DNA of 64,000 nucleotides from Emcibacter sp. (GTDB taxonomy: Bacteria > Pseudomonadota > Alphaproteobacteria > Sphingomonadales > Emcibacteraceae): assembly GCA_021774785.1 (NCBI GenBank), contig JAJFIQ010000028.1:1-64000 (forward strand), read 5' to 3'. The notes beneath the pieces are model-generated. The model saw only the letters and a list, made by a program, of their open reading frames with translations, was not told the DNA's origin and did not search any database. Position 1 is the stretch's first letter. Each line of letters starts with the position of its first letter. The translations under genes were made by a program, and so were the position numbers. This document shows, one piece after another, positions 1 to 64,000 of the stretch.

Positions 1-237
1 AATGTCACGCTCCTCTGTGACGCGCGCTAACTCTGCCTTCAGACGACGTACTTCAGAAGCTTGAACAGCTTCTTTGGCGCGCTCCGGCTCTGGCTTGTGA
101 TATTGCTTCTTCCAGTCATATAACGACTTGCTGCTGATGCCCAGTCGCCGAGAAACTTCAAGGACTGAATAGCCCCGTTCTGTGACCTGAGCGACCGCAT
201 CGCGTCTGAATTCTTCCGTGTAACGTAGTCCTGACAT
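1..237 (-). CDS. IS3-family transposase OrfA (partial)
   Basis: This reading frame is open to the window edge and starts at the ATG at 235-237 with a GGAG-like site upstream (AAGGAGATTTAG before the ATG). The protein opens MSGLRYTEEFRRDAVAQV and has the classic OrfA helix-turn-helix (a GYSV..VSRRLGISSKSLYDWKK pattern), followed by the start of the leucine-zipper coiled coil (VRRLKAELARVTEERD). OrfA binds the IS ends and, through programmed frameshifting, forms the N-terminus of the OrfAB transposase. About 79 codons are visible, near the end of a usual 90-100 residue OrfA. Family assignment is confident; the IS name is not. Confidence 0.85.
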   Translation of the reverse strand, partial: MSGLRYTEEFRRDAVAQVTERGYSVLEVSRRLGISSKSLYDWKKQYHKPEPERAKEAVQASEVRRLKAELARVTEERDI

Positions 238-299
238 AATCTAAATCTCCTTGCTTCATTTTTACACTGCAAGGTGTCTACAAATCTAGGGGCATCTCA
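1..299 (-). mobile_element. IS3-family insertion sequence, orfA end, cut by window edge
   Basis: The block holds the start of an IS3-type orfA reading leftwards and, outside it, a terminal sequence at about 274-299. Read on the minus strand this terminus begins TGAGATGCCCCTAGATTTG, which resembles the TG...GCCCC...TTGT(A/G)GACA ends of several IS3 elements. The rest of the element, orfB and the other inverted repeat lie left of the window. The exact outer boundary (taken as 299) is inferred from the TG start of the repeat, and no target duplication can be tested. Confidence 0.75.
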
Positions 300-385
300 G
301 ATATTTATTTCCCCCCCCAGAGCCTGCTTTGGGTGGAAGCGGACGCTCACATTAAAAGAGATTCCGGTCTCCCATGAACAAGGGG

Positions 386-404
386 ATGCCTGCCGCGCAG
401 GCAT
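386..404. repeat. Short inverted repeat, REP-like hairpin
   Basis: A perfect 8-bp stem ATGCCTGC/GCAGGCAT encloses the loop CGC and is followed by ATGACGA. This pattern is typical of short dispersed extragenic palindromes in alphaproteobacteria. It sits between the IS end and the convergent-side 3' end of the XRE gene and could also stabilise that transcript. Copy number in the genome cannot be seen here. Confidence 0.45.
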
Positions 405-421
405 GACGATATGGGTAAAAG

Positions 422-664
422 TTATTTCTTCAGTCTAACTCCTACCCCACCAACCGCAGTTTCACCTTCAGCAAGAAAAATAACGTCTGCAGCTTCAAAC
501 ACATTTTTGATCGCAGCAAGATTTTCTGCGAGGGGAATACGCGAACCTTTTTCAAAATCGGAAATGGTCTTCCTAGTAATTTGAGTCGGTGTAGCAAGAT
601 CACCTTGTGACCAGTTGAGCAAGGAACGTGCTGCACGACATTGAGCTGGTGTAATATCTGTCAT
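422..664 (-). CDS. Small XRE-family DNA-binding regulator
   Basis: This is an 80-residue single-domain Cro/CI-type helix-turn-helix protein. The HTH spans about residues 8-60: the QCRAARSLLNWSQGDLA part supplies helices 1-2, TRKTISDFEKGSR is the recognition region, and a short tail (about 61-80) follows. Such stand-alone XRE proteins are common in alphaproteobacteria and on mobile islands, where they often act as autorepressors. A palindrome lies 46 bp upstream of its start (710-726), consistent with self-regulation. It is divergent from the micro-ORF and MNT/HEPN-like gene on the other side, so it could control both. The target is inferred, not shown. Confidence 0.8.
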   Translation of the reverse strand: MTDITPAQCRAARSLLNWSQGDLATPTQITRKTISDFEKGSRIPLAENLAAIKNVFEAADVIFLAEGETAVGGVGVRLKK

Positions 665-709
665 AAAATCAATTTATACTTTCGCTCTTGATCTCTCAGT
701 TAAATCATG

Positions 710-726
710 TTACCCATAATGGGTAA
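710..726. promoter_or_regulatory. Palindromic operator candidate between XRE and MNT/HEPN genes
   Basis: TTACCCAT-A-ATGGGTAA has 8-bp perfect arms around one central base. It lies in the divergent intergenic space between the XRE gene (start 664) and the ORF beginning at 799. Size and position suit a dimeric XRE repressor controlling both directions. No footprint data can be inferred. Confidence 0.5.
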
Positions 727-798
727 TTATAGTGACCCAGCAAAGTGGTATGAACACTTTGCCGAGTCTAACCACACCAACCTAACCAGGAGGCTGAC

Positions 799-918
799 AT
801 GGCTACCCCACGTCTTAGCACAGATAACCTGTGCTTGTTAACTAACAACTTATCCACCCTCATAAATTTTATATTCCCGTCCTTTGGCAGAACAGTTTTT
901 AGGGGGAACACCTCATGA
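799..918 (+). CDS. 39-codon ORF, translationally coupled to the MNT/HEPN-like gene
   Basis: This short reading frame begins MATPRLSTDNLCLL and ends GRTVFRGNTS. It has an unusually strong Shine-Dalgarno sequence (CCAGGAGG at 786-793, five bases before the ATG). Its TGA stop overlaps the ATG of the next gene in an ATGA junction (915-918), the usual sign of translational coupling. No domain is recognised. It could be a leader peptide, a small partner such as an antitoxin for the downstream protein, or a coupling device only. The frame differs from the downstream gene, so it is not simply an alternative start. Confidence 0.5.
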   Translation: MATPRLSTDNLCLLTNNLSTLINFIFPSFGRTVFRGNTS

Positions 919-2210
919 GGTTTACATTCACTCACCTGCCAGCACAGGTCCAAAGTGACCTGACGCATATCGCCAAGTTTCTGGTCGAAGAAACCAAGGT
1001 AACCGATAAATCCCCCTATGACCGTTATACCCCCAGTCGTATCCGCCATATCATGCTGCACGGTTGCTTTACTGAGGATCATTGGACAGCAGAAACTGTT
1101 CTGCGTCCCGATGAAGTGTCTTATCGCTATAACATCATGGTGATCGTCTCGGCACATCTCTGCGATATTCTTCCTATTCTGGAAAGGGCCATAGCGCAGT
1201 TGAACCAGTCCGGCGAGCTGAGCTTTCCTGTGGTGGCAGAGATCATAGATACCAAAGGCCGGATCGACAAGAAACTCCGAAACGGCTATCTGGCTTATGA
1301 CCAGATTCAAACGCGGGGTGTTCTGATCTATAGCAGGGGGGACATCACCCGTGATCTGTTTACCCCTCTGGATCAGCCCGATGCGGAAAAACATTATCTT
1401 CAGGCGAAAGATTATTTTGATCAGTCCTATCCCCTCGCCCAGCTGTTTCTATCAGGTGCACGATCCTTTAAAGGCAAAGACCATTGTGCAACTGCCTTTA
1501 TGCTTACGCTTTCGGCGGAGCAGACTTACACAACCTTCATGGTGGTCCATATCCTGAAATACCCCTCTGGTCGTCCCTTGTGGGAGCTGCGTGAACTGGC
1601 GGAGAGTATTCATCCAGAGCTTTCTATGGTCTGGAGCGGATTACGGGAGGAACAGAATTTTTATCTATTGGCAAGGGCTTTCCGCGATGTGCGTTTCAGT
1701 GCAAATTACAGCATTACCGATAGTGACCTAAACCTCATGTTTGGTTATGTGGAGGATTTACATAAACTGGTTCGTCACATCTGCCAGATAAAGTTTGACG
1801 CCTTAAAAGCAGGAAGTCTCGCCAAGCCTAATAAAGACTGGCTGGAGATTGTCGCACAGGCTTTAAGGCCCGATGCTGACGATGAGCCTGAGGTTCCGCA
1901 AACCACAATTCCCTTTCCGTCTCCAAATTCCCGGACTGCAGAACAGGAAGAGGCTTTGGAGAAATTATCTACCGCTATATCAGGTATTGAGGGGCCTTGC
2001 TCGGAACTGCATACCATTGCCGATATTCTGAGATCCCTGTCCGAACTTAACTCCAACATGGCATGCAGTTGCGAATTTTACCTCATGGCGCAATTTCTTC
2101 AGGAACGCATAAAGGTGATCGAAGGGCTCTATGGACAGATGATCCATATCTTCGAGGAACTCCAGCCACGTGACGATATGCCCGCCAAGAGAGACGCCGT
2201 CACTAGCTAG
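915..2210 (+). CDS. MNT/HEPN-like protein with degenerate active sites
   Basis: This 431-residue protein has three parts. Residues about 40-145 follow the layout of a minimal nucleotidyltransferase (MNT): a helix and strand IMLHGC, then a YRYNIMVIVS strand, then the xxDTKGRIDKKLRNGYLAY region seen in fused NTase-HEPN proteins. Residues about 155-295 match a HEPN domain, ending with a RDVRFSANYSIT segment that in active relatives is of the type R-Y-S-K-H-Y. The C-terminal 130 residues are low-similarity and acidic. The NTase GS motif is GC (50-51), the paired catalytic Asp residues are missing (YNIMVIV), and the HEPN catalytic His position carries Asn264. Both activities may therefore be lost or altered. 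Its location on a tRNA island, beside an XRE gene and behind a coupled micro-ORF, suggests a defence or addiction role by analogy only. Confidence 0.65.
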   Translation: MRFTFTHLPAQVQSDLTHIAKFLVEETKVTDKSPYDRYTPSRIRHIMLHGCFTEDHWTAETVLRPDEVSYRYNIMVIVSAHLCDILPILERAIAQLNQSGELSFPVVAEIIDTKGRIDKKLRNGYLAYDQIQTRGVLIYSRGDITRDLFTPLDQPDAEKHYLQAKDYFDQSYPLAQLFLSGARSFKGKDHCATAFMLTLSAEQTYTTFMVVHILKYPSGRPLWELRELAESIHPELSMVWSGLREEQNFYLLARAFRDVRFSANYSITDSDLNLMFGYVEDLHKLVRHICQIKFDALKAGSLAKPNKDWLEIVAQALRPDADDEPEVPQTTIPFPSPNSRTAEQEEALEKLSTAISGIEGPCSELHTIADILRSLSELNSNMACSCEFYLMAQFLQERIKVIEGLYGQMIHIFEELQPRDDMPAKRDAVTS

Positions 2211-2504
2211 GAGCTAAAAGGACTCGAGACGAGAATGTATAGTTTTCCAGGATGTCTGCATAAACCTGTGATCTTTTTGTCCTCAATAGTATGGATTATG
2301 GGCACAAAGGTCACTTTTTTGACTATAAATACCCGGCCTTTCAGGATGGATCATTATACCTCTGGTTCTCTCACCCTTCCTGTAGCTTTCTACAACACGC
2401 CCTACATGCCTTTAAGACCGTGTTTTACATACGTAATTTCTCTTGACGCGCTCCTGAATCCATATTCTACTGATGGCATTATCCCTTCACCCTCAGGAGA
2501 TATT

Positions 2505-2738
2505 ATGCCCAAAGACAAGTTCCGCATCACTCTCGACCCTGACACAGCTGCCAATGACAACGGCGCAGTATCACAGCGTAAAATACCTGCTGATCCCCGC
2601 CTTCTCACCTTATCCCGCATTATCGCCCTGGGAGCCGCGAAGGAGTTTCTGGATAAACCCGCCAATGATAATGCCATGATGTCAAAGACGAATATAGCCG
2701 AAGACAAAGACATAAATACGGACAATACAAGCAGATAA
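2505..2738 (+). CDS. Small hypothetical protein upstream of island integrase
   Basis: This 77-residue protein begins MPKDKFRITLDPDTAANDNG. The start at 2505 is chosen because CAGGAGA precedes it; an in-frame start at 2235 would add 90 residues of unlikely composition. It contains two (A/P)(A/P)NDN motifs (TAANDN, PANDN) and a central hydrophobic helix LSRIIALGAAKEFLD, a pattern often seen in short alphaproteobacterial proteins of unknown function. It precedes the recombinase gene in the same direction with only a few bases to the next ORF. Function unknown; an excision or regulatory accessory role is possible. Confidence 0.55.
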   Translation: MPKDKFRITLDPDTAANDNGAVSQRKIPADPRLLTLSRIIALGAAKEFLDKPANDNAMMSKTNIAEDKDINTDNTSR

Positions 2739-2741
2739 AAA

Positions 2742-3059
2742 ATGTCAAAAATGCATAAATTAACGGAAAAAATCAGACGCGCTGCTCAAAACTCTACTGG
2801 CACCCATTTAACAAAAAAAGATGTTCAAACTCTGGTTCTTCAAGGAATTCTTCACAGCCTGCAAGACCTTGATGCTAATGAAATACAAGGAGTCATCAAG
2901 TGTCTCAGAGAGAAAAAAGAAAATATCAAGTTGATAGATTCTGGCTTGATCAAGAAGAATACAGCACAAAATGGTACATCTACTGGTATGACGAACGAAA
3001 AAGAAAAACGCGCCGCAAGACGACACATAAGACAGACTATGAATGTGCCAAGGAAGTAA
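2742..3059 (+). CDS. Hypothetical protein overlapping the integrase start
   Basis: The start lies three bases after the preceding stop. The first 60 residues look protein-like and helical (KLTEKIRRAAQNSTGTHLTK, then a leucine-rich VLQGILHSLQDLD). The last 50 residues, however, overlap the integrase 5' end in another frame for about 160 bases and look like a shadow of it. It may be a real small gene that runs through the overlap, or a frame whose coding part ends earlier. No family is recognised. Confidence 0.4.
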   Translation: MSKMHKLTEKIRRAAQNSTGTHLTKKDVQTLVLQGILHSLQDLDANEIQGVIKCLREKKENIKLIDSGLIKKNTAQNGTSTGMTNEKEKRAARRHIRQTMNVPRK

Positions 3060-4135
3060 TTGACGAACATTATTACGCATCACGAAGTCAAACAAAAGCC
3101 CAATCAAATGAGGCAGACATTCGGAAAATTCTTTCGAACTATTGGCTGGAGCATGGTCGTAGTTTAGTTGCTGCCCCTGTCATCAACACAACAATTATTT
3201 CATTTACAAAATTTATTGACCTTGAAGAAGATGCTGGCCGAATTTCCGGATTAACCATGCTGTCTGATATCACCCCTCGATTTATTAAAAGATTTATAAC
3301 ATGGCGGCTTTCGCATTCTATCAATGTAATAAAAGACGATGCCGGAGATATCTCTAAAATTCAGGTCTTGAAAAGAGAGGTATCCCCCAATTCCGTACAG
3401 ACCTATATTAAATATATTCGTGCGGCGATTAATTGGGCTTACAAAAATGGCGATATTTTATTTTCCCCTCATATACCCGGCATTTCAAAATATGAATTGA
3501 ATGGCCCAAGAACCGCTTTTCTAACAATAAACATGATGGCGGATGCGTTAAACTATGCCCACCAAAAAAAGATGGACCACCTCTTTAAATTCCTGATTGG
3601 GTGCATCGGGACAATTGCCCGTCCAGAAACAGTGCTAGATATTCACGTAGGCCTTCAAATGGACTGGATACAAGACTTCCTTGACCTTAATCCCCCAGGT
3701 CGGCGTTTAACCTCAAAAAGGCGGCCTATTGTGGCTGTTCCCGATTTGTTAAAAGAGTGGCTTTCGGAAGAATCCGGTTACTTTGTCCAGCGTCAAGGCA
3801 AACAAATCAAAAGTATTAAAAAAGCATGGCGGACTATGAGAGAAGAACTTCTATGGCCAAAGAATATAGTTTCAAAAACAATCCGCCATAGCATGGCCAG
3901 AACTCTACGCACAAATTCCGAATTCAAAAAGAAATATAACATCTTCATTGACCCTTGGGAGCTGTCTGGACATATGGGTCACCAAGCCTCTGGAAGCCTC
4001 GAAATTACCGAAGGATACGCCCAATACATCCCAAACGGAGAAAGCACTGTAATTCAAGGGCTTAACGCTTATTTTCTTGAATTGGAAGAAAATGTCGATT
4101 TTGATTTGCACCCAAGTTGCACCCAAGAAACGTAA
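2900..4135 (+). CDS. Tyrosine recombinase (site-specific integrase)
   Basis: This 411-residue phage/island-type integrase should catalyse recombination between an island att site and the 3' end of the neighbouring tRNA-Pro gene. The N-terminal 60 residues resemble an arm-binding domain (WYIYWYDERKRKTRRKTTHKT); residues 75-200 form the SAM-like core-binding region. In the catalytic domain Arg241 (GTIARPETVLDI), Arg329-His330 (KTIRHSMAR), His358 (SGHMGHQ) and nucleophile Tyr373 (EGYAQYIP) are visible. The first His of the HxLR box is Lys326, a tolerated variation. The start is GTG at 2900, preceded by AAGGAG. The gene ends 60 bases from the tRNA 3' end, the usual position for a tRNA-targeting integrase. 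Confidence 0.9.
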   Translation: MSQREKRKYQVDRFWLDQEEYSTKWYIYWYDERKRKTRRKTTHKTDYECAKEVIDEHYYASRSQTKAQSNEADIRKILSNYWLEHGRSLVAAPVINTTIISFTKFIDLEEDAGRISGLTMLSDITPRFIKRFITWRLSHSINVIKDDAGDISKIQVLKREVSPNSVQTYIKYIRAAINWAYKNGDILFSPHIPGISKYELNGPRTAFLTINMMADALNYAHQKKMDHLFKFLIGCIGTIARPETVLDIHVGLQMDWIQDFLDLNPPGRRLTSKRRPIVAVPDLLKEWLSEESGYFVQRQGKQIKSIKKAWRTMREELLWPKNIVSKTIRHSMARTLRTNSEFKKKYNIFIDPWELSGHMGHQASGSLEITEGYAQYIPNGESTVIQGLNAYFLELEENVDFDLHPSCTQET

Positions 4136-4159
4136 AAGCGCCTAAATCTCGAATAAAAA

Positions 4160-4190
4160 AATCCCGTTAACTCATTGAATTAACGGGATT
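4160..4190. terminator. Bidirectional terminator between integrase and tRNA-Pro
   Basis: An 11-bp stem AATCCCGTTAA/TTAACGGGATT has a 9-base loop. On the minus strand it is followed by a run of T (complement of 4153-4160) and so ends the tRNA-Pro transcript. On the plus strand TTTTATTT follows and it can end the integrase transcript. Confidence 0.8.
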
Positions 4191-4195
4191 TTATT

Positions 4196-4272
<77 letters not shown>

Positions 4273-4311
4273 GCAAGGCGCGATTATCATATCTGAAAAC
4301 CGCTGCCGAAG

Positions 4312-4339
4312 CTATAAGGCTTGGACGTTGTTAAATCAA
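4312..4339 (-). promoter_or_regulatory. Promoter of tRNA-Pro
   Basis: On the minus strand TTGATT (4334-4339) and TTATAG (4312-4317) are separated by 16 bases, about 40 bases before the tRNA 5' end. This fits a housekeeping sigma-70-type promoter with a short 5' leader processed by RNase P. The match is moderate. Confidence 0.45.
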
Positions 4340-4348
4340 TGTGAAAAT

Positions 4349-6484
4349 TTAAAATTTTCGGGAAACTGCTTTATTACTCTTACGACGGTATTGGCGGGTA
4401 CCGGGTCGGCCCGCAGTTGATCGTCCGGACGACAGATGTTTGCTCACGGGATGCTCTGCTGTAATGCCCAGTTCATGATCTTCCAACCGTTTAACCTCGT
4501 CACGAAGACGGGCGGCTTCTTCGAATTCCAGATTTCCCGCAGCCTCCAGCATTTGTTTCTCAAGATCGACGATATAGGCCTTCAGGTTGTGACCTACCAT
4601 ATGGTTGCCGTCCACATCCAGCGGGACCAGCACATGATCACCCTCTGCCACACTTTCAATAATATCACCAATGGATTTCTTGATGCTTTCAGGGGTAATA
4701 TCATGCTCTTTGTTATAGGCTGTCTGTTTTTCGCGCCGACGGTCGGTTTCATCCAATGCTGCTTTCATACTGCGGGTAATTTTATCAGCATAGAGGATCA
4801 CCTTGCCATCCACATTCCGGGCGGCGCGCCCTATGGTCTGGATCAATGAAGTTTCGGACCGCAGGAAGCCTTCCTTATCCGCATCCAATATGGTCACAAG
4901 GCCGCATTCGGGGATGTCCAACCCTTCCCGCAGCAAGTTAATACCCACCAGAATATCAAAGGTACCAAGACGCAGATCCCGAATGATCTCGATCCGTTCC
5001 AGCGTTTCAATATCCGAATGCATATAACGCACCTTCAGACCGTTTTCATGAAGATATTCCGTTAAATCCTCTGCCATACGCTTGGTTAATGTGGTGACCA
5101 AAACCCGATAGCCTTTACCAATCGTCACCTGTGCCTCATGAAGCAGGTCATCAATCTGACTTTCCACAGGTTTGATCTCGCAGGGCGGGTCGATCAGCCC
5201 CGTCGGCCGGATTACCTGTTCGATAAATTCACCGCCGGTCTGTTCCATCTCCCATTTACCGGGAGTAGCCGAGACATATACGCTCTGCGGGCGCAGGGTA
5301 TTCCATTCCTCAAATTTCAGCGGCCGATTATCAATACAGGATGGTAGGCGAAAGCCAAAATCGGACAGAGTGCTTTTCCGGGCATAATCACCACGGCTCA
5401 TGCCACCAATCTGGGGTACGCTCACATGGCTTTCATCAACAAACAACAACATATTGTTAGGCAGATATTCAAATAAGGTAGGCGGATTGCTACCCGGCTC
5501 GCGGCCCGTCAAATGCCGTGAATAATTCTCAATCCCGGCACAGCTTCCCGTGGCAGCCATCATTTCAAGGTCGAGCTTGGTACGTTGCTCCAGCCGCGCT
5601 GCCTCCAGTATCTTGCCCTGCTCTCCTAAGTCTTTTAAGCGCCAGTCAAGTTCCGTCTTGATGGTTTTCTGAGCCTGCTGCAAGGTTGGGCCGGGGGTAA
5701 CATAATGGCTATTGGCATAGAGCTTCGTCTGGTTCACATTTTCAATTCTCTCCCCCGTCAAAGGGTCAAACATGATGATCGCCTCCAACTCATCACCAAA
5801 GAAATCAAGGCGGACGGCCTGATCCTCGAAACTGGCGGGGAAGACTTCGATCACATCACCACGCACGCGAAATGTACCGCGCTGAAAGAAATTATCATTA
5901 CGCTTATATTGCAGTTCCACCATGCGCCGGAGAAGACCGCGCTGATCTATCATCATACCAACTTCAAAAGGGATAGTCATTTCAAGATAGGTTTCCGGTG
6001 AACCCATGCCATATATGCAGGACACACTGGCAACGATAATCACATCATCCCTCTCAAAAACAGACCGGGTAGCCGCATGGCGCATCCGGTCAATCTGCTC
6101 ATTAATGCTGGCATCTTTTTCAATATAGGTGTCCGAACGCGGCACATAAGCCTCCGGCTGATAATAATCATAATATGAGACAAAATATTCCACTGCATTG
6201 TCGGGGAAAAATGATTTCATTTCACCGTAAAGCTGGGCGGCGAGGGTTTTATTATGAGCCATGATGATGGCAGGTCGCTGAGTTCTCTCAATCACCTGTG
6301 CCATGGTATAGGTCTTACCCGACCCGGTAACCCCGAGCAACACCTGATCAATCAATCCGTCATTAATGCCGTCGACCAATTTTTCTATGGCCTGTGGCTG
6401 ATCCCCGGATGGGGTAAAATCCGACTGCAGTTTAAATGCAATGCCGCCTTCAGTTTTTTCCGGTCGGGCTGTAGTATTTTTCAT
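4349..6484 (-). CDS. uvrB: Excinuclease ABC subunit B
   Basis: UvrB, 711 residues, is the damage-verifying helicase-like subunit of nucleotide excision repair; it is loaded by UvrA and recruits UvrC. Walker A GVTGSGKT is at residues 51-58. The damage-probing beta-hairpin follows at about 104-125 ([21 protein letters not shown] region), then the FVDESH Walker B box, helicase motif VI (QTIGRAARN) and a C-terminal UVR domain that binds UvrC ([17 protein letters not shown]). A basic tail ([17 protein letters not shown]) ends the protein. Length is in the normal range. It is transcribed alone, away from the tRNA. No convincing LexA box was found upstream. Confidence 0.98.
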
Positions 6485-6631
6485 AAAGCAAATTCCGGCA
6501 AAAGTTTCCCTTTTGTTCTTATCAGCTTTCGATCAATCATGCTTGTCTTTTTTTTGTAATTAATTCTTAATAGAAAATAAGCTGTTTAAGATGTTTTTCT
6601 ATGTTATGTTAATAAAAACAGCGAGAATATT

Positions 6632-6823
6632 ATGGGTATAGTAATAAATTTCAAGAAGGCCAGTAAGAAAGTCGCCAAGACTAAAAAAGAAAAACTGGCC
6701 AGTGAAAAACGCGCCAAACATGGCCAGAAAAAATTAACCCGTACGCTAATCAAAAAAAAGAAAAAGACGCTCAAAATCCATCTGGACGACCATAAAATGG
6801 ACGATACGGACAACAAGGGTTAA
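6632..6823 (+). CDS. DUF4169 family small basic protein
   Basis: This 63-residue, very lysine-rich protein opens MGIVINFKKASKKVAKTKKE, continues with ASEKRAKHGQKK, and ends in an acidic HLDDHKMDDTDNKG tail. The order IVNxRxARK.......RAxxGxxK.......LDxHxxDD is the signature of DUF4169, a short conserved alphaproteobacterial protein of unknown function. It is convergent with the DUF2889 gene, their stops two bases apart, and divergent from uvrB. It is probably cytosolic, and nucleic acid binding is plausible from the charge alone. Confidence 0.75.
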   Translation: MGIVINFKKASKKVAKTKKEKLASEKRAKHGQKKLTRTLIKKKKKTLKIHLDDHKMDDTDNKG

Positions 6824-6825
6824 AA

Positions 6826-7395
6826 TTAGTCCCCCGTATAAAATTCCGGAGCATATTCCTTTACATTGGGGCCATCTGATGCCCAGCTATGGCAACTGTC
6901 TAACATTGGTGGCCGTGTTTTCTTGATGTCTGCACCTTCTGCTTCGGCAGCTTCCCGGCGACGTTTCATGATGACCGGGATCATGGTTTGAATAGATACC
7001 GTTGCCATTACCGGTAATAACTCCGTCAAATGCGTACAGCCCAGTTTGCCGCCCAAGCGTTCCTTGATCGCCCGCCGCCATCCAAGGCCAATTTTAACCC
7101 CGGCAAGCTTCTTATATTCCACCGTAATATTTGGACAGCCCGTGAAGGGGAAGTGATCGATATGGGCCTCAACATCCTGTACCACCAGATCTTCATCTAA
7201 TGTAAGCCGGAGATACATTTCATGGAGTGGCTCGCCTGCCTCTACCTTGCCACGGAATTTATTCTCAAAACTGTAATGTTTGATGTCTTCCATACGGGCT
7301 TCAATATCCCACAGACCGTCTTCACGCTCATAACCATCACATTTGATGGTACGTGTATGAATAGGTTTGCGCGGCGCAGGTTTTGACAAGGGCAT
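6826..7395 (-). CDS. DUF2889 domain-containing protein
   Basis: This 189-residue protein matches the DUF2889 layout: an N-terminal [20 protein letters not shown] strand pair, a central [19 protein letters not shown], and a conserved GC.HL.ELL motif near residues 118-125 ([10 protein letters not shown]). The C-terminal part carries an MLDSCHSW sequence with Cys and His. The family is widespread in proteobacteria and of unknown biochemical role. It lies divergent from queC with about 80 bases between them. No signal peptide or membrane segment is seen. Confidence 0.8.
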
Positions 7396-7476
7396 ATCTT
7401 TCTCCTAATAACTGGCACTATATGTAATTTTAGGTTATGTGAATTACAAGATGCAGATAAAGAAGAATACACTAAA

Positions 7477-8202
7477 ATGACAAAGAATAAAAAAGCAGTG
7501 GTTTTATTAAGTGGCGGGTTGGATTCCACAACCTGTGTTGCCATTGCCCAAGAGGCCGGCTTTGATGTGGTGGGACTGAGCTTTGATTACGGTCAGCGGC
7601 ACACGCTGGAGCTTGAATCGGCTGCGCGCGTTGCCAAAAAAATGGGCCTTAAGAATCATGTGACCGCAAAAATTGACCTTCGGGTCTTTGGCGGCTCGGC
7701 ACTGACCGATGATATTGAGGTGCCAAAAGGTCGCAGCAGTGATGAAATTGCCAAAAAAATAGATGGTGACATTCCGGTGACATATGTTCCGGCACGAAAT
7801 ACTATCTTCCTGTCCTTTGCTTTGGCTTTCGCAGAAACCCAGGGGGCGAGTGATATTTTTATCGGGGTCAATGCCCTAGATTTCAGCGGCTATCCCGATT
7901 GCCGCCCGGAATATATCGCGGCCTATGAGGTTATGGCCAATCTGGCCACTAAAAGCGGTATAGAAGGGCAAGAGGGTATTAAAATCCACACGCCCCTCAT
8001 TGATATGACCAAGGCCGGCATTGTCCGTACAGGGTTAGGACTCGGCGTGGATTACGGCCTGACCACAAGCTGCTATGATCCGGCCCCTGACGGCACATCC
8101 TGCGGTGAGTGTGATGCCTGCCACCTGCGGCTGAAGGGCTTTCGGGAAGCGGGAGAGACAGACCCCGTGGCTTACTTACCGAAAAAAAATAATGACCTAT
8201 AG
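7477..8202 (+). CDS. queC: 7-cyano-7-deazaguanine synthase
   Basis: QueC (241 residues) converts 7-carboxy-7-deazaguanine to preQ0 using ammonia and ATP in queuosine biosynthesis. The PP-loop SGGLDSTT is at residues 12-19 and the GQRH motif near 43. A zinc-binding cluster near the C-terminus (SCYDP...[11 protein letters not shown], about residues 205-222) is intact. The next gene, queE, overlaps it by 11 bases, so the two consecutive pathway enzymes are co-translated. No preQ1 riboswitch-like element is evident in the short leader. queD and queF are not in the window. Confidence 0.97.
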
Positions 8203-8818
8203 CGTCAAGGAAATATTTTATACCCTGCAGGGTGAAGGGCGGCATACGGGTCGTGCGGCGGTCTTTTGCCGTTTCGCCGGATGTAATTTCTGGTCAGGGC
8301 GCGAACAGGACCGGGCCGACGCCGACTGTAATTTCTGTGACACTGACTTTGTAGGTACGAACGGCAAAGGCGGTGGAAAATTCAAGACAGCCGATGCCCT
8401 TGCCAATGCCGCCAGATCGCGTTGGAAAGGCCAGGGTTCACCCTTCATCGTCTGCACCGGCGGCGAGCCGTTGATGCAACTGGACAGCCCCCTGATCAAA
8501 GCCTTTCAGGCACAGGGTTTTGAAGTCGCGGTTGAAACCAATGGCAGCCTGCCCTGCCCACCTGAGCTTGACTGGATATGCGTCAGCCCGAAACGACTGG
8601 ACAAGCTCGTCCAGACGTCCGGTGATGAATTAAAACTGGTCTATCCACAGGACGCGGTGAAGCCCGAAGATGTGAGCAAGCTGAATTTTAGACATTTATA
8701 CTTGCAGCCGCTTGACGAGGCCGAAGTGGATCACAAACAAGCCACCGTTGATTATTGCCTAAAACATCCAAAATGGAAACTCAGTCTGCAAACCCATAAA
8801 ATACTTAGTATTGACTAA
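8192..8818 (+). CDS. queE: 7-carboxy-7-deazaguanine synthase (radical SAM)
   Basis: QueE (208 residues) is the radical SAM enzyme that contracts 6-carboxytetrahydropterin to CDG, the step before QueC. The cluster ligands are Cys31, Cys46 and Cys49: a C-x14-C-x2-C motif typical of one QueE class and different from the usual radical SAM CxxxCxxC. The TGGEP motif for SAM binding is near residues 89-93, and a VETNGS segment follows. It starts inside the queC 3' end (11-base overlap). The substrate would come from QueD encoded elsewhere. Confidence 0.95.
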
Positions 8819-8949
8819 TCATTTTGATGGAGAACGGCACCTCGTAAAAAGACAAATATTTAAGAAATCCGTTCAGAAACTTTGACTGAATGGCGCTCTC
8901 TCACGGCATAAATAAATTGTAACTAAATGCCTCTTTGTCCGACTTCAGT

Positions 8950-9021
8950 TTACTTTGACACAGCCAATCGAACAGCTTCTTCTCTAAATTCTTCGGTAAA
9001 ATTACGTTTCTTAATGGGCAT
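8950..9021 (-). pseudogene. Truncated IS3 transposase OrfA
   Basis: Only the first 23 residues remain (FTEEFREEAVRLAVS is the conserved OrfA opening), ending at an in-frame TAA. The helix-turn-helix core and leucine zipper are missing, so it is not functional. It marks an old IS insertion followed by deletion. Confidence 0.7.
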
Positions 9022-9085
9022 CTGTTAACTCCTAATTCTAGGTTTGTAATAACAGATTACCCTCCATTTTTACGAAGCTAGTCCA
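8950..9085 (-). mobile_element. IS3-family remnant: terminal repeat plus start of orfA
   Basis: On the minus strand the block begins TGGACTAGCTTCGTAAAAAT (an IS3-type end) at 9085. It continues through a ribosome-binding site to a 23-codon orfA start at 9021 (MPIKKRNFTEEFREEAVRLA), which stops at 8950. Full OrfA proteins are about 90-100 residues, so the element is cut off. It is from another subgroup than the IS at 1-299. Its end is fused directly to the ferritin relic on the right. Confidence 0.7.
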
Positions 9086-9224
9086 AAGCCATCCTCGCCC
9101 ATAATCAGGATGAGGAAAAGAACATGCCGCCATGGTTCTCGAATGGGTGCGACGCAAAGACCCTGCCTTTGATAAAGAGCTCAAAGATTATCTTTTCACC
9201 GAAAAAACCATCGCTCACGAATAG
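9085..9224 (+). pseudogene. Relic of encapsulated ferritin-like protein (EncFtn), C-terminal part
   Basis: Frame 1 reads KAILAHNQDEEK (from 9085). After adding one missing base near 9121 the reading continues EHAAMVLEWVRRKDPAFDKE and then LKDYLFTEKTIAHE up to a TAG at 9222. The order ILAHN.DEEKEHA.M.LEW.RR......L..YLFTE..I.H is that of encapsulated ferritins, the iron-oxidising cargo proteins of encapsulin shells, including the E..H iron ligands. The N-terminal half is absent, replaced by the IS end at 9085, and a one-base deletion breaks the frame. It is a dead fragment; no encapsulin gene is in the window. Confidence 0.7.
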
Positions 9225-9246
9225 GTGAAGTTGTTATTGCAATAAT

Positions 9247-10011
9247 TCATTGAAACTGGGCTATAAGTCCCTCCCCTAACAGCTTTATACCCACCAGAAA
9301 CAACAGCCCGTAACAGATGATATAAAACAGCTTGTTGGAGACGCGGTTATGCATCCCGATGCCAAGCCACACCCCAATCGGTGCAAAGGGCATCAGGTAG
9401 AGTGACATCCTCAGATTATCCGCCGACAATTGCCCAAGCCATGCATAGGGAATCAACTTAACGTAATTCATGATAATGAAAAACATCACCGAGGTTCCCA
9501 CCAGCACCGTCTTATCCAGCCGGAGCGGGAAAAGATATTGCGATACTGGTGGCCCACCGGCATGGGCGATGAAGCTGGTAAAACCGCTCGCCATTCCCAT
9601 GATGCCACCTTTCAGTCTGTTGTGACCATGAGGTTCCACATGACGGTTTCTGCGCTGGATAAACCAGTAGTTACCAACAAAATAAATTGCCATCATCCCC
9701 ACGATGATACGAATTATATCAGCATTCATCATGCTAAATGTCAGCCCGCCCACAACAATACCCACAAGGGCGCCAGGGATCAGAATTTTTAGAGTATGAC
9801 CATCCCAGTTCCTGCGGTACTGCCATGCGGTGAATATATCCATGACACAAAGGATCGGCAGCATAATCGCCGCCGCCATACGCGGGTCAACCATCAGGGT
9901 CAAAATGGGTACCGCCAAGGTGCCAAGCCCCCCCGCAAAGCCGCCCTTGGATATGCCCGTGAGCAGCACCACCGGAATAGCCAGAAAAAAGAACCATAAG
10001 GGGTCCACCAT
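9247..10011 (-). CDS. Sulfite exporter TauE/SafE family permease
   Basis: This 254-residue integral membrane protein has about eight hydrophobic segments and the TauE/SafE repeat hallmarks: the GISKGGFAGGLGTLAVPIL loop near residue 20 and the related GGIMGMASGFTSFIAHAGGPP loop near residue 135. The family transports organosulfonates, sulfite or related anions across the inner membrane; substrate cannot be predicted. It starts six bases after the yaaA stop on the same strand and so is probably co-transcribed with yaaA. A clear Shine-Dalgarno sequence is lacking. Confidence 0.9.
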   Translation of the reverse strand: MVDPLWFFFLAIPVVLLTGISKGGFAGGLGTLAVPILTLMVDPRMAAAIMLPILCVMDIFTAWQYRRNWDGHTLKILIPGALVGIVVGGLTFSMMNADIIRIIVGMMAIYFVGNYWFIQRRNRHVEPHGHNRLKGGIMGMASGFTSFIAHAGGPPVSQYLFPLRLDKTVLVGTSVMFFIIMNYVKLIPYAWLGQLSADNLRMSLYLMPFAPIGVWLGIGMHNRVSNKLFYIICYGLLFLVGIKLLGEGLIAQFQ

Positions 10012-10017
10012 GGGCGG

Positions 10018-10791
10018 CTATCCCATCATCCTGTGAAATTCAAGGGTTTTATGGTCAGATAATGTTGGTTGAAACTTATAACCCCCCAGATCGAAACCTT
10101 TAAGGTCTTCGGCATTTTTTAGTCGGTTCTGAATGATAAATCTGGTCATCATGCCCCGGGCTTTTTTGGCAAACATTCCCAGCACACGAGCATGTCCCTC
10201 TTTCACTTCCTTGAAGACCGGGGTGATGATCTGTCCTGCCAGCTTATCACCCTTTATCGCCTTGAAATATTCCAGGGACGCGCAGTTAACCAGAATATCC
10301 GTATTCTGTGCTTTCATTATGGCGTTAATTTCATCGGTCAGATCACCCCCCCAGAATTCATAGAGCGTGCGACCCCGCTTGGTGGAAATCTTTTTACCCA
10401 TTTCCAACCGGTAAGGCTGCATCAGATCCAATGGTCTGAGCAGGCCATAAAGCCCCGATAAAATCCGGTAATGATCCTGCGCGTAATTCAGGTCATCTTC
10501 ACTTAATGTTCCCGCCTGCAAGCCCACATATGTATCCCCGGTGAAGGCAAATACAGCCTGTCTGGAATTGGCCGGCGTGAAGGGCGTTTTAAATGACCGA
10601 AAGCGATTATAGTTCAGGTCCGCCAGCTTATCACTTAGTTTCATGAGCTTTGCCAGCTCTTGCCGGGTAAGTTTTTTCGCTGCTTCTATCAGCAGCAGAC
10701 TATCATCAATAAAATGCGGAATAGACCAGTCAGACCGTGTTACGTCTTCTGAAAAATCGAGTTTCTTAGCAGGTGATGTTACGATCAACAT
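10018..10791 (-). CDS. yaaA: Peroxide stress protein YaaA
   Basis: This 257-residue YaaA/DUF328 protein opens MLIVTSPAKKLDFSED, the family signature. It also has the YRILSGLYGLLRPLDLMQPYRLEMG block (positions about 108-132) and a C-terminal GYKF segment. In E. coli YaaA lowers free intracellular iron during peroxide stress and belongs to the OxyR regulon. It is cytosolic and binds DNA in vitro. AGGA lies nine bases before the ATG. The TauE-family permease follows closely in the same operon. No OxyR site was identified. Confidence 0.95.
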   Translation of the reverse strand: MLIVTSPAKKLDFSEDVTRSDWSIPHFIDDSLLLIEAAKKLTRQELAKLMKLSDKLADLNYNRFRSFKTPFTPANSRQAVFAFTGDTYVGLQAGTLSEDDLNYAQDHYRILSGLYGLLRPLDLMQPYRLEMGKKISTKRGRTLYEFWGGDLTDEINAIMKAQNTDILVNCASLEYFKAIKGDKLAGQIITPVFKEVKEGHARVLGMFAKKARGMMTRFIIQNRLKNAEDLKGFDLGGYKFQPTLSDHKTLEFHRMMG

Positions 10792-10973
10792 TTATTTTTC
10801 CTGTTTATTTTTTACCCAGTATTTTACGCACAATAGCAAGCCTTCCCCTCTAAAAACAACCACAGATTTGACTTTGCCAATATTCACGAAAAAGTATCAG
10901 TCTTCTATTGACAGACCCTCGAAAAGGCCCCATCTATTCACCTTGATATTCTCAGGAAGGAAATATACGCCAA

Positions 10974-12371
10974 TTGTCACGGCCCCCTAACAAAAAATCA
11001 CACCATGTTGATCTGACGGAAGGTACGGTTCATAAACATTTGATCCGCATGGCCTTGCCCATGATGATTGGCATTACGGCGTCTATGGGGTTTATTTTGG
11101 CGGACACTTATTTTATCGGCAAACTCGGTCCCGACGAATTGGCCGCCATGGGTTTTATCGGTCCTATCGTCATGATAATGGTTTCAGCCTCCATCGGGCT
11201 GAGTGCTGGAACATCATCCGTGATGGCCCGGGCATCTGGTCGCGGCGACCATAATGAATTGGTCAAGCTGGCCACCAACAGCTTCCTTATATCCGTACTG
11301 ATATCATTAACATTTACCCTTGTTGGATTGCTGACCATTGATCCACTTTTTACCATGATGGGCGCGGATGAGAAAACCCTGCCAATGATCCGGGAATATA
11401 TGCTGGTTTGGTATTGGTCACCGCTGTTTATCATTGTACCCATGGTCGCCATGGGCATTATGCGCGCCCTTGGCGATACATCACTACAGGGCAAGCTGAT
11501 GATAATCGCTGCCCTTGCCAATGTAGTCCTTGACCCTATTATGATTTTTGGACTCTTGGGCTTTCCTCGTCTGGAAATGACCGGGGCTGCTCTTGCCACA
11601 CTAATTACCAGAGCAGGTACTTTTTTAGCCGTATTATATTATCTGACCTATCGCTTCCATGTCATCAAATTTTCCAATGAAGTTTTGGGCAGTTTCAGGA
11701 CGTCTGCCCGTAAAATAATGCACGTGGGTATCCCGGCCATGGGAACCAATATGATCATCCCTCTGGCGGGCGGGGTTGTCATTGCGATCATCGCCCTGTT
11801 TGGTAATGATGCCGTTGCCGGAACCAATGTTGCCATGCGGATTGAGGCCGTGACCATTATCGTATTTTATGCCCTGTCCGCCGTGATCGGTCCTTTTTCG
11901 GGTCAAAATATGGGCGCTCATAAATATGACAGGATTGAGAAAGCCTTGAAGCAATGTACCATATTTGCCTTGATATGGGGTAGTGTTCTGGCTGTGGTTA
12001 TCGGCCTTCTAGCCCCCGCTATCACAGTGCATTTTAGTAACGAGGCCTCTATTCAGGAATATTCCAATTATTATTTATATATTATGCCCATATCTTACGG
12101 TGCCTATGGCATAGTCATGATCGCCAATGCCGCCTTTAACGGTCTGGGAAAACCCATGCCCGGCGTCGTTATTTCAACCCTAAGGGTCGCCGTATTCCAG
12201 TTTCCACTAGTGATGATCGCAGCCTTCTATTTCGCTGATATGCATTATGTTTTTGCCGCATCCAGCCTGTCGAATATATTAGCCGGTATCATTGCCTATA
12301 TCTGGGTGATGAAGCAAGTCAGGCACATGGCCCCAAACCCGCTCACAGAACGACATCAGCCCGCTGAATAA
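10974..12371 (+). CDS. MATE family multidrug efflux transporter
   Basis: This 465-residue polytopic protein has 12 predicted membrane segments in two related halves. The MALPMMIGITASMGFILADT and YFIGKLGPDELAAMGF regions are typical of MatE domains, which export cationic drugs against Na+ or H+. The chosen start is TTG at 10974, with AGGAAGG about 12 bases upstream; the first ATG (residue 24) would cut into helix 1. The 3' end overlaps the relic of a VOC gene on the other strand. Substrate is unknown. Confidence 0.9.
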   Translation: MSRPPNKKSHHVDLTEGTVHKHLIRMALPMMIGITASMGFILADTYFIGKLGPDELAAMGFIGPIVMIMVSASIGLSAGTSSVMARASGRGDHNELVKLATNSFLISVLISLTFTLVGLLTIDPLFTMMGADEKTLPMIREYMLVWYWSPLFIIVPMVAMGIMRALGDTSLQGKLMIIAALANVVLDPIMIFGLLGFPRLEMTGAALATLITRAGTFLAVLYYLTYRFHVIKFSNEVLGSFRTSARKIMHVGIPAMGTNMIIPLAGGVVIAIIALFGNDAVAGTNVAMRIEAVTIIVFYALSAVIGPFSGQNMGAHKYDRIEKALKQCTIFALIWGSVLAVVIGLLAPAITVHFSNEASIQEYSNYYLYIMPISYGAYGIVMIANAAFNGLGKPMPGVVISTLRVAVFQFPLVMIAAFYFADMHYVFAASSLSNILAGIIAYIWVMKQVRHMAPNPLTERHQPAE

Positions 12372-12536
12372 CAATATTTATGACTTCATGGGCGACTGAT
12401 GGGGGTTTCTCAAAGCGAAAACTGATACTGCCCCATTCATCAAACGTGACGCTTAAGTGTTTTTCATACCATGCCCGTAATGCTGCGGTGTCTTTTGACT
12501 TGAAAAAAATGCCCCGAATCCTGTTACTTTGATCAT
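12343..12536 (-). pseudogene. Frameshifted, truncated VOC/glyoxalase-family relic
   Basis: An ATG at 12536 starts MIKVTGFG. One frame over, from about 12513, the sequence continues as IFFKSKDTAALRAWYEKHLS and then VTFDEWGSISFRFEKP to a stop at 12343. The combination (VTG.GGIFFKSKD..AL..WYEKHL) is the N-terminal module of small VOC-fold proteins. A single missing base beside an A/T homopolymer (12502-12508) breaks the frame, and only about 60 of the usual 120-130 residues remain. It overlaps the last 29 bases of the MATE gene. Confidence 0.6.
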
Positions 12537-12549
12537 AATAGACCGCCTG

Positions 12550-13521
12550 TTATTTATTTAAATGTTGTTGCCAATATACTGTGGCAAGCCTTTCTGCCTG
12601 TTCTGGCGTTTCCGTCCGCCCGGTCAGATATAGGGCCTGCGCCGCTGTTCCTACGATCATATTCGTTGCGTAATCATTTTGGGTTTTTCCCTGCCATATA
12701 TCCTTGAGGTATGACACGGTCACCGGGTAATCAGGCTTATCTTTGCTTAATGCCGGCCAACGGGTCGTCTTTTGCTGGTCCTTTATAATTTGAAAGAGTT
12801 TTATGGGCTTCAGGATATTGCGTTCAGCCTCTCCACCGCCGCCTTTAATCACCCCCAGAGATGGCTTCTCAAGCAAAATAGCTGCCCCCACATTCAGCTT
12901 AATATAAGCCGGATGGTAGATGCCCAGAAATGTTAAATTTGCCCCGATTGGATTAATCAGTTTCACTGCTGTATTAACAATGGAACGCACGCCCAGAACA
13001 GACCTGATCTGCAATAATTCTTTCAGCTTTGGGCAAAAATTCCTCAGGGGTAAGTAGACAAAATTTTCTATCTCCAGTGTCTCATTCGCGTCTTCCAATG
13101 ACGCGGCGGGCATCTCGCCCACAGCCTCAAGACAATCTTCCGTCAAAAGGCCGTTATCCAGATGACTGTTAAAGCCATGCATGAAAACTTTAATGCCGGT
13201 TTCCGCTAACAGCTTAGCAGACAACAGAAACCACGGCAGCCGCCTGCTCTTGCCCGATGAATAGCTGGGCCAGTCAATGAGATCATTGCATTCACGCCCC
13301 AAACTAATATGGTCTCGAATGGCTTCCACAATTCCTGCAAGTTCCTCAGGGCTTTCACTGCGGTATCTGAGCAATAGCAACAGTGCCCCCACCTGCATAT
13401 CCGACATTTGCCCAGACAGGACGCCGCTAAAGGCGAAATGGGCCTCCTCACGGGTTAGATGGCGGGAATTTGTAGGGCCCCGACCAAGTATCCTGATATA
13501 GGCGGCATAGGGATCAGTCAT
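12550..13521 (-). CDS. TrpD2/YbiB-like glycosyl transferase family protein
   Basis: This 323-residue protein has the anthranilate phosphoribosyltransferase fold. An N-terminal helical domain includes LTREEAHFAFSGVLSGQMSD and MQVGALLLLLRYR. The PRPP loop GTGGD of true TrpD is replaced (SSGKSRRLPW), and a C-terminal GGGGEAERN motif is present. That combination fits the TrpD2 (YbiB) family, dimeric nucleic-acid-binding proteins and not tryptophan enzymes. The ATG directly follows the stop of the GntP-family gene, so the two are one transcript. Family call is good; the cellular role is not established. Confidence 0.8.
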   Translation of the reverse strand: MTDPYAAYIRILGRGPTNSRHLTREEAHFAFSGVLSGQMSDMQVGALLLLLRYRSESPEELAGIVEAIRDHISLGRECNDLIDWPSYSSGKSRRLPWFLLSAKLLAETGIKVFMHGFNSHLDNGLLTEDCLEAVGEMPAASLEDANETLEIENFVYLPLRNFCPKLKELLQIRSVLGVRSIVNTAVKLINPIGANLTFLGIYHPAYIKLNVGAAILLEKPSLGVIKGGGGEAERNILKPIKLFQIIKDQQKTTRWPALSKDKPDYPVTVSYLKDIWQGKTQNDYATNMIVGTAAQALYLTGRTETPEQAERLATVYWQQHLNK

Positions 13522-14841
13522 CTATAATCCCATCGCAAATAATCCAATGGCCAATACTGCCCCTATAAACGGAATAACAACGGTGAGTGCCGCCACGGGC
13601 AGATAGGCCGTCCGGTGAGTCTCGCCGCATATGGCCCGGATTGTGGTTACCACATAACCATTATGGGGCAAGCTGTCCAGTCCGCCGGACGTGATGGCAA
13701 TCACCCGGTGCAGAGCATCCGGATCAACCCCCGCATCCGTATAATGAGGAGCAATAAGTGGTAGCGCTATAGCCTGTCCCCCCGATGCGGAACCGGTGAG
13801 TGCCACAATAACGCTGATCGCAACCGCCGCCCCGATCAGCCCGTTGCCGGGAATAGACGTCATTACGGTCAGTGCCTCATGAAAAGCCGGAGTCAATTTG
13901 GCAATACTGCCAAAGCCCACCACGGCACAGGTATTAGAAATTGCAATTAAAGCCCCGAAGGTAGCCGATGAAAGGGCCACACCAAGATTATTAAATTCCT
14001 TCCAATAAATAATAATGGCAAGCAAAAGTCCCACCAGCAATGCAACAATAAGCGAGGATTTACCGTAATTTAAAATCACACTAAAATAAAAAGATGTGCC
14101 AAGAACACTCACCAAAGGGATCAGCCCCAGAAGGGGGTTGGGCAAATTGTCATATGATTTATGATCCGGGTCACCGTCCCTATCATCGTAACATTCCCCG
14201 GCCGCCACCGCACGCTTCATCATTTTCTCAAACCACCAGATTCCGGTAAGGGCCATAAAAAGAGCAACAAATATACTGACTCGCCACCCGGCAAATTGCG
14301 TCGTACCCAGATACTCCATAGGTAGGAAATTCTGGATTTCCACTGATCCTGCCGAAGTCATGGTGAAGGTGACCGAGCCAAAGGCCAGAGCCGCCGGAAT
14401 AAACCGTCGTGGCAGGTTGGCTTCCTTAAACAGACTTAGGGCCATGGGAAAGACTGAAAAGGCCACCACAAAGACACTCACACCGCCATAAGTCAATATA
14501 CCACAAGCCATAATCACCGCAAGAGCCGCGTGTTTCATGCCAAGCTTTTGTACAACCCAGTGAGCGACACTGTCCGCCGCCCCGCTGTCTTCCATGACCT
14601 TGCCAAACATGGCTCCCAACAAAAAGACAATAAACCAGTCCTTTAGAAAGGCTGCAAATCCGGTCATATAGCTGACTGTAAAACTTGGGCCGCCGTCGGC
14701 CATGGGGGGCATCAGGGGAATACCACTACACAGGGCAACCAACAAAGCACAAAGGGGGGCCGCTATCAAAATATTCATACCCCTGATGGTCAGAATAATG
14801 AGGAGTAATAACCCCCCGATCAACCCTGTAATACTTAGCAT
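13522..14841 (-). CDS. GntP family permease
   Basis: This 439-residue inner-membrane transporter has about 12-13 hydrophobic segments. GILTYGGVSVFVVAFSVFPM (about 115-134), TGSASGGQAIALPLIAP and SGGLDSLPHNGYVVT are typical of GntP/H+:gluconate symporters and related hydroxy-acid carriers. Substrate is probably a sugar acid or hydroxy/keto acid and cannot be fixed. It is first in a two-gene operon with the TrpD2-like gene. A dyad-symmetric site lies 27 bases upstream of its start. Confidence 0.88.
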   Translation of the reverse strand: MLSITGLIGGLLLLIILTIRGMNILIAAPLCALLVALCSGIPLMPPMADGGPSFTVSYMTGFAAFLKDWFIVFLLGAMFGKVMEDSGAADSVAHWVVQKLGMKHAALAVIMACGILTYGGVSVFVVAFSVFPMALSLFKEANLPRRFIPAALAFGSVTFTMTSAGSVEIQNFLPMEYLGTTQFAGWRVSIFVALFMALTGIWWFEKMMKRAVAAGECYDDRDGDPDHKSYDNLPNPLLGLIPLVSVLGTSFYFSVILNYGKSSLIVALLVGLLLAIIIYWKEFNNLGVALSSATFGALIAISNTCAVVGFGSIAKLTPAFHEALTVMTSIPGNGLIGAAVAISVIVALTGSASGGQAIALPLIAPHYTDAGVDPDALHRVIAITSGGLDSLPHNGYVVTTIRAICGETHRTAYLPVAALTVVIPFIGAVLAIGLFAMGL

Positions 14842-15224
14842 AAATTACCTCCACTTTTCCCATAGGCATGAATATGATACATTGTATATTCATATAATAT
14901 ATGTTACCATACAGGCCTGCAACTTCACTTAAAAGTGATTTGTTCGTGCCATAAATTAACCATATTCTTAATCAATTAATAACTATTACATCTTACTCTA
15001 TAAGCTTACACTTAAATGATGTCCAATGATTGCATATAATGCATGTTATGGGGAGGGAAGTCGCGTAAATGGCTGATTTTCCTTTGATAAATACGGACAC
15101 AGCAAATTTACAAAGCTTCCCTTCTGACAAAGTCAGAACAGAGTTCGAGCATCCGTCTTTGCCGCTCACAATAGTACTTTCTGATCTGACATGACCTTCA
15201 AAACCTTTAACAAGGAGTTGCCTG
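14842..15224. other. 383-base intergenic region between GntP gene and prkA
   Basis: No ORF is supported here. It holds the operator candidate at 14868-14893 on the GntP side. On the prkA side a TATAAT (15035-15040) lies inside the small palindrome TGCATATAATGCA (15031-15043) without a good -35. A long leader of about 170 bases before prkA follows, with no recognised riboswitch or sRNA. Confidence 0.5.
14868..14893. promoter_or_regulatory. Inverted-repeat operator candidate upstream of the GntP-family gene
   Basis: ATGAATAT and ATATTCAT form perfect 8-bp arms 10 bases apart, 27 bases upstream of the permease ATG. Arm length and spacing suit a dimeric GntR- or LacI-type repressor. The regulator is not adjacent, so the assignment is open. 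Confidence 0.45.
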
Positions 15225-17171
15225 ATGTCCGCCGCAGAAAATATTTTCGATCTTTATTCAAATCAGTATGACGAACAGAGAGAATCTGAACTATCCTTAA
15301 GAGAATATCTTAAAGGATGTCGCGAAGATCCCATGATGTATGCCACCGCAGCCGAACGCATGATCCATGCTATCGGCGAACCGGAAATGGTTGATACTTC
15401 GCGGGAAGACAGGTTCGGGCGCATCTTCATGAACCGAACCATAAAAGTATATAAAGGCTTCGAAGAATTCTTTGGCATGGAAGAAACTATCGAACGCATG
15501 GTGGGCTTCTTCAAACATGCCTCGCAAGGGTTAGAAGAAAGAAAGCAGGTTCTTTATCTGCTTGGACCAGTGGGCGGCGGAAAGTCTTCATTGGCGGAAC
15601 GGCTTAAAGAGATCATGGAAAAAGAACCTATTTATGTTCTGAAAGCAGGTGATGAGATCAGCCCCATTTATGAATCTCCGCTCGGGCTGTTTAACCCGGA
15701 AACCATGGGGGAAGTATTGCAGGAAAAATATGGTATAGCCAAACACCGCCTAACCGGCTTGATGTCACCCTGGGCCTTAAAAAGGCTGGACGAATTTAGC
15801 GGCGATATTTCCAAATTTACTGTGGTAAAACTACATCCTTCAAAATTACGCCAGATATGCATAGCAAAGACAGAACCGGGCGATGAAAACAATCAGGATA
15901 TTTCAACACTTGTCGGCAAGGTGGACATTCGCAAGCTGGAATATTTTTCACAAAATGACACCGATGCCTATTCCTATAGCGGCGGCTTGAATACGGCAAC
16001 ACAGGGCATTCTGGAATTTGTCGAAATGTTCAAAGCCCCTATCAAAATGCTGCACCCCCTGCTGACCGCTACACAGGAAGGTAATTATATAGGCACTGAG
16101 AATATGGGGGCCATCCCTTTTCAGGGCATTATCCTTGCCCATTCCAATGAGTCCGAATGGCAGACATTTAAAAATAACAAAAATAATGAAGCCTTCATTG
16201 ACCGGGTATATGTGATCAAAGTTCCCTATTGCCTGCGGTCCAATGAAGAAAGCCTGATTTACCAGAAACTGCTTAACACATCGGAATTGGATAAGACACA
16301 TTGTGCCCCCGGTACGTTGGATATGATGGCCCGTTTCAGTATCCTGACACGGCTGAAAGACCATGAAAATTCAAACCTCTATTCCAAAATGCGGGTCTAT
16401 AACGGGGAAAATTTGCGCGATGTGGACCCCAAAGCCAAACCCATGCAGGAATATAAGGATGCCGCAGGAGTCAATGAAGGTATGGACGGAATCTCAACCC
16501 GTTTTGCCTTTAAGGTATTGGCAGAGACCTTCAATTATGACACTTTTGAAGTCGCTGCTGATCCGGTGCATCTGATGTATGTGCTGGAACAAACCCTGCT
16601 TCGGGAACAATTACCGGAAGAGGTGGAAAAGAAATACCTGAATTTCATCAAGGGTGAACTAGCCCCCCGATATGCCGAATTTATCGGCAATGAAATACAG
16701 AAAGCTTATCTGGAATCCTACGGTGATTTCGGTCAAAACCTGTTTGACCGCTATATCTCCTATGCGGATTCATGGATTGAAGGTCACGATTTTAAGGACC
16801 CCGATACCGGACAATTGCTGGATGCCAAAATACTGGATCAGGAATTATCCCAGATTGAAAAACCAGCAGGTATTTCAAATCCCAAGGATTTCCGAAATGA
16901 GGTCGTGAAATTCGCCCTTCGGGCGCGGGCCAATAATGCGGGTAAAAATCCTAAATGGACGTCCTACGAAAAACTGCGGCAGGTGATCGAAAAACGCATG
17001 TTCAGCAGTGTCGAAGACTTGCTGCCCGTGATTAGTTTTGGTTCCAAAAAAGATAAGGATACTGAAAGTAAACATCATGAGTTTGTATCCCGCCTGACCG
17101 AACGCGGTTACAGCGAAAGACAAGTTCATAGACTGGTCGAATGGTATATGCGCGTTAACAAAGCGGGTTAG
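15225..17171 (+). CDS. prkA: PrkA family serine protein kinase (YeaG-like)
   Basis: This 648-residue protein is close to the 644 of E. coli YeaG. An AAA-type N-terminal domain has the P-loop GPVGGGKS at residues 114-121. A PrkA C-terminal domain related to cAMP-dependent kinases follows (about 400-640). AAGGAG lies seven bases before the ATG. It is the first gene of prkA-yeaH-spoVR, a module switched on in stationary phase, stress or nitrogen starvation in enterobacteria. Both protein kinase and AAA+ protease activities have been reported for PrkA proteins; which applies here is unknown. Confidence 0.96.
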   Translation: MSAAENIFDLYSNQYDEQRESELSLREYLKGCREDPMMYATAAERMIHAIGEPEMVDTSREDRFGRIFMNRTIKVYKGFEEFFGMEETIERMVGFFKHASQGLEERKQVLYLLGPVGGGKSSLAERLKEIMEKEPIYVLKAGDEISPIYESPLGLFNPETMGEVLQEKYGIAKHRLTGLMSPWALKRLDEFSGDISKFTVVKLHPSKLRQICIAKTEPGDENNQDISTLVGKVDIRKLEYFSQNDTDAYSYSGGLNTATQGILEFVEMFKAPIKMLHPLLTATQEGNYIGTENMGAIPFQGIILAHSNESEWQTFKNNKNNEAFIDRVYVIKVPYCLRSNEESLIYQKLLNTSELDKTHCAPGTLDMMARFSILTRLKDHENSNLYSKMRVYNGENLRDVDPKAKPMQEYKDAAGVNEGMDGISTRFAFKVLAETFNYDTFEVAADPVHLMYVLEQTLLREQLPEEVEKKYLNFIKGELAPRYAEFIGNEIQKAYLESYGDFGQNLFDRYISYADSWIEGHDFKDPDTGQLLDAKILDQELSQIEKPAGISNPKDFRNEVVKFALRARANNAGKNPKWTSYEKLRQVIEKRMFSSVEDLLPVISFGSKKDKDTESKHHEFVSRLTERGYSERQVHRLVEWYMRVNKAG

Positions 17172-17193
17172 TTAGTAATCGGAGTAGCGTATT

Positions 17194-18513
17194 ATGATGC
17201 ATATAATAGACAGAAGGTTAAATCCAAAAGGAAAGAGCCTGTCTAATCGTCAACGTTTCATTGATCGCGCAAAGAAGCAGATCAAGCGGGCCGTGGATGA
17301 TGCTATAAAAAATCGAAAAATCAGTAATACTGACGGCGGCGAGAGAATAAAAATTCCGTCCGATGGCCTTAATGAACCACGCTTCATGGGCGACAATAAA
17401 AAGGGCACCCGCGATCGGGTCATGCCCGGTAATAAAGATTTTATGCCCGGCGACAAAATCAAACGCCCCCCTTCACAAGGACAAGGACAGGGCGGACGCG
17501 AAGCCAGTGAGGATGGTGAGGGGGAAGACAGCTTCCAGTTCACCCTGACCCGGGATGAATTTCTGGACATTTTCTTTGAAGACATGGCCCTGCCCGACTT
17601 TGTCAAGAAATCCATCAAGGAAGAGGTTGTCCATGAGTTCCAACGGGCCGGTTATAAAAGACAAGGCTCGCCCAGCAATCTCAACCTGAAACTTACCATG
17701 AAGAATAGTCTAGCGCGCCGCCTGTGCCTGCACCGCCCACGTGATAAGGAAATAGAATTACTGGAAAATAAGATCACCGCTTTACGCAAGAAGAAAAAAC
17801 CGACCATAAAACAGCAAAAAAATCTGGTGACCCTTTTGGAAGAACTGGAACAGAAAAAAAGAAAACGCAAAGTGGTGCCTTATATTGACCCGTTGGATGT
17901 GCGTTTCACCAGCTTTACCGAGGTGGAAAAACCAAATACTCATGCGGTCATGTTTTGTCTTATGGATGTGTCCGGTTCCATGGGGGAAATTCACAAGGAA
18001 TTGGCAAAACGCTTCTTCATGCTGTTGCATCTATTCCTGACCCGACAATATAGCAAGGTTGATGTGGTCTTTATTCGTCATACTCATCTGGCCAGCGAAG
18101 TTGATGAAGAGACCTTTTTCCATTCACGCGAAACTGGTGGCACCATAGTTTCAACGGCCCTAGAAATAATGCAAAAGGTCATCAAAGACCGCTATCCGCC
18201 GGAGGACTGGAATATTTATGCCGCGCAAGCTTCTGACGGTGACAATTTAAATAGCGATAATGCCAATTGTCAGCAAATCCTGACTCAGGAATTATTACCC
18301 ATATGTCAATATTTCGCCTATGTGGAGGTATGGGACAGCCATGAAGCAGAGATGTTTCCCGACGACAGTAATGTCACCCGCCTATGGCAAACTTATGATG
18401 AAATAAGACAGACCCATCAAAATTTTGCGGTCAAGAAAGTTACCAAGGCTGAAGATATATTTCCGGTTCTGCATGATCTTTTTGCCAAAGATAAAAAAAG
18501 CGAGGTTGCTTAA
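17194..18513 (+). CDS. yeaH: YeaH/YhbH family protein (DUF444)
   Basis: This 439-residue DUF444 protein is the constant partner of PrkA/YeaG. The N-terminal 100 residues are basic and polar with a Gly-rich linker (SQGQGQGGREASEDGEGEDS). A coiled-coil-like Lys-rich helix occupies about 188-230. The C-terminal half is a von Willebrand A-like fold with a MIDAS motif DVSGS at 257-261. It begins 22 bases after prkA with GGAG upstream. It probably acts as a scaffold or regulator for the kinase; its biochemistry is not defined. Confidence 0.95.
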   Translation: MMHIIDRRLNPKGKSLSNRQRFIDRAKKQIKRAVDDAIKNRKISNTDGGERIKIPSDGLNEPRFMGDNKKGTRDRVMPGNKDFMPGDKIKRPPSQGQGQGGREASEDGEGEDSFQFTLTRDEFLDIFFEDMALPDFVKKSIKEEVVHEFQRAGYKRQGSPSNLNLKLTMKNSLARRLCLHRPRDKEIELLENKITALRKKKKPTIKQQKNLVTLLEELEQKKRKRKVVPYIDPLDVRFTSFTEVEKPNTHAVMFCLMDVSGSMGEIHKELAKRFFMLLHLFLTRQYSKVDVVFIRHTHLASEVDEETFFHSRETGGTIVSTALEIMQKVIKDRYPPEDWNIYAAQASDGDNLNSDNANCQQILTQELLPICQYFAYVEVWDSHEAEMFPDDSNVTRLWQTYDEIRQTHQNFAVKKVTKAEDIFPVLHDLFAKDKKSEVA

Positions 18514-20052
18514 ATGGCTGCCGGTAAGAAAAAAACCGAAATGAAACCCCTGTATGAAGGGGCAAAATGGGATTATGGTTTAGTGGATGATAGCTTTCAA
18601 GCCATCCAGAAAATCGCCATTGAAGAAATGGGGCTGGATGTTTACCCAACACAGATTGAGGTTATCACTTCGGAACAAATGCTGGACGCCTATTCCTCTG
18701 TTGGCATGCCTTTAATGTATAATCACTGGTCTTTTGGTAAAAGCTTTGTCCGTGATGAAGCCCGTTACCGTAAAGGATACAGCGGCCTAGCATATGAAAT
18801 AGTTATAAATTCAAACCCCTGTATCTGTTACATTATGGAAGAAAACTCCATGACCATGCAGACGCTTGTCATGGCCCATGCAGCCTTTGGTCATAACCAT
18901 TTTTTCAAGAACAACCATCTGTTCAAACAATGGACCGATGCCAATGCCATCCTGGACTATCTGCAATTTGCCAAAAATTATATTGCCAAATGCGAAGAGA
19001 GATATGGCCAGAAAGAAGTGGAGAAGATATTGGATTCTGCCCATGCCCTGCGCGATCAGGGTGTGGATAAATTTACCCGCCGGCAAAAGCTGGATGTGGC
19101 CGCACTGCGCCAAAGAGAATTAGAACGGGAAGAATATGAACGGTCCCAATATAGCGAACTATGGCGAACTCTGCCGGAAACCAAATCCAAAGATTCACAG
19201 GAAATTGATCTAATCGAAAGAGATCTGGCACAGAAACTTGGCCTGCCTGAATCCAACCTGCTTTATTTTCTGGAAAAACACAGTCCGGTGCTGGATAACT
19301 GGCAACGTGAAATTCTGCGTATCGTGCGCTCCGTAGCACAATATTTCTATCCACAGCGGCAAACCAAACTTATGAATGAAGGCTGCGCCTGTTTTGTTCA
19401 TTATCATATTATGAACCGTTTGTATGATACCGGGCAAATCACCGAAGGTGCCATGTTAGAATTCATTGATTTCCATACCCGTGTTGTCGCCCAACCCGAT
19501 TTCGACAGTCCGCATTTTTCAGGCATTAATCCCTATGCATTGGGTTTTGCCATGATGAAGGATATTGAACGGATTTGCGAAAATCCAACTGACGAGGACC
19601 GGGAATGGTTTCCCGATATAGCCGGTAACAATCGCGCCATCGACACCCTAAAAGAGGCCTGGAAAAATTTTCGGGATGAAAGTTTTATCCTACAATATCT
19701 CAGCCCCCATCTTATGCGGGAATTCCGGCTTTTTAATCTGACTGACGACACCACGAAACCCCATTTTATTGTCGATTCCATTCATAATAATCGGGGATAT
19801 AAAGCCGTGCGTGCCGCCCTAGCCGCCCAATATTCTGTGGCTAATCTGGATCTGGACATTCAGGTAAGCAAGGTAGATCTTCATGGTAATCGCTCAATGG
19901 TTCTGATCCATAATATGACCAACGGTATGACCTTGGAAGAAAAGCAAGCAGACATGGTTGTCGCCCATATCAAACGGTTGTGGGGTTATGACGTGACCCT
20001 TAACAGCGTCGACCCCAAAAGTGACAAGATCACAAAAACTTATTCTGAATGA
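18514..20052 (+). CDS. SpoVR family protein (YcgB-like)
   Basis: This 512-residue protein matches SpoVR/YcgB in length and sequence: KWDYGLVDDSFQAIQKIA at the start, a MYNHWSFGKSF block near residues 69-79, and NEGCACFVHYHIMNRLYD in the middle. The ATG follows the yeaH stop directly, which makes coupling likely. SpoVR in Bacillus affects spore cortex formation; in Gram-negative bacteria the gene travels with prkA and yeaH and seems to work in the same stress response. Its last 13 bases overlap the convergent DoxX gene. Confidence 0.96.
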   Translation: MAAGKKKTEMKPLYEGAKWDYGLVDDSFQAIQKIAIEEMGLDVYPTQIEVITSEQMLDAYSSVGMPLMYNHWSFGKSFVRDEARYRKGYSGLAYEIVINSNPCICYIMEENSMTMQTLVMAHAAFGHNHFFKNNHLFKQWTDANAILDYLQFAKNYIAKCEERYGQKEVEKILDSAHALRDQGVDKFTRRQKLDVAALRQRELEREEYERSQYSELWRTLPETKSKDSQEIDLIERDLAQKLGLPESNLLYFLEKHSPVLDNWQREILRIVRSVAQYFYPQRQTKLMNEGCACFVHYHIMNRLYDTGQITEGAMLEFIDFHTRVVAQPDFDSPHFSGINPYALGFAMMKDIERICENPTDEDREWFPDIAGNNRAIDTLKEAWKNFRDESFILQYLSPHLMREFRLFNLTDDTTKPHFIVDSIHNNRGYKAVRAALAAQYSVANLDLDIQVSKVDLHGNRSMVLIHNMTNGMTLEEKQADMVVAHIKRLWGYDVTLNSVDPKSDKITKTYSE

Positions 20053-20417
20053 CTTTTAGTTGCCCGATGCTGGAAACGCAGATAGCAAATCCCAATTAGC
20101 ATAACCACAATCACAATAGCCCTAAGTGACAATGTAAAATTATCATGAAACAGGTGAAGTGTCGCACTGGTCAGCATTATCAACACCAACAGTAATCCCC
20201 CAGCAACCGCCAGCCGCGGTATAGTCAACATAAGACCACCAAGACATTCCGCAAAACCCACGCCAATCAAAAAATTTGCAGAAATACCTAAAGTCTCGAA
20301 TTGGGCCACCTGATGTGGTGTACCCAGAATTTTACTGACACCATTATAGAAAAATACTATCGCCAGAACGAGGCTCAATACCCACAAAACAACTTCAACG
20401 AATTTATCCCCGTCCAT
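20040..20417 (-). CDS. DoxX family membrane protein
   Basis: This 125-residue protein has four hydrophobic segments (about 8-25, 47-67, 72-88, 98-115). The motif FFYNGVSKILGTPHQVAQFETLGI followed by GVGFAECLGGLMLTIPRLA is characteristic of DoxX/DoxD-like proteins. These are inner-membrane proteins linked to quinone redox or stress responses; the exact role is unknown. It is convergent with the SpoVR gene and about 100 bases downstream of the YceI operon, probably with its own promoter. Confidence 0.82.
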   Translation of the reverse strand: MDGDKFVEVVLWVLSLVLAIVFFYNGVSKILGTPHQVAQFETLGISANFLIGVGFAECLGGLMLTIPRLAVAGGLLLVLIMLTSATLHLFHDNFTLSLRAIVIVVMLIGICYLRFQHRATKSHSE

Positions 20418-20519
20418 AGCATCCTACCTTTACTGGCCAAATATCCTGAACCCCAAATCGGAACCACTTTAGAAAAAAACATACCAAAGATCAAATTTAA
20501 CCTTTTGTAGCCATAAAAA

Positions 20520-21077
20520 TCATCTTTTCACAACCTTGACAACAACGTCCAGAAAAACCTGTCCGCCAACACTGGATACATCGCGCCATCCGCCCTGCCC
20601 AACACCATATTCCAGACGGTTAATTTCCATTCGCCCCTTGATAGCCGCCCGACGCCCGCCAAATTCCGTTAAGGTGAAATAGAGTATCTCGGGCCTTGTA
20701 ACATCGCGTAATGTAAGATCACCCGTCGCCTGATAATCATTGCCACCAAGATGTTTAAACTTTTGGCTGATAAATCGGGCAATTGGGTATTGTTCAACAT
20801 CAAACCATTCTTTTTTTTTCAGGTTTTCTGCCACATCACTGTAAAAAGCATCAATATGTTTTAAATCTACCAATACCTTAATCTGGGCTTGATCCAGTAT
20901 TTTGGGATCAAAAACTATATCAGCGGAAAATTTTGTGAATTCACCACCTGAGGGGTTGTCTTCTACGATCACTGAAAAATTGATAGAGCTTTCCCCATCC
21001 ATGATTTGCCATTCAGTATCTTGTGCAATGGCAGAAGTGGGCAACATCATCCAGATAATAAGGAAATAACCTTTCAT
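20520..21077 (-). CDS. YceI family periplasmic protein (second copy)
   Basis: This 185-residue protein has a signal peptide (MKGYFLIIWMMLPTSAIAQ, cleavage near 19). A YceI lipocalin-like beta-barrel follows (WQIMDGESSINFSVIVEDNP, later GDLTLRDVTRPEIL and a terminal VFLDVVVKV strand). YceI proteins bind polyisoprenoid-type lipids, including ubiquinone precursors in some cases. It is the last gene of a five-gene operon and lies six bases after the cytochrome b561 gene. The pairing with a cytochrome b suggests a quinone or isoprenoid redox role. Confidence 0.88.
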   Translation of the reverse strand: MKGYFLIIWMMLPTSAIAQDTEWQIMDGESSINFSVIVEDNPSGGEFTKFSADIVFDPKILDQAQIKVLVDLKHIDAFYSDVAENLKKKEWFDVEQYPIARFISQKFKHLGGNDYQATGDLTLRDVTRPEILYFTLTEFGGRRAAIKGRMEINRLEYGVGQGGWRDVSSVGGQVFLDVVVKVVKR

Positions 21078-21083
21078 AGCGGG

Positions 21084-21653
21084 TTATTCAGATTTCTTGG
21101 GCCGTAAAGACATTCTTTCCATAACATCATCCTTGCGAACATAATGATGAAATAACGCCGCCCCCGCATGAATAACAAAAGCCACAATCAACAGCATAGC
21201 AGTGACCTCGTGGGCCTCGTGAAAAAAACCGCCCATTGCTTTATCCTTATCCGCCAGTGCTGGGAGCTCCAGCCCAAAGAATTTTACTGTATGCCCGCCG
21301 TATGAACTCATCAACCATCCGAACAGGGGCTGGGCAAACATAATTACATACAGCAGCACATGCATGGCATGCGCGCTAAGGTTTTCAAGGTTGCTCATGG
21401 TATCCGGCATTTTCGGAACCGCATTGACCATCCGCCAACCCAACCGCAAAACGACCAGAATCAGAATTAATATACCAAATGATTTATGATCATTGTACAA
21501 TCCCATTTTATATTGCATCTGTTCCGGCGTATCAGATGGAAGCTTATGCATATAAATGCCCACAATAACCATGCCCACAAGCAGAAGAAACATACCCCAA
21601 TGAAAAACTTTGGCAACATTGCCATATGATGTATCTGTATTTTTTGCAGTCAT
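21084..21653 (-). CDS. Cytochrome b561 family protein
   Basis: This 189-residue inner-membrane b-type cytochrome has four main helices. Conserved His residues in helix 1 (KVFHWGMFLLLVG), helix 2 (DHKSFGILILI), helix 3 (SAHAMHVLLYVIMF) and helix 4 (FHEAHEVTAMLLIVAFVIHAG) can ligate two hemes. This family oxidises quinol and passes electrons across the membrane, some members removing superoxide. It is flanked by YceI genes on both sides in one operon, a frequent cytochrome b561-YceI pairing. Confidence 0.92.
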   Translation of the reverse strand: MTAKNTDTSYGNVAKVFHWGMFLLLVGMVIVGIYMHKLPSDTPEQMQYKMGLYNDHKSFGILILILVVLRLGWRMVNAVPKMPDTMSNLENLSAHAMHVLLYVIMFAQPLFGWLMSSYGGHTVKFFGLELPALADKDKAMGGFFHEAHEVTAMLLIVAFVIHAGAALFHHYVRKDDVMERMSLRPKKSE

Positions 21654-21676
21654 TTTAATCCCTTTATCATTATTGT

Positions 21677-22267
21677 TTACTGATCAATCAAGGCCTCTGC
21701 CTCTATTCTGATGATGACGTCATCTCCCACAAATGGCAGATAATGTGTCATACCCCAATCTGACCGTTTTATAGTTGTTTTAACAGAAAACCCGGTTCGC
21801 ATTTTATTTTTCAGAATATCCATAGCCCGTTTGTTCAGGCGTATTATTAATGTCAGGGGTTTGGTGATACCAAGCAGGGTAAAATCCCCATAAACCGTAG
21901 CTCTGTCATCCTCCTGAAGCGTTACTTTTGTGCTGTTAAAGGTTGCCGTAGGGTATTTCTCCACATTGAAATAATCTCCACTTTTCAAATGGGCATCAAA
22001 TTTTTCCTGCCCTGTCATAATGCTTGCTGTATTGATAGTAATCTTAACTGAACTCAGTTGCGGATTATCATGGTTCAGTATTATTTTCCCGTCATAATCC
22101 ATGAATTGACCCATGGAATTTGAAAAACCAATATGGCTGACAAACCACATAATATTAGTATGGGGCTTGTCAAAATGATAGGTTTCAATGCCTGTTGCTG
22201 CCTGAACCGTCAAAGGACTTAGCATGATGAAAACCGCCGTAGCCACTTTCATAAAAAATTTGTTCAT
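21677..22267 (-). CDS. YceI family periplasmic protein (first copy)
   Basis: This 196-residue protein has a clear signal peptide (cleavage after TVQAA, about residue 24). A full YceI domain follows, starting ETYHFDKPHTNIMWFVSHIG and continuing through GDFTLLGITKPLTLIIRLN to a RSDWGMTHYLPFVGDDVIIRI end, the family hallmark. It is predicted to bind a lipid or isoprenoid in the periplasm. It lies third in the operon, before the b561 gene. It is more canonical than the copy at 20520-21077, so the two may bind different ligands. Confidence 0.92.
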   Translation of the reverse strand: MNKFFMKVATAVFIMLSPLTVQAATGIETYHFDKPHTNIMWFVSHIGFSNSMGQFMDYDGKIILNHDNPQLSSVKITINTASIMTGQEKFDAHLKSGDYFNVEKYPTATFNSTKVTLQEDDRATVYGDFTLLGITKPLTLIIRLNKRAMDILKNKMRTGFSVKTTIKRSDWGMTHYLPFVGDDVIIRIEAEALIDQ

Positions 22268-22285
22268 TATTATCCCCTAACCATA

Positions 22286-22546
22286 CTAGTTTTTTCGCTT
22301 AAATTTATCTTTAATGGTGGTCAGATTCATCAAAACCCAAATCGGCACCACTATAATCGCACCCAGAAGAACATATTTCCCACCCCACTCGAATACACTT
22401 GCAACGGCATCATAAACCCGACCCACAGTCGCCGGAATATCATGAATAAGATCAGCCGGACTTATATCAAAATAATCCAGAGCCAGCCCCACAAGAAGCG
22501 ATGCTATCAACAACTTCCAGATAATTTGCATTGTGGATTTATTCAT
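22286..22546 (-). CDS. Small two-helix membrane protein (DUF6460-like)
   Basis: Starting at MNKSTMQIIWK (ATG 22546), the 86-residue protein has two membrane segments: KLLIASLLVGLALDYF near residues 9-24 and KYVLLGAIIVVPIWVLMNL near 60-78. The spacing and the ALDYFDISPADLI turn resemble DUF6460 proteins of alphaproteobacteria. A longer in-frame start at 22597 is less likely because the upstream gene ends at 22539 and the short start gives the usual 8-base overlap. Function unknown. Confidence 0.6.
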   Translation of the reverse strand: MNKSTMQIIWKLLIASLLVGLALDYFDISPADLIHDIPATVGRVYDAVASVFEWGGKYVLLGAIIVVPIWVLMNLTTIKDKFKRKN

Positions 22547-22877
22547 CCTTCTCTCCTGTTGATCCCTGCTCTGTAAATATTTTCTCTTCCAGGTCATAGC
22601 GCAATTGTCTTGTCAAAGATTCCACTGCATATTTCTGCTCGCTGTTCAAGTTTCTGGTCGCAGACAAGAGTGCCAATTTATTCATAGCATCCTGATATTT
22701 TAACGCCTTGGCTTCTTCAACTATTTCCGCAACATGTTTTTTTAGCGCTATAGTTTCATTTCTGAAACTATAGGTCAAACGGTCTTGTTCTTTTGTTTCC
22801 TGTGAATTTCCGCAAGCCGTTACGGTGGCAATTAGTATTATACTTAACGACCATTTTGCAATTTTTTTATACATCAT
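22539..22877 (-). CDS. Small lipoprotein, first gene of YceI operon
   Basis: From the ATG at 22877 the product is about 112 residues. The leader MMYKKIAKWSLSIILIATVT ends at a lipobox-like VTAC, giving a lipid-modified Cys near residue 22. The mature part is helical and charged (KKHVAEIVEEAKALKYQDAM, then a LRYDLEEK coil). No family is recognised. It overlaps the DUF6460-like gene and heads the cytochrome/YceI operon, so a small envelope accessory role is likely. An in-frame start 45 bases upstream would bury the signal. Confidence 0.55.
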   Translation of the reverse strand: MMYKKIAKWSLSIILIATVTACGNSQETKEQDRLTYSFRNETIALKKHVAEIVEEAKALKYQDAMNKLALLSATRNLNSEQKYAVESLTRQLRYDLEEKIFTEQGSTGEKDE

Positions 22878-22929
22878 CGCCCTATCTTTATTTTTCACTA
22901 TACAGGTTAATCTGTATGACACAAAAAAA

Positions 22930-22962
22930 CAATCCCCGGCAGCATCACACCACCGGGGATTG
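22930..22962 (-). terminator. Terminator after paaN
   Basis: A 10-bp stem CAATCCCCGG/CCGGGGATTG has a 13-base loop and is followed on the minus strand by seven T (complement of 22923-22929). It ends paaN and separates it from the lipoprotein gene that starts at 22877. Confidence 0.85.
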
Positions 22963-22983
22963 TAGAATTAAAACTGAATTATG

Positions 22984-24645
22984 TTAGATGTGTTTTCTGC
23001 TCTGTACAACACGGTAACGGTTTGAAACATAAGCCGTATCAGACAAGGCTGCATTTGCAGCCGGATTGCATCCCGTGGCATGAAAATCACTGAAAGCCGC
23101 CGTCTGGTTTACATATACACCGCCCGTAAGGTTGAATGAAACCGCAACCCCGGCACGACAAGCGACATCCTCTGCCTGATCCAGAATATCTTCTGAAGAA
23201 GAATAGATTCCAAAGCTGATCGCACCGTGATTTTTCACACTATTCTCAACTATGCTCAGACTGTCCGTCGTATTTTTGCTCGGCACCACATAAGATATCG
23301 GGCCGAATAATTCTGCTGTATAAGAGCTTTCATCGGTGGCCTTCAAAATCAGTGGAGTCTGAATTGTTGCGCCCTCAAACCCTTCCATAGGAACGGAACG
23401 AGAGGCCAGCACCACATTATCACCACCCCCGTATTCCGCGATCCTATTGCGTGTAGCTTCACTCTGAATAGCACCCAAAATAGCACAGGCCCGACCGTCG
23501 TCACCGTTCAGTTTTTCAACGCCGGTGGCAAGGGCCGCAACGACATCATCAAAGCTTTTATGGCCATCTTCGGTCTCTATACCACCTTCTGGAATGAAAA
23601 TATTCTGCGGTGTTGTACACATCTGGCCTGAATACAGACTGAGCGTGAAGGAAAGATTACCAATCATGCCACGGAAATTATCGGTACTGTCAATAATGAC
23701 GCAGTTAACACCAGCCTTTTCCGTATAGACCTGTGCCTGTCGGGCGTTATTCTCAAGCCAATCGCCAAAGCCCGTACTACCGGTAAAGTCAATCAATTTG
23801 ACTTCCTGTGCCAAGGCCAGATCTTTCGCCAATGGTGCGTCGGCACTGTCAGCTGCCAAAGTTACAATATTGGGGTTAAAGCCTTCTTCTTTCAGCACAT
23901 CACGGCAAATCTCTACCGTAATAGCCAGTGGCAATATGCCGCCGGGATGTGGTTTAACAATAACCGCATTGCCCGTGACTAAACTGGCAAATAATCCGGG
24001 ATAGCTGTTCCATGTGGGGAAGGTTGAGCAACCGACAACCAGACCAATTCCACGTGGCACAACGGTAAAATGTTTTTCCATAACAATGGGGTCACGCTTA
24101 CCTTGAGGTTTTTCCCAACGAGCCACCGCAGGGGTACGGACCATATCTTCATAAGCATAAACAACCGCTTCCAACCCCCGGTCCTGAGCATGCGGGCCAC
24201 CGGCCTGAAAGGCCATCATAAAGGCCTGCCCTGTGGTATGCATGACCGCAAAACCCATTTCAAAACTACGTTTGTTAATACGGTCCAGAATTTCAAGACA
24301 TACTCCGGTGCGTGCTTCAATGGATGCCTTTGCCCAGTCCTGACGAATATCTTCCACTTCCGCAATCAGGGCCGCCGCATCTACTTTTGGATAGGTCACA
24401 CCTAAATCGAATCCGTAAGGGGATTTTTCAGAGCCAACAGATCCAACCGTGCCCGGCTGATCAATGGTAAAATTTTTATTGAGATATGATTTAAAGGCCG
24501 CCTCACCATCTTTACTGGCATCTTCGCCATATACACGGGGGCTGGGGCTTTCCGGATAAGCCGTCCAATACTCCCTTGTTCTACTTGCATTTATGCCCTT
24601 TTCAAGGGTATCCTTGTGGCGTTCAAATAACAAAGACTGTGACAT
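22984..24645 (-). CDS. paaN: Phenylacetic acid degradation protein PaaN (aldehyde dehydrogenase-like)
   Basis: This 553-residue protein matches the long PaaN form of the aldehyde dehydrogenase superfamily in length and gene context. The NAD-binding region (FTGSTGFGDWLE) and the catalytic Cys block SLYSGQMCTTPQNIFIP (Cys near residue 343) are present. The superfamily oxidises aldehydes; PaaN is linked to phenylacetyl-CoA ring cleavage products. It is divergent from paaG-paaH-paaI-paaJ and shares their regulatory region. It lacks the extra hydratase domain of PaaZ, so ring-opening hydrolysis would need another protein. Confidence 0.9.
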   Translation of the reverse strand: MSQSLLFERHKDTLEKGINASRTREYWTAYPESPSPRVYGEDASKDGEAAFKSYLNKNFTIDQPGTVGSVGSEKSPYGFDLGVTYPKVDAAALIAEVEDIRQDWAKASIEARTGVCLEILDRINKRSFEMGFAVMHTTGQAFMMAFQAGGPHAQDRGLEAVVYAYEDMVRTPAVARWEKPQGKRDPIVMEKHFTVVPRGIGLVVGCSTFPTWNSYPGLFASLVTGNAVIVKPHPGGILPLAITVEICRDVLKEEGFNPNIVTLAADSADAPLAKDLALAQEVKLIDFTGSTGFGDWLENNARQAQVYTEKAGVNCVIIDSTDNFRGMIGNLSFTLSLYSGQMCTTPQNIFIPEGGIETEDGHKSFDDVVAALATGVEKLNGDDGRACAILGAIQSEATRNRIAEYGGGDNVVLASRSVPMEGFEGATIQTPLILKATDESSYTAELFGPISYVVPSKNTTDSLSIVENSVKNHGAISFGIYSSSEDILDQAEDVACRAGVAVSFNLTGGVYVNQTAAFSDFHATGCNPAANAALSDTAYVSNRYRVVQSRKHI

Positions 24646-24718
24646 GGTTTCTTTCTCCTGATAAAATTTTTACCTCATAAGCTTTGATAATAATTATGCA
24701 CTGTATTTAACATATTTA

Positions 24719-24760
24719 TTGACTAAACCCTATGTATTTGTAATTAATAGACCGAACGGT
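24719..24760 (+). promoter_or_regulatory. paaG promoter with overlapping TetR-type operator candidate
   Basis: TTGACT (24719-24724) and TAATTA (24741-24746) are 16 bases apart. ACCGAACGGT (24751-24760), a short dyad with ACCG/CGGT arms, sits just downstream, where a repressor would block initiation. Similar ACCG-containing sites are used by TetR-family PaaR regulators of phenylacetate genes. No paaR gene is adjacent, but two TetR genes lie elsewhere in the window. Confidence 0.4.
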
Positions 24761-24855
24761 TGGACAATTCAAGTTAAATAGCTTAAATATTTTTTCCGGT
24801 GCTATGATATAGTAACGTGATCATATCAAATTCAAATAGGGAATGGATTTACAAT

Positions 24856-25647
24856 ATGTCTTACAACAACATTGAATTTAATATTATTGATGGATTGGCA
24901 ACATTGGCTCTAAACCGTCCGGACAGCCTGAACAGCTTCACGACCGAGATGCACGAAGAAGTACGTGACGCCATGACGCAAGTTGAAAATGACCCTGGTA
25001 TCCGCTGCTTGCTCCTCACGGGTAATGGTCGGGGTTTTTGCGCAGGACAGGATTTAAATGACCGCGCCGTTAAGCCGGGGTCAGAGCGACGCGACCTATC
25101 TGAATCTGTTGAGGAAAACTATAACCCTCTGATTAAACGTATCGCCAACCTTCCCATGCCGGTTGTCTGTGCTGTTAATGGTGTTGCCGCCGGTGCGGGC
25201 GCCAATCTCGCCCTTGCCTGTGACATGGTATTTGCTGCAAAATCTGCTAAATTCATTCAGGTTTTCTGCAAGATTGGCCTGATCCCCGATAGTGGTGGCA
25301 CCTATAACCTGCCACGCGCCGTGGGTACGGCACGGGCCATGGGTCTTGCCCTGACAGGGGACGCTGTGACGGCGGAACAGGCCGAACAATGGGGCATGAT
25401 CTGGAAAGCCGTGGATAACGAAGAACTGATGGCTGTTGCGGTGAAACAGGCACAATATTTCACGAAACAACCAACCCTTGGGCTGTCTCTGATCAAAAAA
25501 GCTATCCGCGCCAGTTTTGATAATGACCTGAACGCACAGTTACAGGTAGAAAGCGACAGTCAGAAGGAGGCCGGATTCTCCGATGATTATCAGGAAGGCG
25601 TCGCCGCATTTCTTGAAAAACGCAAACCGAATTTTACAGGTAAATAA
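24856..25647 (+). CDS. paaG: 2-(1,2-epoxy-1,2-dihydrophenyl)acetyl-CoA isomerase / enoyl-CoA hydratase
   Basis: The start ATG at 24856 gives 263 residues, like E. coli PaaG (262); an upstream GTG at 24817 adds unlikely sequence. The crotonase fold is clear: LNRPDSLNSF near residue 20, GRGFCAGQDLNDR near residue 60 (oxyanion hole), NGVAAGAGANLALACDM near 106 and the KIGLIPDSGGTYNLPR block near 138 with catalytic Asp. PaaG isomerises the epoxide to oxepin-CoA and later isomerises the chain double bond. paaH follows 12 bases downstream. Confidence 0.92.
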   Translation: MSYNNIEFNIIDGLATLALNRPDSLNSFTTEMHEEVRDAMTQVENDPGIRCLLLTGNGRGFCAGQDLNDRAVKPGSERRDLSESVEENYNPLIKRIANLPMPVVCAVNGVAAGAGANLALACDMVFAAKSAKFIQVFCKIGLIPDSGGTYNLPRAVGTARAMGLALTGDAVTAEQAEQWGMIWKAVDNEELMAVAVKQAQYFTKQPTLGLSLIKKAIRASFDNDLNAQLQVESDSQKEAGFSDDYQEGVAAFLEKRKPNFTGK

Positions 25648-25659
25648 AGGATATAACTG

Positions 25660-27177
25660 ATGACTGCACTCCCCCCTTCCAATGCGGTTGCCGTAATCGG
25701 TGCCGGAACCATGGGCGCCGGAATTGTTCAGGTCGCCGCCACTGCCGGACATGTAGTTTATATCTTCGATGCCTCTGAAGAAGCCATCGACAGAGGCATT
25801 GTCCAAATCGAAAAATTCCTTGAACGGTCCGTAAGCAAAGGTCGTCTGGATGATGAAGAACGCATCGCCATACTGGGCCGCATCAAACGTTGCAGTAAAC
25901 TGGAAGATCTGGCCCCGGCCAAACTGGTCATTGAAGCGATAGTGGAAAATATTGATATCAAGCGGTCAGTATTTGGTCAGCTGGAAAATATCCTTGATGA
26001 TGACGCCATTCTGGCCTCTAACACGTCATCCATCTCTATTACGGAAATCGCCGCCAAACTGAAGCGGCCTGAGCGTATGGTGGGTATGCATTTTTTCAAC
26101 CCGGCCCCGATCATGAAACTGGTAGAAATAATTCACGGATTGGTAACAGATAAAAAAGTGGCTGATATTACGTTCGCCACGGCGGAAGCATGGGGCAAGA
26201 AAGTGGTTCATGCCAAATCCACCCCTGGCTTTATCGCCAATCGGGTAGCCCGTCCTTTTTATTCCGAAGCCTTACGTATCTTACAAGAAGGCGGTGCTGA
26301 TATCCCTACTATCGACTGCTGTATCAGGGAATCTGGTGGATTCCGCATGGGACCGTTTGAACTTATGGACCTGATCGGAAATGATATAAATTTCTCCGTG
26401 ACCAAATCCGTTTATAACGCCTATTATCAGGAACCGCGATACCGCCCAAATTTGATTCAACAGGAACAGGTCGCCGCTGGCCGCTACGGTCGGAAATCCG
26501 GTCAAGGCTATTATGATTATAGTGAGGGTGCGGAAATACCCGAAGTCCATACCGCTGAGGCTGCCATAGCACCCACAGAAATCACCCTGCTGGGAGGAAA
26601 CCCCCTTCTGACCCCACTGGTTACGTTAGCTAAGGGTGCAGGGTTCACTGTAAATAAGGGCGTATCAGACGAGTTATCAGGCTTTATGATTGATGATACG
26701 TTGCTCTTGCTGTCTGACGGCACACCGGCCTCAGAATTGACGACAGTACTAGAAAAACCAACCATCGTCTTTGATCTTGCCCTTGATTACAAGGCCGCAT
26801 CCCGCATTGCCATTGCCAAGGGGGATCAGGTTTCAGACGAAGATCTGTCAAAAGCCGCTGGCTTCTTTCAGGCACTTGGCAAGAAGGTATCCGTTATTGA
26901 CGACTGCCCCGGCCTGATCGTAATGCGTATTGTTGCCATGCTGGCCAATGAAGGCAGTGATGCTGTTTACCAAGGTGTTACAAGTCCTGAAGGTGTCGAT
27001 ATTGCTATGGAAAATGGTGTCAATTACCCCAAAGGCCCCATGCGCTGGGCGCAGGATATAGGACTTAGCCATATCTTTGCCGTTCTGGATGCCTTGTCGT
27101 GTTTTTATGGTGAAGACCGTTACCGCACATCACCCCTGCTCCGTCGAGCTGTAATTGCTGGAAAGGCCCTCGTGTGA
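25660..27177 (+). CDS. paaH: 3-hydroxyacyl-CoA dehydrogenase PaaH
   Basis: This 505-residue NAD-dependent enzyme begins with the Rossmann motif VIGAGTMGAGIVQVAA (residues about 10-25). The active-site region SNTSSISITEIA and the MVGMHFFNPAPIMKLVEI stretch with catalytic His follow. PaaH-type enzymes carry a second, C-terminal dehydrogenase helical domain, seen here from about 310 to the end. It oxidises 3-hydroxyadipyl-CoA in phenylacetate degradation. It is linked to paaI by a 4-base GTGA overlap. Confidence 0.94.
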   Translation: MTALPPSNAVAVIGAGTMGAGIVQVAATAGHVVYIFDASEEAIDRGIVQIEKFLERSVSKGRLDDEERIAILGRIKRCSKLEDLAPAKLVIEAIVENIDIKRSVFGQLENILDDDAILASNTSSISITEIAAKLKRPERMVGMHFFNPAPIMKLVEIIHGLVTDKKVADITFATAEAWGKKVVHAKSTPGFIANRVARPFYSEALRILQEGGADIPTIDCCIRESGGFRMGPFELMDLIGNDINFSVTKSVYNAYYQEPRYRPNLIQQEQVAAGRYGRKSGQGYYDYSEGAEIPEVHTAEAAIAPTEITLLGGNPLLTPLVTLAKGAGFTVNKGVSDELSGFMIDDTLLLLSDGTPASELTTVLEKPTIVFDLALDYKAASRIAIAKGDQVSDEDLSKAAGFFQALGKKVSVIDDCPGLIVMRIVAMLANEGSDAVYQGVTSPEGVDIAMENGVNYPKGPMRWAQDIGLSHIFAVLDALSCFYGEDRYRTSPLLRRAVIAGKALV

Positions 27178-27596
27178 AAGAAAAAAAAGCTCAGGAAATA
27201 GCGAAATCCTTCAATAGCCGCCGCACGCTGGACAAGTTGCTGAATATTGAGTTCGTCAATATCGGTATTGGCTCCGCCATCATGAGAATGAAACTTACCG
27301 AAGATATGGTCAATGTTTATGGCAGCGCCCACGGCGGGGTGGTCTTTGCTCTTGCCGATGCGGTCTTTGCCTATGCCTGTAACAGCCAGGATATCGTATC
27401 CGTGGCTTCGGGCTGTTCCATTGAATATCTTGCCCCATCTTTCCCCGGTGATGTCCTTACCGCGTCCGGCGAATTTCAGGGTGGACGAGGCAAGCAGGGC
27501 ATATATGACGTGATGGTCACCAATCAAAATGACCAATTAATTGCCACTTTCCGTGGCAAATCCCATTCCACCAAAGAAAAAGTCTTAGGAGACTAA
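27174..27596 (+). CDS. paaI: Hydroxyphenylacetyl-CoA thioesterase PaaI
   Basis: This 140-residue hotdog-fold thioesterase has the catalytic segment NVYGSAHGGVVFALADAVFAYACN, with the HGGxxxxLAD motif of the PaaI family, and a C-terminal strand GKQGIYDVMVTNQND. It releases CoA from dead-end phenylacetate intermediates and so protects the free CoA pool. The start is GTG, overlapping the paaH stop; paaJ begins two bases after its own stop. Confidence 0.9.
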   Translation: MKEKKAQEIAKSFNSRRTLDKLLNIEFVNIGIGSAIMRMKLTEDMVNVYGSAHGGVVFALADAVFAYACNSQDIVSVASGCSIEYLAPSFPGDVLTASGEFQGGRGKQGIYDVMVTNQNDQLIATFRGKSHSTKEKVLGD

Positions 27597-27598
27597 CC

Positions 27599-28804
27599 AT
27601 GAGAGACGCTTTTATCTGTGATGCCATCCGCACACCCATTGGCCGTTACGGCGGCGCCTTGTCCTCTGTTCGCCCCGACGATCTGGGTGCTATTCCCCTC
27701 AAGGCATTGATGGAACGCAATCCAGATATGGACTGGTCCCAGATTGACGATATTATTTTTGGCTGTGCCAATCAGGCAGGAGAAGATAACCGCAATGTGG
27801 CCCGTATGAGCGGCCTGCTGTCCGGCCTGCCAGCAAATATATCCGGTACGACGGTAAACCGCCTTTGTGGGTCCGGTATGGACGCCACGGGAATGGCAGC
27901 CCGCGCCATTAAATCAGGTGAAGCGGAACTGATGATCTCCGGCGGCGTGGAAAGCATGTCACGCGCCCCCTTTGTCATGGGCAAGGCCGATGCAGCTTTC
28001 TCGCGCAAGGTGGAAACCTATGACACCACCATCGGCTGGCGTTTCGTCAACCGGATGATGAAAAAACAATTTGGCATCGACAGCATGCCAGAAACCGCTG
28101 AAAATGTTGCAGAAGACTTCATTATATCCCGCGCGGATCAGGATTTATTTGCTTTCCGTTCCCAGCAGAAAACCGCTGTCGCACAGGAAACCGGACGCTT
28201 CGATGATGAGATCGTCCCTGTCACTATTCCCAAAAGAAAGGGTGATCCTGTCATTTTCACCAAGGATGAACACCCCCGCGCCAGCACCACATTAGAAGCC
28301 CTGAACAAACTACGTGCTCCATTCCGTGAGGGCGGCAGCGTAACCGCGGGCAATGCTTCGGGCGTTAATGACGGTGCCTGTGCCATACTGTTGGCATCCG
28401 GTGATGCGGCTTCGAAGTATGGTCTGACCCCGAAGGCCCGCGTGGTGGGTATGGCTACAGTGGGGTTAGAGCCACGGATCATGGGATTTGGACCGGCACC
28501 CGCAACAAAGAAAGTTCTGGCGCAAACCGGTCTCACACTGGACCAGATGGATGTCATCGAATTAAATGAGGCTTTTGCCTCACAAGGGCTAGCTGTCATG
28601 CGTGATCTTGGCCTGCCCGATGATGCGGAACATGTAAACCCCAACGGTGGGGCTATTTCCCTTGGTCATCCGTTGGGTATGAGCGGGGCGCGTCTGGTGA
28701 CCACAGCCATGTATGAACTACATCGCAGAGGTGGACGCTATGCCCTGTGTACCATGTGTATTGGTGTGGGACAGGGCATCGCCATGATCATCGAAAAGGT
28801 CTAA
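27599..28804 (+). CDS. paaJ: 3-oxoadipyl-CoA / 3-oxo-5,6-dehydrosuberyl-CoA thiolase
   Basis: This 401-residue class II thiolase has the acyl-accepting Cys in NRLCGSGMDATG (near residue 90), His in NPNGGAISLGHPLGMSGAR, and the second Cys near the end (ALCTMCIGVGQG). The start RDAFICDAIRTPIGRYGGAL and the DMDV..NEAFASQ region are typical of PaaJ/PcaF. It does the last thiolytic steps of phenylacetate breakdown to acetyl-CoA and succinyl-CoA. Last gene of the operon; its stop overlaps the convergent yccF-like gene by four bases. Confidence 0.93.
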   Translation: MRDAFICDAIRTPIGRYGGALSSVRPDDLGAIPLKALMERNPDMDWSQIDDIIFGCANQAGEDNRNVARMSGLLSGLPANISGTTVNRLCGSGMDATGMAARAIKSGEAELMISGGVESMSRAPFVMGKADAAFSRKVETYDTTIGWRFVNRMMKKQFGIDSMPETAENVAEDFIISRADQDLFAFRSQQKTAVAQETGRFDDEIVPVTIPKRKGDPVIFTKDEHPRASTTLEALNKLRAPFREGGSVTAGNASGVNDGACAILLASGDAASKYGLTPKARVVGMATVGLEPRIMGFGPAPATKKVLAQTGLTLDQMDVIELNEAFASQGLAVMRDLGLPDDAEHVNPNGGAISLGHPLGMSGARLVTTAMYELHRRGGRYALCTMCIGVGQGIAMIIEKV

Positions 28805-29220
28805 TATCTGGCTGTCGGCAGTTCATCCATATTGACCACTATCTTACCAATGGGGGCAAGGGCGAGTCCCGCCAGTTTCACATGCTGAAAAGCAAAGGGT
28901 ATACCGATAATGGTAACGGCCAGAACAACAGCCCAAAAAGCATGACCAAGGGCCAGCCATATACCGCCGAATAGAAACCAGATGATATTACCAATCACAC
29001 CCAAGGGTCCTGTGCCAATATCTTCCTGTCCGGACAATACTTCGCGATTGACCGCTTCCCGGCCAAAGGGCAGAAGGCTAAGATGCGCCATATTCATTGC
29101 CGCAACAAACCATGGCAGGCCAATAATGGTAACAGCCATCAAAAGGGCTATCATAACCCAGCCAACGGCCATGAAAAAACCGCCAAATATCAGCCACAAA
29201 ATATTCAATAGTAAAGACAT
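28801..29220 (-). CDS. yccF: YccF domain-containing membrane protein
   Basis: This 139-residue protein has two repeated YccF modules: NILWLIFGGFFMAVGWVMIALLMAVTIIGLPW near the N-terminus and NIIWFLFGGIWLALGHAFWAVVLAVTIIGIPF in the second half, each followed by a G(R/K)-containing loop. It is an inner-membrane protein of unknown function, conserved in many bacteria. It is convergent with paaJ and separated from the polysaccharide genes by about 120 bases with nothing recognisable in them. Confidence 0.88.
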   Translation of the reverse strand: MSLLLNILWLIFGGFFMAVGWVMIALLMAVTIIGLPWFVAAMNMAHLSLLPFGREAVNREVLSGQEDIGTGPLGVIGNIIWFLFGGIWLALGHAFWAVVLAVTIIGIPFAFQHVKLAGLALAPIGKIVVNMDELPTARY

Positions 29221-29343
29221 ATTAATATCCTAAAGTTACGCAATTATCCCTGTCGTCCTCTATAGTCATATGGGAAATATACCATAAACTACAAGCCATA
29301 TTCATCTGGACTAGGCCCATAGCAATCCAGTTCCGCTATAGTT

Positions 29344-30666
29344 TTACTTTTTATGACCTTCAATAATCTTATCCATGAAGGTCACAAGTTTTTCAAACTG
29401 TCGGACGCGGGTGAAATTTTCTCTGTTGGGGTTTTCCACGGCTTCCGGCGTACCCTGTCTTTTCTTTTCCAATAAATCAGACAGATAAGCCGCAACCTCG
29501 TCCACATCATTACTGACCAGTCCAAAGGCATTATCCCGGACAATATCCGCTGCCTCCCCCGTGGTGCTGCCCAGAGATAAAATAGGTTTGTTAGCGCCGA
29601 TATATTCAAAAAGCTTGCCTGCAATCACCCCATTTTCGCTGGGATGATCCCACCTGAGTTGCATGAGAACATCAACTTTCTGTTGAATCTCAAGCAAATC
29701 CTTTTGGGGAATATATTTATTACAGATCACAACCTGTTCCAGTTTATTTTTTTTGATCAGGGTCTTTTGCTGCTCATTCAGATCGGCTTCCCCTTCCGGC
29801 GTATAGAGGAGAATGGTAAAATTCTGTGCCGCTGAGCCAAGCTTGCCCAATGCCTCGAAAACGACAGAGGGATCACGTTTGTCACCATAAAGATAGCCCG
29901 CATACAACAGGGTTATCTTGTTATCGTCATAACTTTTCACAAGATCATGTGTAAAATCATCCGGATCAAAGCCATTCATTACGAATTCTACGGGAATATT
30001 ACGCATCGCCGTTAAATGATCTGCCCATGTCTTGGTAACGGTCACCAGACCCGCACAATGTTTCAAGGCATGATTTTCCAGAAACCGATCTATATATTTG
30101 CGAAGGCCCGTACGGTCATAATAGGGATGGTCGGTCCATAAATCGCGGTAGTCATATATGACGGGCACATCTATCATTCGGCCCAGCCTGTTTGCCACCA
30201 TCATGGTTGTGAAGGGCGGCAAAGTGGCAAAGATGATATCCGGGCTCCAGTCCTGAAACATTTTCCGGCCCGCGCGGATGGCATGACTATACCAACCCAC
30301 AAGATCATCAGGAATATTCGTTAGCCGCCGGTATAGAATGCTGATCATTGATTCATGTCCTGCCTGATCATCCACATGATCAGAAGTACCTTCTGCCGTG
30401 GCGACCTGTTTTTTTCTGTTCCCGAAAATAGCCTTGATGCAATCCTTCACCTTGGTGGGAAAATCATTCACCCTTGAATATGCCGTATAATATATTCTGT
30501 TCCGTGATATTTCTGGTGATAATGTCGGCTCAAACGCATCATTTTCCGGGCACAACACGCGCACATCATGTCCCTGACCCTCCATATACCGAGCCAGCTT
30601 GTTAACCCGGCTTGCCGATGCCGGACAGTAGGGAGCAAAATAACCGGCGACAATTAATATTTTCAA
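29344..30666 (-). CDS. Glycosyltransferase family 4 protein
   Basis: This 440-residue GT-B enzyme has an N-terminal acceptor domain, MKILIVAGYFAPYCPASASR, with a long linker at about 55-110. The C-terminal donor-binding domain has TLLYAGYLYGDKRDPSVVFEALGKL and the FEYIGANKPILSLG stretch of GT4 enzymes. It is predicted to add a nucleotide-sugar residue to a lipid-linked glycan on the cytoplasmic face. It is the last gene, by direction of transcription, of a surface-polysaccharide cluster running from 36278 down. Confidence 0.87.
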   Translation of the reverse strand: MKILIVAGYFAPYCPASASRVNKLARYMEGQGHDVRVLCPENDAFEPTLSPEISRNRIYYTAYSRVNDFPTKVKDCIKAIFGNRKKQVATAEGTSDHVDDQAGHESMISILYRRLTNIPDDLVGWYSHAIRAGRKMFQDWSPDIIFATLPPFTTMMVANRLGRMIDVPVIYDYRDLWTDHPYYDRTGLRKYIDRFLENHALKHCAGLVTVTKTWADHLTAMRNIPVEFVMNGFDPDDFTHDLVKSYDDNKITLLYAGYLYGDKRDPSVVFEALGKLGSAAQNFTILLYTPEGEADLNEQQKTLIKKNKLEQVVICNKYIPQKDLLEIQQKVDVLMQLRWDHPSENGVIAGKLFEYIGANKPILSLGSTTGEAADIVRDNAFGLVSNDVDEVAAYLSDLLEKKRQGTPEAVENPNRENFTRVRQFEKLVTFMDKIIEGHKK

Positions 30667-30690
30667 GGTGATGTACTTTCTTTATCCCTG

Positions 30691-31419
30691 TCATCGCTTT
30701 CTAGCTATAACTATTTGATACAGACCAAGCCTAAAATAATTTCGAAGCCCATCATAAAATTCCATTAATCCTAGCATATCCAACACTTTCAATAATTTGG
30801 GGGCGCTAAGTATGCGGTAAATGCGGTTATATGAAAAATCGTTATAGAATGTGTGCAGATATATTATTTCGAAATTATCACGAATTAATTTTTTTAGCTC
30901 TGTTGGTGTGATCCATTCTTCAATTATTTGTGCACCTTGATCTCCATCATCCCAAGCTTTTTTAGTTTTTCCATTCGGTGTCGTCAGAATTAGATAACCA
31001 TCTTTTTTTACTATATGATTAACAGTTGCCATGAATTTTTGTTTATCAACAATATGCTCAATAACTTCTGATGAAACAACAATATCAAATTGGGTATCAG
31101 GTCGCCATTCAAGAATATTTTGTGCTTCAAACGATTTTACAGACTTCCAGTTTTCCGAAGCTATTTGAACACCCTCTGGTGACAAATCAACCCCCGTTAC
31201 TTCACCAAATTTTACCAGTTCGTTTGATAACCAACCTCTGCCACAGCCTAGGTCACAAATAGTAAATTTATTATTTGTATTAATATCTTCTATTTTTGAT
31301 ACTGCTTTCAGAATTTCGGCCAACCGTATTATTTCTGCCTGATTTAAATGAAATGCATGCGTGCTCCAAAAATCATTATAATATTCAACCTGGTTTTCAA
31401 TGTTTTTATTTGTATCCAT
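30691..31419 (-). CDS. SAM-dependent methyltransferase
   Basis: The start is set at the second ATG (31419, MDTNKNIENQVEYYNDFW) because GGAGAG precedes it; a further in-frame ATG at 31437 lacks such a site. The class I fold is shown by ICDLGCGRGWLSNELVKFGEVTGVDLS (SAM-binding glycine loop), then FDIVVSSEVIEHI and GYLILTTPNGK. Ubie/Methyltransf_11-type enzymes of this kind often methylate sugars or lipids in polysaccharide clusters. Its base composition is visibly more AT-rich than that of its right-hand neighbours. Confidence 0.85.
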   Translation of the reverse strand: MDTNKNIENQVEYYNDFWSTHAFHLNQAEIIRLAEILKAVSKIEDINTNNKFTICDLGCGRGWLSNELVKFGEVTGVDLSPEGVQIASENWKSVKSFEAQNILEWRPDTQFDIVVSSEVIEHIVDKQKFMATVNHIVKKDGYLILTTPNGKTKKAWDDGDQGAQIIEEWITPTELKKLIRDNFEIIYLHTFYNDFSYNRIYRILSAPKLLKVLDMLGLMEFYDGLRNYFRLGLYQIVIARKR

Positions 31420-31554
31420 TATGAATAATCTCTCCAATCTTTTAATAAATTATCAATATTCAATCATACAATCTTTAGCCAAGAAATCATATAGTATACA
31501 ACTTTCCCAAATTTGGTTACATATATAAATTTTTCCCTGACTGTATCTATCGTC

Positions 31555-32433
31555 TTATGGGAATAGTGTATTTCGACATAAGTGATAGCTATAGGAAAAG
31601 TGTTTAATGCCGTGAATATTTACCAGACATTTCAAATGATGTTTCCATGCCTTTAATATTTCCCTGTTATTAAGATAACCTTCCGATGCCATATGATGGG
31701 CATTATATTTTTGAATTAAAAACTTTTCTTTTAATTCCTTAGAAATCTGACTTTGTGAAATTTCATCCATAAGCCGAGCCCTGGCCACCTCTTGAACAGG
31801 TGAGGCAGATAATGAATTTTCGGAGTAATTGTACAAAAATGTAGGTTTGTTAACAAAAGCTATTTTTGTAATTTTAGAAATTTCAAATGCTAAATATGTC
31901 CATTCTACGTAATAGTAACTGTGATCAAAAAGTGATGGGTCAATTAATGACTTTCTATATAATCCCGAGCATGAAGATAACCATGGAGATTTGAGAATAG
32001 CGGCTACCGGATCTAATTCATATTCCTCTGCATTAAAAGGCAGACGATATTCTTCCCCGATACCATGTTTATAACCATTTGTAACCGCAAGGCCCACAGC
32101 CTCATTCTCGAGCATTGGTCGCAACCTAATAATCAAGGCATTTTCTAGATATATGTCATCATCATCCAAAAATGAAAAATAAGGTGTATCTACATTCTTA
32201 ACCCCATAATATATGGCTTTAACGAGGTTGCCCTCTTTCAAATAAACATATTTGATATCCGTACGATTTTTAAGTTCCTCATTTAATTCTTTATCAAACC
32301 TGTCACCATTTACGACAACAAATGGCAAGGCATTCACTTCTGATTGACTAAGAATACAATCTATAGCCTCTAATAAGCTTGAGCGGCGATTCTTTTCTGC
32401 GGTCGTAGGAATTATTACTGTAATATTATGCAA
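31555..32433 (-). CDS. Glycosyltransferase family 2 protein
   Basis: This 292-residue GT-A enzyme opens MHNITVIIPTTAEKNRRSSL. The ITVIIPT strand starts the nucleotide-sugar fold, followed by an SLLEAIDCILSQSE helix and the DDDDIYLENA metal/nucleotide-binding motif (DxD, near residue 90). The C-terminal 100 residues are less conserved acceptor-binding sequence with several Tyr. It probably adds one sugar of a surface glycan. It is strongly AT-rich in keeping with the surrounding cluster core. The cytosolic donor and acceptor are unknown. Confidence 0.85.
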   Translation of the reverse strand: MHNITVIIPTTAEKNRRSSLLEAIDCILSQSEVNALPFVVVNGDRFDKELNEELKNRTDIKYVYLKEGNLVKAIYYGVKNVDTPYFSFLDDDDIYLENALIIRLRPMLENEAVGLAVTNGYKHGIGEEYRLPFNAEEYELDPVAAILKSPWLSSCSGLYRKSLIDPSLFDHSYYYVEWTYLAFEISKITKIAFVNKPTFLYNYSENSLSASPVQEVARARLMDEISQSQISKELKEKFLIQKYNAHHMASEGYLNNREILKAWKHHLKCLVNIHGIKHFSYSYHLCRNTLFP

Positions 32434-32461
32434 AGTATTATTTTTGATATCAAAACCCCTT

Positions 32462-33946
32462 TCATCCCCTAACGCGGAAGATATTTTTTTTCAAAAGCAC
32501 CATCATTTCCTGTTCAGCAGTATCCGGTTTGCCAGACAATAGCCATAAGATAATCGTAAAGAAAATATACAGGGAGACGCCAAGTATAATCTTGATTATT
32601 AATAATTTCCATTCTTCAATATTCCACAGACTTGAAAGATTTATCAAAATAACAAACATCCCAATTCCCGCCAATATAGGCCGCCAGACAGCTATAATTA
32701 TTTGACTAAAGACAACCTGACATCTTTGAACCACAAGAGAGCTTACCACGACAAACATTATAACCCCTATGAGCGCCCGTGAAAATGCTACCCCCTGAAG
32801 GCCGGCAATTTGAAAGGCCGGATATAATGCAATTATTGTGACTATTGCCTGTATCCAATATATGTAGGCGACATATTTTATATTTCCGGTTATGGCAAGC
32901 AAGCTACCTGATATGCCATACATTGATGTGCACATAGCATAGAAAACCATGGCTTCTATAAGCGGGACAACGGGCAACCATTTATCGCCGCCGCCCAAAA
33001 ATAATGGAATTAATTCATGTGCCACAGCACCAAACCCCAAGGCAACAGGAACCGCAACCAGCGTCATCATAGAGAGGGCTTTTAAAAAGGCAGCTATCAG
33101 CCTGTCATTATCATGTTTGATTTTAACCAAGCCAGGAACTAATGCCCTAGTAAACGGCTGCTGAATTTCGGTTATGGTCATGAAAGAAAGTTCAGTACCC
33201 CATTTGTAAAATCCAATTTTTGTAGGCGTCGTTAAAATTGAGAGTAGTATTAAGTCACCCTCCTTGCTAATATATTCCGCAATATTGCTCACCAGAATCC
33301 ATTGTGAAACGCCCCATATATCCTTTATTTTTGCAAAAGAAAATTTTGGTCTGAAATTTACGACCAGATAACTTGCCATTACCATAATAAGGTTATTTAG
33401 AACTGTTCCCACAACCAAAGCCATATATGACTTGTAATAAAAGGCCAGGCCGATTGTTATGAATGTAGAAATAATTTTTGGCACAACATTATATAAAAAA
33501 TCTTGCGCAAACAGCATCTCTTTTTGAAGTTTAACAGTTCCTATATTTTCAAATCCCCTGATCAAAGTACCAAAGGCCAGGATTTGACAAATACGTTCCA
33601 GTCTAATGTCACCATAAATATCGGCAATAAAGGGAGAAGCGGCGGCTAGAAATACTGCGACAACAAAAGATTGTAAAAGACGAACAGTCCAGGCCGTATG
33701 AAAATGGTCATCCGTTGCTTTATTGTTTTGAATAAGGGCAAAATTAACACCAAATTCAAATAACAATGAAACAAGACCAAATATTACCAGAACCGTAGCC
33801 ACCAGTCCAAAATCTTCCGGCATCAATAATCTTGCCAGAACTGCCGAACTGATAAACCCAAGCCCCCTGATACCCCACCGCATGGCAACATACCATTTGG
33901 TTCCCTGTAATACTACATCAGAGAGTGGCGTTTGGGCTGAAGACAT
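32462..33946 (-). CDS. Oligosaccharide flippase, Wzx/WzxC type
   Basis: This 494-residue MOP-superfamily membrane protein has 12-14 hydrophobic helices. It begins with the LKGTKWYVAMRWGIRGLGF...SAVLARLLMPEDFGLVA region typical of Wzx/WzxC, and a Phe/Ile-rich C-terminal set of helices ends in a basic tail. It should flip the lipid-linked repeat unit across the inner membrane for Wzy-dependent polymer export. No initiating transferase, Wzy polymerase or Wza/Wzc is present in the window, so the set is incomplete here. Confidence 0.87.
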   Translation of the reverse strand: MSSAQTPLSDVVLQGTKWYVAMRWGIRGLGFISSAVLARLLMPEDFGLVATVLVIFGLVSLLFEFGVNFALIQNNKATDDHFHTAWTVRLLQSFVVAVFLAAASPFIADIYGDIRLERICQILAFGTLIRGFENIGTVKLQKEMLFAQDFLYNVVPKIISTFITIGLAFYYKSYMALVVGTVLNNLIMVMASYLVVNFRPKFSFAKIKDIWGVSQWILVSNIAEYISKEGDLILLSILTTPTKIGFYKWGTELSFMTITEIQQPFTRALVPGLVKIKHDNDRLIAAFLKALSMMTLVAVPVALGFGAVAHELIPLFLGGGDKWLPVVPLIEAMVFYAMCTSMYGISGSLLAITGNIKYVAYIYWIQAIVTIIALYPAFQIAGLQGVAFSRALIGVIMFVVVSSLVVQRCQVVFSQIIIAVWRPILAGIGMFVILINLSSLWNIEEWKLLIIKIILGVSLYIFFTIILWLLSGKPDTAEQEMMVLLKKNIFRVRG

Positions 33947-34090
33947 TGCTGAATAATACTTTGCTTTTAATTAATTATATTATTGAGATTACCAAATTTC
34001 ATGCGGTCAAGAAACAAAAATAAATAACAGGGGTCAGGAATACAGATACAAAATGTCTGTTACAGCGGGGCATATATTCACCCCTATTCA

Positions 34091-35254
34091 TCAGGCAAGC
34101 CGTTTCAACAGTTCTTCAAACTCTGTATCATAGCCCCTCAGTGCGCAATACCATTTTGAATATGCTTTCATACTCTCTTCAAAGGTATTTTCAGGTGTGT
34201 AGCCAAGGTCTTTTTGTAATCGATCACAGGAATGAAAAACGCCCCGCATTTGCGCCGAACAAAACTGCCAGTTAATCGGTGGGCCACAGCTCACTTTGGA
34301 TATCTTTGTTGGACCTTCCACACCCAATCTGACTCGGTCTTCCATTTTCCCCGGCAGTTTTGCCACAAGCCCCCTAAAGAACATGTCGACTCTGCATAAC
34401 AGGGGATCTTTTCTTAATGCTTCCCGCACATCGCTGGAAACCAAATGTATTAATGACTTAAGTGGATTAAGGGAAATCTTAGGTGCTTTAATATTTCTTT
34501 CTATATCCTGCTTCTCAATGGTGATCAATTCGGCCTTACTGGTAAGATTTAACATATATTCCGTCACCTCCGCCCATGTCACATCTTGATTATCGGTCAC
34601 TATATATCGTGACCCTGTACCATCGGCATTAAAAAGTGCCCGTTCAATTGCTATTGCCAGATTTCCGACATCTACTGTGGCACAAGCATTATTTCCATTA
34701 TCCAATAAACCAAATTGATCATTTTTAATCATATTGATCAAGCCGTTTAAAAATAGAGAATATGGGCCAATGATGTTTGGCGGGCAAATAATTGTCGTCG
34801 GTAATCCATTTTTAGCCGCATTCTGTACCATGTCATCCTGTTTCAGTTTAAGAATACCATAGGCGTTGGTCTGAGGGTCAGGTTGTGCTGTATCATGAAC
34901 AGATTCAGGTGAGGGTTTATCACCATATATCAAGATGCTACTAATATGAACAAAGTGTTTTACGCCTGCCTGCTTGGCTTCCTCTAAAAGTATCTCTAGC
35001 CCTTTCAGCATGACCTCATCGGACCCACGCGTACAATTCACAACATGCGTTGCATCAGCAATGGCTTCTTTTACCTGCTGGCGCGACATAATATCTACCT
35101 GACGAAGGGTCAAATCTTTACGTCTTGATAAACGCCAAGCATTGCCATCAGAATGAATTATAGCTATGACTTCAATATCCTTCTTGGATAACAAACATTC
35201 TATGACGGCCGTTCCAGCAAATCCAGAGGCCCCAAATACAGCAACTCGTGTCAT
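34091..35254 (-). CDS. NAD-dependent epimerase/dehydratase family protein
   Basis: Starting at ATG 35254 (MTRVAVFGASGFAG), just after the stop of the upstream gene, the protein has 387 residues. The extended SDR glycine motif GASGFAG is at 8-14. The catalytic YxxxK is present as YGILK, after the HFVHISSILIYGDKPSP active-site Ser stretch. It would epimerise, reduce or dehydrate a nucleotide sugar. It is directly downstream of a Gfo/Idh/MocA gene, so the two may modify one sugar in sequence. The exact product is unknown. Confidence 0.85.
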   Translation of the reverse strand: MTRVAVFGASGFAGTAVIECLLSKKDIEVIAIIHSDGNAWRLSRRKDLTLRQVDIMSRQQVKEAIADATHVVNCTRGSDEVMLKGLEILLEEAKQAGVKHFVHISSILIYGDKPSPESVHDTAQPDPQTNAYGILKLKQDDMVQNAAKNGLPTTIICPPNIIGPYSLFLNGLINMIKNDQFGLLDNGNNACATVDVGNLAIAIERALFNADGTGSRYIVTDNQDVTWAEVTEYMLNLTSKAELITIEKQDIERNIKAPKISLNPLKSLIHLVSSDVREALRKDPLLCRVDMFFRGLVAKLPGKMEDRVRLGVEGPTKISKVSCGPPINWQFCSAQMRGVFHSCDRLQKDLGYTPENTFEESMKAYSKWYCALRGYDTEFEELLKRLA

Positions 35255-35255
35255 T

Positions 35256-36278
35256 TTATTTCCCATCCAATTCAAACCAGTCATCAGAGATCTTCTCTCG
35301 ATTTTGATATGCTTCTTCTATTAATTTTAAAGATACAAGCCCCTCTTCCGCAGAGACCATAGGCTTACAGTCTTTCTGACAACTACGAACAAAATCCTCT
35401 ATTTGCAACTGAAATTGAGACGCCTCCGAGACACTGGCGTCTGGATTACTTAAATTTAAAATGAGATTTGATTGATCATTTGGGTGCAAGACAAGGTCTG
35501 TTTGATTATCTGACAAAATCACATGTCCCTTTTCCGTATCCACAACTAGCCCTGAAGGCAAAGCTGCTGTCTTTGAAAAATATACATAGCCTGATATCTT
35601 GTCTTCACCCTGACCAAACGACATCAACAACCGTGCATTTGCTTCGGGGCCGCCTAATGAATCATCCTGAAGTTTCACTTCATCGGGGTATCCGAACAAA
35701 TTGAGCATGCGGTCAAGAAAATGCGTACCCGTAACAACCAGCACACCACCACCAACATTCTCACGGTCCATAATATAGTTAGAAAAAGTCGACCAGCCCC
35801 CCGGCGTGCCAAATTGATAGGCAAACTTACGTATTTTACCAAAATAATTCTGATCCATAAGTTTCTTGAAAAGTTGAAAATTAGGATAATATCTCGTGCA
35901 ATATCCGACAGAAACCTTCTTGCCTGACTTCTTCTCTGCTTCAATAACCGCGAGACCATCCTCAACGCTTGAAGCTAAGGGTTTTTCAATAAGGACACTA
36001 ATACCCATATTCAAACATTCAATTGCCAATGGAGCATGCAAATGATTAGGTGTGGCTATCACAGCACCATCAATTTCACTCTTTAAATTTTCCACAGATG
36101 ATGAAATTTCTACATCAAGACCGAATTCATTAGCAATTTCTCTTGCTCTTTCTGTTTCCGGATCTATGAAAGCAACAATCTTTACGAGTGGCGATGCCAA
36201 AGCAGCTGGAATATGAGAGCCTAACGAAATTTTACCAATTCCAATTATTGCAAGTTTATAGGGTGTTAATGAAACCAT
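35256..36278 (-). CDS. Gfo/Idh/MocA family oxidoreductase
   Basis: This 340-residue NAD(P)-binding enzyme has an N-terminal Rossmann fold, LAIIGIGKISLGSHIPAALA, and the GAVIATPNHLHAPLAIECLN and VLIEKPLASSVEDGL boxes with the conserved Lys of EKP. The C-terminal domain GTPGGWSTFSNYIMDRENVGGGVLVVTGTHFLDRM is typical of the family. It oxidises or reduces a sugar or sugar acid, often a UDP-N-acetylhexosamine in polysaccharide clusters. It is the first gene of the cluster on this strand; the 36279-36428 region above it is AT-rich and holds its promoter. Confidence 0.88.
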   Translation of the reverse strand: MVSLTPYKLAIIGIGKISLGSHIPAALASPLVKIVAFIDPETERAREIANEFGLDVEISSSVENLKSEIDGAVIATPNHLHAPLAIECLNMGISVLIEKPLASSVEDGLAVIEAEKKSGKKVSVGYCTRYYPNFQLFKKLMDQNYFGKIRKFAYQFGTPGGWSTFSNYIMDRENVGGGVLVVTGTHFLDRMLNLFGYPDEVKLQDDSLGGPEANARLLMSFGQGEDKISGYVYFSKTAALPSGLVVDTEKGHVILSDNQTDLVLHPNDQSNLILNLSNPDASVSEASQFQLQIEDFVRSCQKDCKPMVSAEEGLVSLKLIEEAYQNREKISDDWFELDGK

Positions 36279-36428
36279 TATTTCCTCTAGGTTATTTTTC
36301 TTTTTATATTACATCCACTTTATGTTTGTTTCGTTAAATTTATGTGAATTGCAAATAAAAGATTCTTATATAAAATGATTTTATAAAAAATCACTTGAAT
36401 GACATTAATTTATCTTTTTACATAAAGT

Positions 36429-37043
36429 TTAGTTTGACAGATTTTCACTATCCAACGCCATAAAGCCATTCAGAAATATTTCAACGGCGAGGTCCGCAAA
36501 TTGTTCCTGATTGACCGATCCGTCTTTTCTAAACCAGATATAAGTCCAGTTTATCATACCAAGAAACGCCATTGTGACAGGTTTTTGATAGTTTTTTGCT
36601 TTATCGAGAGATGGATTTAATTCCAGAACGAGACTAACCACACTTTTAACCACCTGATCCTGCAAATTCATGATTTCCTTACGCAAATCTTTCGGTAAAC
36701 ACCCCCGATCATTAAGCAGAATAATATGCTTTGATCCGGCATTGACATAAATTTCCATAAAATTCCGCGCCAGCGTGCGAAATTTCTCTTTTGGGCTACC
36801 ACCACTCGCCAAAGCCTCTTCAGCCATCGTTACCAATTCTGTCACATGCAACCGCATGATGTCATATAGAATGGCTTCCTTGGACGGATAATAGTGATAC
36901 AGCCATGACTTCGAAGCATTGCATGCGGTGGCCAGTTCCGAAATGGACGAACGGGCATAACCCTTTTCTGCAAATAATTCCGCGGCTTTATTCAGGATAT
37001 TCAGACGCCGTTCGCCGTAATCTTCTGCTTGTTTTCGAGCCAT
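36429..37043 (-). CDS. TetR/AcrR family regulator
   Basis: This 204-residue repressor has an N-terminal TetR helix-turn-helix: ILNKAAELFAEKGYARSSIS then ELATACNASKSWLYHYYPSKEAILYDI (residues 13-58). A ligand-binding helical domain follows. It is divergent from the M24 peptidase gene; the 14-base palindrome at 37120-37133 in the shared region is its likely site. The ligand is unknown. The C-terminal sequence does not single out a family such as FadR or AcrR. Confidence 0.9.
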   Translation of the reverse strand: MARKQAEDYGERRLNILNKAAELFAEKGYARSSISELATACNASKSWLYHYYPSKEAILYDIMRLHVTELVTMAEEALASGGSPKEKFRTLARNFMEIYVNAGSKHIILLNDRGCLPKDLRKEIMNLQDQVVKSVVSLVLELNPSLDKAKNYQKPVTMAFLGMINWTYIWFRKDGSVNQEQFADLAVEIFLNGFMALDSENLSN

Positions 37044-37119
37044 AATAGAGTTAATTCTTTTTTATAGATTAAATAATGGACACATCTTATATATTATTGG
37101 ACAAAAGGTCAAAACATTG

Positions 37120-37133
37120 ACCGGACATCCGGT
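37120..37133. promoter_or_regulatory. Palindromic TetR operator candidate ACCGGACATCCGGT
   Basis: The 14-base sequence has perfect 6-bp arms ACCGGA/TCCGGT around CA. It lies midway between the TetR gene (start 37043) and the M24 gene (start 37170), so one dimer could control both directions. Confidence 0.6.
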
Positions 37134-37169
37134 TTATAGTTCTATATTTTAAAATTACAGGAATGAATA

Positions 37170-38387
37170 ATGACGATAGGTGTTGGTGGATCAACGACGG
37201 ATATAGAACTGAAACAACTTTCCGATATGACCGCGGATATTCCCCCTATAGGGCAGACTGAATATACCGCTCGCATAAAACACGCACAACAGCTGATGCA
37301 AGATCAGGGCATCGCCGCCATGTATGTTCATGCGGGAACCAGCCTGAGCTATTTCACCGGTACTGACTGGCACCCAAGTGAACGCATGGTTGGTGCCATC
37401 ATTCCAGCCCGAGGCACAGTCGAATATATATCACCCGTATTTGAGGTCGGCACACTGGAACAATATATGGGGGTTACAGGAAAGGTGCATGGCTGGCAGG
37501 AACATGAAAGGCCCTATGATTTATTTCGTAAAATGCTCAACGCCCAAGGACTGACATCGGGGAAAATTGCATTGGATGAATCCTGCCCCTTTTTCATCAG
37601 CAACGGTATCGCCCTTGCTGCGCCGCTCTTTGAGTTTGTTAATGCTGATCAGATCACCGTCCCCTGCCGCCAGATAAAATCCAGCCATGAGATAGCCATC
37701 ATGCAGCGGGTCAAGGACATGACTTTGGAAGTGCATAAAGCAGCCGCCCGTATCCTGCGCCCCGGCATCACGGTGGCGGAAGTAGAAAAATTTATCCACG
37801 CCGCACACATCAAGGTCGGAGCGCCTGCCGGTTCCTATTTTGTCATCGTACTTTTCGGCGAGGATACTGCCTATCCCCACGGAGTAAAAACACCAAAAAC
37901 TTTGGAAGAAAATGACATGGTACTCATTGACACCGGCTGTCAATTCCACGGATATATTTCGGATATAACGCGCACTTATGTATACGGCGAACCTTCTTCC
38001 CGCCAGCGGCACATCTGGGATATTGAAAAAGAAGCTCAGGCAGCAGCATTCAATCAAGCTCAGGTGGGATCAAGATGTGGCGATGTGGACCTTGCCGCGC
38101 GGGCCTGTCTGGAGAAATATCAACTGGGGCCGGATTATAAGCTGCCCGGCCTGCCCCACCGAACTGGCCATGGTATCGGCATGGATATACACGAATGGCC
38201 CTATCTTAACTCAGGAGACAACAGCTCCCTCGCCCCCGGCATGTGTTTCTCCAACGAGCCGATGATATGCATCCCCGGTGAATTTGGTATCCGTCTGGAA
38301 GATCATTTTTACATGACCGAAGATGGCCCCAAATGGTTCACCGAACCCAGCCACAGCATTGACGATCCATTTGGGTACGAAAAATAA
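37170..38387 (+). CDS. M24 family metallopeptidase (Xaa-Pro aminopeptidase-like)
   Basis: This 405-residue protein has a creatinase-type N-terminal domain (about 25-170) and a pita-bread catalytic domain. The dinuclear metal ligands are visible in order: Asp in VLIDTG, Asp in YISDITR, His in HRTGHGIG, Glu in FSNEPMI and Glu in IRLEDH. This makes it an aminopeptidase P, prolidase or related dipeptidase and not methionine aminopeptidase. No signal peptide, so cytosolic. AGGAATGA lies before the ATG. TetR control from the divergent gene is likely. Confidence 0.9.
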   Translation: MTIGVGGSTTDIELKQLSDMTADIPPIGQTEYTARIKHAQQLMQDQGIAAMYVHAGTSLSYFTGTDWHPSERMVGAIIPARGTVEYISPVFEVGTLEQYMGVTGKVHGWQEHERPYDLFRKMLNAQGLTSGKIALDESCPFFISNGIALAAPLFEFVNADQITVPCRQIKSSHEIAIMQRVKDMTLEVHKAAARILRPGITVAEVEKFIHAAHIKVGAPAGSYFVIVLFGEDTAYPHGVKTPKTLEENDMVLIDTGCQFHGYISDITRTYVYGEPSSRQRHIWDIEKEAQAAAFNQAQVGSRCGDVDLAARACLEKYQLGPDYKLPGLPHRTGHGIGMDIHEWPYLNSGDNSSLAPGMCFSNEPMICIPGEFGIRLEDHFYMTEDGPKWFTEPSHSIDDPFGYEK

Positions 38388-38405
38388 GAAAACCGTTATT
38401 TACTA

Positions 38406-40481
38406 TTATTTTTCTTCTGGCTCTTTCGGTTTATATTTATCAAACCAGGCAAGAATATTACCAATTTTCTGAACAAGATTGCTGGGCCGTGATGCAATGC
38501 CGTGGTTTGCTTTCTGAATACGCACCATGGCCGTATCAATTTTTTGCAGCTTCAATGCCTGATAAAATTGTTCCGTCTCACTCATGGGAGTGCGATAATC
38601 AACCTCTCCCGTAAGCAGCATAGTCGGCGTATTGACATTACCCACCAATGATAATGGTGAATGCTTCCACAGGTGCTCTACATTATCCCAAGGCATGCCC
38701 GGCATCCAGTAATTGGTAAAATAAACTGACGCATCAGCCGTCAGGCTAAAGCTTAACCAGTTGATCACTGGTTTTGCAACCACGGCAGCCTTAAAACGAT
38801 CTGTTTTTCCGACAATCCATGCCGTCAGCACGCCGCCCCCTGAACCACCGGTTACATATAACTGTTCCGGGTCCACATAGCCTTTGGCAATCACACCATC
38901 AACCACATCCATCAGGTCATTGTAATCCAGCGAGGGGTAATTATGATGAATAAGATTGGCATAGTCTTCGCCATATGATGTACTGCCACGTGGGTTTGCC
39001 CAGACAACCACATAACCTTTGGCGGCATATAGCTGAATTTCGGTACTGTAGGCCGCACTGTAAGACGTATGCGGCCCGCCATGAATTTCCAATATCATGG
39101 GATATTTTTTTGAAGGATCAAAATCTGGCGGTGTCGCTATCCATGACTGTATTGTAAGACCATCCTCAGATGATTTGACCATCATTTCGGAAACTGCCGC
39201 CATGTTTTTGTGGCCCATGAGGTCTTCATTCAGATGGGTAAGCTGTATAACTTTGCCCTTCCCGTCAACCATAGCCAAATCAGCCGGACGATCTGTTTTA
39301 TTGAGGGTAAAGACAATGCGGCCCTTGCCTGCGACCACATAATCGCCGGATGTATAAGGACGCCCAAGGGATTGCCCCCCTACAGCATTGGTAAGGCTTT
39401 TGCGGTTACCATTCAGGTCCACATAACCCACATTGGTACGGCTTTGATCGTCATAGAGGAAATAAATACCCTTACCATTCTTGGCCCATTGAATATTATC
39501 TATAGGTCGGTCAAGGTCAGGGGTGAGGTCCTTGGGGTTTTTACCATCTGCATCCATGATAAATAAATGTGCATTTTGACTGGAAAGTTTCCGGTCATTA
39601 AAGCGGGAATAGGCTATTTTTCTACCATTGGGGCTGATCACTGGCTGCCGGTCAGGGCCCGCACGATTGGTCAGGTTTTTCAGGGAGCCATCGGCTACCG
39701 TAATTTCATAAATATCTGATTCCAGTGGCCGATATTCCCAGTCCTTATCACGGTCTGCATTTATAAAAATTCGCTTACTGTCACTGGACCAGCTAATCAG
39801 GCCGCCGTGATTAAAATCACCCGTAGTAATTTGACGGGCTGTTCCCCCGTCTGTGGGTATGACAAAAATATGCCTATAACCCCTTGGTAAATAACCCGCG
39901 CCATTGGAGCGATATTGTACGCGATCAATATATTTTGCCGTCTCCGCCCATTTTGCACCTTTCGGCTTTGCTGGCATTTCCTTAAAAATGGATTTTGCTT
40001 TTGCTTTGACAAACATGGAAAAGGCAATCCACTTGCCGTCCGGCGACCAGGCAATCCCGTTTGGTGAGCCCTGCAGGTCTGTCAATCTTGCCGTTTGTCC
40101 GGTATCCATCCATCGTAAATATAACTGGTTGTTTCCTTCCACCGACGACACATAAGCCAGTCGCTTACCATCTTTTGAAAAACGCGGCATCCAAAAACTG
40201 GCTTTTCCCGATAAAAGCGGGCGATGGTTATTACCGTCAAGCCCCACCTGCCAGATATTTGATCGTGTGCTGTCTTTCATAACATCAGCAGAACGGCGTA
40301 CATAGATAACTGATTTCCCGTCAGGTGCTATCTGCGGTGAGGCCGCATATTCTATTTCAAAAATATCCTTATAAGCTAGCCTGGTCGTCTCCTCTTCTGC
40401 GAAGACACTATTTGGAAAAATTGTCGCGTTACACAACATAACAATGGCTGAAATAAATGTGATTTTAATATCTTTATACAT
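38406..40481 (-). CDS. S9 family prolyl oligopeptidase, exported
   Basis: This 691-residue protein has a signal peptide (about residues 1-29, ending NSVFAEE). A WD40-like/TolB beta-propeller of about 350 residues follows (repeats such as SPDGKWIAFSM and NGRKIAYSR). A C-terminal alpha/beta hydrolase domain has the nucleophile Ser in VTGGSGGGVLTAWIVG, Asp in LTGEVDYRTPMS and His in KANHGI. It is an acylaminoacyl- or dipeptidyl-peptidase-like enzyme cleaving short peptides in the periplasm. It is convergent with the M24 peptidase (18 bases between stops). Confidence 0.92.
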   Translation of the reverse strand: MYKDIKITFISAIVMLCNATIFPNSVFAEEETTRLAYKDIFEIEYAASPQIAPDGKSVIYVRRSADVMKDSTRSNIWQVGLDGNNHRPLLSGKASFWMPRFSKDGKRLAYVSSVEGNNQLYLRWMDTGQTARLTDLQGSPNGIAWSPDGKWIAFSMFVKAKAKSIFKEMPAKPKGAKWAETAKYIDRVQYRSNGAGYLPRGYRHIFVIPTDGGTARQITTGDFNHGGLISWSSDSKRIFINADRDKDWEYRPLESDIYEITVADGSLKNLTNRAGPDRQPVISPNGRKIAYSRFNDRKLSSQNAHLFIMDADGKNPKDLTPDLDRPIDNIQWAKNGKGIYFLYDDQSRTNVGYVDLNGNRKSLTNAVGGQSLGRPYTSGDYVVAGKGRIVFTLNKTDRPADLAMVDGKGKVIQLTHLNEDLMGHKNMAAVSEMMVKSSEDGLTIQSWIATPPDFDPSKKYPMILEIHGGPHTSYSAAYSTEIQLYAAKGYVVVWANPRGSTSYGEDYANLIHHNYPSLDYNDLMDVVDGVIAKGYVDPEQLYVTGGSGGGVLTAWIVGKTDRFKAAVVAKPVINWLSFSLTADASVYFTNYWMPGMPWDNVEHLWKHSPLSLVGNVNTPTMLLTGEVDYRTPMSETEQFYQALKLQKIDTAMVRIQKANHGIASRPSNLVQKIGNILAWFDKYKPKEPEEK

Positions 40482-40628
40482 GGGAAATCCCCTTCCTTTT
40501 TCTTACAGGCTAGCAGACATAAAGAAAAATGAACAGGCATAATCAGTCAGTAATATTCATCCGCACTTGATCAGCAGAAGAAACTACGACAGTGATTGGG
40601 GAAAAATAAAATTTTTGGCTTTTCGGAA

Positions 40629-40943
40629 TTATTTGGTGTTATCCAACCCAATTATATCGGCATAATCCTTTAATTTCAGATCATCGCCTACCATTAAAAT
40701 CAAGCCATAAAATGGGCGATTGCACCAGGCAACCTCAACAGCAAATTCATTAAGGCTTTCTACATTTAATAAAAACTCATGATTTTTATTAATATCCATA
40801 TCCAGCTTCATCAAAACGCCGGCCGTGGATATATTGGCCACTTCACAAGGATATTCTTTTTCATCTATGGTCGCCACCGCATCCCATAACACATCAACGC
40901 GTTCATCAGCACGTTTCTGGCTTTCTTCCGATTTTTCAAACAT
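40629..40943 (-). CDS. PilZ domain protein
   Basis: This 104-residue protein has the PilZ beta-barrel pattern: RADERVDVLWDAVATIDEKE, then YPCEVANISTAGVLMKLD (the N.ST.G turn). The tandem Arg of the c-di-GMP-binding RxxxR box is reduced to RADER at residues 11-15, with the D/NxSxxG part present as NISTAG. It may bind cyclic di-GMP and control surface, polysaccharide or motility functions. It stands alone between the S9 peptidase and a TetR gene. Confidence 0.75.
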   Translation of the reverse strand: MFEKSEESQKRADERVDVLWDAVATIDEKEYPCEVANISTAGVLMKLDMDINKNHEFLLNVESLNEFAVEVAWCNRPFYGLILMVGDDLKLKDYADIIGLDNTK

Positions 40944-41019
40944 TCAATTTCCCTGTATTTCTGCTACGATACTGAACGTATATTATGATCAATATATTAC
41001 CAAAAGAAAAATTTTTAGC

Positions 41020-41640
41020 CTAAGGCTTATTTTTAACACCCTCGGTCACGATTAATAGTACTTGGGCGACAAGTTCTTCATGATTAACGTCACCTTCGTC
41101 ACGATACCATGCGGAAATACCGTTCAGGGCATCAAATAACAATATGGCAATGATGGTTGAGTTACAGTCTCGAATTGAGCCATCTTTAACGCCACGCCCA
41201 AGAATTTCACGCACACGATGTTCTATTTCACGGTGCATTTTAAGACTTGCTTCACGGGCAGCAGGGTCTTCGCGTTGTCCACGGTGGCGGATATGGCACC
41301 GAATAATATCATCGGTTACAATCTCCACATACCCCTCAATAAAATTCTGCAACTGAACAAAACCACTTTCATCTGTTGCCGTCACAGCATCCAATAGACC
41401 CTTGATTCGTGTACTAGCCACTTTTTCGCATTTGATCAGGATGTCTTCTTTGTTTTTAATATAATAATAAAGCGTCGGTTTGGTCACCTTATGTCGACGC
41501 GCAATATCATCGAGGGAGGTCTTGTAATAGCCCTTATCCATGAATGCCGCTGCCGCATGACGCAATATGGCATCCAGTTTAAGCTGTCTTTTTTCATCAC
41601 GGTTAAGGACAGGCTTTGAGAGTTTTACTTTTTTAATCAT
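41020..41640 (-). CDS. TetR/AcrR family regulator of the thiolase operon
   Basis: This 206-residue repressor has an HTH at residues about 17-63: KLDAILRHAAAAFMDKGYYK, then TSLDDIARRHKVTKPTLYYYIKNKED. A ligand domain follows with a helix-rich LQNFIEGYVEIVTDDIIRC. It is divergent from the acetyl-CoA acetyltransferase/acyl-CoA dehydrogenase pair. The 16-base palindrome between them (41680-41695) is a likely operator. An acyl-CoA ligand is likely by analogy with fatty acid regulators but not shown. Confidence 0.9.
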   Translation of the reverse strand: MIKKVKLSKPVLNRDEKRQLKLDAILRHAAAAFMDKGYYKTSLDDIARRHKVTKPTLYYYIKNKEDILIKCEKVASTRIKGLLDAVTATDESGFVQLQNFIEGYVEIVTDDIIRCHIRHRGQREDPAAREASLKMHREIEHRVREILGRGVKDGSIRDCNSTIIAILLFDALNGISAWYRDEGDVNHEELVAQVLLIVTEGVKNKP

Positions 41641-41679
41641 TTTTACAATCTTGCCAATTCAATTTATCAAGCCTATATT

Positions 41680-41695
41680 GTTACCCATGAGTAAC
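41680..41695. promoter_or_regulatory. Palindromic operator candidate GTTACCCATGAGTAAC
   Basis: Arms GTTAC/GTAAC enclose CCATGA (16 bases in all). It lies between the divergent TetR gene (start 41640) and the thiolase gene (start 41729). It shares TTACCCAT with the 710-726 palindrome near the XRE gene, probably by chance. Confidence 0.6.
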
Positions 41696-41728
41696 TTAAA
41701 CTCAACATATTTTTAGGAGAAAAGCAAA

Positions 41729-42925
41729 ATGGCCCAAACTTTAGCATCAGACCCCATTGTCATTGTTGGCATGTCCCGAACCCCTATGGGCGGATTTCAG
41801 GGCGATTTTACCTCACTTGCTGCCCCTGAGCTTGGGGCTGTTGCAGTAAAAGGTGCGCTGGATAGTTCCGGACTGAAACCTGATGACATTGATGAGGCCT
41901 TCATGGGCTGTGTATTACCCGGTGGTCAGGGACAGGCACCTGCCCGACAAGCTATTCTGGGGGCGGGACTGCCACAGGATGTGGGATGCAGTACCATCAA
42001 TAAAATGTGTGGCTCCGGCATGCAGGCCACCATGATGGCCCATGATGCCATTCTTGCGGGTTCTGCTGATATTATGATCGCGGGTGGCATGGAAAGCATG
42101 ACCAACGCCCCTTATTTACTGCCCAAAATGCGGGGCGGGGCTCGTCTTGGTCACGGTGAAGTCAAAGACAGTATGTTCCACGACGGTCTGGAAGATGCCT
42201 ATGATAAGGGCAAGTTGATGGGTGTTTTTGCGGAACAGACGGCTCAACATTATCAATTCACCCGCGAGTCACAGGATAATTATGCTATAACATCCCTGAA
42301 CCGGGCCAATGCCGCCATTGAAAAGGGCTATTTCACGCAGGAAATCTCCCCGGTAACCGTAAAATCACGCAAAGGCGAGAGCGTTTACGACACGGACGAA
42401 CAACCAGGAAAGGCCCGTATAGAAAAAATCCCCACCCTGCGTCCGGCCTTCGCCAAGGATGGAACCGTCACGGCAGCAAATTCAAGTTCTATATCAGACG
42501 GCGCCGCAGCAATGGTTTTGATGAAGCAATCGGATGCTGAAAAGCGGGGCCTGATCCCCATTGCAAAGATCGTCGGACATAGCACCCACGCACAGGCACC
42601 GGAGTGGTTTTCCACCGCGCCCATTGGAGCCATAAACAAGCTCTATCAAAAGGTGGGCTGGAAGGACGCGGATGTGGATCTCTATGAAATAAACGAGGCT
42701 TTTGCCGTTGTCACCATGGCCGCCATGCGTGATCTTGACCTTGATCATGACAAGGTGAATATTCATGGCGGGGCCTGTGCCATGGGGCATCCCATCGGCG
42801 CATCCGGTGCACGGATTCTGGTTACCCTTATCTCAGCCCTGAAAACCCACGGTAAAAACCGTGGCATAGCGGCCCTTTGTATCGGCGGCGGTGAGGCAAC
42901 CGCAATGGCTGTGGAGTTAATTTAA
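41729..42925 (+). CDS. Acetyl-CoA C-acetyltransferase (thiolase)
   Basis: This 398-residue class II thiolase has the catalytic Cys in NKMCGSGMQATM (near residue 93), a NEAFAVVTM box, His in GGACAMGHPIGASGAR and the second Cys in ALCIGGGEATAMAVE. It condenses or cleaves acetoacetyl-type CoA thioesters. The stop is one base from the acyl-CoA dehydrogenase start, so the two are one transcript controlled by the divergent TetR gene. A role in fatty acid, leucine/isoleucine or polyhydroxyalkanoate metabolism cannot be decided. Confidence 0.95.
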   Translation: MAQTLASDPIVIVGMSRTPMGGFQGDFTSLAAPELGAVAVKGALDSSGLKPDDIDEAFMGCVLPGGQGQAPARQAILGAGLPQDVGCSTINKMCGSGMQATMMAHDAILAGSADIMIAGGMESMTNAPYLLPKMRGGARLGHGEVKDSMFHDGLEDAYDKGKLMGVFAEQTAQHYQFTRESQDNYAITSLNRANAAIEKGYFTQEISPVTVKSRKGESVYDTDEQPGKARIEKIPTLRPAFAKDGTVTAANSSSISDGAAAMVLMKQSDAEKRGLIPIAKIVGHSTHAQAPEWFSTAPIGAINKLYQKVGWKDADVDLYEINEAFAVVTMAAMRDLDLDHDKVNIHGGACAMGHPIGASGARILVTLISALKTHGKNRGIAALCIGGGEATAMAVELI

Positions 42926-42926
42926 G

Positions 42927-44066
42927 ATGATTTTATCTGAAGAACAGGAAATGATTCGGGATATGGCCCACACCTTCGCCGCCAATGAACTGGCGCCCCA
43001 TGCCGCGCAATGGGACAAAACGGGTGATCTGCCCATAGATGTCCTGAACCGCATGGGAGAGCTGGGTCTGATGGGCATGACAGTACCCGAACAATGGGGC
43101 GGCGCGGAAACCGATTATATCTCCTATGCCCTTGCCCTGATGGAAATAGCCGGCGGCGATGGCGGGGTCAGCACCATTATGAGTGTCAATAACGCGCCTG
43201 TTTGTGCCGCGATCATGAAAGATGGAACAGATGAACAGAAAGAAAAATTCTTAAAGCCACTGGCACAGGGAAAAATTATCGGTGCTTTTTGCCTGACCGA
43301 ACCACAAGCTGGATCAGATGCCAGCATGTTAAAAACCCGTGCAATGAAAACCAACAGCGGCTGGGTCATTAATGGCACCAAGCAATTCATCACATCGGGA
43401 AAAATTGGCGGGGCGGCAATCATATTTGCAGTCACGGACCCTGATCTGGGCAAAAAAGGTATTTCCGCCTTTCTGGTACCCACCGACCTGCCCGGTTATA
43501 CAGTCGCGGGGGTGGAAGAAAAGCTCGGACAGAAATCATCGGATACCTGCACCCTAATTTTTGAAGATATGGCAGTGACCCAAGATATGCTTCTTGGCAA
43601 GGAGAATGACGGCTACCGCGTGGCCCTGTCCAATCTTGAGACCGGACGAATCGGCATTGCGGCTCAAAGCGTCGGCATGGCCAAAGCCGCCCTTGATCAG
43701 GCGGTTGCCTATGCCAACGAACGCACATCTTTTGGAAAAGCCATCATCCAGCATCAGGCGGTGGGTTTCCGCCTCGCCGACATGGCCACCAAACTGGAAG
43801 CGGCGCGTCTCATGGTATTGAATGCGGCATCGCTCAAAGACCGAGAAATTCCATGTCTGACAGAAGCCTGCATGGCAAAACTAATGGCTTCCGAAGTTGC
43901 CGAAGAGGTTTGCTCTGCGGCAATTCAGACATTGGGTGGCTATGGTTATTTGAAAGATTTTCCCTTGGAACGGATATATCGTGATGTTCGTGTTTGCCAG
44001 ATTTATGAGGGCACGTCCGATATTCAACGCATGATCATCAACAGGTCCATGATTGAACGACCATAA
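42927..44066 (+). CDS. Acyl-CoA dehydrogenase
   Basis: This 379-residue FAD enzyme has the three-part ACAD fold: an N-terminal helical part (SEEQEMIRDMAHTFAANELA), a middle beta-barrel (GAFCLTEPQAGSDASMLKTRA, GTKQFITSGKIG) and a C-terminal helix bundle with ERTSFGKAIIQHQAVGF and IQTLGGYGYLKDFPLERIYRD. The catalytic Glu lies in IYEGTSDIQRMIINR near the end. It oxidises acyl-CoA to enoyl-CoA, electrons going to ETF. Chain-length preference is not readable. It is translated with the upstream thiolase. Confidence 0.95.
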   Translation: MILSEEQEMIRDMAHTFAANELAPHAAQWDKTGDLPIDVLNRMGELGLMGMTVPEQWGGAETDYISYALALMEIAGGDGGVSTIMSVNNAPVCAAIMKDGTDEQKEKFLKPLAQGKIIGAFCLTEPQAGSDASMLKTRAMKTNSGWVINGTKQFITSGKIGGAAIIFAVTDPDLGKKGISAFLVPTDLPGYTVAGVEEKLGQKSSDTCTLIFEDMAVTQDMLLGKENDGYRVALSNLETGRIGIAAQSVGMAKAALDQAVAYANERTSFGKAIIQHQAVGFRLADMATKLEAARLMVLNAASLKDREIPCLTEACMAKLMASEVAEEVCSAAIQTLGGYGYLKDFPLERIYRDVRVCQIYEGTSDIQRMIINRSMIERP

Positions 44067-44155
44067 AAATGCTTTATTTTTTATTGGACCTTTAAATTTT
44101 GTCTTATTTGTTCATATAATAAGGTTCAAACAGACAAAATTGTAAGAAAGCATAT

Positions 44156-45751
44156 ATGCCGCCAGATATTTCTCTATCACCGGAAAAGGTCAGAGCACAG
44201 CTTGGAACTATTCTGGCCAGCGAAACATTTAAAAACAAGAATCGCATCATACGGTTCCTTGAATTCGTAGTGGAAGAATATCTCGGTGACCGCGCCCAGC
44301 TGATCAAGGGCTATACACTGGGGCTGGAAGTCTTTGACAAGGATGAAACATTTGATCCGCAAACAGACGCTATCGTCCGTGTGGAAGCCGGACGCTTGCG
44401 GCGGTTGCTTGAACATTATTATCTAGAAGAAGGCTTGGGCGACAAGGTAAATATCTCCCTGCCCAAAGGCTCCTACGCCCCGAGCATTAAATTATCCGAG
44501 CCGGCAACCCCTGCGACTAAGAAAGACCCGTTTTTCTCTGCTGCTGCTGCACCGCCTACAGGTCCAGCAATTGCTGTTCTGCCATTTGAAAATTTAAGTG
44601 GTGAAGCTTCCCAAGAACTTTTCTGCGACGGCATCACCGAAGAAATCATCAACCACCTGTCCCTTAGCCCATCCCTTTATGTCATATCACGACGAACCAC
44701 ATCGGGATATAAGGGCAAGGCCATAGACATCCGCACTATAAGTGCGGAACTGGAAGCTCATTATATTCTGGAAGGTAGTATCCGGCACGCCGGTGAGCAA
44801 ATCAGGGTTTCGGCCCAGTTGCTGAACGCAACCAATGGGGCGGTGGTCTGGTCGGAAAATTATGACCGCAAACTGACACCAGAAAACCTGATTGATGTAC
44901 AGGATGAGATTGCCACCCATGTGGCGGCCACGATTGGTGATACTTACGGTGCCATCATGCGAACCAGTGCCATTGATATGAAACGCAGTACAACCGAATA
45001 TATGGAAGCCTATGAGAGCATGCTGCTGCTCCATGATTATCTGTTTGAACTTTCACCGGAAACACACCTAAAGGCCCGAAACAGCCTTGAAAAGGCGATC
45101 AAGATTGACCCCAACTATCCTGATGCCTGGGCGGGCCTTGCCTTTCTCGCCCTTGACGAATATCGCTTTAGTTTTAACGTCCGTAGCGATGATCCTCTGG
45201 ATCAAGCACAGAAATATGCTGAGAAATCTATTGGCCTCAGTTCAAAATATTCCATTGCATGGTATGCCATGACGATCATTAATTTCCATAAGGGGGATAT
45301 TGATAAATTTGAGGATAACATCCGGCTGGGTCTGAGCATTGCACCAAACAGTCCGGCAATTTTGGCCGACAGTGGCGTTTATCTATGTTTGCTCGGCAAG
45401 CTGGACGAAGGTCTGTCACTGGTAAAAAAGGCTATGTCTCTGAACCCGCAGCACCCCGGATGGTGTCACTTTGCCCTGTGCCATGATCATTATATTCACG
45501 GCGACTATAGCGCGGCAATTGAAGAAGTACGTTTCATCGAAACCCCAGACTGGTTCTGGCCCCACGCTATACAGGCAATTGTTTATGCGAAACTGGGCAA
45601 TGATAAGGGGGCAGCGGAGTCACGGGCCAATGTGCTCAGGTTATATCCAGACTTCCCAAAAAATGCAGAAAAAGAATGTCGCAAATGGTTTCGTCGTGGA
45701 AAAGACCTGGAAAAATACCTTGATGGCCTGAAACAGGCCAACCTTGCCTGA
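44156..45751 (+). CDS. TolB-like/TPR protein with winged-helix-like N-terminus
   Basis: This 531-residue protein has an N-terminal domain (1-115: LASETFKNKNRIIRFLEFVV, GYTLGLEVFDKDETFDPQTD, IVRVEAGRLRRLL) of the kind found at the start of many proteobacterial adenylate cyclase-like and TPR regulators. Next comes a FlgO/TolB-like domain (about 145-260: IAVLPFENLSGE, FCDGITEEIINHLS, ILEGSIRHAGEQIRVSAQLLN). The C-terminal 250 residues are TPR helices. No cyclase domain is present and no membrane helix is obvious. It is perhaps a signalling scaffold. It is not in an operon with its neighbours. Confidence 0.75.
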   Translation: MPPDISLSPEKVRAQLGTILASETFKNKNRIIRFLEFVVEEYLGDRAQLIKGYTLGLEVFDKDETFDPQTDAIVRVEAGRLRRLLEHYYLEEGLGDKVNISLPKGSYAPSIKLSEPATPATKKDPFFSAAAAPPTGPAIAVLPFENLSGEASQELFCDGITEEIINHLSLSPSLYVISRRTTSGYKGKAIDIRTISAELEAHYILEGSIRHAGEQIRVSAQLLNATNGAVVWSENYDRKLTPENLIDVQDEIATHVAATIGDTYGAIMRTSAIDMKRSTTEYMEAYESMLLLHDYLFELSPETHLKARNSLEKAIKIDPNYPDAWAGLAFLALDEYRFSFNVRSDDPLDQAQKYAEKSIGLSSKYSIAWYAMTIINFHKGDIDKFEDNIRLGLSIAPNSPAILADSGVYLCLLGKLDEGLSLVKKAMSLNPQHPGWCHFALCHDHYIHGDYSAAIEEVRFIETPDWFWPHAIQAIVYAKLGNDKGAAESRANVLRLYPDFPKNAEKECRKWFRRGKDLEKYLDGLKQANLA

Positions 45752-45809
45752 GGGCAAGCTTCCTGATAACCTCGTCTCTTACAAAATGAAATTTGTTTGA
45801 GGATTTATT

Positions 45810-46382
45810 TTGCGACGGACAGTTTTTAATACCCCTGTAATCAGGCACTTTTTTGTTAGCATCTCATGGATTGCCTTCAAAGTTACCGGCTGGAAGCTGG
45901 AAGGAAGCCTGCCGAAAGACCCCAAATATGTCTTGATTGGCGCACCCCATACCAGCAACTGGGACTTTCCCTTGGCCTTGGCAACGGCTTTTTTGATCCG
46001 GCTTGATTTCTTCTGGTTGGGAAAACATACCATATTTAAAGGGCCGTTAAACCCACTTATGCGATGGCTTGGCGGCACGCCAATTGATCGCAGCAAATCC
46101 AATAATGTGGTGCAATCCACCATTGATATTTTTAACAGCCACGACCATCTCATCATAACTATTGCGCCGGAAGGTACCCGCTCAAAGGTCAAAGAGTGGA
46201 AAAGAGGGTTTTATCATATCGCTCATGGCGCTAATATCCCCATTTGTATGGCTTACCTAGATTATGAACATGGCATTGTCGGTTTTGGCCCTATCTTTCA
46301 CCCCACAGGCGATGTGGAAAAGGACATCAAAGAAATTCAGAATTTTTATAAAGATATCAAAGGCAAAAAAGTTGATAGATAA
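45810..46382 (+). CDS. 1-acyl-sn-glycerol-3-phosphate acyltransferase family protein
   Basis: This 190-residue PlsC-like protein has the catalytic HX4D motif in GAPHTSNWDFPLAL (near residue 48). A GGTPIDRSKSNNVV stretch matches block II, and an IAPEGTRSKVKEWKRGFY motif (EGTR, block III) follows. It transfers acyl chains to lysophosphatidate or another glycerolipid at the inner membrane. It is shorter than classical PlsC (about 240-250), without an extra N-terminal helix, and closer to a small phospholipid/glycerol acyltransferase-like family. Confidence 0.85.
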   Translation: MRRTVFNTPVIRHFFVSISWIAFKVTGWKLEGSLPKDPKYVLIGAPHTSNWDFPLALATAFLIRLDFFWLGKHTIFKGPLNPLMRWLGGTPIDRSKSNNVVQSTIDIFNSHDHLIITIAPEGTRSKVKEWKRGFYHIAHGANIPICMAYLDYEHGIVGFGPIFHPTGDVEKDIKEIQNFYKDIKGKKVDR

Positions 46383-46406
46383 AAAAGGCGACCGAAGCCG
46401 CCTTTT
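46383..46406. terminator. Bidirectional terminator between acyltransferase and M1 genes
   Basis: The stem AAAAGGCG/CGCCTTTT has an 8-base loop. On the minus strand it runs into T-rich sequence (complement of the A-run before it) and ends the M1 peptidase gene. On the plus strand it can end the acyltransferase gene. Confidence 0.75.
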
Positions 46407-46411
46407 CAATA

Positions 46412-49123
46412 TTATTGTGCTAGAAACCTGGTCAACTTAGGACCGTGGAATTCTACCTTGGCAACACAGAGCTCAATGGTCTCCAATGTTTGCGCTAATG
46501 ACCGCGCGCCACCAGCTATGGTCTTGATCCGTGGTTCAAAGAATGTCTTGATCTCATCCCGTTTCGCGAGTGTGCAATAATCACCGGCAAAACTGGTGAT
46601 CTGGGACTGACTGAATCCGGGAATTCTGGCTTTCACCCCTTCAAAGTTTTCCTGAAACCAGACCCAGGCATCATCACGAAGTTCATCAGTATACATCTGG
46701 TAAAAGAGGGCGGTACCCACCTCATTGGCACGCATATTTTCGGTCAAAATTAATTCCCGCACCTCTGAAGCAAAGCCTGCATCTTGTGTAGATGCCATCG
46801 CCTGTAGCAGTCGGCCCCGGACAGTTCCGTCCGTAGATTTCAGATAGAGATCGAACAGGTGACGACCAAAGCCCACACCAATATCTTCAGCCCCTACGAT
46901 CAAGGCCCGCGATACCAGACTGTTATCCACCTGATCGGCGTGGATCTGATTATCGGAACCAAAACCCACATAACGCTTTGCCATTTCAGTCAATTTGGTC
47001 CGGACCGCTTTATCCTTGCCCCTGAATGCCAGGTGACCCACCAGAGCCTGTCGCAGGCTGGTGACTTCTCCGCTGTCATCAGCCTTGGCCTCAAACCCGA
47101 TACCAGCCAGCTTATCAGAATATAGTTTAACCGACAGAGCCGATAATTTAGTCCTGTCCGTTTTGTTACCCGCCACTTTTTCAAACATGAAACGCAGCGA
47201 TGACATGGGCGATGTTGATACCCTATAAGAATCCGATTTGATCACCGCAGGGGCAACGGCCACCAAGGCGGAAAAATCCATCTTACCCGCATCCACAGCG
47301 GCGGCAAAACTGTTGGTCAGGGACAACATACTTTCTGCGGAAAGATTGTTCTGATTACTAAATAGGTCTGACCATGCTTTGGCATCCAGTGAATAACGGT
47401 AATATCCGGCCCCATTCAAGTTCGGCATCAGATAATCCAGATTGCCCGACTCAGGCAGGGCGAAAATCATTTCCTTTTGGTCAAGCAGGGTACAGTATTT
47501 ATGCGCCTTACCCGCAATTGCATAGCCAAAGCAGGCCGGAACCTTCCATGACTTATCCGTATCCCCTTTTGAGCCAAGCGGCAGGTAGCGGGACTGGTTA
47601 ACCGTGACCATCGTTTTGCCGTCTTCACGTGACGTTTTCACATCAAGATAGGGAATGCCCGGTTGCTCCAGAAAGCTGTCAAAGGCAGCCCTGATATCTT
47701 CCATAGGTACCGTATCCGATTTTTCACCGATGGCAGTGATAAAATCGTTTGAAGATGCATTTTTAAATGTAAAACGGGTCATATAATTATTTATCCCCGC
47801 GCGGAATTGCTCCGGCCCCATGAAAGCCTCAATCATAGCCAATACGCCGCCACCCTTTCTATATGTAATACCATCAAAGGCGGTTACTATGTCATCATTA
47901 CTTAAAATAGGCTGGCGGATTTGGCGGGAACTGACCAGACTATCACCCCGCATAGCACCCAAGGCACCACGCAATAAATTCTGTCTGAATTTATGTTCCG
48001 GCAGGACATTATCCAAAGCGGTATTACCCATCCATGTGGCGAAGGCTTCGTTAAGCCAAATATCATTCCACCAAACGGGGGTCACCAGGTTGCCGAACCA
48101 TTGATGGGCCAGTTCATGAGCATGAACCCCCATATAAGCCTTTTTCTGGCCCAAAGAAGAGTTTTCGTCCAACAACAACAGTTGTTCACGGTAGGTAATA
48201 GCTCCGGCGTTTTCCATGGCACCATAGGCAAAATCCGGCACCGCCAGAATATCTAGCTTCTGATATGGGTATGGAATCTGAAAGTAATCTTCCAGAGATT
48301 CTAATACCATCGCCGTATTTTCCAACGCATAGGCCAGCTTTTTCCCCTTGCCTTTACTGGCGATACCCCGCAGCTTGACTGTCCGGTCACGAACTGCCGT
48401 TTTAGGCAGATCTTCCCATTCCACAATATCAAAGGGACCAACTGCAAAAGCCACCAGATAAGATGGCAACGGCTTGGTCGTGTCAAAAGTCATCCTGGTA
48501 AAACCATTGCCTAGGTCGGTACGGCCTGTTTCCGGCGTATTGGCCAAAGCTTCAAACCCCGTGGGGACCGTCAGGATAATGTCATAGGGAACTTTGAAGC
48601 CCGGCTCATCAAATCCGGGATAAGCCCGTCTGGCATCAATGGCCTCAAACTGGGTGTAGGTATAGCTGTGCTCGCCGTCCTTGACACGGTAGATACCCTG
48701 AAGCGCATCACTTACCTTGCCTTTATATGCAATTCTTAATTTCGCGTTCCCGGGGCCTACCTGCTCCGGAAAAGATAACTTCACAATTCCCGTGGGATCA
48801 ACCTGTTCATATGTAACCGGAATTACCTTGCCGTTGGCTAAAGTCAATTCTGAAGAACTTACCGTCATATCCTGCCCATGCAGCCACATGTAATCCGTAG
48901 TAACGTCAAAGGTCAGATCAATGGTAACTTCCCCATCAAATTCACCCTCAACGGGGATAATTTTCAAATCAAGCTGATAATGACTTGGCCGAATACTGTC
49001 CGGCATTTGCCCTTTAGGTATTTCAGCAGGATAGCTAGACAATTGTTTATTCTCTTCTGAACCACATCCTGTTAGAAATATGGCTATGAAAATTGCAACG
49101 ATTATGGAATGAATTTTAAACAC
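46412..49123 (-). CDS. M1 family aminopeptidase, lipoprotein
   Basis: This 903-residue zinc aminopeptidase has a lipoprotein signal (FIAIFLTGC, Cys at residue 20). Next come the N-terminal beta-saddle domain (about 40-240), the exopeptidase motif GAMENAGAITYRE and the zinc site HELAHQ...18 residues...NEAF (His about residue 334). The C-terminal ERAP-like helical domain completes the full M1 architecture. It should remove N-terminal residues from peptides in the periplasm or outside, anchored to a membrane. It is somewhat longer than E. coli PepN (870). Confidence 0.95.
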   Translation of the reverse strand: MFKIHSIIVAIFIAIFLTGCGSEENKQLSSYPAEIPKGQMPDSIRPSHYQLDLKIIPVEGEFDGEVTIDLTFDVTTDYMWLHGQDMTVSSSELTLANGKVIPVTYEQVDPTGIVKLSFPEQVGPGNAKLRIAYKGKVSDALQGIYRVKDGEHSYTYTQFEAIDARRAYPGFDEPGFKVPYDIILTVPTGFEALANTPETGRTDLGNGFTRMTFDTTKPLPSYLVAFAVGPFDIVEWEDLPKTAVRDRTVKLRGIASKGKGKKLAYALENTAMVLESLEDYFQIPYPYQKLDILAVPDFAYGAMENAGAITYREQLLLLDENSSLGQKKAYMGVHAHELAHQWFGNLVTPVWWNDIWLNEAFATWMGNTALDNVLPEHKFRQNLLRGALGAMRGDSLVSSRQIRQPILSNDDIVTAFDGITYRKGGGVLAMIEAFMGPEQFRAGINNYMTRFTFKNASSNDFITAIGEKSDTVPMEDIRAAFDSFLEQPGIPYLDVKTSREDGKTMVTVNQSRYLPLGSKGDTDKSWKVPACFGYAIAGKAHKYCTLLDQKEMIFALPESGNLDYLMPNLNGAGYYRYSLDAKAWSDLFSNQNNLSAESMLSLTNSFAAAVDAGKMDFSALVAVAPAVIKSDSYRVSTSPMSSLRFMFEKVAGNKTDRTKLSALSVKLYSDKLAGIGFEAKADDSGEVTSLRQALVGHLAFRGKDKAVRTKLTEMAKRYVGFGSDNQIHADQVDNSLVSRALIVGAEDIGVGFGRHLFDLYLKSTDGTVRGRLLQAMASTQDAGFASEVRELILTENMRANEVGTALFYQMYTDELRDDAWVWFQENFEGVKARIPGFSQSQITSFAGDYCTLAKRDEIKTFFEPRIKTIAGGARSLAQTLETIELCVAKVEFHGPKLTRFLAQ

Positions 49124-49219
49124 GTTTTATCCCTATATTAAATATATTTTAAACGGTTCTTGAAAGTGCCCTACCACTTACCCGTAATTTACAGAAATTA
49201 TAATATTTATCAAATTTTT

Positions 49220-49756
49220 TTATCTTATGGAAATATCCGTGAGCAATTCGTCAAGAAATAAAGACAGTAATTCGTGACAGCCCTTTACGCCTGCTTTTCG
49301 GTAAAGCGCATTACTTTGCGCCTTTACAGTACCTTCTTTGGCATTTCTAATTGTGGCTATTTCGGCAAAACTCATACCTTTAATCAAGTATATTGCGACG
49401 TCTTTCTCCGCTGGCGTTAATTCCCATTCTATGAACAACCCATCAATAACCTGAGAAAATTCGCCTGATGCGACGCGTACTTGATCTTTTATTTTATGAT
49501 GTTGTTTGAAAAATCGCTTTAGTTCACGAAAATGAAAAACAAACGATACAAGTGACAAAATCACCACAAGAAGTTCTAAAATATGATGGGTGTTTTTGGT
49601 GGGAAATTCACGCCCTAAAACCATGTCACCAAAAACATCCATGGCAAAAAACAGCGTGCAAACTGTTGATAATACCATACCAATCCATAATATAGTTATC
49701 CTTTGAGATTTCTTGGCAGATTGACGCATTCTCAAAGAAGATAGAAAATTAAACAT
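49220..49756 (-). CDS. Membrane-tethered LuxR-type regulator
   Basis: This 178-residue protein has two hydrophobic helices (about 21-42 and 57-75, IVVILSLVSFVFHF type), a linker, and a C-terminal LuxR HTH at about 113-168 (LTPAEKDVAIYLIKGMSFAE...GTVKAQSNALYRKAGVKG). There is no receiver, PAS or autoinducer domain, so it is a one-component regulator whose sensing part is the short membrane segment. It is the third gene after the PepSY and cytochrome b genes, with 16 bases between. It may respond to the redox or metal state of that pair; this is inference. Confidence 0.75.
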   Translation of the reverse strand: MFNFLSSLRMRQSAKKSQRITILWIGMVLSTVCTLFFAMDVFGDMVLGREFPTKNTHHILELLVVILSLVSFVFHFRELKRFFKQHHKIKDQVRVASGEFSQVIDGLFIEWELTPAEKDVAIYLIKGMSFAEIATIRNAKEGTVKAQSNALYRKAGVKGCHELLSLFLDELLTDISIR

Positions 49757-49772
49757 GATTGTCCGCTTACCA

Positions 49773-50288
49773 TTAAGTAATTTTCTTTATGCCAGTAAAC
49801 ATGGCAGAAATCAAATTCACACCGGACCGAAAAGTTTCCCAAACGACACCCAATACATGAAGGGCCACACTAAATAATAGGTAATTGGCAAAAAACTCAT
49901 GAGTTTCCTCAACCCACTCTATGCCCCAGAACATATCGGTAATGGCAAGATAACCTGTAAAACACAGGAGTATCAGCGTTAAATACAGATTAAATACCAT
50001 CAGAGCACCGAGGGGATTATGCCCTAGATATGGCGTTATTTTATCCCCACCCACCTCATTCAAATGGTGCTTGATTTCTTTAGTATTCGGAATAAAATTT
50101 TTGAACCGCGCATATGATGGGCCAATGAATCCCCAAATGAACCGTAAGGTCAATAAACCCATCAATATATACCCTAAAAACTCATGCACGGAGCCTTCAT
50201 CAAAGACAGTGAAATTGATAAGGATAATGGCAACCACTGACCAATGAAATACCCGTATAAAAAGATCCCAAACCTTAACTTCCTGCAT
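49773..50288 (-). CDS. Cytochrome b561/Ni-Fe-hydrogenase-type b subunit-like protein
   Basis: This 171-residue membrane cytochrome has four helices. His ligands are in VWDLFIRVFHWSVV (helix 1), SVHEFLGYILMGLL (helix 2) and FFANYLLFSVALHVLGVV (helix 4). WDLFIRVFHW and the LTLRFIWGFIGPSYARFKNFI loop are typical of the di-heme cytochrome b of the Cyt_b561/Ni-Fe-hydrogenase b family. It overlaps the upstream PepSY gene by one base and so is co-translated. It moves electrons between membrane quinol and a periplasmic partner. Confidence 0.85.
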   Translation of the reverse strand: MQEVKVWDLFIRVFHWSVVAIILINFTVFDEGSVHEFLGYILMGLLTLRFIWGFIGPSYARFKNFIPNTKEIKHHLNEVGGDKITPYLGHNPLGALMVFNLYLTLILLCFTGYLAITDMFWGIEWVEETHEFFANYLLFSVALHVLGVVWETFRSGVNLISAMFTGIKKIT

Positions 50289-50563
50289 TATTTTTCCTTT
50301 GTCTTTTCAATAGCACCCGTTTTGGGGTTTACAAATACTTCATATTTTTTCCCGTTTTTCATGGCGTAAACTTCATAACAACCATCTTCCACTTCAACTT
50401 TTCTGACCTTATAGCCTTGTGCGGTAAGGGACTGAAGAATAGTATCTTTAGCCATCCATCCTGACTTCGGACCAGAATCACACTCAAAATCAGATGCCTG
50501 CGCAGATATAGATAAAGTACTTACGATAAAAATAATTGTGGTAAACTTAGTTAAAATATTCAT
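50288..50563 (-). CDS. Small PepSY domain exported protein
   Basis: The start is set at ATG 50563 (MNILTKFTTIIFIVSTLSIS) because AGAGG precedes it. The longer in-frame start at 50653 lacks a site and hides the signal peptide. The mature part of about 70 residues is a single PepSY domain, ending VFVNPKTGAIEKTKEK, with KKYEVFVNPKTG as the family strand. PepSY proteins bind or deliver small ligands, and many accompany di-heme cytochrome b reductases. It is the first gene of the trio with the cytochrome and LuxR gene. Confidence 0.75.
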   Translation of the reverse strand: MNILTKFTTIIFIVSTLSISAQASDFECDSGPKSGWMAKDTILQSLTAQGYKVRKVEVEDGCYEVYAMKNGKKYEVFVNPKTGAIEKTKEK

Positions 50564-50716
50564 TTTAAAACCTCTATTATTTGTTAAATTCACGACATAT
50601 TCGCTATACTGAAAATAATAGTTAAATGAAGAATTTCTATAAACTTCAAACATAAAACAGGTATATATACTAATAGTTTATCACCATGATCAGACCCGAA
50701 AGACGAAAGGGAGCCT

Positions 50717-52132
50717 ATGGATTCGCAGGATTTCAGGAAAAACGCCCATAAATTTGTCGACTGGATGGCGGATTATATGGAAAACATAGAAAGCTATCCG
50801 GTGAAGCCCCCGACCAAGCCGGGTGAAATACTGGCCCAGCTTCCGGAATATGCCCCAAAAAATCCAGAGCATATGGATGATATTTTCCAGGACTTTCAAG
50901 ATATAATCATGCCGGGCATGACCCATTGGCAACACCCAGGTTTCATGGCTTACTTTCCAGCGAATGCCAGCCCGCCTTCTATCCTCGCCGAGATGCTCAC
51001 CTCAACGCTCGCCGCCCAATGTATGAGCTGGCAGACATCACCGGCAGCGACAGAGCTGGAAGAAAGAGTTCTGGACTGGTTGCGGGAAATGATCGGCCTG
51101 CCCACTGGCTTTCACGGCGTGATACAGGATACAGCATCAACGGCTATGTTTGTCGCCTTCCTCACCGCGCGCGAGCGGCTCAATGATCATCAAACCAATC
51201 ATGCCGGTTTAAATTCCGCAGGACGGCATTGCTGTTATGCCTCAGGTGAGGTTCATTCCTCAACCGACAAAGGCATCCGCATGGCAGGGCTTGGCTCAGA
51301 CAACCTGAGAAAGATTCCTGTAGATGAAAATTTTGCCATGGTTCCTGAAGAACTGGATAAAGCCATAGCGTCAGATATTGAAGCCGGCCATAAGCCGACC
51401 TGCGTAATTGCAACATTGGGCAGCACCAGCCTGTCCGCCATTGACCCGCTTCAGGCCATCAGCGTTATCTGCAAGAAATATGGCATCTGGCTCCATGTGG
51501 ATGCGGCCTGGGCGGGCAGTGCATTGGTGCTACCGGAATATCAGTATATGATCAGGGGGATCGAGAATGCCGACAGTTTTGTCTTTAACCCCCATAAATG
51601 GCTGTTAACCCAATTCGACTGTTCGGCTTTTTATGTGAAGGATAAAACCGCCCTGATCCGGACTTTTGAAATATTACCGGAATATCTTAAGACCCGCGAG
51701 GGGACACAAGTTAATAATTACCGGGACTGGGGGCCACAGTTGGGCCGTCGCTTTCGGGCCTTGAAGCTGTGGTTTGTCATAAGGTCATATGGCATTACCG
51801 GACTTCAGGATCATATCAGGCGACATATTGATATGACCCATGCATTAGCAGCACAAGTGGCTGAAGAGCCTGATTTTGAGCTGCTAGCACCCAATCCGCT
51901 AGCGTTATTCTGTTTCCGTTATCATCCAAAAGATATTCCCGAAGATCAGCTTGATGCTTTGAATGAGAGAATTTTTGAAACCATAAACGACACAGGCGAA
52001 ATATATCTGACCCAAACCCGCATTAACGGAAAATATGCCATACGTCTGGTCAGTGGCGCTCCGGCAACCGAGAATAAGCATCTAGACAAGGCATGGCGAA
52101 TAATTAAAGATATTAGCCGAACAACAAAATAA
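50717..52132 (+). CDS. Pyridoxal-dependent aromatic amino acid decarboxylase
   Basis: This 471-residue group II decarboxylase has the opening FRKNAHKFVDWMADYMENIE typical of aromatic-L-amino-acid decarboxylases, the WLHVDAAWAGSALV block with PLP-binding Asp and the PLP Lys at about residue 294 in NPHKWLLT. FDCSAFYVKDK follows. It could make tryptamine, tyramine or phenylethylamine from the amino acids. Which substrate cannot be told. RBS AGGGAG precedes the ATG. No amine transporter is adjacent. The CDP-alcohol transferase genes follow downstream with a gap of about 80 bases. Confidence 0.9.
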   Translation: MDSQDFRKNAHKFVDWMADYMENIESYPVKPPTKPGEILAQLPEYAPKNPEHMDDIFQDFQDIIMPGMTHWQHPGFMAYFPANASPPSILAEMLTSTLAAQCMSWQTSPAATELEERVLDWLREMIGLPTGFHGVIQDTASTAMFVAFLTARERLNDHQTNHAGLNSAGRHCCYASGEVHSSTDKGIRMAGLGSDNLRKIPVDENFAMVPEELDKAIASDIEAGHKPTCVIATLGSTSLSAIDPLQAISVICKKYGIWLHVDAAWAGSALVLPEYQYMIRGIENADSFVFNPHKWLLTQFDCSAFYVKDKTALIRTFEILPEYLKTREGTQVNNYRDWGPQLGRRFRALKLWFVIRSYGITGLQDHIRRHIDMTHALAAQVAEEPDFELLAPNPLALFCFRYHPKDIPEDQLDALNERIFETINDTGEIYLTQTRINGKYAIRLVSGAPATENKHLDKAWRIIKDISRTTK

Positions 52133-52213
52133 AAAACCTTTGCCAGATTATTGCCTCATATGACTGTCATATTATGTTATATCAATATCTGTAATAATTT
52201 GGGGCTGTAACCA

Positions 52214-53572
52214 ATGACGAAAAAAGCTCTCCTGATAACCGGTCAGGAATCTGAAAATATCAGCACACTCGCGCGGAATCTAATTCATGCGGGGGGCTTA
52301 AGTATTTTTGCCCGGCAAATGAAACAGATGAAGGCCATCGGCGTCGAAGAAATGCATGTGGTAAGCGATTGGTTCGTACAGGATTTTGAAAAAGAAATTC
52401 TAAGCTGCCGAGAGCGTCCCGGGAAAATTTTCATCCATTCGACTAAAGACGCCCCGTTGCGGTTACTAGAACATAATAACGAAGGTAATAGTTGGTTTCT
52501 TATCGAAGAAGGCGTGATCATTGATGATAGAATTATTAATCAGGTGGTAAGCCATCCTTCCCCAACGGTAATCAATCTTATCGGTCATCTTGAATTTCTG
52601 GAAGAACGCACTGCAAAAGGTATCTTGCTCCAACTTGAAACCATTGAAGGCTATTTTGGGTCGGTTGCTAAACTATCCAGCGCCACACTTGCCGCCAATA
52701 TACGCAAACTCAACAGTTTGGAAGGGCTGCCCGTTGCCCTGAAGGCTATCTCTCGGGCAAATGACTGTGAAATCATCAAAGTCATAGATATTCCCTCTCA
52801 TATCGCAGACCGCCACCGGGATGTTGATCTGGTATGGTTCCCCATAACCCGGCGCGAGGACGGGGATAAGGGTACAGATGTTCTGCTTGAATATAGCCAA
52901 AAAAATGCCCGCGACTGGGTGGCGCGCTTTATTCATCGGCATGTTGAAAATCTCATTGTAAAATATCTGTGCAAATGTCCGGTTACGCCAAACCAGACCA
53001 CCATTGTGGCGGGACTGTTCGGCTTTTACATCATGTATCTGTTTTGGAATGGTTTTCTGTTACCTGCTCTGTTTGGCTGCTATGCGGTGGGAGTTTTTTA
53101 TGGCGTGGACGGGAAGCTCGCCCGTATAAAAATGCTATCTTCCAGAGTTGGCGAGCGTATACATCTGTTGGTAAAAGTGATAGAATATGGATGGTATTTC
53201 GCCCTTGCCGGCTATTTATCCAACACCTACGGCGTGGCCCCCATTATAATGGGGGCGGCACTTGTATTGTTCCACCTAGCCGATGGAATCCAATGTGAAT
53301 TCTTTCACCGTATGACAAACCGGTATATTTATAATGTTGACGTCTTTGACCGTAAGTTCCAGTTAATCAGAGGCGGGCGCAATACACAACTGTGGGCACT
53401 GCTTCCATTTGCCCTGTTTGATCAATGGTATATGGGATTTGGATTTATTTGTGCTTACGGCATAATAACTTTCTTTGTACATCAGGCACGTCTTGTGTAT
53501 CATCTCAAAAATTTTATGGTAGCCGACAGCGATACTTTTGCCAAAAACTTCAGAAAAACAAAGACCTTATAG
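52214..53572 (+). CDS. Nucleotidyltransferase-like/CDP-alcohol phosphotransferase-like fusion with degenerate active site
   Basis: This 452-residue protein has an N-terminal domain of about 200 residues resembling sugar-nucleotidyltransferases (GLSIFARQMKQMKAIGVEEM at 28-47) but without the usual GxGTR loop. The C-terminal CDP-alcohol phosphatidyltransferase domain starts CPVTPNQTTIVAGLFG and has several helices. The family signature D-x2-DG-x2-AR-x8-G-x3-D-x3-D is only partly kept: Asp299, Gly300, Ala303-Arg304 and Gly313 remain, but the first Asp is Tyr296 and the last two are His317 and Lys321. A direct partner, with an intact motif, follows. Possibly regulatory or non-catalytic. The order is like the IPCT-DIPPS fusion used for inositol-phosphate solutes. 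Confidence 0.6.
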   Translation: MTKKALLITGQESENISTLARNLIHAGGLSIFARQMKQMKAIGVEEMHVVSDWFVQDFEKEILSCRERPGKIFIHSTKDAPLRLLEHNNEGNSWFLIEEGVIIDDRIINQVVSHPSPTVINLIGHLEFLEERTAKGILLQLETIEGYFGSVAKLSSATLAANIRKLNSLEGLPVALKAISRANDCEIIKVIDIPSHIADRHRDVDLVWFPITRREDGDKGTDVLLEYSQKNARDWVARFIHRHVENLIVKYLCKCPVTPNQTTIVAGLFGFYIMYLFWNGFLLPALFGCYAVGVFYGVDGKLARIKMLSSRVGERIHLLVKVIEYGWYFALAGYLSNTYGVAPIIMGAALVLFHLADGIQCEFFHRMTNRYIYNVDVFDRKFQLIRGGRNTQLWALLPFALFDQWYMGFGFICAYGIITFFVHQARLVYHLKNFMVADSDTFAKNFRKTKTL

Positions 53573-53584
53573 AAACAACAAACT

Positions 53585-54475
53585 ATGACAGATACTGTAA
53601 AGCGTACCGGTGAAATTGAAGAATTCACTAATCTTCACTTCATTCACCCCATCAGCGGTTGGCTTGTTCCCAAACTAGCCGCAAAAAAGATTACGCCTAA
53701 TATGGTATCCATAATGGGTATGGTCTTTGGCATATTGGGGGGCGTTGCCTATTTCCATTACCAGAACCCCTATATGGCCGTCGCCGGGTTTTTATGCATG
53801 ATCATGTGGCACATCATGGACGGAGCCGACGGGCAACTGGCCCGGTTGACCAAAAGCTATTCGGAAATTGGCAAAGTGCTTGACGGGGTTTGTGATTATG
53901 TAACCTTTATCAGCGTCTATGTGGGCATTGGCCTGATACTATCCCAACAAGGTAACTCTGAAGTCTGGACTATTATACTATCGGCGGGGCTTCTGCACGC
54001 CATACAATCCAGTGCTTATGAGTTGCAGCGCGGTGAGTATGATTATTGGGGCCATGGTAAAGAGTCCGCCGCCCTGCCGGAAATCAAACAGATGATTGCT
54101 GACCTTAAGGGCAAATCCATACCAGCCTTTATGATGAGCCAGCTTCACATCGGATATGTCAGAATGCAACGGCGATCAAGTGGCATCAGCGCCAAACATC
54201 GTGAGCATTTAAAAAATATATTGCAGGAGAACCCGGATAAAACAGATGAAATCAGAGACTTATACCGTGAAGTCTTTGCGCCTGCTGTTAATACATGGTC
54301 CATTATGTGCGCCAATTATAGAACCATAGCCATCTTCATAGCCTGTATTGCGGGACAGCCAATTTATTTTTTCTGGTTCGAGATTGCATTTCTGACCCCG
54401 GTTCTGATACTTTTGGTGCAAAAGCAGCGCCTGGTAAACCAGTTATTTTCATTACGACTGAAAGAAATTCTCTGA
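53585..54475 (+). CDS. CDP-alcohol phosphatidyltransferase, intact active site
   Basis: This 296-residue integral membrane enzyme has the full motif Asp79-x2-Asp82-Gly83-x2-Ala86-Arg87-x8-Gly96-x3-Asp100-x3-Asp104 (IMDGADGQLARLTKSYSEIG region), which binds two divalent metals and the CDP-alcohol. Predicted helices surround it. It transfers a phosphoalcohol from a CDP-linked donor to an acceptor, making phospholipid or a phosphodiester solute. It starts 12 bases after the degenerate fusion protein and three bases before a chorismate mutase gene. Acceptor is unknown. Confidence 0.8.
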   Translation: MTDTVKRTGEIEEFTNLHFIHPISGWLVPKLAAKKITPNMVSIMGMVFGILGGVAYFHYQNPYMAVAGFLCMIMWHIMDGADGQLARLTKSYSEIGKVLDGVCDYVTFISVYVGIGLILSQQGNSEVWTIILSAGLLHAIQSSAYELQRGEYDYWGHGKESAALPEIKQMIADLKGKSIPAFMMSQLHIGYVRMQRRSSGISAKHREHLKNILQENPDKTDEIRDLYREVFAPAVNTWSIMCANYRTIAIFIACIAGQPIYFFWFEIAFLTPVLILLVQKQRLVNQLFSLRLKEIL

Positions 54476-54478
54476 CCC

Positions 54479-54799
54479 ATGAACATAAAATCAGAAAAAA
54501 TATCGACCGAACAGCAACGGGATACCTTGGCATCATATCGGGATAGTATCGATAATATTGATGCGGCACTTATTCATATGCTGGCGGAACGCTTTAAAAT
54601 AACTAAGAATGTAGGCGAGTTTAAAGCAAAATACGACATTCCACCCGCTGATAAAGATCGGGAGCAAAGACAGATCGACCGGCTACGAAATCTAGCCAAA
54701 AATGCTAAACTGGACCCGGATTTTTCCGAGAAGTTCCTCCACTTCATCATTACCGAAGTTATCCGCCACCACGAACAATTCCGTGAAAGCGAAAGCTAG
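54479..54799 (+). CDS. Chorismate mutase (AroQ type)
   Basis: This 106-residue protein is a single AroQ alpha-helical chorismate mutase domain. The N-terminal RDSIDNIDAALIHMLAERFK helix carries the conserved Arg. A KNVGEFKAKYDIP segment (Lys) and a DREQRQIDRLR helix (Glu/Gln, Arg) make the active site; the last helix is FLHFIITEVIRHHEQF. It converts chorismate to prephenate for phenylalanine and tyrosine. It is not fused to prephenate dehydratase or dehydrogenase. It starts three bases after the CDP-alcohol transferase gene, an odd partner that may only reflect a shared promoter. Confidence 0.9.
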   Translation: MNIKSEKISTEQQRDTLASYRDSIDNIDAALIHMLAERFKITKNVGEFKAKYDIPPADKDREQRQIDRLRNLAKNAKLDPDFSEKFLHFIITEVIRHHEQFRESES

Positions 54800-54804
54800 A
54801 GAGC

Positions 54805-55800
54805 TTATTCTTTATATATTCCGATCACTGGTTTCTCGTGTCCCTTGATATAGCCCCGATACATGCCTTCGGTGTTAAAGGTCATGGAGACATTCCCTTT
54901 GCCGTCAACGGCAATGATGCCCCCTTCACCACCCATTTTAACCAGCTTGTTCATGATTATCTCATCGGCTGCCTGCTGTAATGTCAACCCCTTATATTCC
55001 ATCAGGGCACAGACACTATGGGCCACAGCAGCACGAATGAAAAACTCCCCGTGACCCGTGGCAGACAAGGCACAACTGTTATTATCCGCATAGGTCCCAG
55101 CCCCGATTACCGGTGAATCCCCAATCCGGTTCCAGCGTTTGTTGGTCATGCCACCCGTAGAGGTTCCCGCTGCAAGATTACCATGGCTGTCCAGTGCTGC
55201 CGCCCCCACCGTACCAAATTTCTGTTCCTGATCATGGTCAAGCAACACAGTATCTTTCTTAAGAGCCTTTTGTAACTGGTTCCATCTTTTCTCTGTTCTG
55301 AAATAGGCAGGATCAACCATTTCGATATCACGGGTATGGGCAAACTCTTCAGCCCCCTTGCCGCTGAGCATGACATGTTTGGAATTTGTCATTACTTCAC
55401 GGGCAAGGGTGATCGGGTTTTTAACATGGGTCACCCCGGCAACGGCTCCCGCATTCAAATCGCGACCATCCATAAGGGATGCATCCATTTCATTCTGGCC
55501 CTCATGATTAAAAACCGCCCCCTTCCCGGCATTAAAAAGGGGTGAATTTTCCATGACCTTTATGGTGGCGACTACCGCTTCCACGGCCTCCCCGCCACGA
55601 TCAAGGATTGCCTGTCCGGTGCGGAGGGCTTCTTCAAGCTTGGCCCGGATTGCCGCTTCCTTCTCAGCTGACATATTTTTCTTCAAAATTGTGCCCGCGC
55701 CACCGTGAATGACCAGAACATATCCCTTATTGTCTGTTTCATGGGCCTGTGCCATTGCGCAAACCCCCGCCATAACCAATGCCAATAAAAAATGTTTCAT
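54805..55800 (-). CDS. Isoaspartyl peptidase/L-asparaginase, exported
   Basis: The start at ATG 55800 (MKHFLLALVMAGVCAMAQAHE) follows GAGGGA and gives a signal peptide; a longer in-frame start at 55824 is less likely. The product is about 331 residues. It is an Ntn-hydrolase: the autocleavage/nucleophile Thr lies in KFGTVGAAALDSHG near residue 196, followed by GTSTGGMTNKRWNRIGD (substrate glycine loop) and TGHGEFFIRA. It hydrolyses isoaspartyl or beta-aspartyl peptides and asparagine in the periplasm. Divergent from a TetR gene. Confidence 0.93.
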   Translation of the reverse strand: MKHFLLALVMAGVCAMAQAHETDNKGYVLVIHGGAGTILKKNMSAEKEAAIRAKLEEALRTGQAILDRGGEAVEAVVATIKVMENSPLFNAGKGAVFNHEGQNEMDASLMDGRDLNAGAVAGVTHVKNPITLAREVMTNSKHVMLSGKGAEEFAHTRDIEMVDPAYFRTEKRWNQLQKALKKDTVLLDHDQEQKFGTVGAAALDSHGNLAAGTSTGGMTNKRWNRIGDSPVIGAGTYADNNSCALSATGHGEFFIRAAVAHSVCALMEYKGLTLQQAADEIIMNKLVKMGGEGGIIAVDGKGNVSMTFNTEGMYRGYIKGHEKPVIGIYKE

Positions 55801-55884
55801 TATTTTATCCCTCATTTTTTCCAAATATCAGTTTACTCTATTTTTGAATAAATTGAAGCTGTAAATATAGCATAGTAAATCAAT

Positions 55885-55913
55885 TTGACTTTTTATTCTA
55901 GAATGATTATTTT
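55885..55913 (+). promoter_or_regulatory. Promoter of TetR gene with internal dyad
   Basis: TTGACT (55885-55890) and TATTTT (55908-55913) are 17 bases apart. ATTCTAGAAT (55895-55904) lies between them as a 10-base perfect palindrome, a usual position for an autorepressor site. Transcription would begin near 55920, almost at the gene's ATG (55919), so the mRNA may be leaderless. Confidence 0.45.
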
Positions 55914-55918
55914 AATTC

Positions 55919-56503
55919 ATGGTTAGAAAAGCACAATTTGACGATAATGACTTCATTCTGGCGGCCATTGAACTTATTTCACTGGGTGGTCCGGCAGCAG
56001 CGACAATGGCGGCAATCGCAAAATGCGCCGGTGCGCCGACTGGCTCCATCTATCACCGTTTCTCGTCACGGTCTGCCCTTTTGGGCTCAGCGTGGTTTCA
56101 TTGCATAGCCGCCATGACAGGTGACATACTGCCCCATCTTTCTCTTGGCCATAATGACGATGCCATTATAGCCCTGCTCCAATGGACAGAAGCTAACCCC
56201 GCAAAAGCACGATTGATTATGCTATATGGGGAGAATGATTTCATAGACGGCGAGATACCAACCGATCTTCACAAAAAGCTGAATGGGATAAATAAAAAGC
56301 TTGGAACGGGATTATCCGCACTGCTTCAGAAGAAGAACAAAGCCCTGAGTGCCGCTAACATTGCATTGGCGAATTTTGCCATTTTTGATGGCCCTATTGC
56401 TGCCATGAAACCCTATTTGCGGGCAAGAAAACCATCACCCCCTTTGAAATGTCATGAAGCCGCCCTTGCCTGTGGGCGCGCCAGCCTTGAATTACTGGAG
56501 TAA
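55919..56503 (+). CDS. TetR/AcrR family regulator
   Basis: This 194-residue protein has an HTH at about residues 12-58: ILAAIELISLGGPAAATMAA, then IAKCAGAPTGSIYHRFSSRSALLG. A ligand domain follows. It lacks an evident ribosome-binding site, and its promoter suggests a leaderless transcript. The map gene begins three bases after its stop, so the two are co-transcribed. It is divergent from the asparaginase-type gene. The ligand is unknown; it may control itself and map. Confidence 0.88.
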   Translation: MVRKAQFDDNDFILAAIELISLGGPAAATMAAIAKCAGAPTGSIYHRFSSRSALLGSAWFHCIAAMTGDILPHLSLGHNDDAIIALLQWTEANPAKARLIMLYGENDFIDGEIPTDLHKKLNGINKKLGTGLSALLQKKNKALSAANIALANFAIFDGPIAAMKPYLRARKPSPPLKCHEAALACGRASLELLE

Positions 56504-56506
56504 GTT

Positions 56507-57352
56507 ATGTTAATTAGAATGATGCAATTTCCGACAAAACGCATCCGAAAACGCCTTGAAGGCTATCCATTTGGCCCGATCACCCTTCATACGGCCGATG
56601 ATTTCAAATCTATGGCTAAAATAGGCCGGATCGCGGCAGATACGCTGAATTTCATTAAACCCTATGTGGTAGCCGGCATTTCCACCGCAGAACTGGACAG
56701 ATTGATACATAGCTACATGACGGCTCAAGGGACCATACCCGCCACCGTTGGTTATAACGGGTATCAGCATGCCAGTTGCATCTCCGTTAATCATGTAGCG
56801 GTACATGGCATCCCGAGCGAGACAAAAAATTTGAAAAATGGCGACATAGTCAATATCGATGTAACCCCGCGCCTTGACGGACCAACCACCAACCATTGGC
56901 ACGGCGATACCAGCCGCATGTATATGGTGGGCGATAAAATCCCCGTTAAAGCCAAACGATTGATTGAAGCCACCGAAAAATCTCTGGCCGCCGGAATAGC
57001 CGCCGCACAACCAGGTAACAGGCTTGGTGACATTGGCATAGCCTGCGGGCAGGTTGCCAAGGATTATGGCTATAGCATCGCCACCGACTTCTGCGGCCAC
57101 GGTATCGGTCTGACCTTTCATGACAACCCGGAGGTCATCCATGTGGAACCGGACGACATGGGCCCGCTACTCCTCCCCGGTATGATATTCACTATTGAAC
57201 CCATATTGAACATGGGCAAGCCAGAGGTAAAAACCTTGCATGATGGCTGGACTGTGGTCACCCGTGACCGGAAACTAAGCGCACAGGCCGAGCATACAGT
57301 TGGGATAACAGAGGATGGATTGGTTATTTTTACGGAATCGATAGATACTTAA
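56507..57352 (+). CDS. map: Methionine aminopeptidase
   Basis: This 281-residue M24A enzyme removes the initiator Met from new proteins. Metal ligands: Asp in VNIDVTPRLDG, Asp in HGDTSRMY, His in CGHGIGLTFH, Glu in FTIEPIL, and Glu in AQAEHTVG. Catalytic His is in SVNHVAVHGIP. The insert GPTTNHW between the first two Asp ligands and the extra N-terminal 15 residues differ from the classical 264-residue enzyme. With a TetR gene directly upstream it may be a second, regulated Map and not the housekeeping copy. It ends in a short tandem repeat. Confidence 0.88.
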   Translation: MLIRMMQFPTKRIRKRLEGYPFGPITLHTADDFKSMAKIGRIAADTLNFIKPYVVAGISTAELDRLIHSYMTAQGTIPATVGYNGYQHASCISVNHVAVHGIPSETKNLKNGDIVNIDVTPRLDGPTTNHWHGDTSRMYMVGDKIPVKAKRLIEATEKSLAAGIAAAQPGNRLGDIGIACGQVAKDYGYSIATDFCGHGIGLTFHDNPEVIHVEPDDMGPLLLPGMIFTIEPILNMGKPEVKTLHDGWTVVTRDRKLSAQAEHTVGITEDGLVIFTESIDT

Positions 57353-57374
57353 TCGCGATAGATACTTAATCGCG
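57341..57374. repeat. 17-bp tandem duplication over two convergent stop codons
   Basis: ATAGATACTTAATCGCG occurs twice back to back, followed by a partial third unit (GTAGATA). The first copy contains the map TAA (57350-57352); the second contains the reverse-strand stop of the FG-GAP protein gene. This is probably a replication-slippage duplication. Confidence 0.7.
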
Positions 57375-58631
57375 GTAGATATCAAATATATAGGCCGACC
57401 CTGAATTATCTCCATTATCGTCATCACGCGTGGCACCAATCACGGCAGTATGGCCGGAAAGCCCTATACTCCAACCAAAGGCGTCACCTGCCGCACCGTC
57501 TTTTGCAAGAAGTTTGGCCTTCTCATGCCACATATTGCCAGAACGGGAAAAGATATAGGCTGAACCCGATTTTTCCCCATTGTCACCCTGAAACATGGCT
57601 CCAATCACAGCATGATCACCAACAAGAGCAACGCTGCGTCCAAATCTGTCATCTGCGGCACCATCTGAGGCGGCAAGCTTTGCCTTCTGTTGCCATGTTG
57701 TTCCCGTCCGGGTGAAGATATAGGCAGAGCCAGAATCAACACCCATAACATCATCGTCATCTCTTCGGGCCGATATCAGGGCCGTATCACCGGAAAGGGC
57801 TACTCTGACGCCGAAAATGTCTGTGTCAGCACCATCTGCTGCCATTAGTTTGGCCTGCTGGAGCCATATATTTCCAGAACGAGTGAAGACATAGACCGCA
57901 CCCGCATTGAGGGCTTTTTCATCATTCAGATCAGCACCAACGATAATAGTGTCACCGGACAGGGCAATGCTAATACCGAATACGTCTCCTGCGGCTCCGT
58001 CTGATGCGGTAAGTTTGGCCTTCTGAATCCAGTTAGTTCCAGACTTAGTGAACACATATACCGCGCCTGAATCATTGCCCTTATCGTCATCACGCGGTGC
58101 CCCAATAACAATAATGTCATCGGACAAGGCAATACTCTGACCAAAGGCATCACCCGCTGTAGTATCATCGGCTACAAGCTTAACCTTCTGGTGCCAATCA
58201 GTTCCAGTGCGATTAAACACATAGGCCGAACCCGAATTAACACCCTTTGCGTCCTCAAAGGCGGCACCAATAACAGCAGTATCACCAAAAAGCGCGACTT
58301 TACCACCAAACGTATCATTCGCCGCACCATCGGTGGCAGTAAGTTTAGCCTGTTGGTGCCAGATTTTTCCAGAACGGACAAATACATAAGCCGACCCTAG
58401 ATCAACACCCTTAACGGTATCATCATCTTTGAAAGCGCCTATGACAGCAGTATCGCCTGAGACCGCCACATCAAAGCCAAAAGAATCGCCTGATGCGCCA
58501 TCGGCGGCAACAAGCTTTGCTTCCTCACCCGACTTCGCAGCCCAAGCTGTCATAACACTCATTAGCAATGCGCTAAGCAAAGCAATAACATAACGATTTT
58601 TATTTAAACGCTCATTAATCAAAATTTTCAT
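57366..58631 (-). CDS. FG-GAP repeat protein, seven-bladed propeller, exported
   Basis: From ATG 58631 (MKILINERLNKNRYVIALLS) the product has about 421 residues: a signal peptide (cleavage near residue 31, TAWAA), then seven repeats of about 55 residues. Each repeat has the form AKLxAxDGAxGDxFGxxVALSGDTAVIGA..DDD...GSAYVFxRxGxxWxQK. Asp-rich loops can bind Ca2+, as in integrin alpha chains, giving a complete seven-bladed beta-propeller. Function could be surface adhesion or ligand binding. It lies in the same direction as, and just after, the DUF6702 gene. Confidence 0.8.
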   Translation of the reverse strand: MKILINERLNKNRYVIALLSALLMSVMTAWAAKSGEEAKLVAADGASGDSFGFDVAVSGDTAVIGAFKDDDTVKGVDLGSAYVFVRSGKIWHQQAKLTATDGAANDTFGGKVALFGDTAVIGAAFEDAKGVNSGSAYVFNRTGTDWHQKVKLVADDTTAGDAFGQSIALSDDIIVIGAPRDDDKGNDSGAVYVFTKSGTNWIQKAKLTASDGAAGDVFGISIALSGDTIIVGADLNDEKALNAGAVYVFTRSGNIWLQQAKLMAADGADTDIFGVRVALSGDTALISARRDDDDVMGVDSGSAYIFTRTGTTWQQKAKLAASDGAADDRFGRSVALVGDHAVIGAMFQGDNGEKSGSAYIFSRSGNMWHEKAKLLAKDGAAGDAFGWSIGLSGHTAVIGATRDDDNGDNSGSAYIFDIYRD

Positions 58632-58665
58632 TTTCCAGTTCTTATAAAATAATTTATATTTACCC

Positions 58666-59175
58666 TTAATCTGTCCCGCTAAAATTAACCTTCTGTTGCT
58701 CATTGTCTTTTACAAAAATACGGGTGCGGATTTGTTCGTTCCATTCCACATTAACGGTATTCTTCTGATCGTCAAATAAGGCCATGAACAGACGGTTGAT
58801 AATATTCAGTTCGGACGGCTCACTCGGCAGAGGGGCTTCCTGATAGATATGGACGTTATCTGTTTCATATTCCATACCAACCCAGGTAAGCGGCAAACGA
58901 TTGCCCTGCCTGTCAAACAACGCGAAGCTGCCTTCGACAAACGCCTTCACTATCGGTTCGATTTCTTCGTCAGAAAGGCTTGAGCTGTTGCCAAGTTTTG
59001 ATCGTAAAAAATCCTCCACATCATGAGTGAACAGGCGGTGGACAATCTCAATAGTCTGCTTGCCGTCCCGCAGATCAATCTGAGTGAAAGAGGCATAAAA
59101 ACGATGTGCATGGCTCATCTGAACCACGCACATAGAAATTAGAATGACCGTTAAAGATTTAAGAAGAAGCCTCAT
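58666..59175 (-). CDS. DUF6702 family exported protein
   Basis: This 169-residue protein has a signal peptide (cleavage near residue 22, SHAHR). The RFYASFTQIDLRDGKQTIEIVHRLFTHDVEDFLR stretch and the IYQEAPLP segment fit DUF6702, a family of periplasmic beta-rich proteins. It overlaps the upstream M1 metallopeptidase gene by four bases (ATGA). It is very often found beside a metallopeptidase of this type, so it probably assists or regulates it. No catalytic residues are seen. Confidence 0.75.
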   Translation of the reverse strand: MRLLLKSLTVILISMCVVQMSHAHRFYASFTQIDLRDGKQTIEIVHRLFTHDVEDFLRSKLGNSSSLSDEEIEPIVKAFVEGSFALFDRQGNRLPLTWVGMEYETDNVHIYQEAPLPSEPSELNIINRLFMALFDDQKNTVNVEWNEQIRTRIFVKDNEQQKVNFSGTD

Positions 59176-61565
59176 TTCTTAGGCTCTTTATCCTTTTCCT
59201 CTTCTTTCTTGCCTTCCTTCTTTTCGTCTTCATCACTTTTCAGCTTGGTTTCGAACTCTTTCATCATATCGCGAGCCTTTTTGCGCTTGATCAGTTCAAA
59301 CCGAGATTTCTCAATACGACGAGGGAAATGGTTATTATCCATATTGGTATCTGCCGTTTCCCAATGGGGATCAACCATGACAGACTTGACTGTCTTTTCC
59401 GTGATCAGCATGCGGGTGACTTTTCTAGCATTTTTGCGCCAGATTTCAGCATTGAGGCGAATTTCTTGCGCACTCCCATCCTCATAAGTCACATCAAGGA
59501 ATATGGGCATTACCAAGCCGCCCTTGTTCGAGAAATCCATCAGATAAATATTGGATTTTTCCTTAAGTAATTCTACCTGCCAGTCTTTCAGACCCTTGAT
59601 CAGGCTAGCATAGTCATTGCGTTGTTTATTGGTAACAGTGAACTTGTCATTCTCATTATAAAAATCGAGAAGCTCTGGAAAACGATCTGTCCTTTTCTTA
59701 AGGTCTTTATCGGCAACACGCGCGGGGGTCAGACCCTTTTCCTTGTCTTTGATCCGTTTGAAGGCTTCCTCAATTTCGGGATCCTTTGTATTGACATTAA
59801 AATGGCGCACATTGTCCAATGAAACATCAACATGCTGGGTGGTATAGAACCAGCCACGCCAGAACCAGTCAAGGTCGACCCCGCTGGCATCTTCCATGGT
59901 ACGGAAAAAATCAGACGGTGTTGGACGTTTAAATTTCCAACGGCGCGAATATTCCTTGAAAGCAAAATCAAACAATTCACGGCCCATAACAGACTCGCGC
60001 AATATCCTGAGCGCAATGGCCGGTTTACCATAGGCATTATTACCAAATTGCAGGATAGATTCACTATTGGTCATAATCGGCACCTGTTTGGTGCTCTTCA
60101 TATAGTTGACTATCTGATAAGGCTCCGCACGGCGAGTAGGATAATCTTTCTCCCACTCTTCTTCAGCCAGATTTTGTAGGAAGGTGTTCAAGCCTTCATC
60201 CATCCAGGTCCACTGACGCTCATCGGAATTAACAATCATGGGGAAATAATTATGGCCAACTTCGTGAATAATAACCGAGATCAGACCATATTTTGTCCTT
60301 TGACTATAGGTTTTTTTGCCGGTCTTCTCATCTTTGGTAGGACGTGGGCCATTAAAGCAGATCATGGGATATTCCATACCACCCACGGGACCATTAACCG
60401 ATATGGCCACAGGATACGGATAAACCAGAGAATATCTGTTATAGACTTCCAAGGTATGAATAATGGCTTGTGTCGAATATTTTTCCCATATGGGATTACC
60501 TTCTTCCGGATAGAAAGACATGGCCATCACGGTCTTGCCATTTTCCGGCTGATAATATCCTTGGGCATCCCACAGGAATTTACGGGAAGAAGCAAAAGCA
60601 AAGTCACGGACATTATCCGCTTTAAAGCGCCATGTGTTGGTGGTTTTTGCCCTTTTGTCCAACTTTACAGCCGCTTCTTCGGATGTGACAATCATCACAG
60701 GCGTTTTAGCGGTTTTGGCTTTCTTCAGGCGATCCTGCTGAACCAAGGTTAATACATCTTTCGGGTTTTGCAAAACACCGGTCGCGGAAACTACATGATC
60801 AGCGGGCACCGTGATTGAAACATCATAATCGCCAAATTCAAGGGTAAATTCCCCGTTCCCCAGAAACTGTTTATTGGTCCAGCCATCATAGTCGGAATAG
60901 GACGCCATGCGAGGGAACCACTGGGCTATTTCATAAATATAATTATCATCTTCCTTGAAATATTCCTTGCCGCCACGGGCACGAATGATTTTAGCATCCA
61001 GAATATTATATGACCAATCAATGGCAAAATTAAGCTTCTCGCCCGGACGTAATGGTGTCGAAAGATCAATACGCATCATTGTATCACTGATGACATATTT
61101 AAGATCTGCCCCGCCGCTGTCGGTCACCGCAGAAATTTTATAGCCACCATCGTAGGTTTTTTCATATATTTTCTGACGCAGTGTACTAAAGCCGGCTTTT
61201 GGTTTGCTGCTGGAAAATTTTACTTTTTGCCCGCCGGAATCATGGGCAAAACGGTTCTGGTCCAGCTGTATCCACAGATAGCGCAAACTGTCCGGTGAAT
61301 TATTGTAATATTTAATTTTTGCCGAACCAATGATGCGTTGCTTTTCGTCATCCAATGTCACATCAATGACATAGTCCGCCTGCTGCTGCCAGTATTTATG
61401 ACCCGGCGCACCGGATGCGGTGCGGTAAACATTCGCTGTTGGTAAAATCTCATCACTTAACTGACGGAATTTGTCATTCAGTTGTTCAACAGTTTGTGCA
61501 TTTGCAGCGTTAATAAAAAGTGAAGTAAAAAATGCGATTACCCCAATCAGTATATACTTTTTCAT
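59172..61565 (-). CDS. M1 family metallopeptidase
   Basis: This 797-residue protein has a signal peptide (residues 1-23, FINAANAQ). An N-terminal beta-rich domain follows with a DVTLDDEKQRIIGSAKIKYY strand. The zinc site is HEVGH near residue 433, with Glu of DEGLNTF about 18 residues on. It is an exported gluzincin of the long M1 branch that is often annotated only as M1 family. The C-terminus is highly charged (KKARDMMKEFETKLKSDEDE then Lys/Glu-rich). It is followed by the DUF6702 gene in a 4-base overlap. Confidence 0.92.
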   Translation of the reverse strand: MKKYILIGVIAFFTSLFINAANAQTVEQLNDKFRQLSDEILPTANVYRTASGAPGHKYWQQQADYVIDVTLDDEKQRIIGSAKIKYYNNSPDSLRYLWIQLDQNRFAHDSGGQKVKFSSSKPKAGFSTLRQKIYEKTYDGGYKISAVTDSGGADLKYVISDTMMRIDLSTPLRPGEKLNFAIDWSYNILDAKIIRARGGKEYFKEDDNYIYEIAQWFPRMASYSDYDGWTNKQFLGNGEFTLEFGDYDVSITVPADHVVSATGVLQNPKDVLTLVQQDRLKKAKTAKTPVMIVTSEEAAVKLDKRAKTTNTWRFKADNVRDFAFASSRKFLWDAQGYYQPENGKTVMAMSFYPEEGNPIWEKYSTQAIIHTLEVYNRYSLVYPYPVAISVNGPVGGMEYPMICFNGPRPTKDEKTGKKTYSQRTKYGLISVIIHEVGHNYFPMIVNSDERQWTWMDEGLNTFLQNLAEEEWEKDYPTRRAEPYQIVNYMKSTKQVPIMTNSESILQFGNNAYGKPAIALRILRESVMGRELFDFAFKEYSRRWKFKRPTPSDFFRTMEDASGVDLDWFWRGWFYTTQHVDVSLDNVRHFNVNTKDPEIEEAFKRIKDKEKGLTPARVADKDLKKRTDRFPELLDFYNENDKFTVTNKQRNDYASLIKGLKDWQVELLKEKSNIYLMDFSNKGGLVMPIFLDVTYEDGSAQEIRLNAEIWRKNARKVTRMLITEKTVKSVMVDPHWETADTNMDNNHFPRRIEKSRFELIKRKKARDMMKEFETKLKSDEDEKKEGKKEEEKDKEPKK

Positions 61566-61634
61566 TATATAATATCCCGGAAACTTATTATTTTATTGAT
61601 CAAATTATGGGCCATATTATAGATTATAATTGTA

Positions 61635-62426
61635 TTAATCAAGGACAACAAAATGATTAAGCGGCCCCTTGCCATGGCCTATTTCGGGGGCCTGCAAGAT
61701 AGCATTATGGACATATTTATGGGCACGACCCACAGCATCCTTCAAGGCTATCCCCTGCCCTATACCCGTTGCAATTGCTGATGCCAGTGTGCAGCCAGTA
61801 CCATGAGTATTTTTTGTAGCAATCAACGGGCTAGAGAATTTATAGATATCATCCTTACAAACCAGAACATCGGTCAGGATATCGCCTGACAGATGGCCAC
61901 CCTTGACCAGAACGGCCGCAGCGCCCATAGCAATCAATTTTTCCCCCGCCCGCATCATATCCTTTATGGAATTAATATGCTCCATATTGGCTAGTTGAGC
62001 TGCTTCTGCCAAGTTAGGGGTGAGCAGGTCAGTCAAGGGAAGAATATCTGATATCAAAACCTCTATCCCACTTTTTTCCAACAGGCTATGGCCGCTGGTG
62101 GATTTGATGACAGGGTCAACAATCAGGGGTATGTCACTGTTATCAACAAATATCTGTGAAAGCTGTTTCAGCGTTTCTGCGGAAGCCATCATGCCAAGCT
62201 TTATAGCGTCAGGCGTGATGTCCTTCAGCACAGCCGTTACCTGATCTGCAACAATATTCGCTGCTATTGGATGCACGTCATAGACCTGGCGCGTATTCTG
62301 CACGGTAAGGGTGGTTATCGCCGCCATGGCATAACCACCAAGAGCAGATATCGTCTTTATATCGGCCTGAATACCAGCACCACCACTGGGGTCAGACCCG
62401 GCGATGGCAAGTATTTTTCCATTCAT
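61635..62426 (-). CDS. thiD: Hydroxymethylpyrimidine/phosphomethylpyrimidine kinase
   Basis: This 263-residue ribokinase-family enzyme phosphorylates HMP and HMP-P in thiamine synthesis. Family motifs are ILAIAGSDPSGGAGIQADIKTI at the start, PLIVDPVIKSTSGHSLL near 121-137 and GTGCTLASAIATGIGQG with the anion hole and catalytic Asp region near 210. It lies about 15 bases after glmM on the same strand and is likely co-transcribed. No TPP riboswitch is seen upstream; glmM precedes it directly. Confidence 0.97.
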   Translation of the reverse strand: MNGKILAIAGSDPSGGAGIQADIKTISALGGYAMAAITTLTVQNTRQVYDVHPIAANIVADQVTAVLKDITPDAIKLGMMASAETLKQLSQIFVDNSDIPLIVDPVIKSTSGHSLLEKSGIEVLISDILPLTDLLTPNLAEAAQLANMEHINSIKDMMRAGEKLIAMGAAAVLVKGGHLSGDILTDVLVCKDDIYKFSSPLIATKNTHGTGCTLASAIATGIGQGIALKDAVGRAHKYVHNAILQAPEIGHGKGPLNHFVVLD

Positions 62427-62441
62427 ATGTGAATATATGGC

Positions 62442-63791
62442 CTAGGCTGATAATTCTTCGACAGTGGCCACAATATCATCCACAACTGCGGTTATCAACT
62501 TGTCATCTTGACCTTCTGCCATCACCCTGATCAAGGGTTCAGTGCCCGATTTACGAATTACCACACGGCCGTTGCCATTCAGTCGGTTCTCGCCCTCCAG
62601 AATAGCTGCCTTAACACAATCCTTTTGCATAGGGTCAGTACCCTGTTCGTAGCGGACATTCTTCAGAAGTTGGGGGTATGGGGTAAACAAATTGCAAATT
62701 TCGCTAACCGGTTTTCCGCTTGTCACCAACACAGATAATATCTGCAATGCCGCAATCAGTCCGTCTCCCGTTGTGGCAAAATCGCTCAACACAATATGGC
62801 CGGATTGCTCGCCACCCAAATTCAGACCCTTTTCCCGCATGGCTTCAACCACATACCGGTCACCTACCTGTGTGCGGATCAGATCAAGCCCGATGGACTC
62901 CAGATATTTTTCAAGCCCAATATTGGACATGATCGTGGTAACCACGGCATTGCCGCTCAACATATCCTCTGACTTCATATATTTTGCCACGGTCGCCATG
63001 AGCTGATCACCATCAATGATCTTGCCTTTTTCATCACATACAATCAGCCGGTCTGCATCGCCATCCAGAGCGATACCGATGTCCGCATTATGAAGCACCA
63101 CATTCTCACAAATCAATTCCGGATAGGTTGAGCCACAGTTGTCATTAATATTGGTGCCGTTTGGACTGACACCAATAGCAACAACTTCAGCCCCCAGTTC
63201 CCACAGTACACTTGGCGCTGAACGATAGGATGCACCATTGGCACAATCCACCACAATTTTCAATCCATCCAGACGTTGGTTTTTCGGAAAAGTATTCTTG
63301 GCAAATTCCATATATCGACCTACAGCATTCTTAAGCCGCTGCGCCCGACCCAGCTTTGCAGATGGAACCAGATGGTCGGCATAACCATTATCCATGCGCC
63401 GCTCAATTTCCATTTCAATATCATCGGACAGTTTATAACCGTCCGGGCCAAATAATTTCAGACCATTATCATGAAAAGGATTATGCGATGCCGTAATCAT
63501 AACCCCAAGGTCCGCCCGAAGCGAACGGGTCAGCATGGCCACCGCCGGTGTTGGCATAGGACCAACCATAATCACATCCATACCCATGGAAATAAAACCG
63601 CTTGCCAGTGCCGGCTCCAGCATATAACCGGAAAGTCTTGTATCCTTTCCTATTACAACGCGGTGCTGATGATCGCCGCGTGTAAAATGCTTTGCTGCCG
63701 CCATACCCACACGCATGGCGACCTCTGCTGTCATGTTTCCCTCATTCGCAGTTCCACGAATGCCGTCCGTCCCAAAATATTTCCGTGTCAT
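62442..63791 (-). CDS. glmM: Phosphoglucosamine mutase
   Basis: This 449-residue enzyme interconverts glucosamine-6-phosphate and glucosamine-1-phosphate for peptidoglycan and lipopolysaccharide. The phosphoserine loop [11 protein letters not shown] has Ser102; the metal-binding DGDADR loop follows near 241, and a sugar-binding GGEQSGH near 325. A C-terminal phosphate-binding [15 protein letters not shown] is present. It lies behind folP, with thiD after it, the usual alphaproteobacterial neighbourhood. The 135 bases between folP and glmM hold no recognised element. Confidence 0.98.
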
Positions 63792-63926
63792 GAGTTTTGC
63801 TTTTATTATAATTTCAATTATTTATATTATTATCATTTAGTTCTTAATACATACTGAACAGAATTATAAAACACGTGAACTATGTTTGTAATATGACAAA
63901 AAGACTATATTTTAAAAACATATTAC

Positions 63927-64000
63927 TTAACCCAAGGAAATCCATACATCCCTTGCCTGTCGGCTTTCCACCACATCATGAACCCGTAATATCTGAATCC
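63927..64000 (-). CDS. folP: Dihydropteroate synthase, C-terminal end (partial)
   Basis: The last 24 residues before the stop at 63927 read IQILRVHDVVESRQARDVWI then SLG, the typical C-terminus of FolP with the RVHDV motif that binds the pterin-phosphate substrate. The gene continues beyond the window edge. FolP condenses 6-hydroxymethyldihydropterin diphosphate with p-aminobenzoate in folate synthesis. Its position upstream of glmM matches the common folP-glmM order. Confidence 0.85.
   Translation of the reverse strand, partial: IQILRVHDVVESRQARDVWISLG

Follow-up and report, generated by a model that had tools for sequence, protein, structure and literature searches.

The window examined here, a stretch of 64,000 nucleotides from an Emcibacter sp. 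contig, carries near its start a group of genes ending at a tRNA gene. An 80-aa XRE-family repressor-like gene (422–664, minus strand; PF01381 HTH_3, 2.7e-7) is divergent from a structured leader RNA of the SymR/RepX type (729–806, plus strand), and a near-perfect palindrome read at 710–726, TTACCCATAATGGGTAA, is a candidate operator for this repressor. On the plus strand there follow a micro-ORF of 39 codons (799–918), whose stop overlaps the next start codon as ATGA at 915–918, a gene with an open frame for a protein of 431 aa (915–2210), a small ORF with ANDN motifs (2505–2738) and a tyrosine integrase (2900–4135; PF13102, 2e-8; phrog_1 integrase, 6.6e-14) that abuts tRNA-Pro(GGG) (4196–4272, minus strand). 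Small ANDN-type ORFs similar by eye occur in other copies of the locus; the frame of this one, read from 2235, gave no family match. The 46 bp at the tRNA 3′ end (4196–4241) recur exactly on a second contig of the same genome (C16) that carries no tRNA gene there, as expected of the distal end of an island. This repeat supports the tRNA island proposed in a preliminary description of the locus, which had also recognized the neighboring XRE gene and the coupled micro-ORF. tRNA-Pro(GGG) is found on the stretches of two further copies as well (L045 and L046). Contig C16 holds about 1.4 kb of island, and contig ends break the island interior; its one ORF, of 297 aa (G000:C16:410–1303, L168), looks secreted. 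A transposase-like ORF fragment (IS3 type by eye) occupies window positions 1–300, with a 94% copy of 1–207 on contig C20, and may be the reason why the contig breaks within the island.

Searched alone, the protein encoded at 915–2210 matched no family in Pfam, NCBIfam or PADLOC at E up to 1. A single-sequence phmmer search matched the solved HEPN protein 4nqf at residues 164–298 (E 1.4e-5), and a profile of the clade to which the window protein belongs matched 4nqf with an E of 2e-17. Clade and canonical profiles were aligned by hhalign over residues 1–300 (E 8.5e-46), and the two halves also aligned when taken separately (E 5.6e-23 and 1.5e-31). PF05168 HEPN was matched by 4 of the 12 clade members (best 1.6e-5), and a canonical relative from a genome of the same genus (L040) matched both PF05168 (4.7e-12) and PF18765 Polbeta (1.2e-6). 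Homology over both domains thus confirms, at the level of sequence comparison, the fused NTase-HEPN layout read earlier from the letters alone, with the NTase part at 915–1349 and the HEPN part at 1377–1814. An AlphaFold model from the sequences of the window, L032 and L033 had a mean pLDDT of 42.8, and the fold assignment leans on homology instead. A C-terminal module of roughly 100 aa (about 1932–2189) is present in 8 of 12 members; three (L036, L037 and L044) terminate upstream of it, and for L032 the contig ends too early. Another family under the same leader type (in G076) has a degenerate NTase (E 9.4e-8) and no recognizable HEPN part, and its C-terminal part may be related to the clade's module (E 1.1e-4, probability 56%). 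NTase-HEPN-like proteins also have a second, highly divergent branch (L003, at G000:C13:19552–19929, and L021, in G008); the NTase part of L021 likewise lacks GS.

The preliminary description further held that both catalytic sets had been lost, and the residues it named are read in the sequence as claimed: G50-C51, Y72-N73-I-M-V-I-V and R260...N264. In an alignment of 34 sequences, canonical relatives carry [FY]GS...SD[YF]D at the aligned columns, so the substitutions do not result from an alignment shift. They also extend across the clade: the 12 aligned members (alignment A5) have C, R, E or D at position 51 and neither Asp residue at the aligned places, with L48, G50, Y72 and R260 invariant. 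Of 19 canonical rows, 12 have H in the HEPN His column; the remaining 7 show K, N, A, S or E (L021, too divergent, is excluded from this count), and L009 has N there despite intact NTase motifs. Because the HEPN His is already variable among canonical relatives, the NTase loss alone marks the clade. Half of the double loss is in fact ordinary, as the excerpt of PMC3710099 available here states that MNT-fused HEPN domains typically lack the RNase residues. Thus, the claim stands for the NTase, with GS and DxD gone in 12/12 members, but the N-for-H change in HEPN is not special; judged from these alignments, the NTase loss is the unusual part of the protein, which probably no longer catalyses nucleotide transfer. 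The comparison with type VII HEPN/MNT systems reads similarly: where GSX10DXD is expected the window has GC and YRYN, where RX4HXY is expected it has RFSANY, and one fused ORF stands in place of two adjacent genes.

A second copy in the same genome is 62% identical to the window protein, and a close relative at 64% identity (L032) lies on a contig titled as a gammaproteobacterial MAG. Some homologue was found in 19 of 99 relatives (own genome included), the strong matches coming from three further genomes in the genus plus one in the family, and a search with the second copy matched 7 of 396 genomes of the order (E ≤1e-25). By tblastn (E ≤1e-5), 121 of 72,556 plasmid records were matched, all at less than 60% identity and none reaching 80% query coverage; these were mostly from rhizobia and sphingomonads, and several carry the annotation “nucleotidyltransferase and HEPN domain-containing protein”. 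No relative of the protein turned up when viral contigs were scanned. Frames are open in the 12 aligned members, and remnants occur in one genome (L038 and L039 in G011). In all 15 pairs of six copies pN was smaller than pS, with dS saturated in one pair. The gene is thus under purifying selection and, with the clade-wide NTase substitutions, its product resembles a functional protein that has ceased to be an enzyme more than it resembles debris; a pseudogene is unlikely given the pN/pS values and intact frames.

A feature passed over in the preliminary description is the recombinase gene, serine or tyrosine, that follows in 7 of the 11 copies that are open and have 3 kb or more of sequence beyond the gene (the window, L034, L035, L045 and L046 by phmmer; L047 and L048 by eye). 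None was found in the other four (L036, L037, L041 and L044), which counts against the double lock favored below.

The main feature overlooked there is that the micro-ORF is part of an RNA leader, composed of a hairpin, ACCACACCAACC, AGGAGGCTGAC, ATGGCTA and a short ORF, and covering a ribosome-binding site and start codon, here those of the coupled micro-ORF. Hairpin P1 (734–768, arms 734–747 and 755–768) precedes a helix, CC-AA-CCT / AGG-A-GG (777–793), that hides the micro-ORF Shine-Dalgarno sequence. Among 15 leaders, 8 of the 14 P1 pairs have changed on both sides; covariation (24 cells) scored 0.229 compared with a shuffled mean of 0.100, was reached in 0/500 shuffles and fell to at most 0.071 in slid versions. 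Against this, of the five measures of covariation, the one for further pair types was not above the shuffles (11 versus 11.1, 340/500). The Shine-Dalgarno helix is kept in all 15 leaders, with 100% of scored cells paired, yet four of its five pairs are invariant and none has changed on both sides. RNAalifold suggested the hairpin together with other 3′ helices, and the structure of hairpin plus Shine-Dalgarno helix was fixed by hand as our own choice. The leader DNA is better conserved than the gene (70–89% identity to the window in 12 copies, versus 55–69% for the gene DNA in the four compared). ATGA coupling was found in 12/12 clade copies tested, including the L038 remnant and with the L044 start at 9286, and micro-ORF length ranges from 30 to 60 codons across copies. 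In L035–L037 and L115–L122, palindromic repeat-like stretches appear by eye to have been inserted in the micro-ORF or protein start with the frame kept. Two members of the family in G016 (L047 and L048) gave no leader match, which likewise counts against the double lock.

To relate the leader to known RNAs, Rfam models and a covariance model of our own, R1, were used. R1 was built from only 15 leaders, the window's among them, so that its score of 85.7 bits at 729–806 is that of a model member. RF00043 (R1162-like antisense RNA) matched the window at 733–806 with 29.3 bits (E 0.0034; gathering 55). In a search of 20 loci at E up to 0.5, the RF00043 model matched 10 leaders (E up to 0.17), the symR model 3 and the FinP model 2, the latter two on the antisense strand. 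All of these scores lie below gathering, the best being 43.9 versus 55 for RF00043 and 43.3 versus 61 for RF01809; accordingly, no named Rfam motif reached its gathering score at the leader in window 600–1000, in L035 7950–8350 or in the 20 loci, and tRNA and int-alpA matches in the searched loci lay away from it. Conversely, R1 matched three IncQ rep stretches once apiece, each match stopping eight bases inside repA (37.4, 36.0 and 30.4 bits; E 5.1e-11, 1.4e-10 and 1e-8). In 12 kb of E. coli K-12, its single match (7825–7914; 35.0 bits, E 4.4e-10) covers symR (7836–7912), although it overruns the symR 5′ end by 11 bases, and its last model positions pass the symE start yet leave the symE ATG unaligned to the model ATG. 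That the leader is related to the RepX and SymR regions is well supported. RepX is described, in the part of PMC8136791 available here, as a FinP-like antisense RNA of 75 nt that spans the repA-repC ribosome-binding site and start codon and has two stem-loops; mutations raise copy number. Contrary to that paper, the review PMC12361487, in its available portion, lists IncQ without an antisense system, and the available portion of PMC6925257 contains nothing on one.

The leader is more widespread than the protein. R1 (E ≤1e-3) matched 43 of 396 genomes of the order, compared with 7 of 396 for the NTase-HEPN protein, and 31/385 and 52/299 genomes in the class and phylum samples; the three samples overlap, so these counts are not additive. 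About one chance match per 1000 genomes is expected from the listed E-values, whose calibration is rough. Some genomes hold many copies (12 in G044 and 9 in G076). An earlier search with a short pattern and two mismatches was unspecific (12 of 60 genomes, against 4 for the reversed control), and the covariance model was therefore relied on. Viral contigs were searched with two DNA patterns that span only CCT[GA]ACCAC to ATGGCT, giving 56 and 39 stretches. In 89 of the 95 loci the R1 match coincided with the pattern; in one it lay only elsewhere, and five gave none. Folded independently of the model, the 36 upstream bases together with the first two pattern bases had a mean of −19.7 kcal/mol versus −11.55 for shuffled sequences, and z was below −1 in 82/86 (this set excludes one place close to a contig end and 8 whose upstream sequence was a repeat).

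The genes behind the leader are diverse. First ORFs behind viral leaders include those for GIY-YIG, NUMOD4-HNH, LAGLIDADG and HNH endonucleases, the phage regulators Bro-N and Rha, which we take to be antirepressors, and an integrase; these come from 20 ORFs picked by hand rather than at random, with Pfam matches for 9/10 and 3/10. Among 22 phylum-level loci, all four SymE-like genes (two by Pfam PF08845, 4.7e-15 and 4e-19; two by phmmer) belong to other classes. In eight of the 22 (L277, L278, L283, L284, L286, L288, L290 and L292), also from other classes, the leader precedes a family with a shared start, read by eye as RuvC-like resolvases. Four leaders (L113, L127, L133 and L138) precede small proteins whose starts look signal-like (RRxLL). 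Of 59 leaders, 42 have a divergent XRE gene upstream, including 38 of the 41 that score best and 4 of the 18 others, the 59 being 61 full-length leader-strand matches minus two duplicates (L096 and L098, of L151 and L147), with 14 opposite-strand matches left out. In three loci (L032, L037 and L043), GNAT acetyltransferase genes near the XRE gene resemble DUF1778-GNAT toxin-antitoxin pairs. For most of the other genes behind the leader, no recombinase was matched within the stretch examined.

An antisense RNA opposite the leader is expected to have its promoter just inside the following coding sequence. By analogy with RepX and SymR, we place a predicted antisense RNA of about 75 nt at 732–806 on the minus strand. 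A TGnTA, an extended −10-like element, lies at 816–820 on that strand (TANCA on the plus strand, +18 to +22 from the ATG) and would belong to its promoter. TANCA occurs at +18 in 31/86 viral leaders, and no more than 6 have it at any of 23 other offsets. Outside the Emcibacter-type group it stands there in 30/43 genomic leaders, with no more than 2 at any of 41 other offsets; the proteins behind these leaders differ, yet some rows are related. At the same site, two of three IncQ repA genes read TATCA, and L153 differs by neighboring bases only. The antisense strand of the Emcibacter-type group scored 8.46 for sigma70 compared with 5.35 when shuffled (0/200), its 14 rows being related sequences and the matrix being set by hand; with the same matrix the other 43 leaders were not above shuffles (3.65 versus 3.49, 60/200). 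The position-fixed TGnTA fits a −10 element for an RNA that starts like RepX, and the leader may act through an antisense transcript.

These observations suggest how the island operon might be held in check. We favor, at somewhat better than even confidence, a double lock in which an antisense RNA and the XRE protein restrain an operon of non-catalytic NTase-HEPN protein and integrase. The NTase-HEPN gene would be cargo of an integrative island, kept off in two ways. The divergently transcribed XRE repressor would shut the promoter, and a cis-encoded SymR/RepX-type antisense RNA of ~75 nt, starting within the first micro-ORF codons and running back across the ribosome-binding site and hairpin, would pair with the leader and block micro-ORF translation, a block that the overlapping ATGA would transmit to the NTase-HEPN gene. 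The lock would open where repressor and antisense RNA are missing, for example right after the island enters a new cell, and the opened lock would release one burst of NTase-HEPN protein, small ANDN protein and, if co-transcribed, integrase. The NTase-HEPN protein would most likely bind something (RNA, a nucleotide or a partner protein) during an establishment or integration step; a role in island establishment is our best guess from its neighbors. Points against this double lock include the unvarying Shine-Dalgarno helix, the pair-type measure at shuffle level, the sigma70 scores outside the Emcibacter-type group and the Rfam scores under gathering; the K-12 alignment detail and the lack of the C-terminal module in some copies lower our confidence slightly.

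The main rival to this role is a toxin of a new kind. The locus would then be a type I-like toxin-antitoxin system, the NTase-HEPN protein having a new activity that is neither NTase nor RNase and the SymR-like RNA being the antitoxin that keeps the island in the cell. The match of the leader to SymR/symE, its position before SymE-family genes in other classes and the recurrence of HEPN and NTase folds in toxins (stated in the available parts of PMC3710099 and PMC7641770) all fit such a system. We nevertheless regard it as rather unlikely, because most identified leader genes are of other kinds (homing endonucleases, phage regulators, integrase and RepA), the NTase site and HEPN His are gone, and the G076 family keeps a degenerate NTase and no recognizable HEPN part under the same leader. 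A classical HEPN/MNT toxin-antitoxin pair was rejected, its motifs being absent. A different possibility concerns the leader: it could act in cis only, with micro-ORF translation or a bound protein or ligand opening the hairpin and the Shine-Dalgarno helix and with no antisense RNA involved. Such a leader would account for the sequestering helix in all 15 leaders, the coupling in 12 copies and the lack of a sigma70 excess outside the Emcibacter-type group; it is at odds with the overlap of the leader with two known antisense RNAs and with a TGnTA fixed in position inside unrelated coding sequences, and we consider it unlikely.

The antitoxin-like decoy or defence component suggested in the preliminary description was not supported: no PADLOC match was obtained, and no active HEPN or MNT partner gene was seen beside the NTase-HEPN gene. 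A reading along the lines proposed there, that the protein once served in a HEPN/MNT toxin-antitoxin or in defence and now persists as an inactive decoy or sensor, draws on the fold homology, the clade-wide loss of the NTase site and the island location. The same PADLOC result, the integrase context and the lack of RNase residues said in the excerpt of PMC3710099 to be typical of MNT-fused HEPN domains make it improbable. Decay of a gene without function is very improbable; the G011 remnants are what it would predict, but pN is below pS in 15/15 pairs, the 12 aligned members are open and the coupling is kept.

With confidence evenly balanced, we propose that SymR, RepX and these leaders form one RNA superfamily, a portable antisense lock placed before genes that are dangerous if freely expressed. 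Its layout would comprise a hairpin, a hidden ribosome-binding site, an ATGGCT start and an antisense promoter 18–22 bases into the following gene. Phages, islands and plasmids of Proteobacteria would use it, and the genes locked would include homing endonucleases (three families), phage regulators, integrases, plasmid replication genes, SymE toxins and the degenerate NTase-HEPN gene. In Emcibacter-like bacteria the coupled micro-ORF would have freed the lock from the gene, so that the antisense promoter no longer constrains the protein. Two antisense RNAs known from unrelated contexts (copy control of plasmids and a toxin of E. coli) would then share a design with phage and island leaders that goes unreported by Rfam models at gathering scores in the tested loci. 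The design would also offer a sequence rule for finding genes silenced by mobile elements, and a hint to the function of uncharacterized genes behind the leader, the non-catalytic NTase-HEPN protein included. In our searches of CC-licensed papers, we saw no description of these leaders and, among the papers listed for the pair, none containing both SymR and RepX.

Comparison with known systems places both the protein and its leader. HepT/MntA, the type VII toxin-antitoxin system defined in the available part of PMC7641770 by its GSX10DXD and RX4HXY motifs, has the same two folds, in two genes there and in a single gene with neither motif here. The canonical alphaproteobacterial “nucleotidyltransferase and HEPN domain-containing protein” is homologous over residues 1–300 and keeps the HEPN Arg; the window clade, by contrast, has lost GS and DxD, and 8 of its 12 members carry the C-terminal module. 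In three plasmid neighborhoods of the canonical family, two lie beside other toxin-antitoxin genes and one is in a tra region beside a VbhA-type antitoxin. For the leader, FinP/traJ (RF00107) is the weakest link: the antisense strand of two leaders matches FinP, but in 2/20 loci only and below gathering. SymR/symE (RF01809) is closer, as the 77-nt RNA annotated opposite the symE start is covered by R1 and leaders are matched on their antisense strand by the symR model, although scores for window-type leaders are below gathering and symE is locked directly, with no coupled micro-ORF. FinO binds RepX in Salmonella, whereas the genome of the window gave no match to the FinO/ProQ family, which argues against a FinO/ProQ chaperone role here and counts against the double lock. 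The window score also lies below RF00043 gathering, and RepX governs repA-repC, while the leader described here precedes an island gene and then an integrase. Even so, RepX of IncQ R1162/RSF1010 (RF00043) shares the target hairpin, the ACCAC spacer, GGAG and the ATGGCTAC start, and is matched by R1 end to end; in two of the three IncQ stretches the repressor gene F is annotated directly upstream of the leader, where the XRE gene stands in the window.
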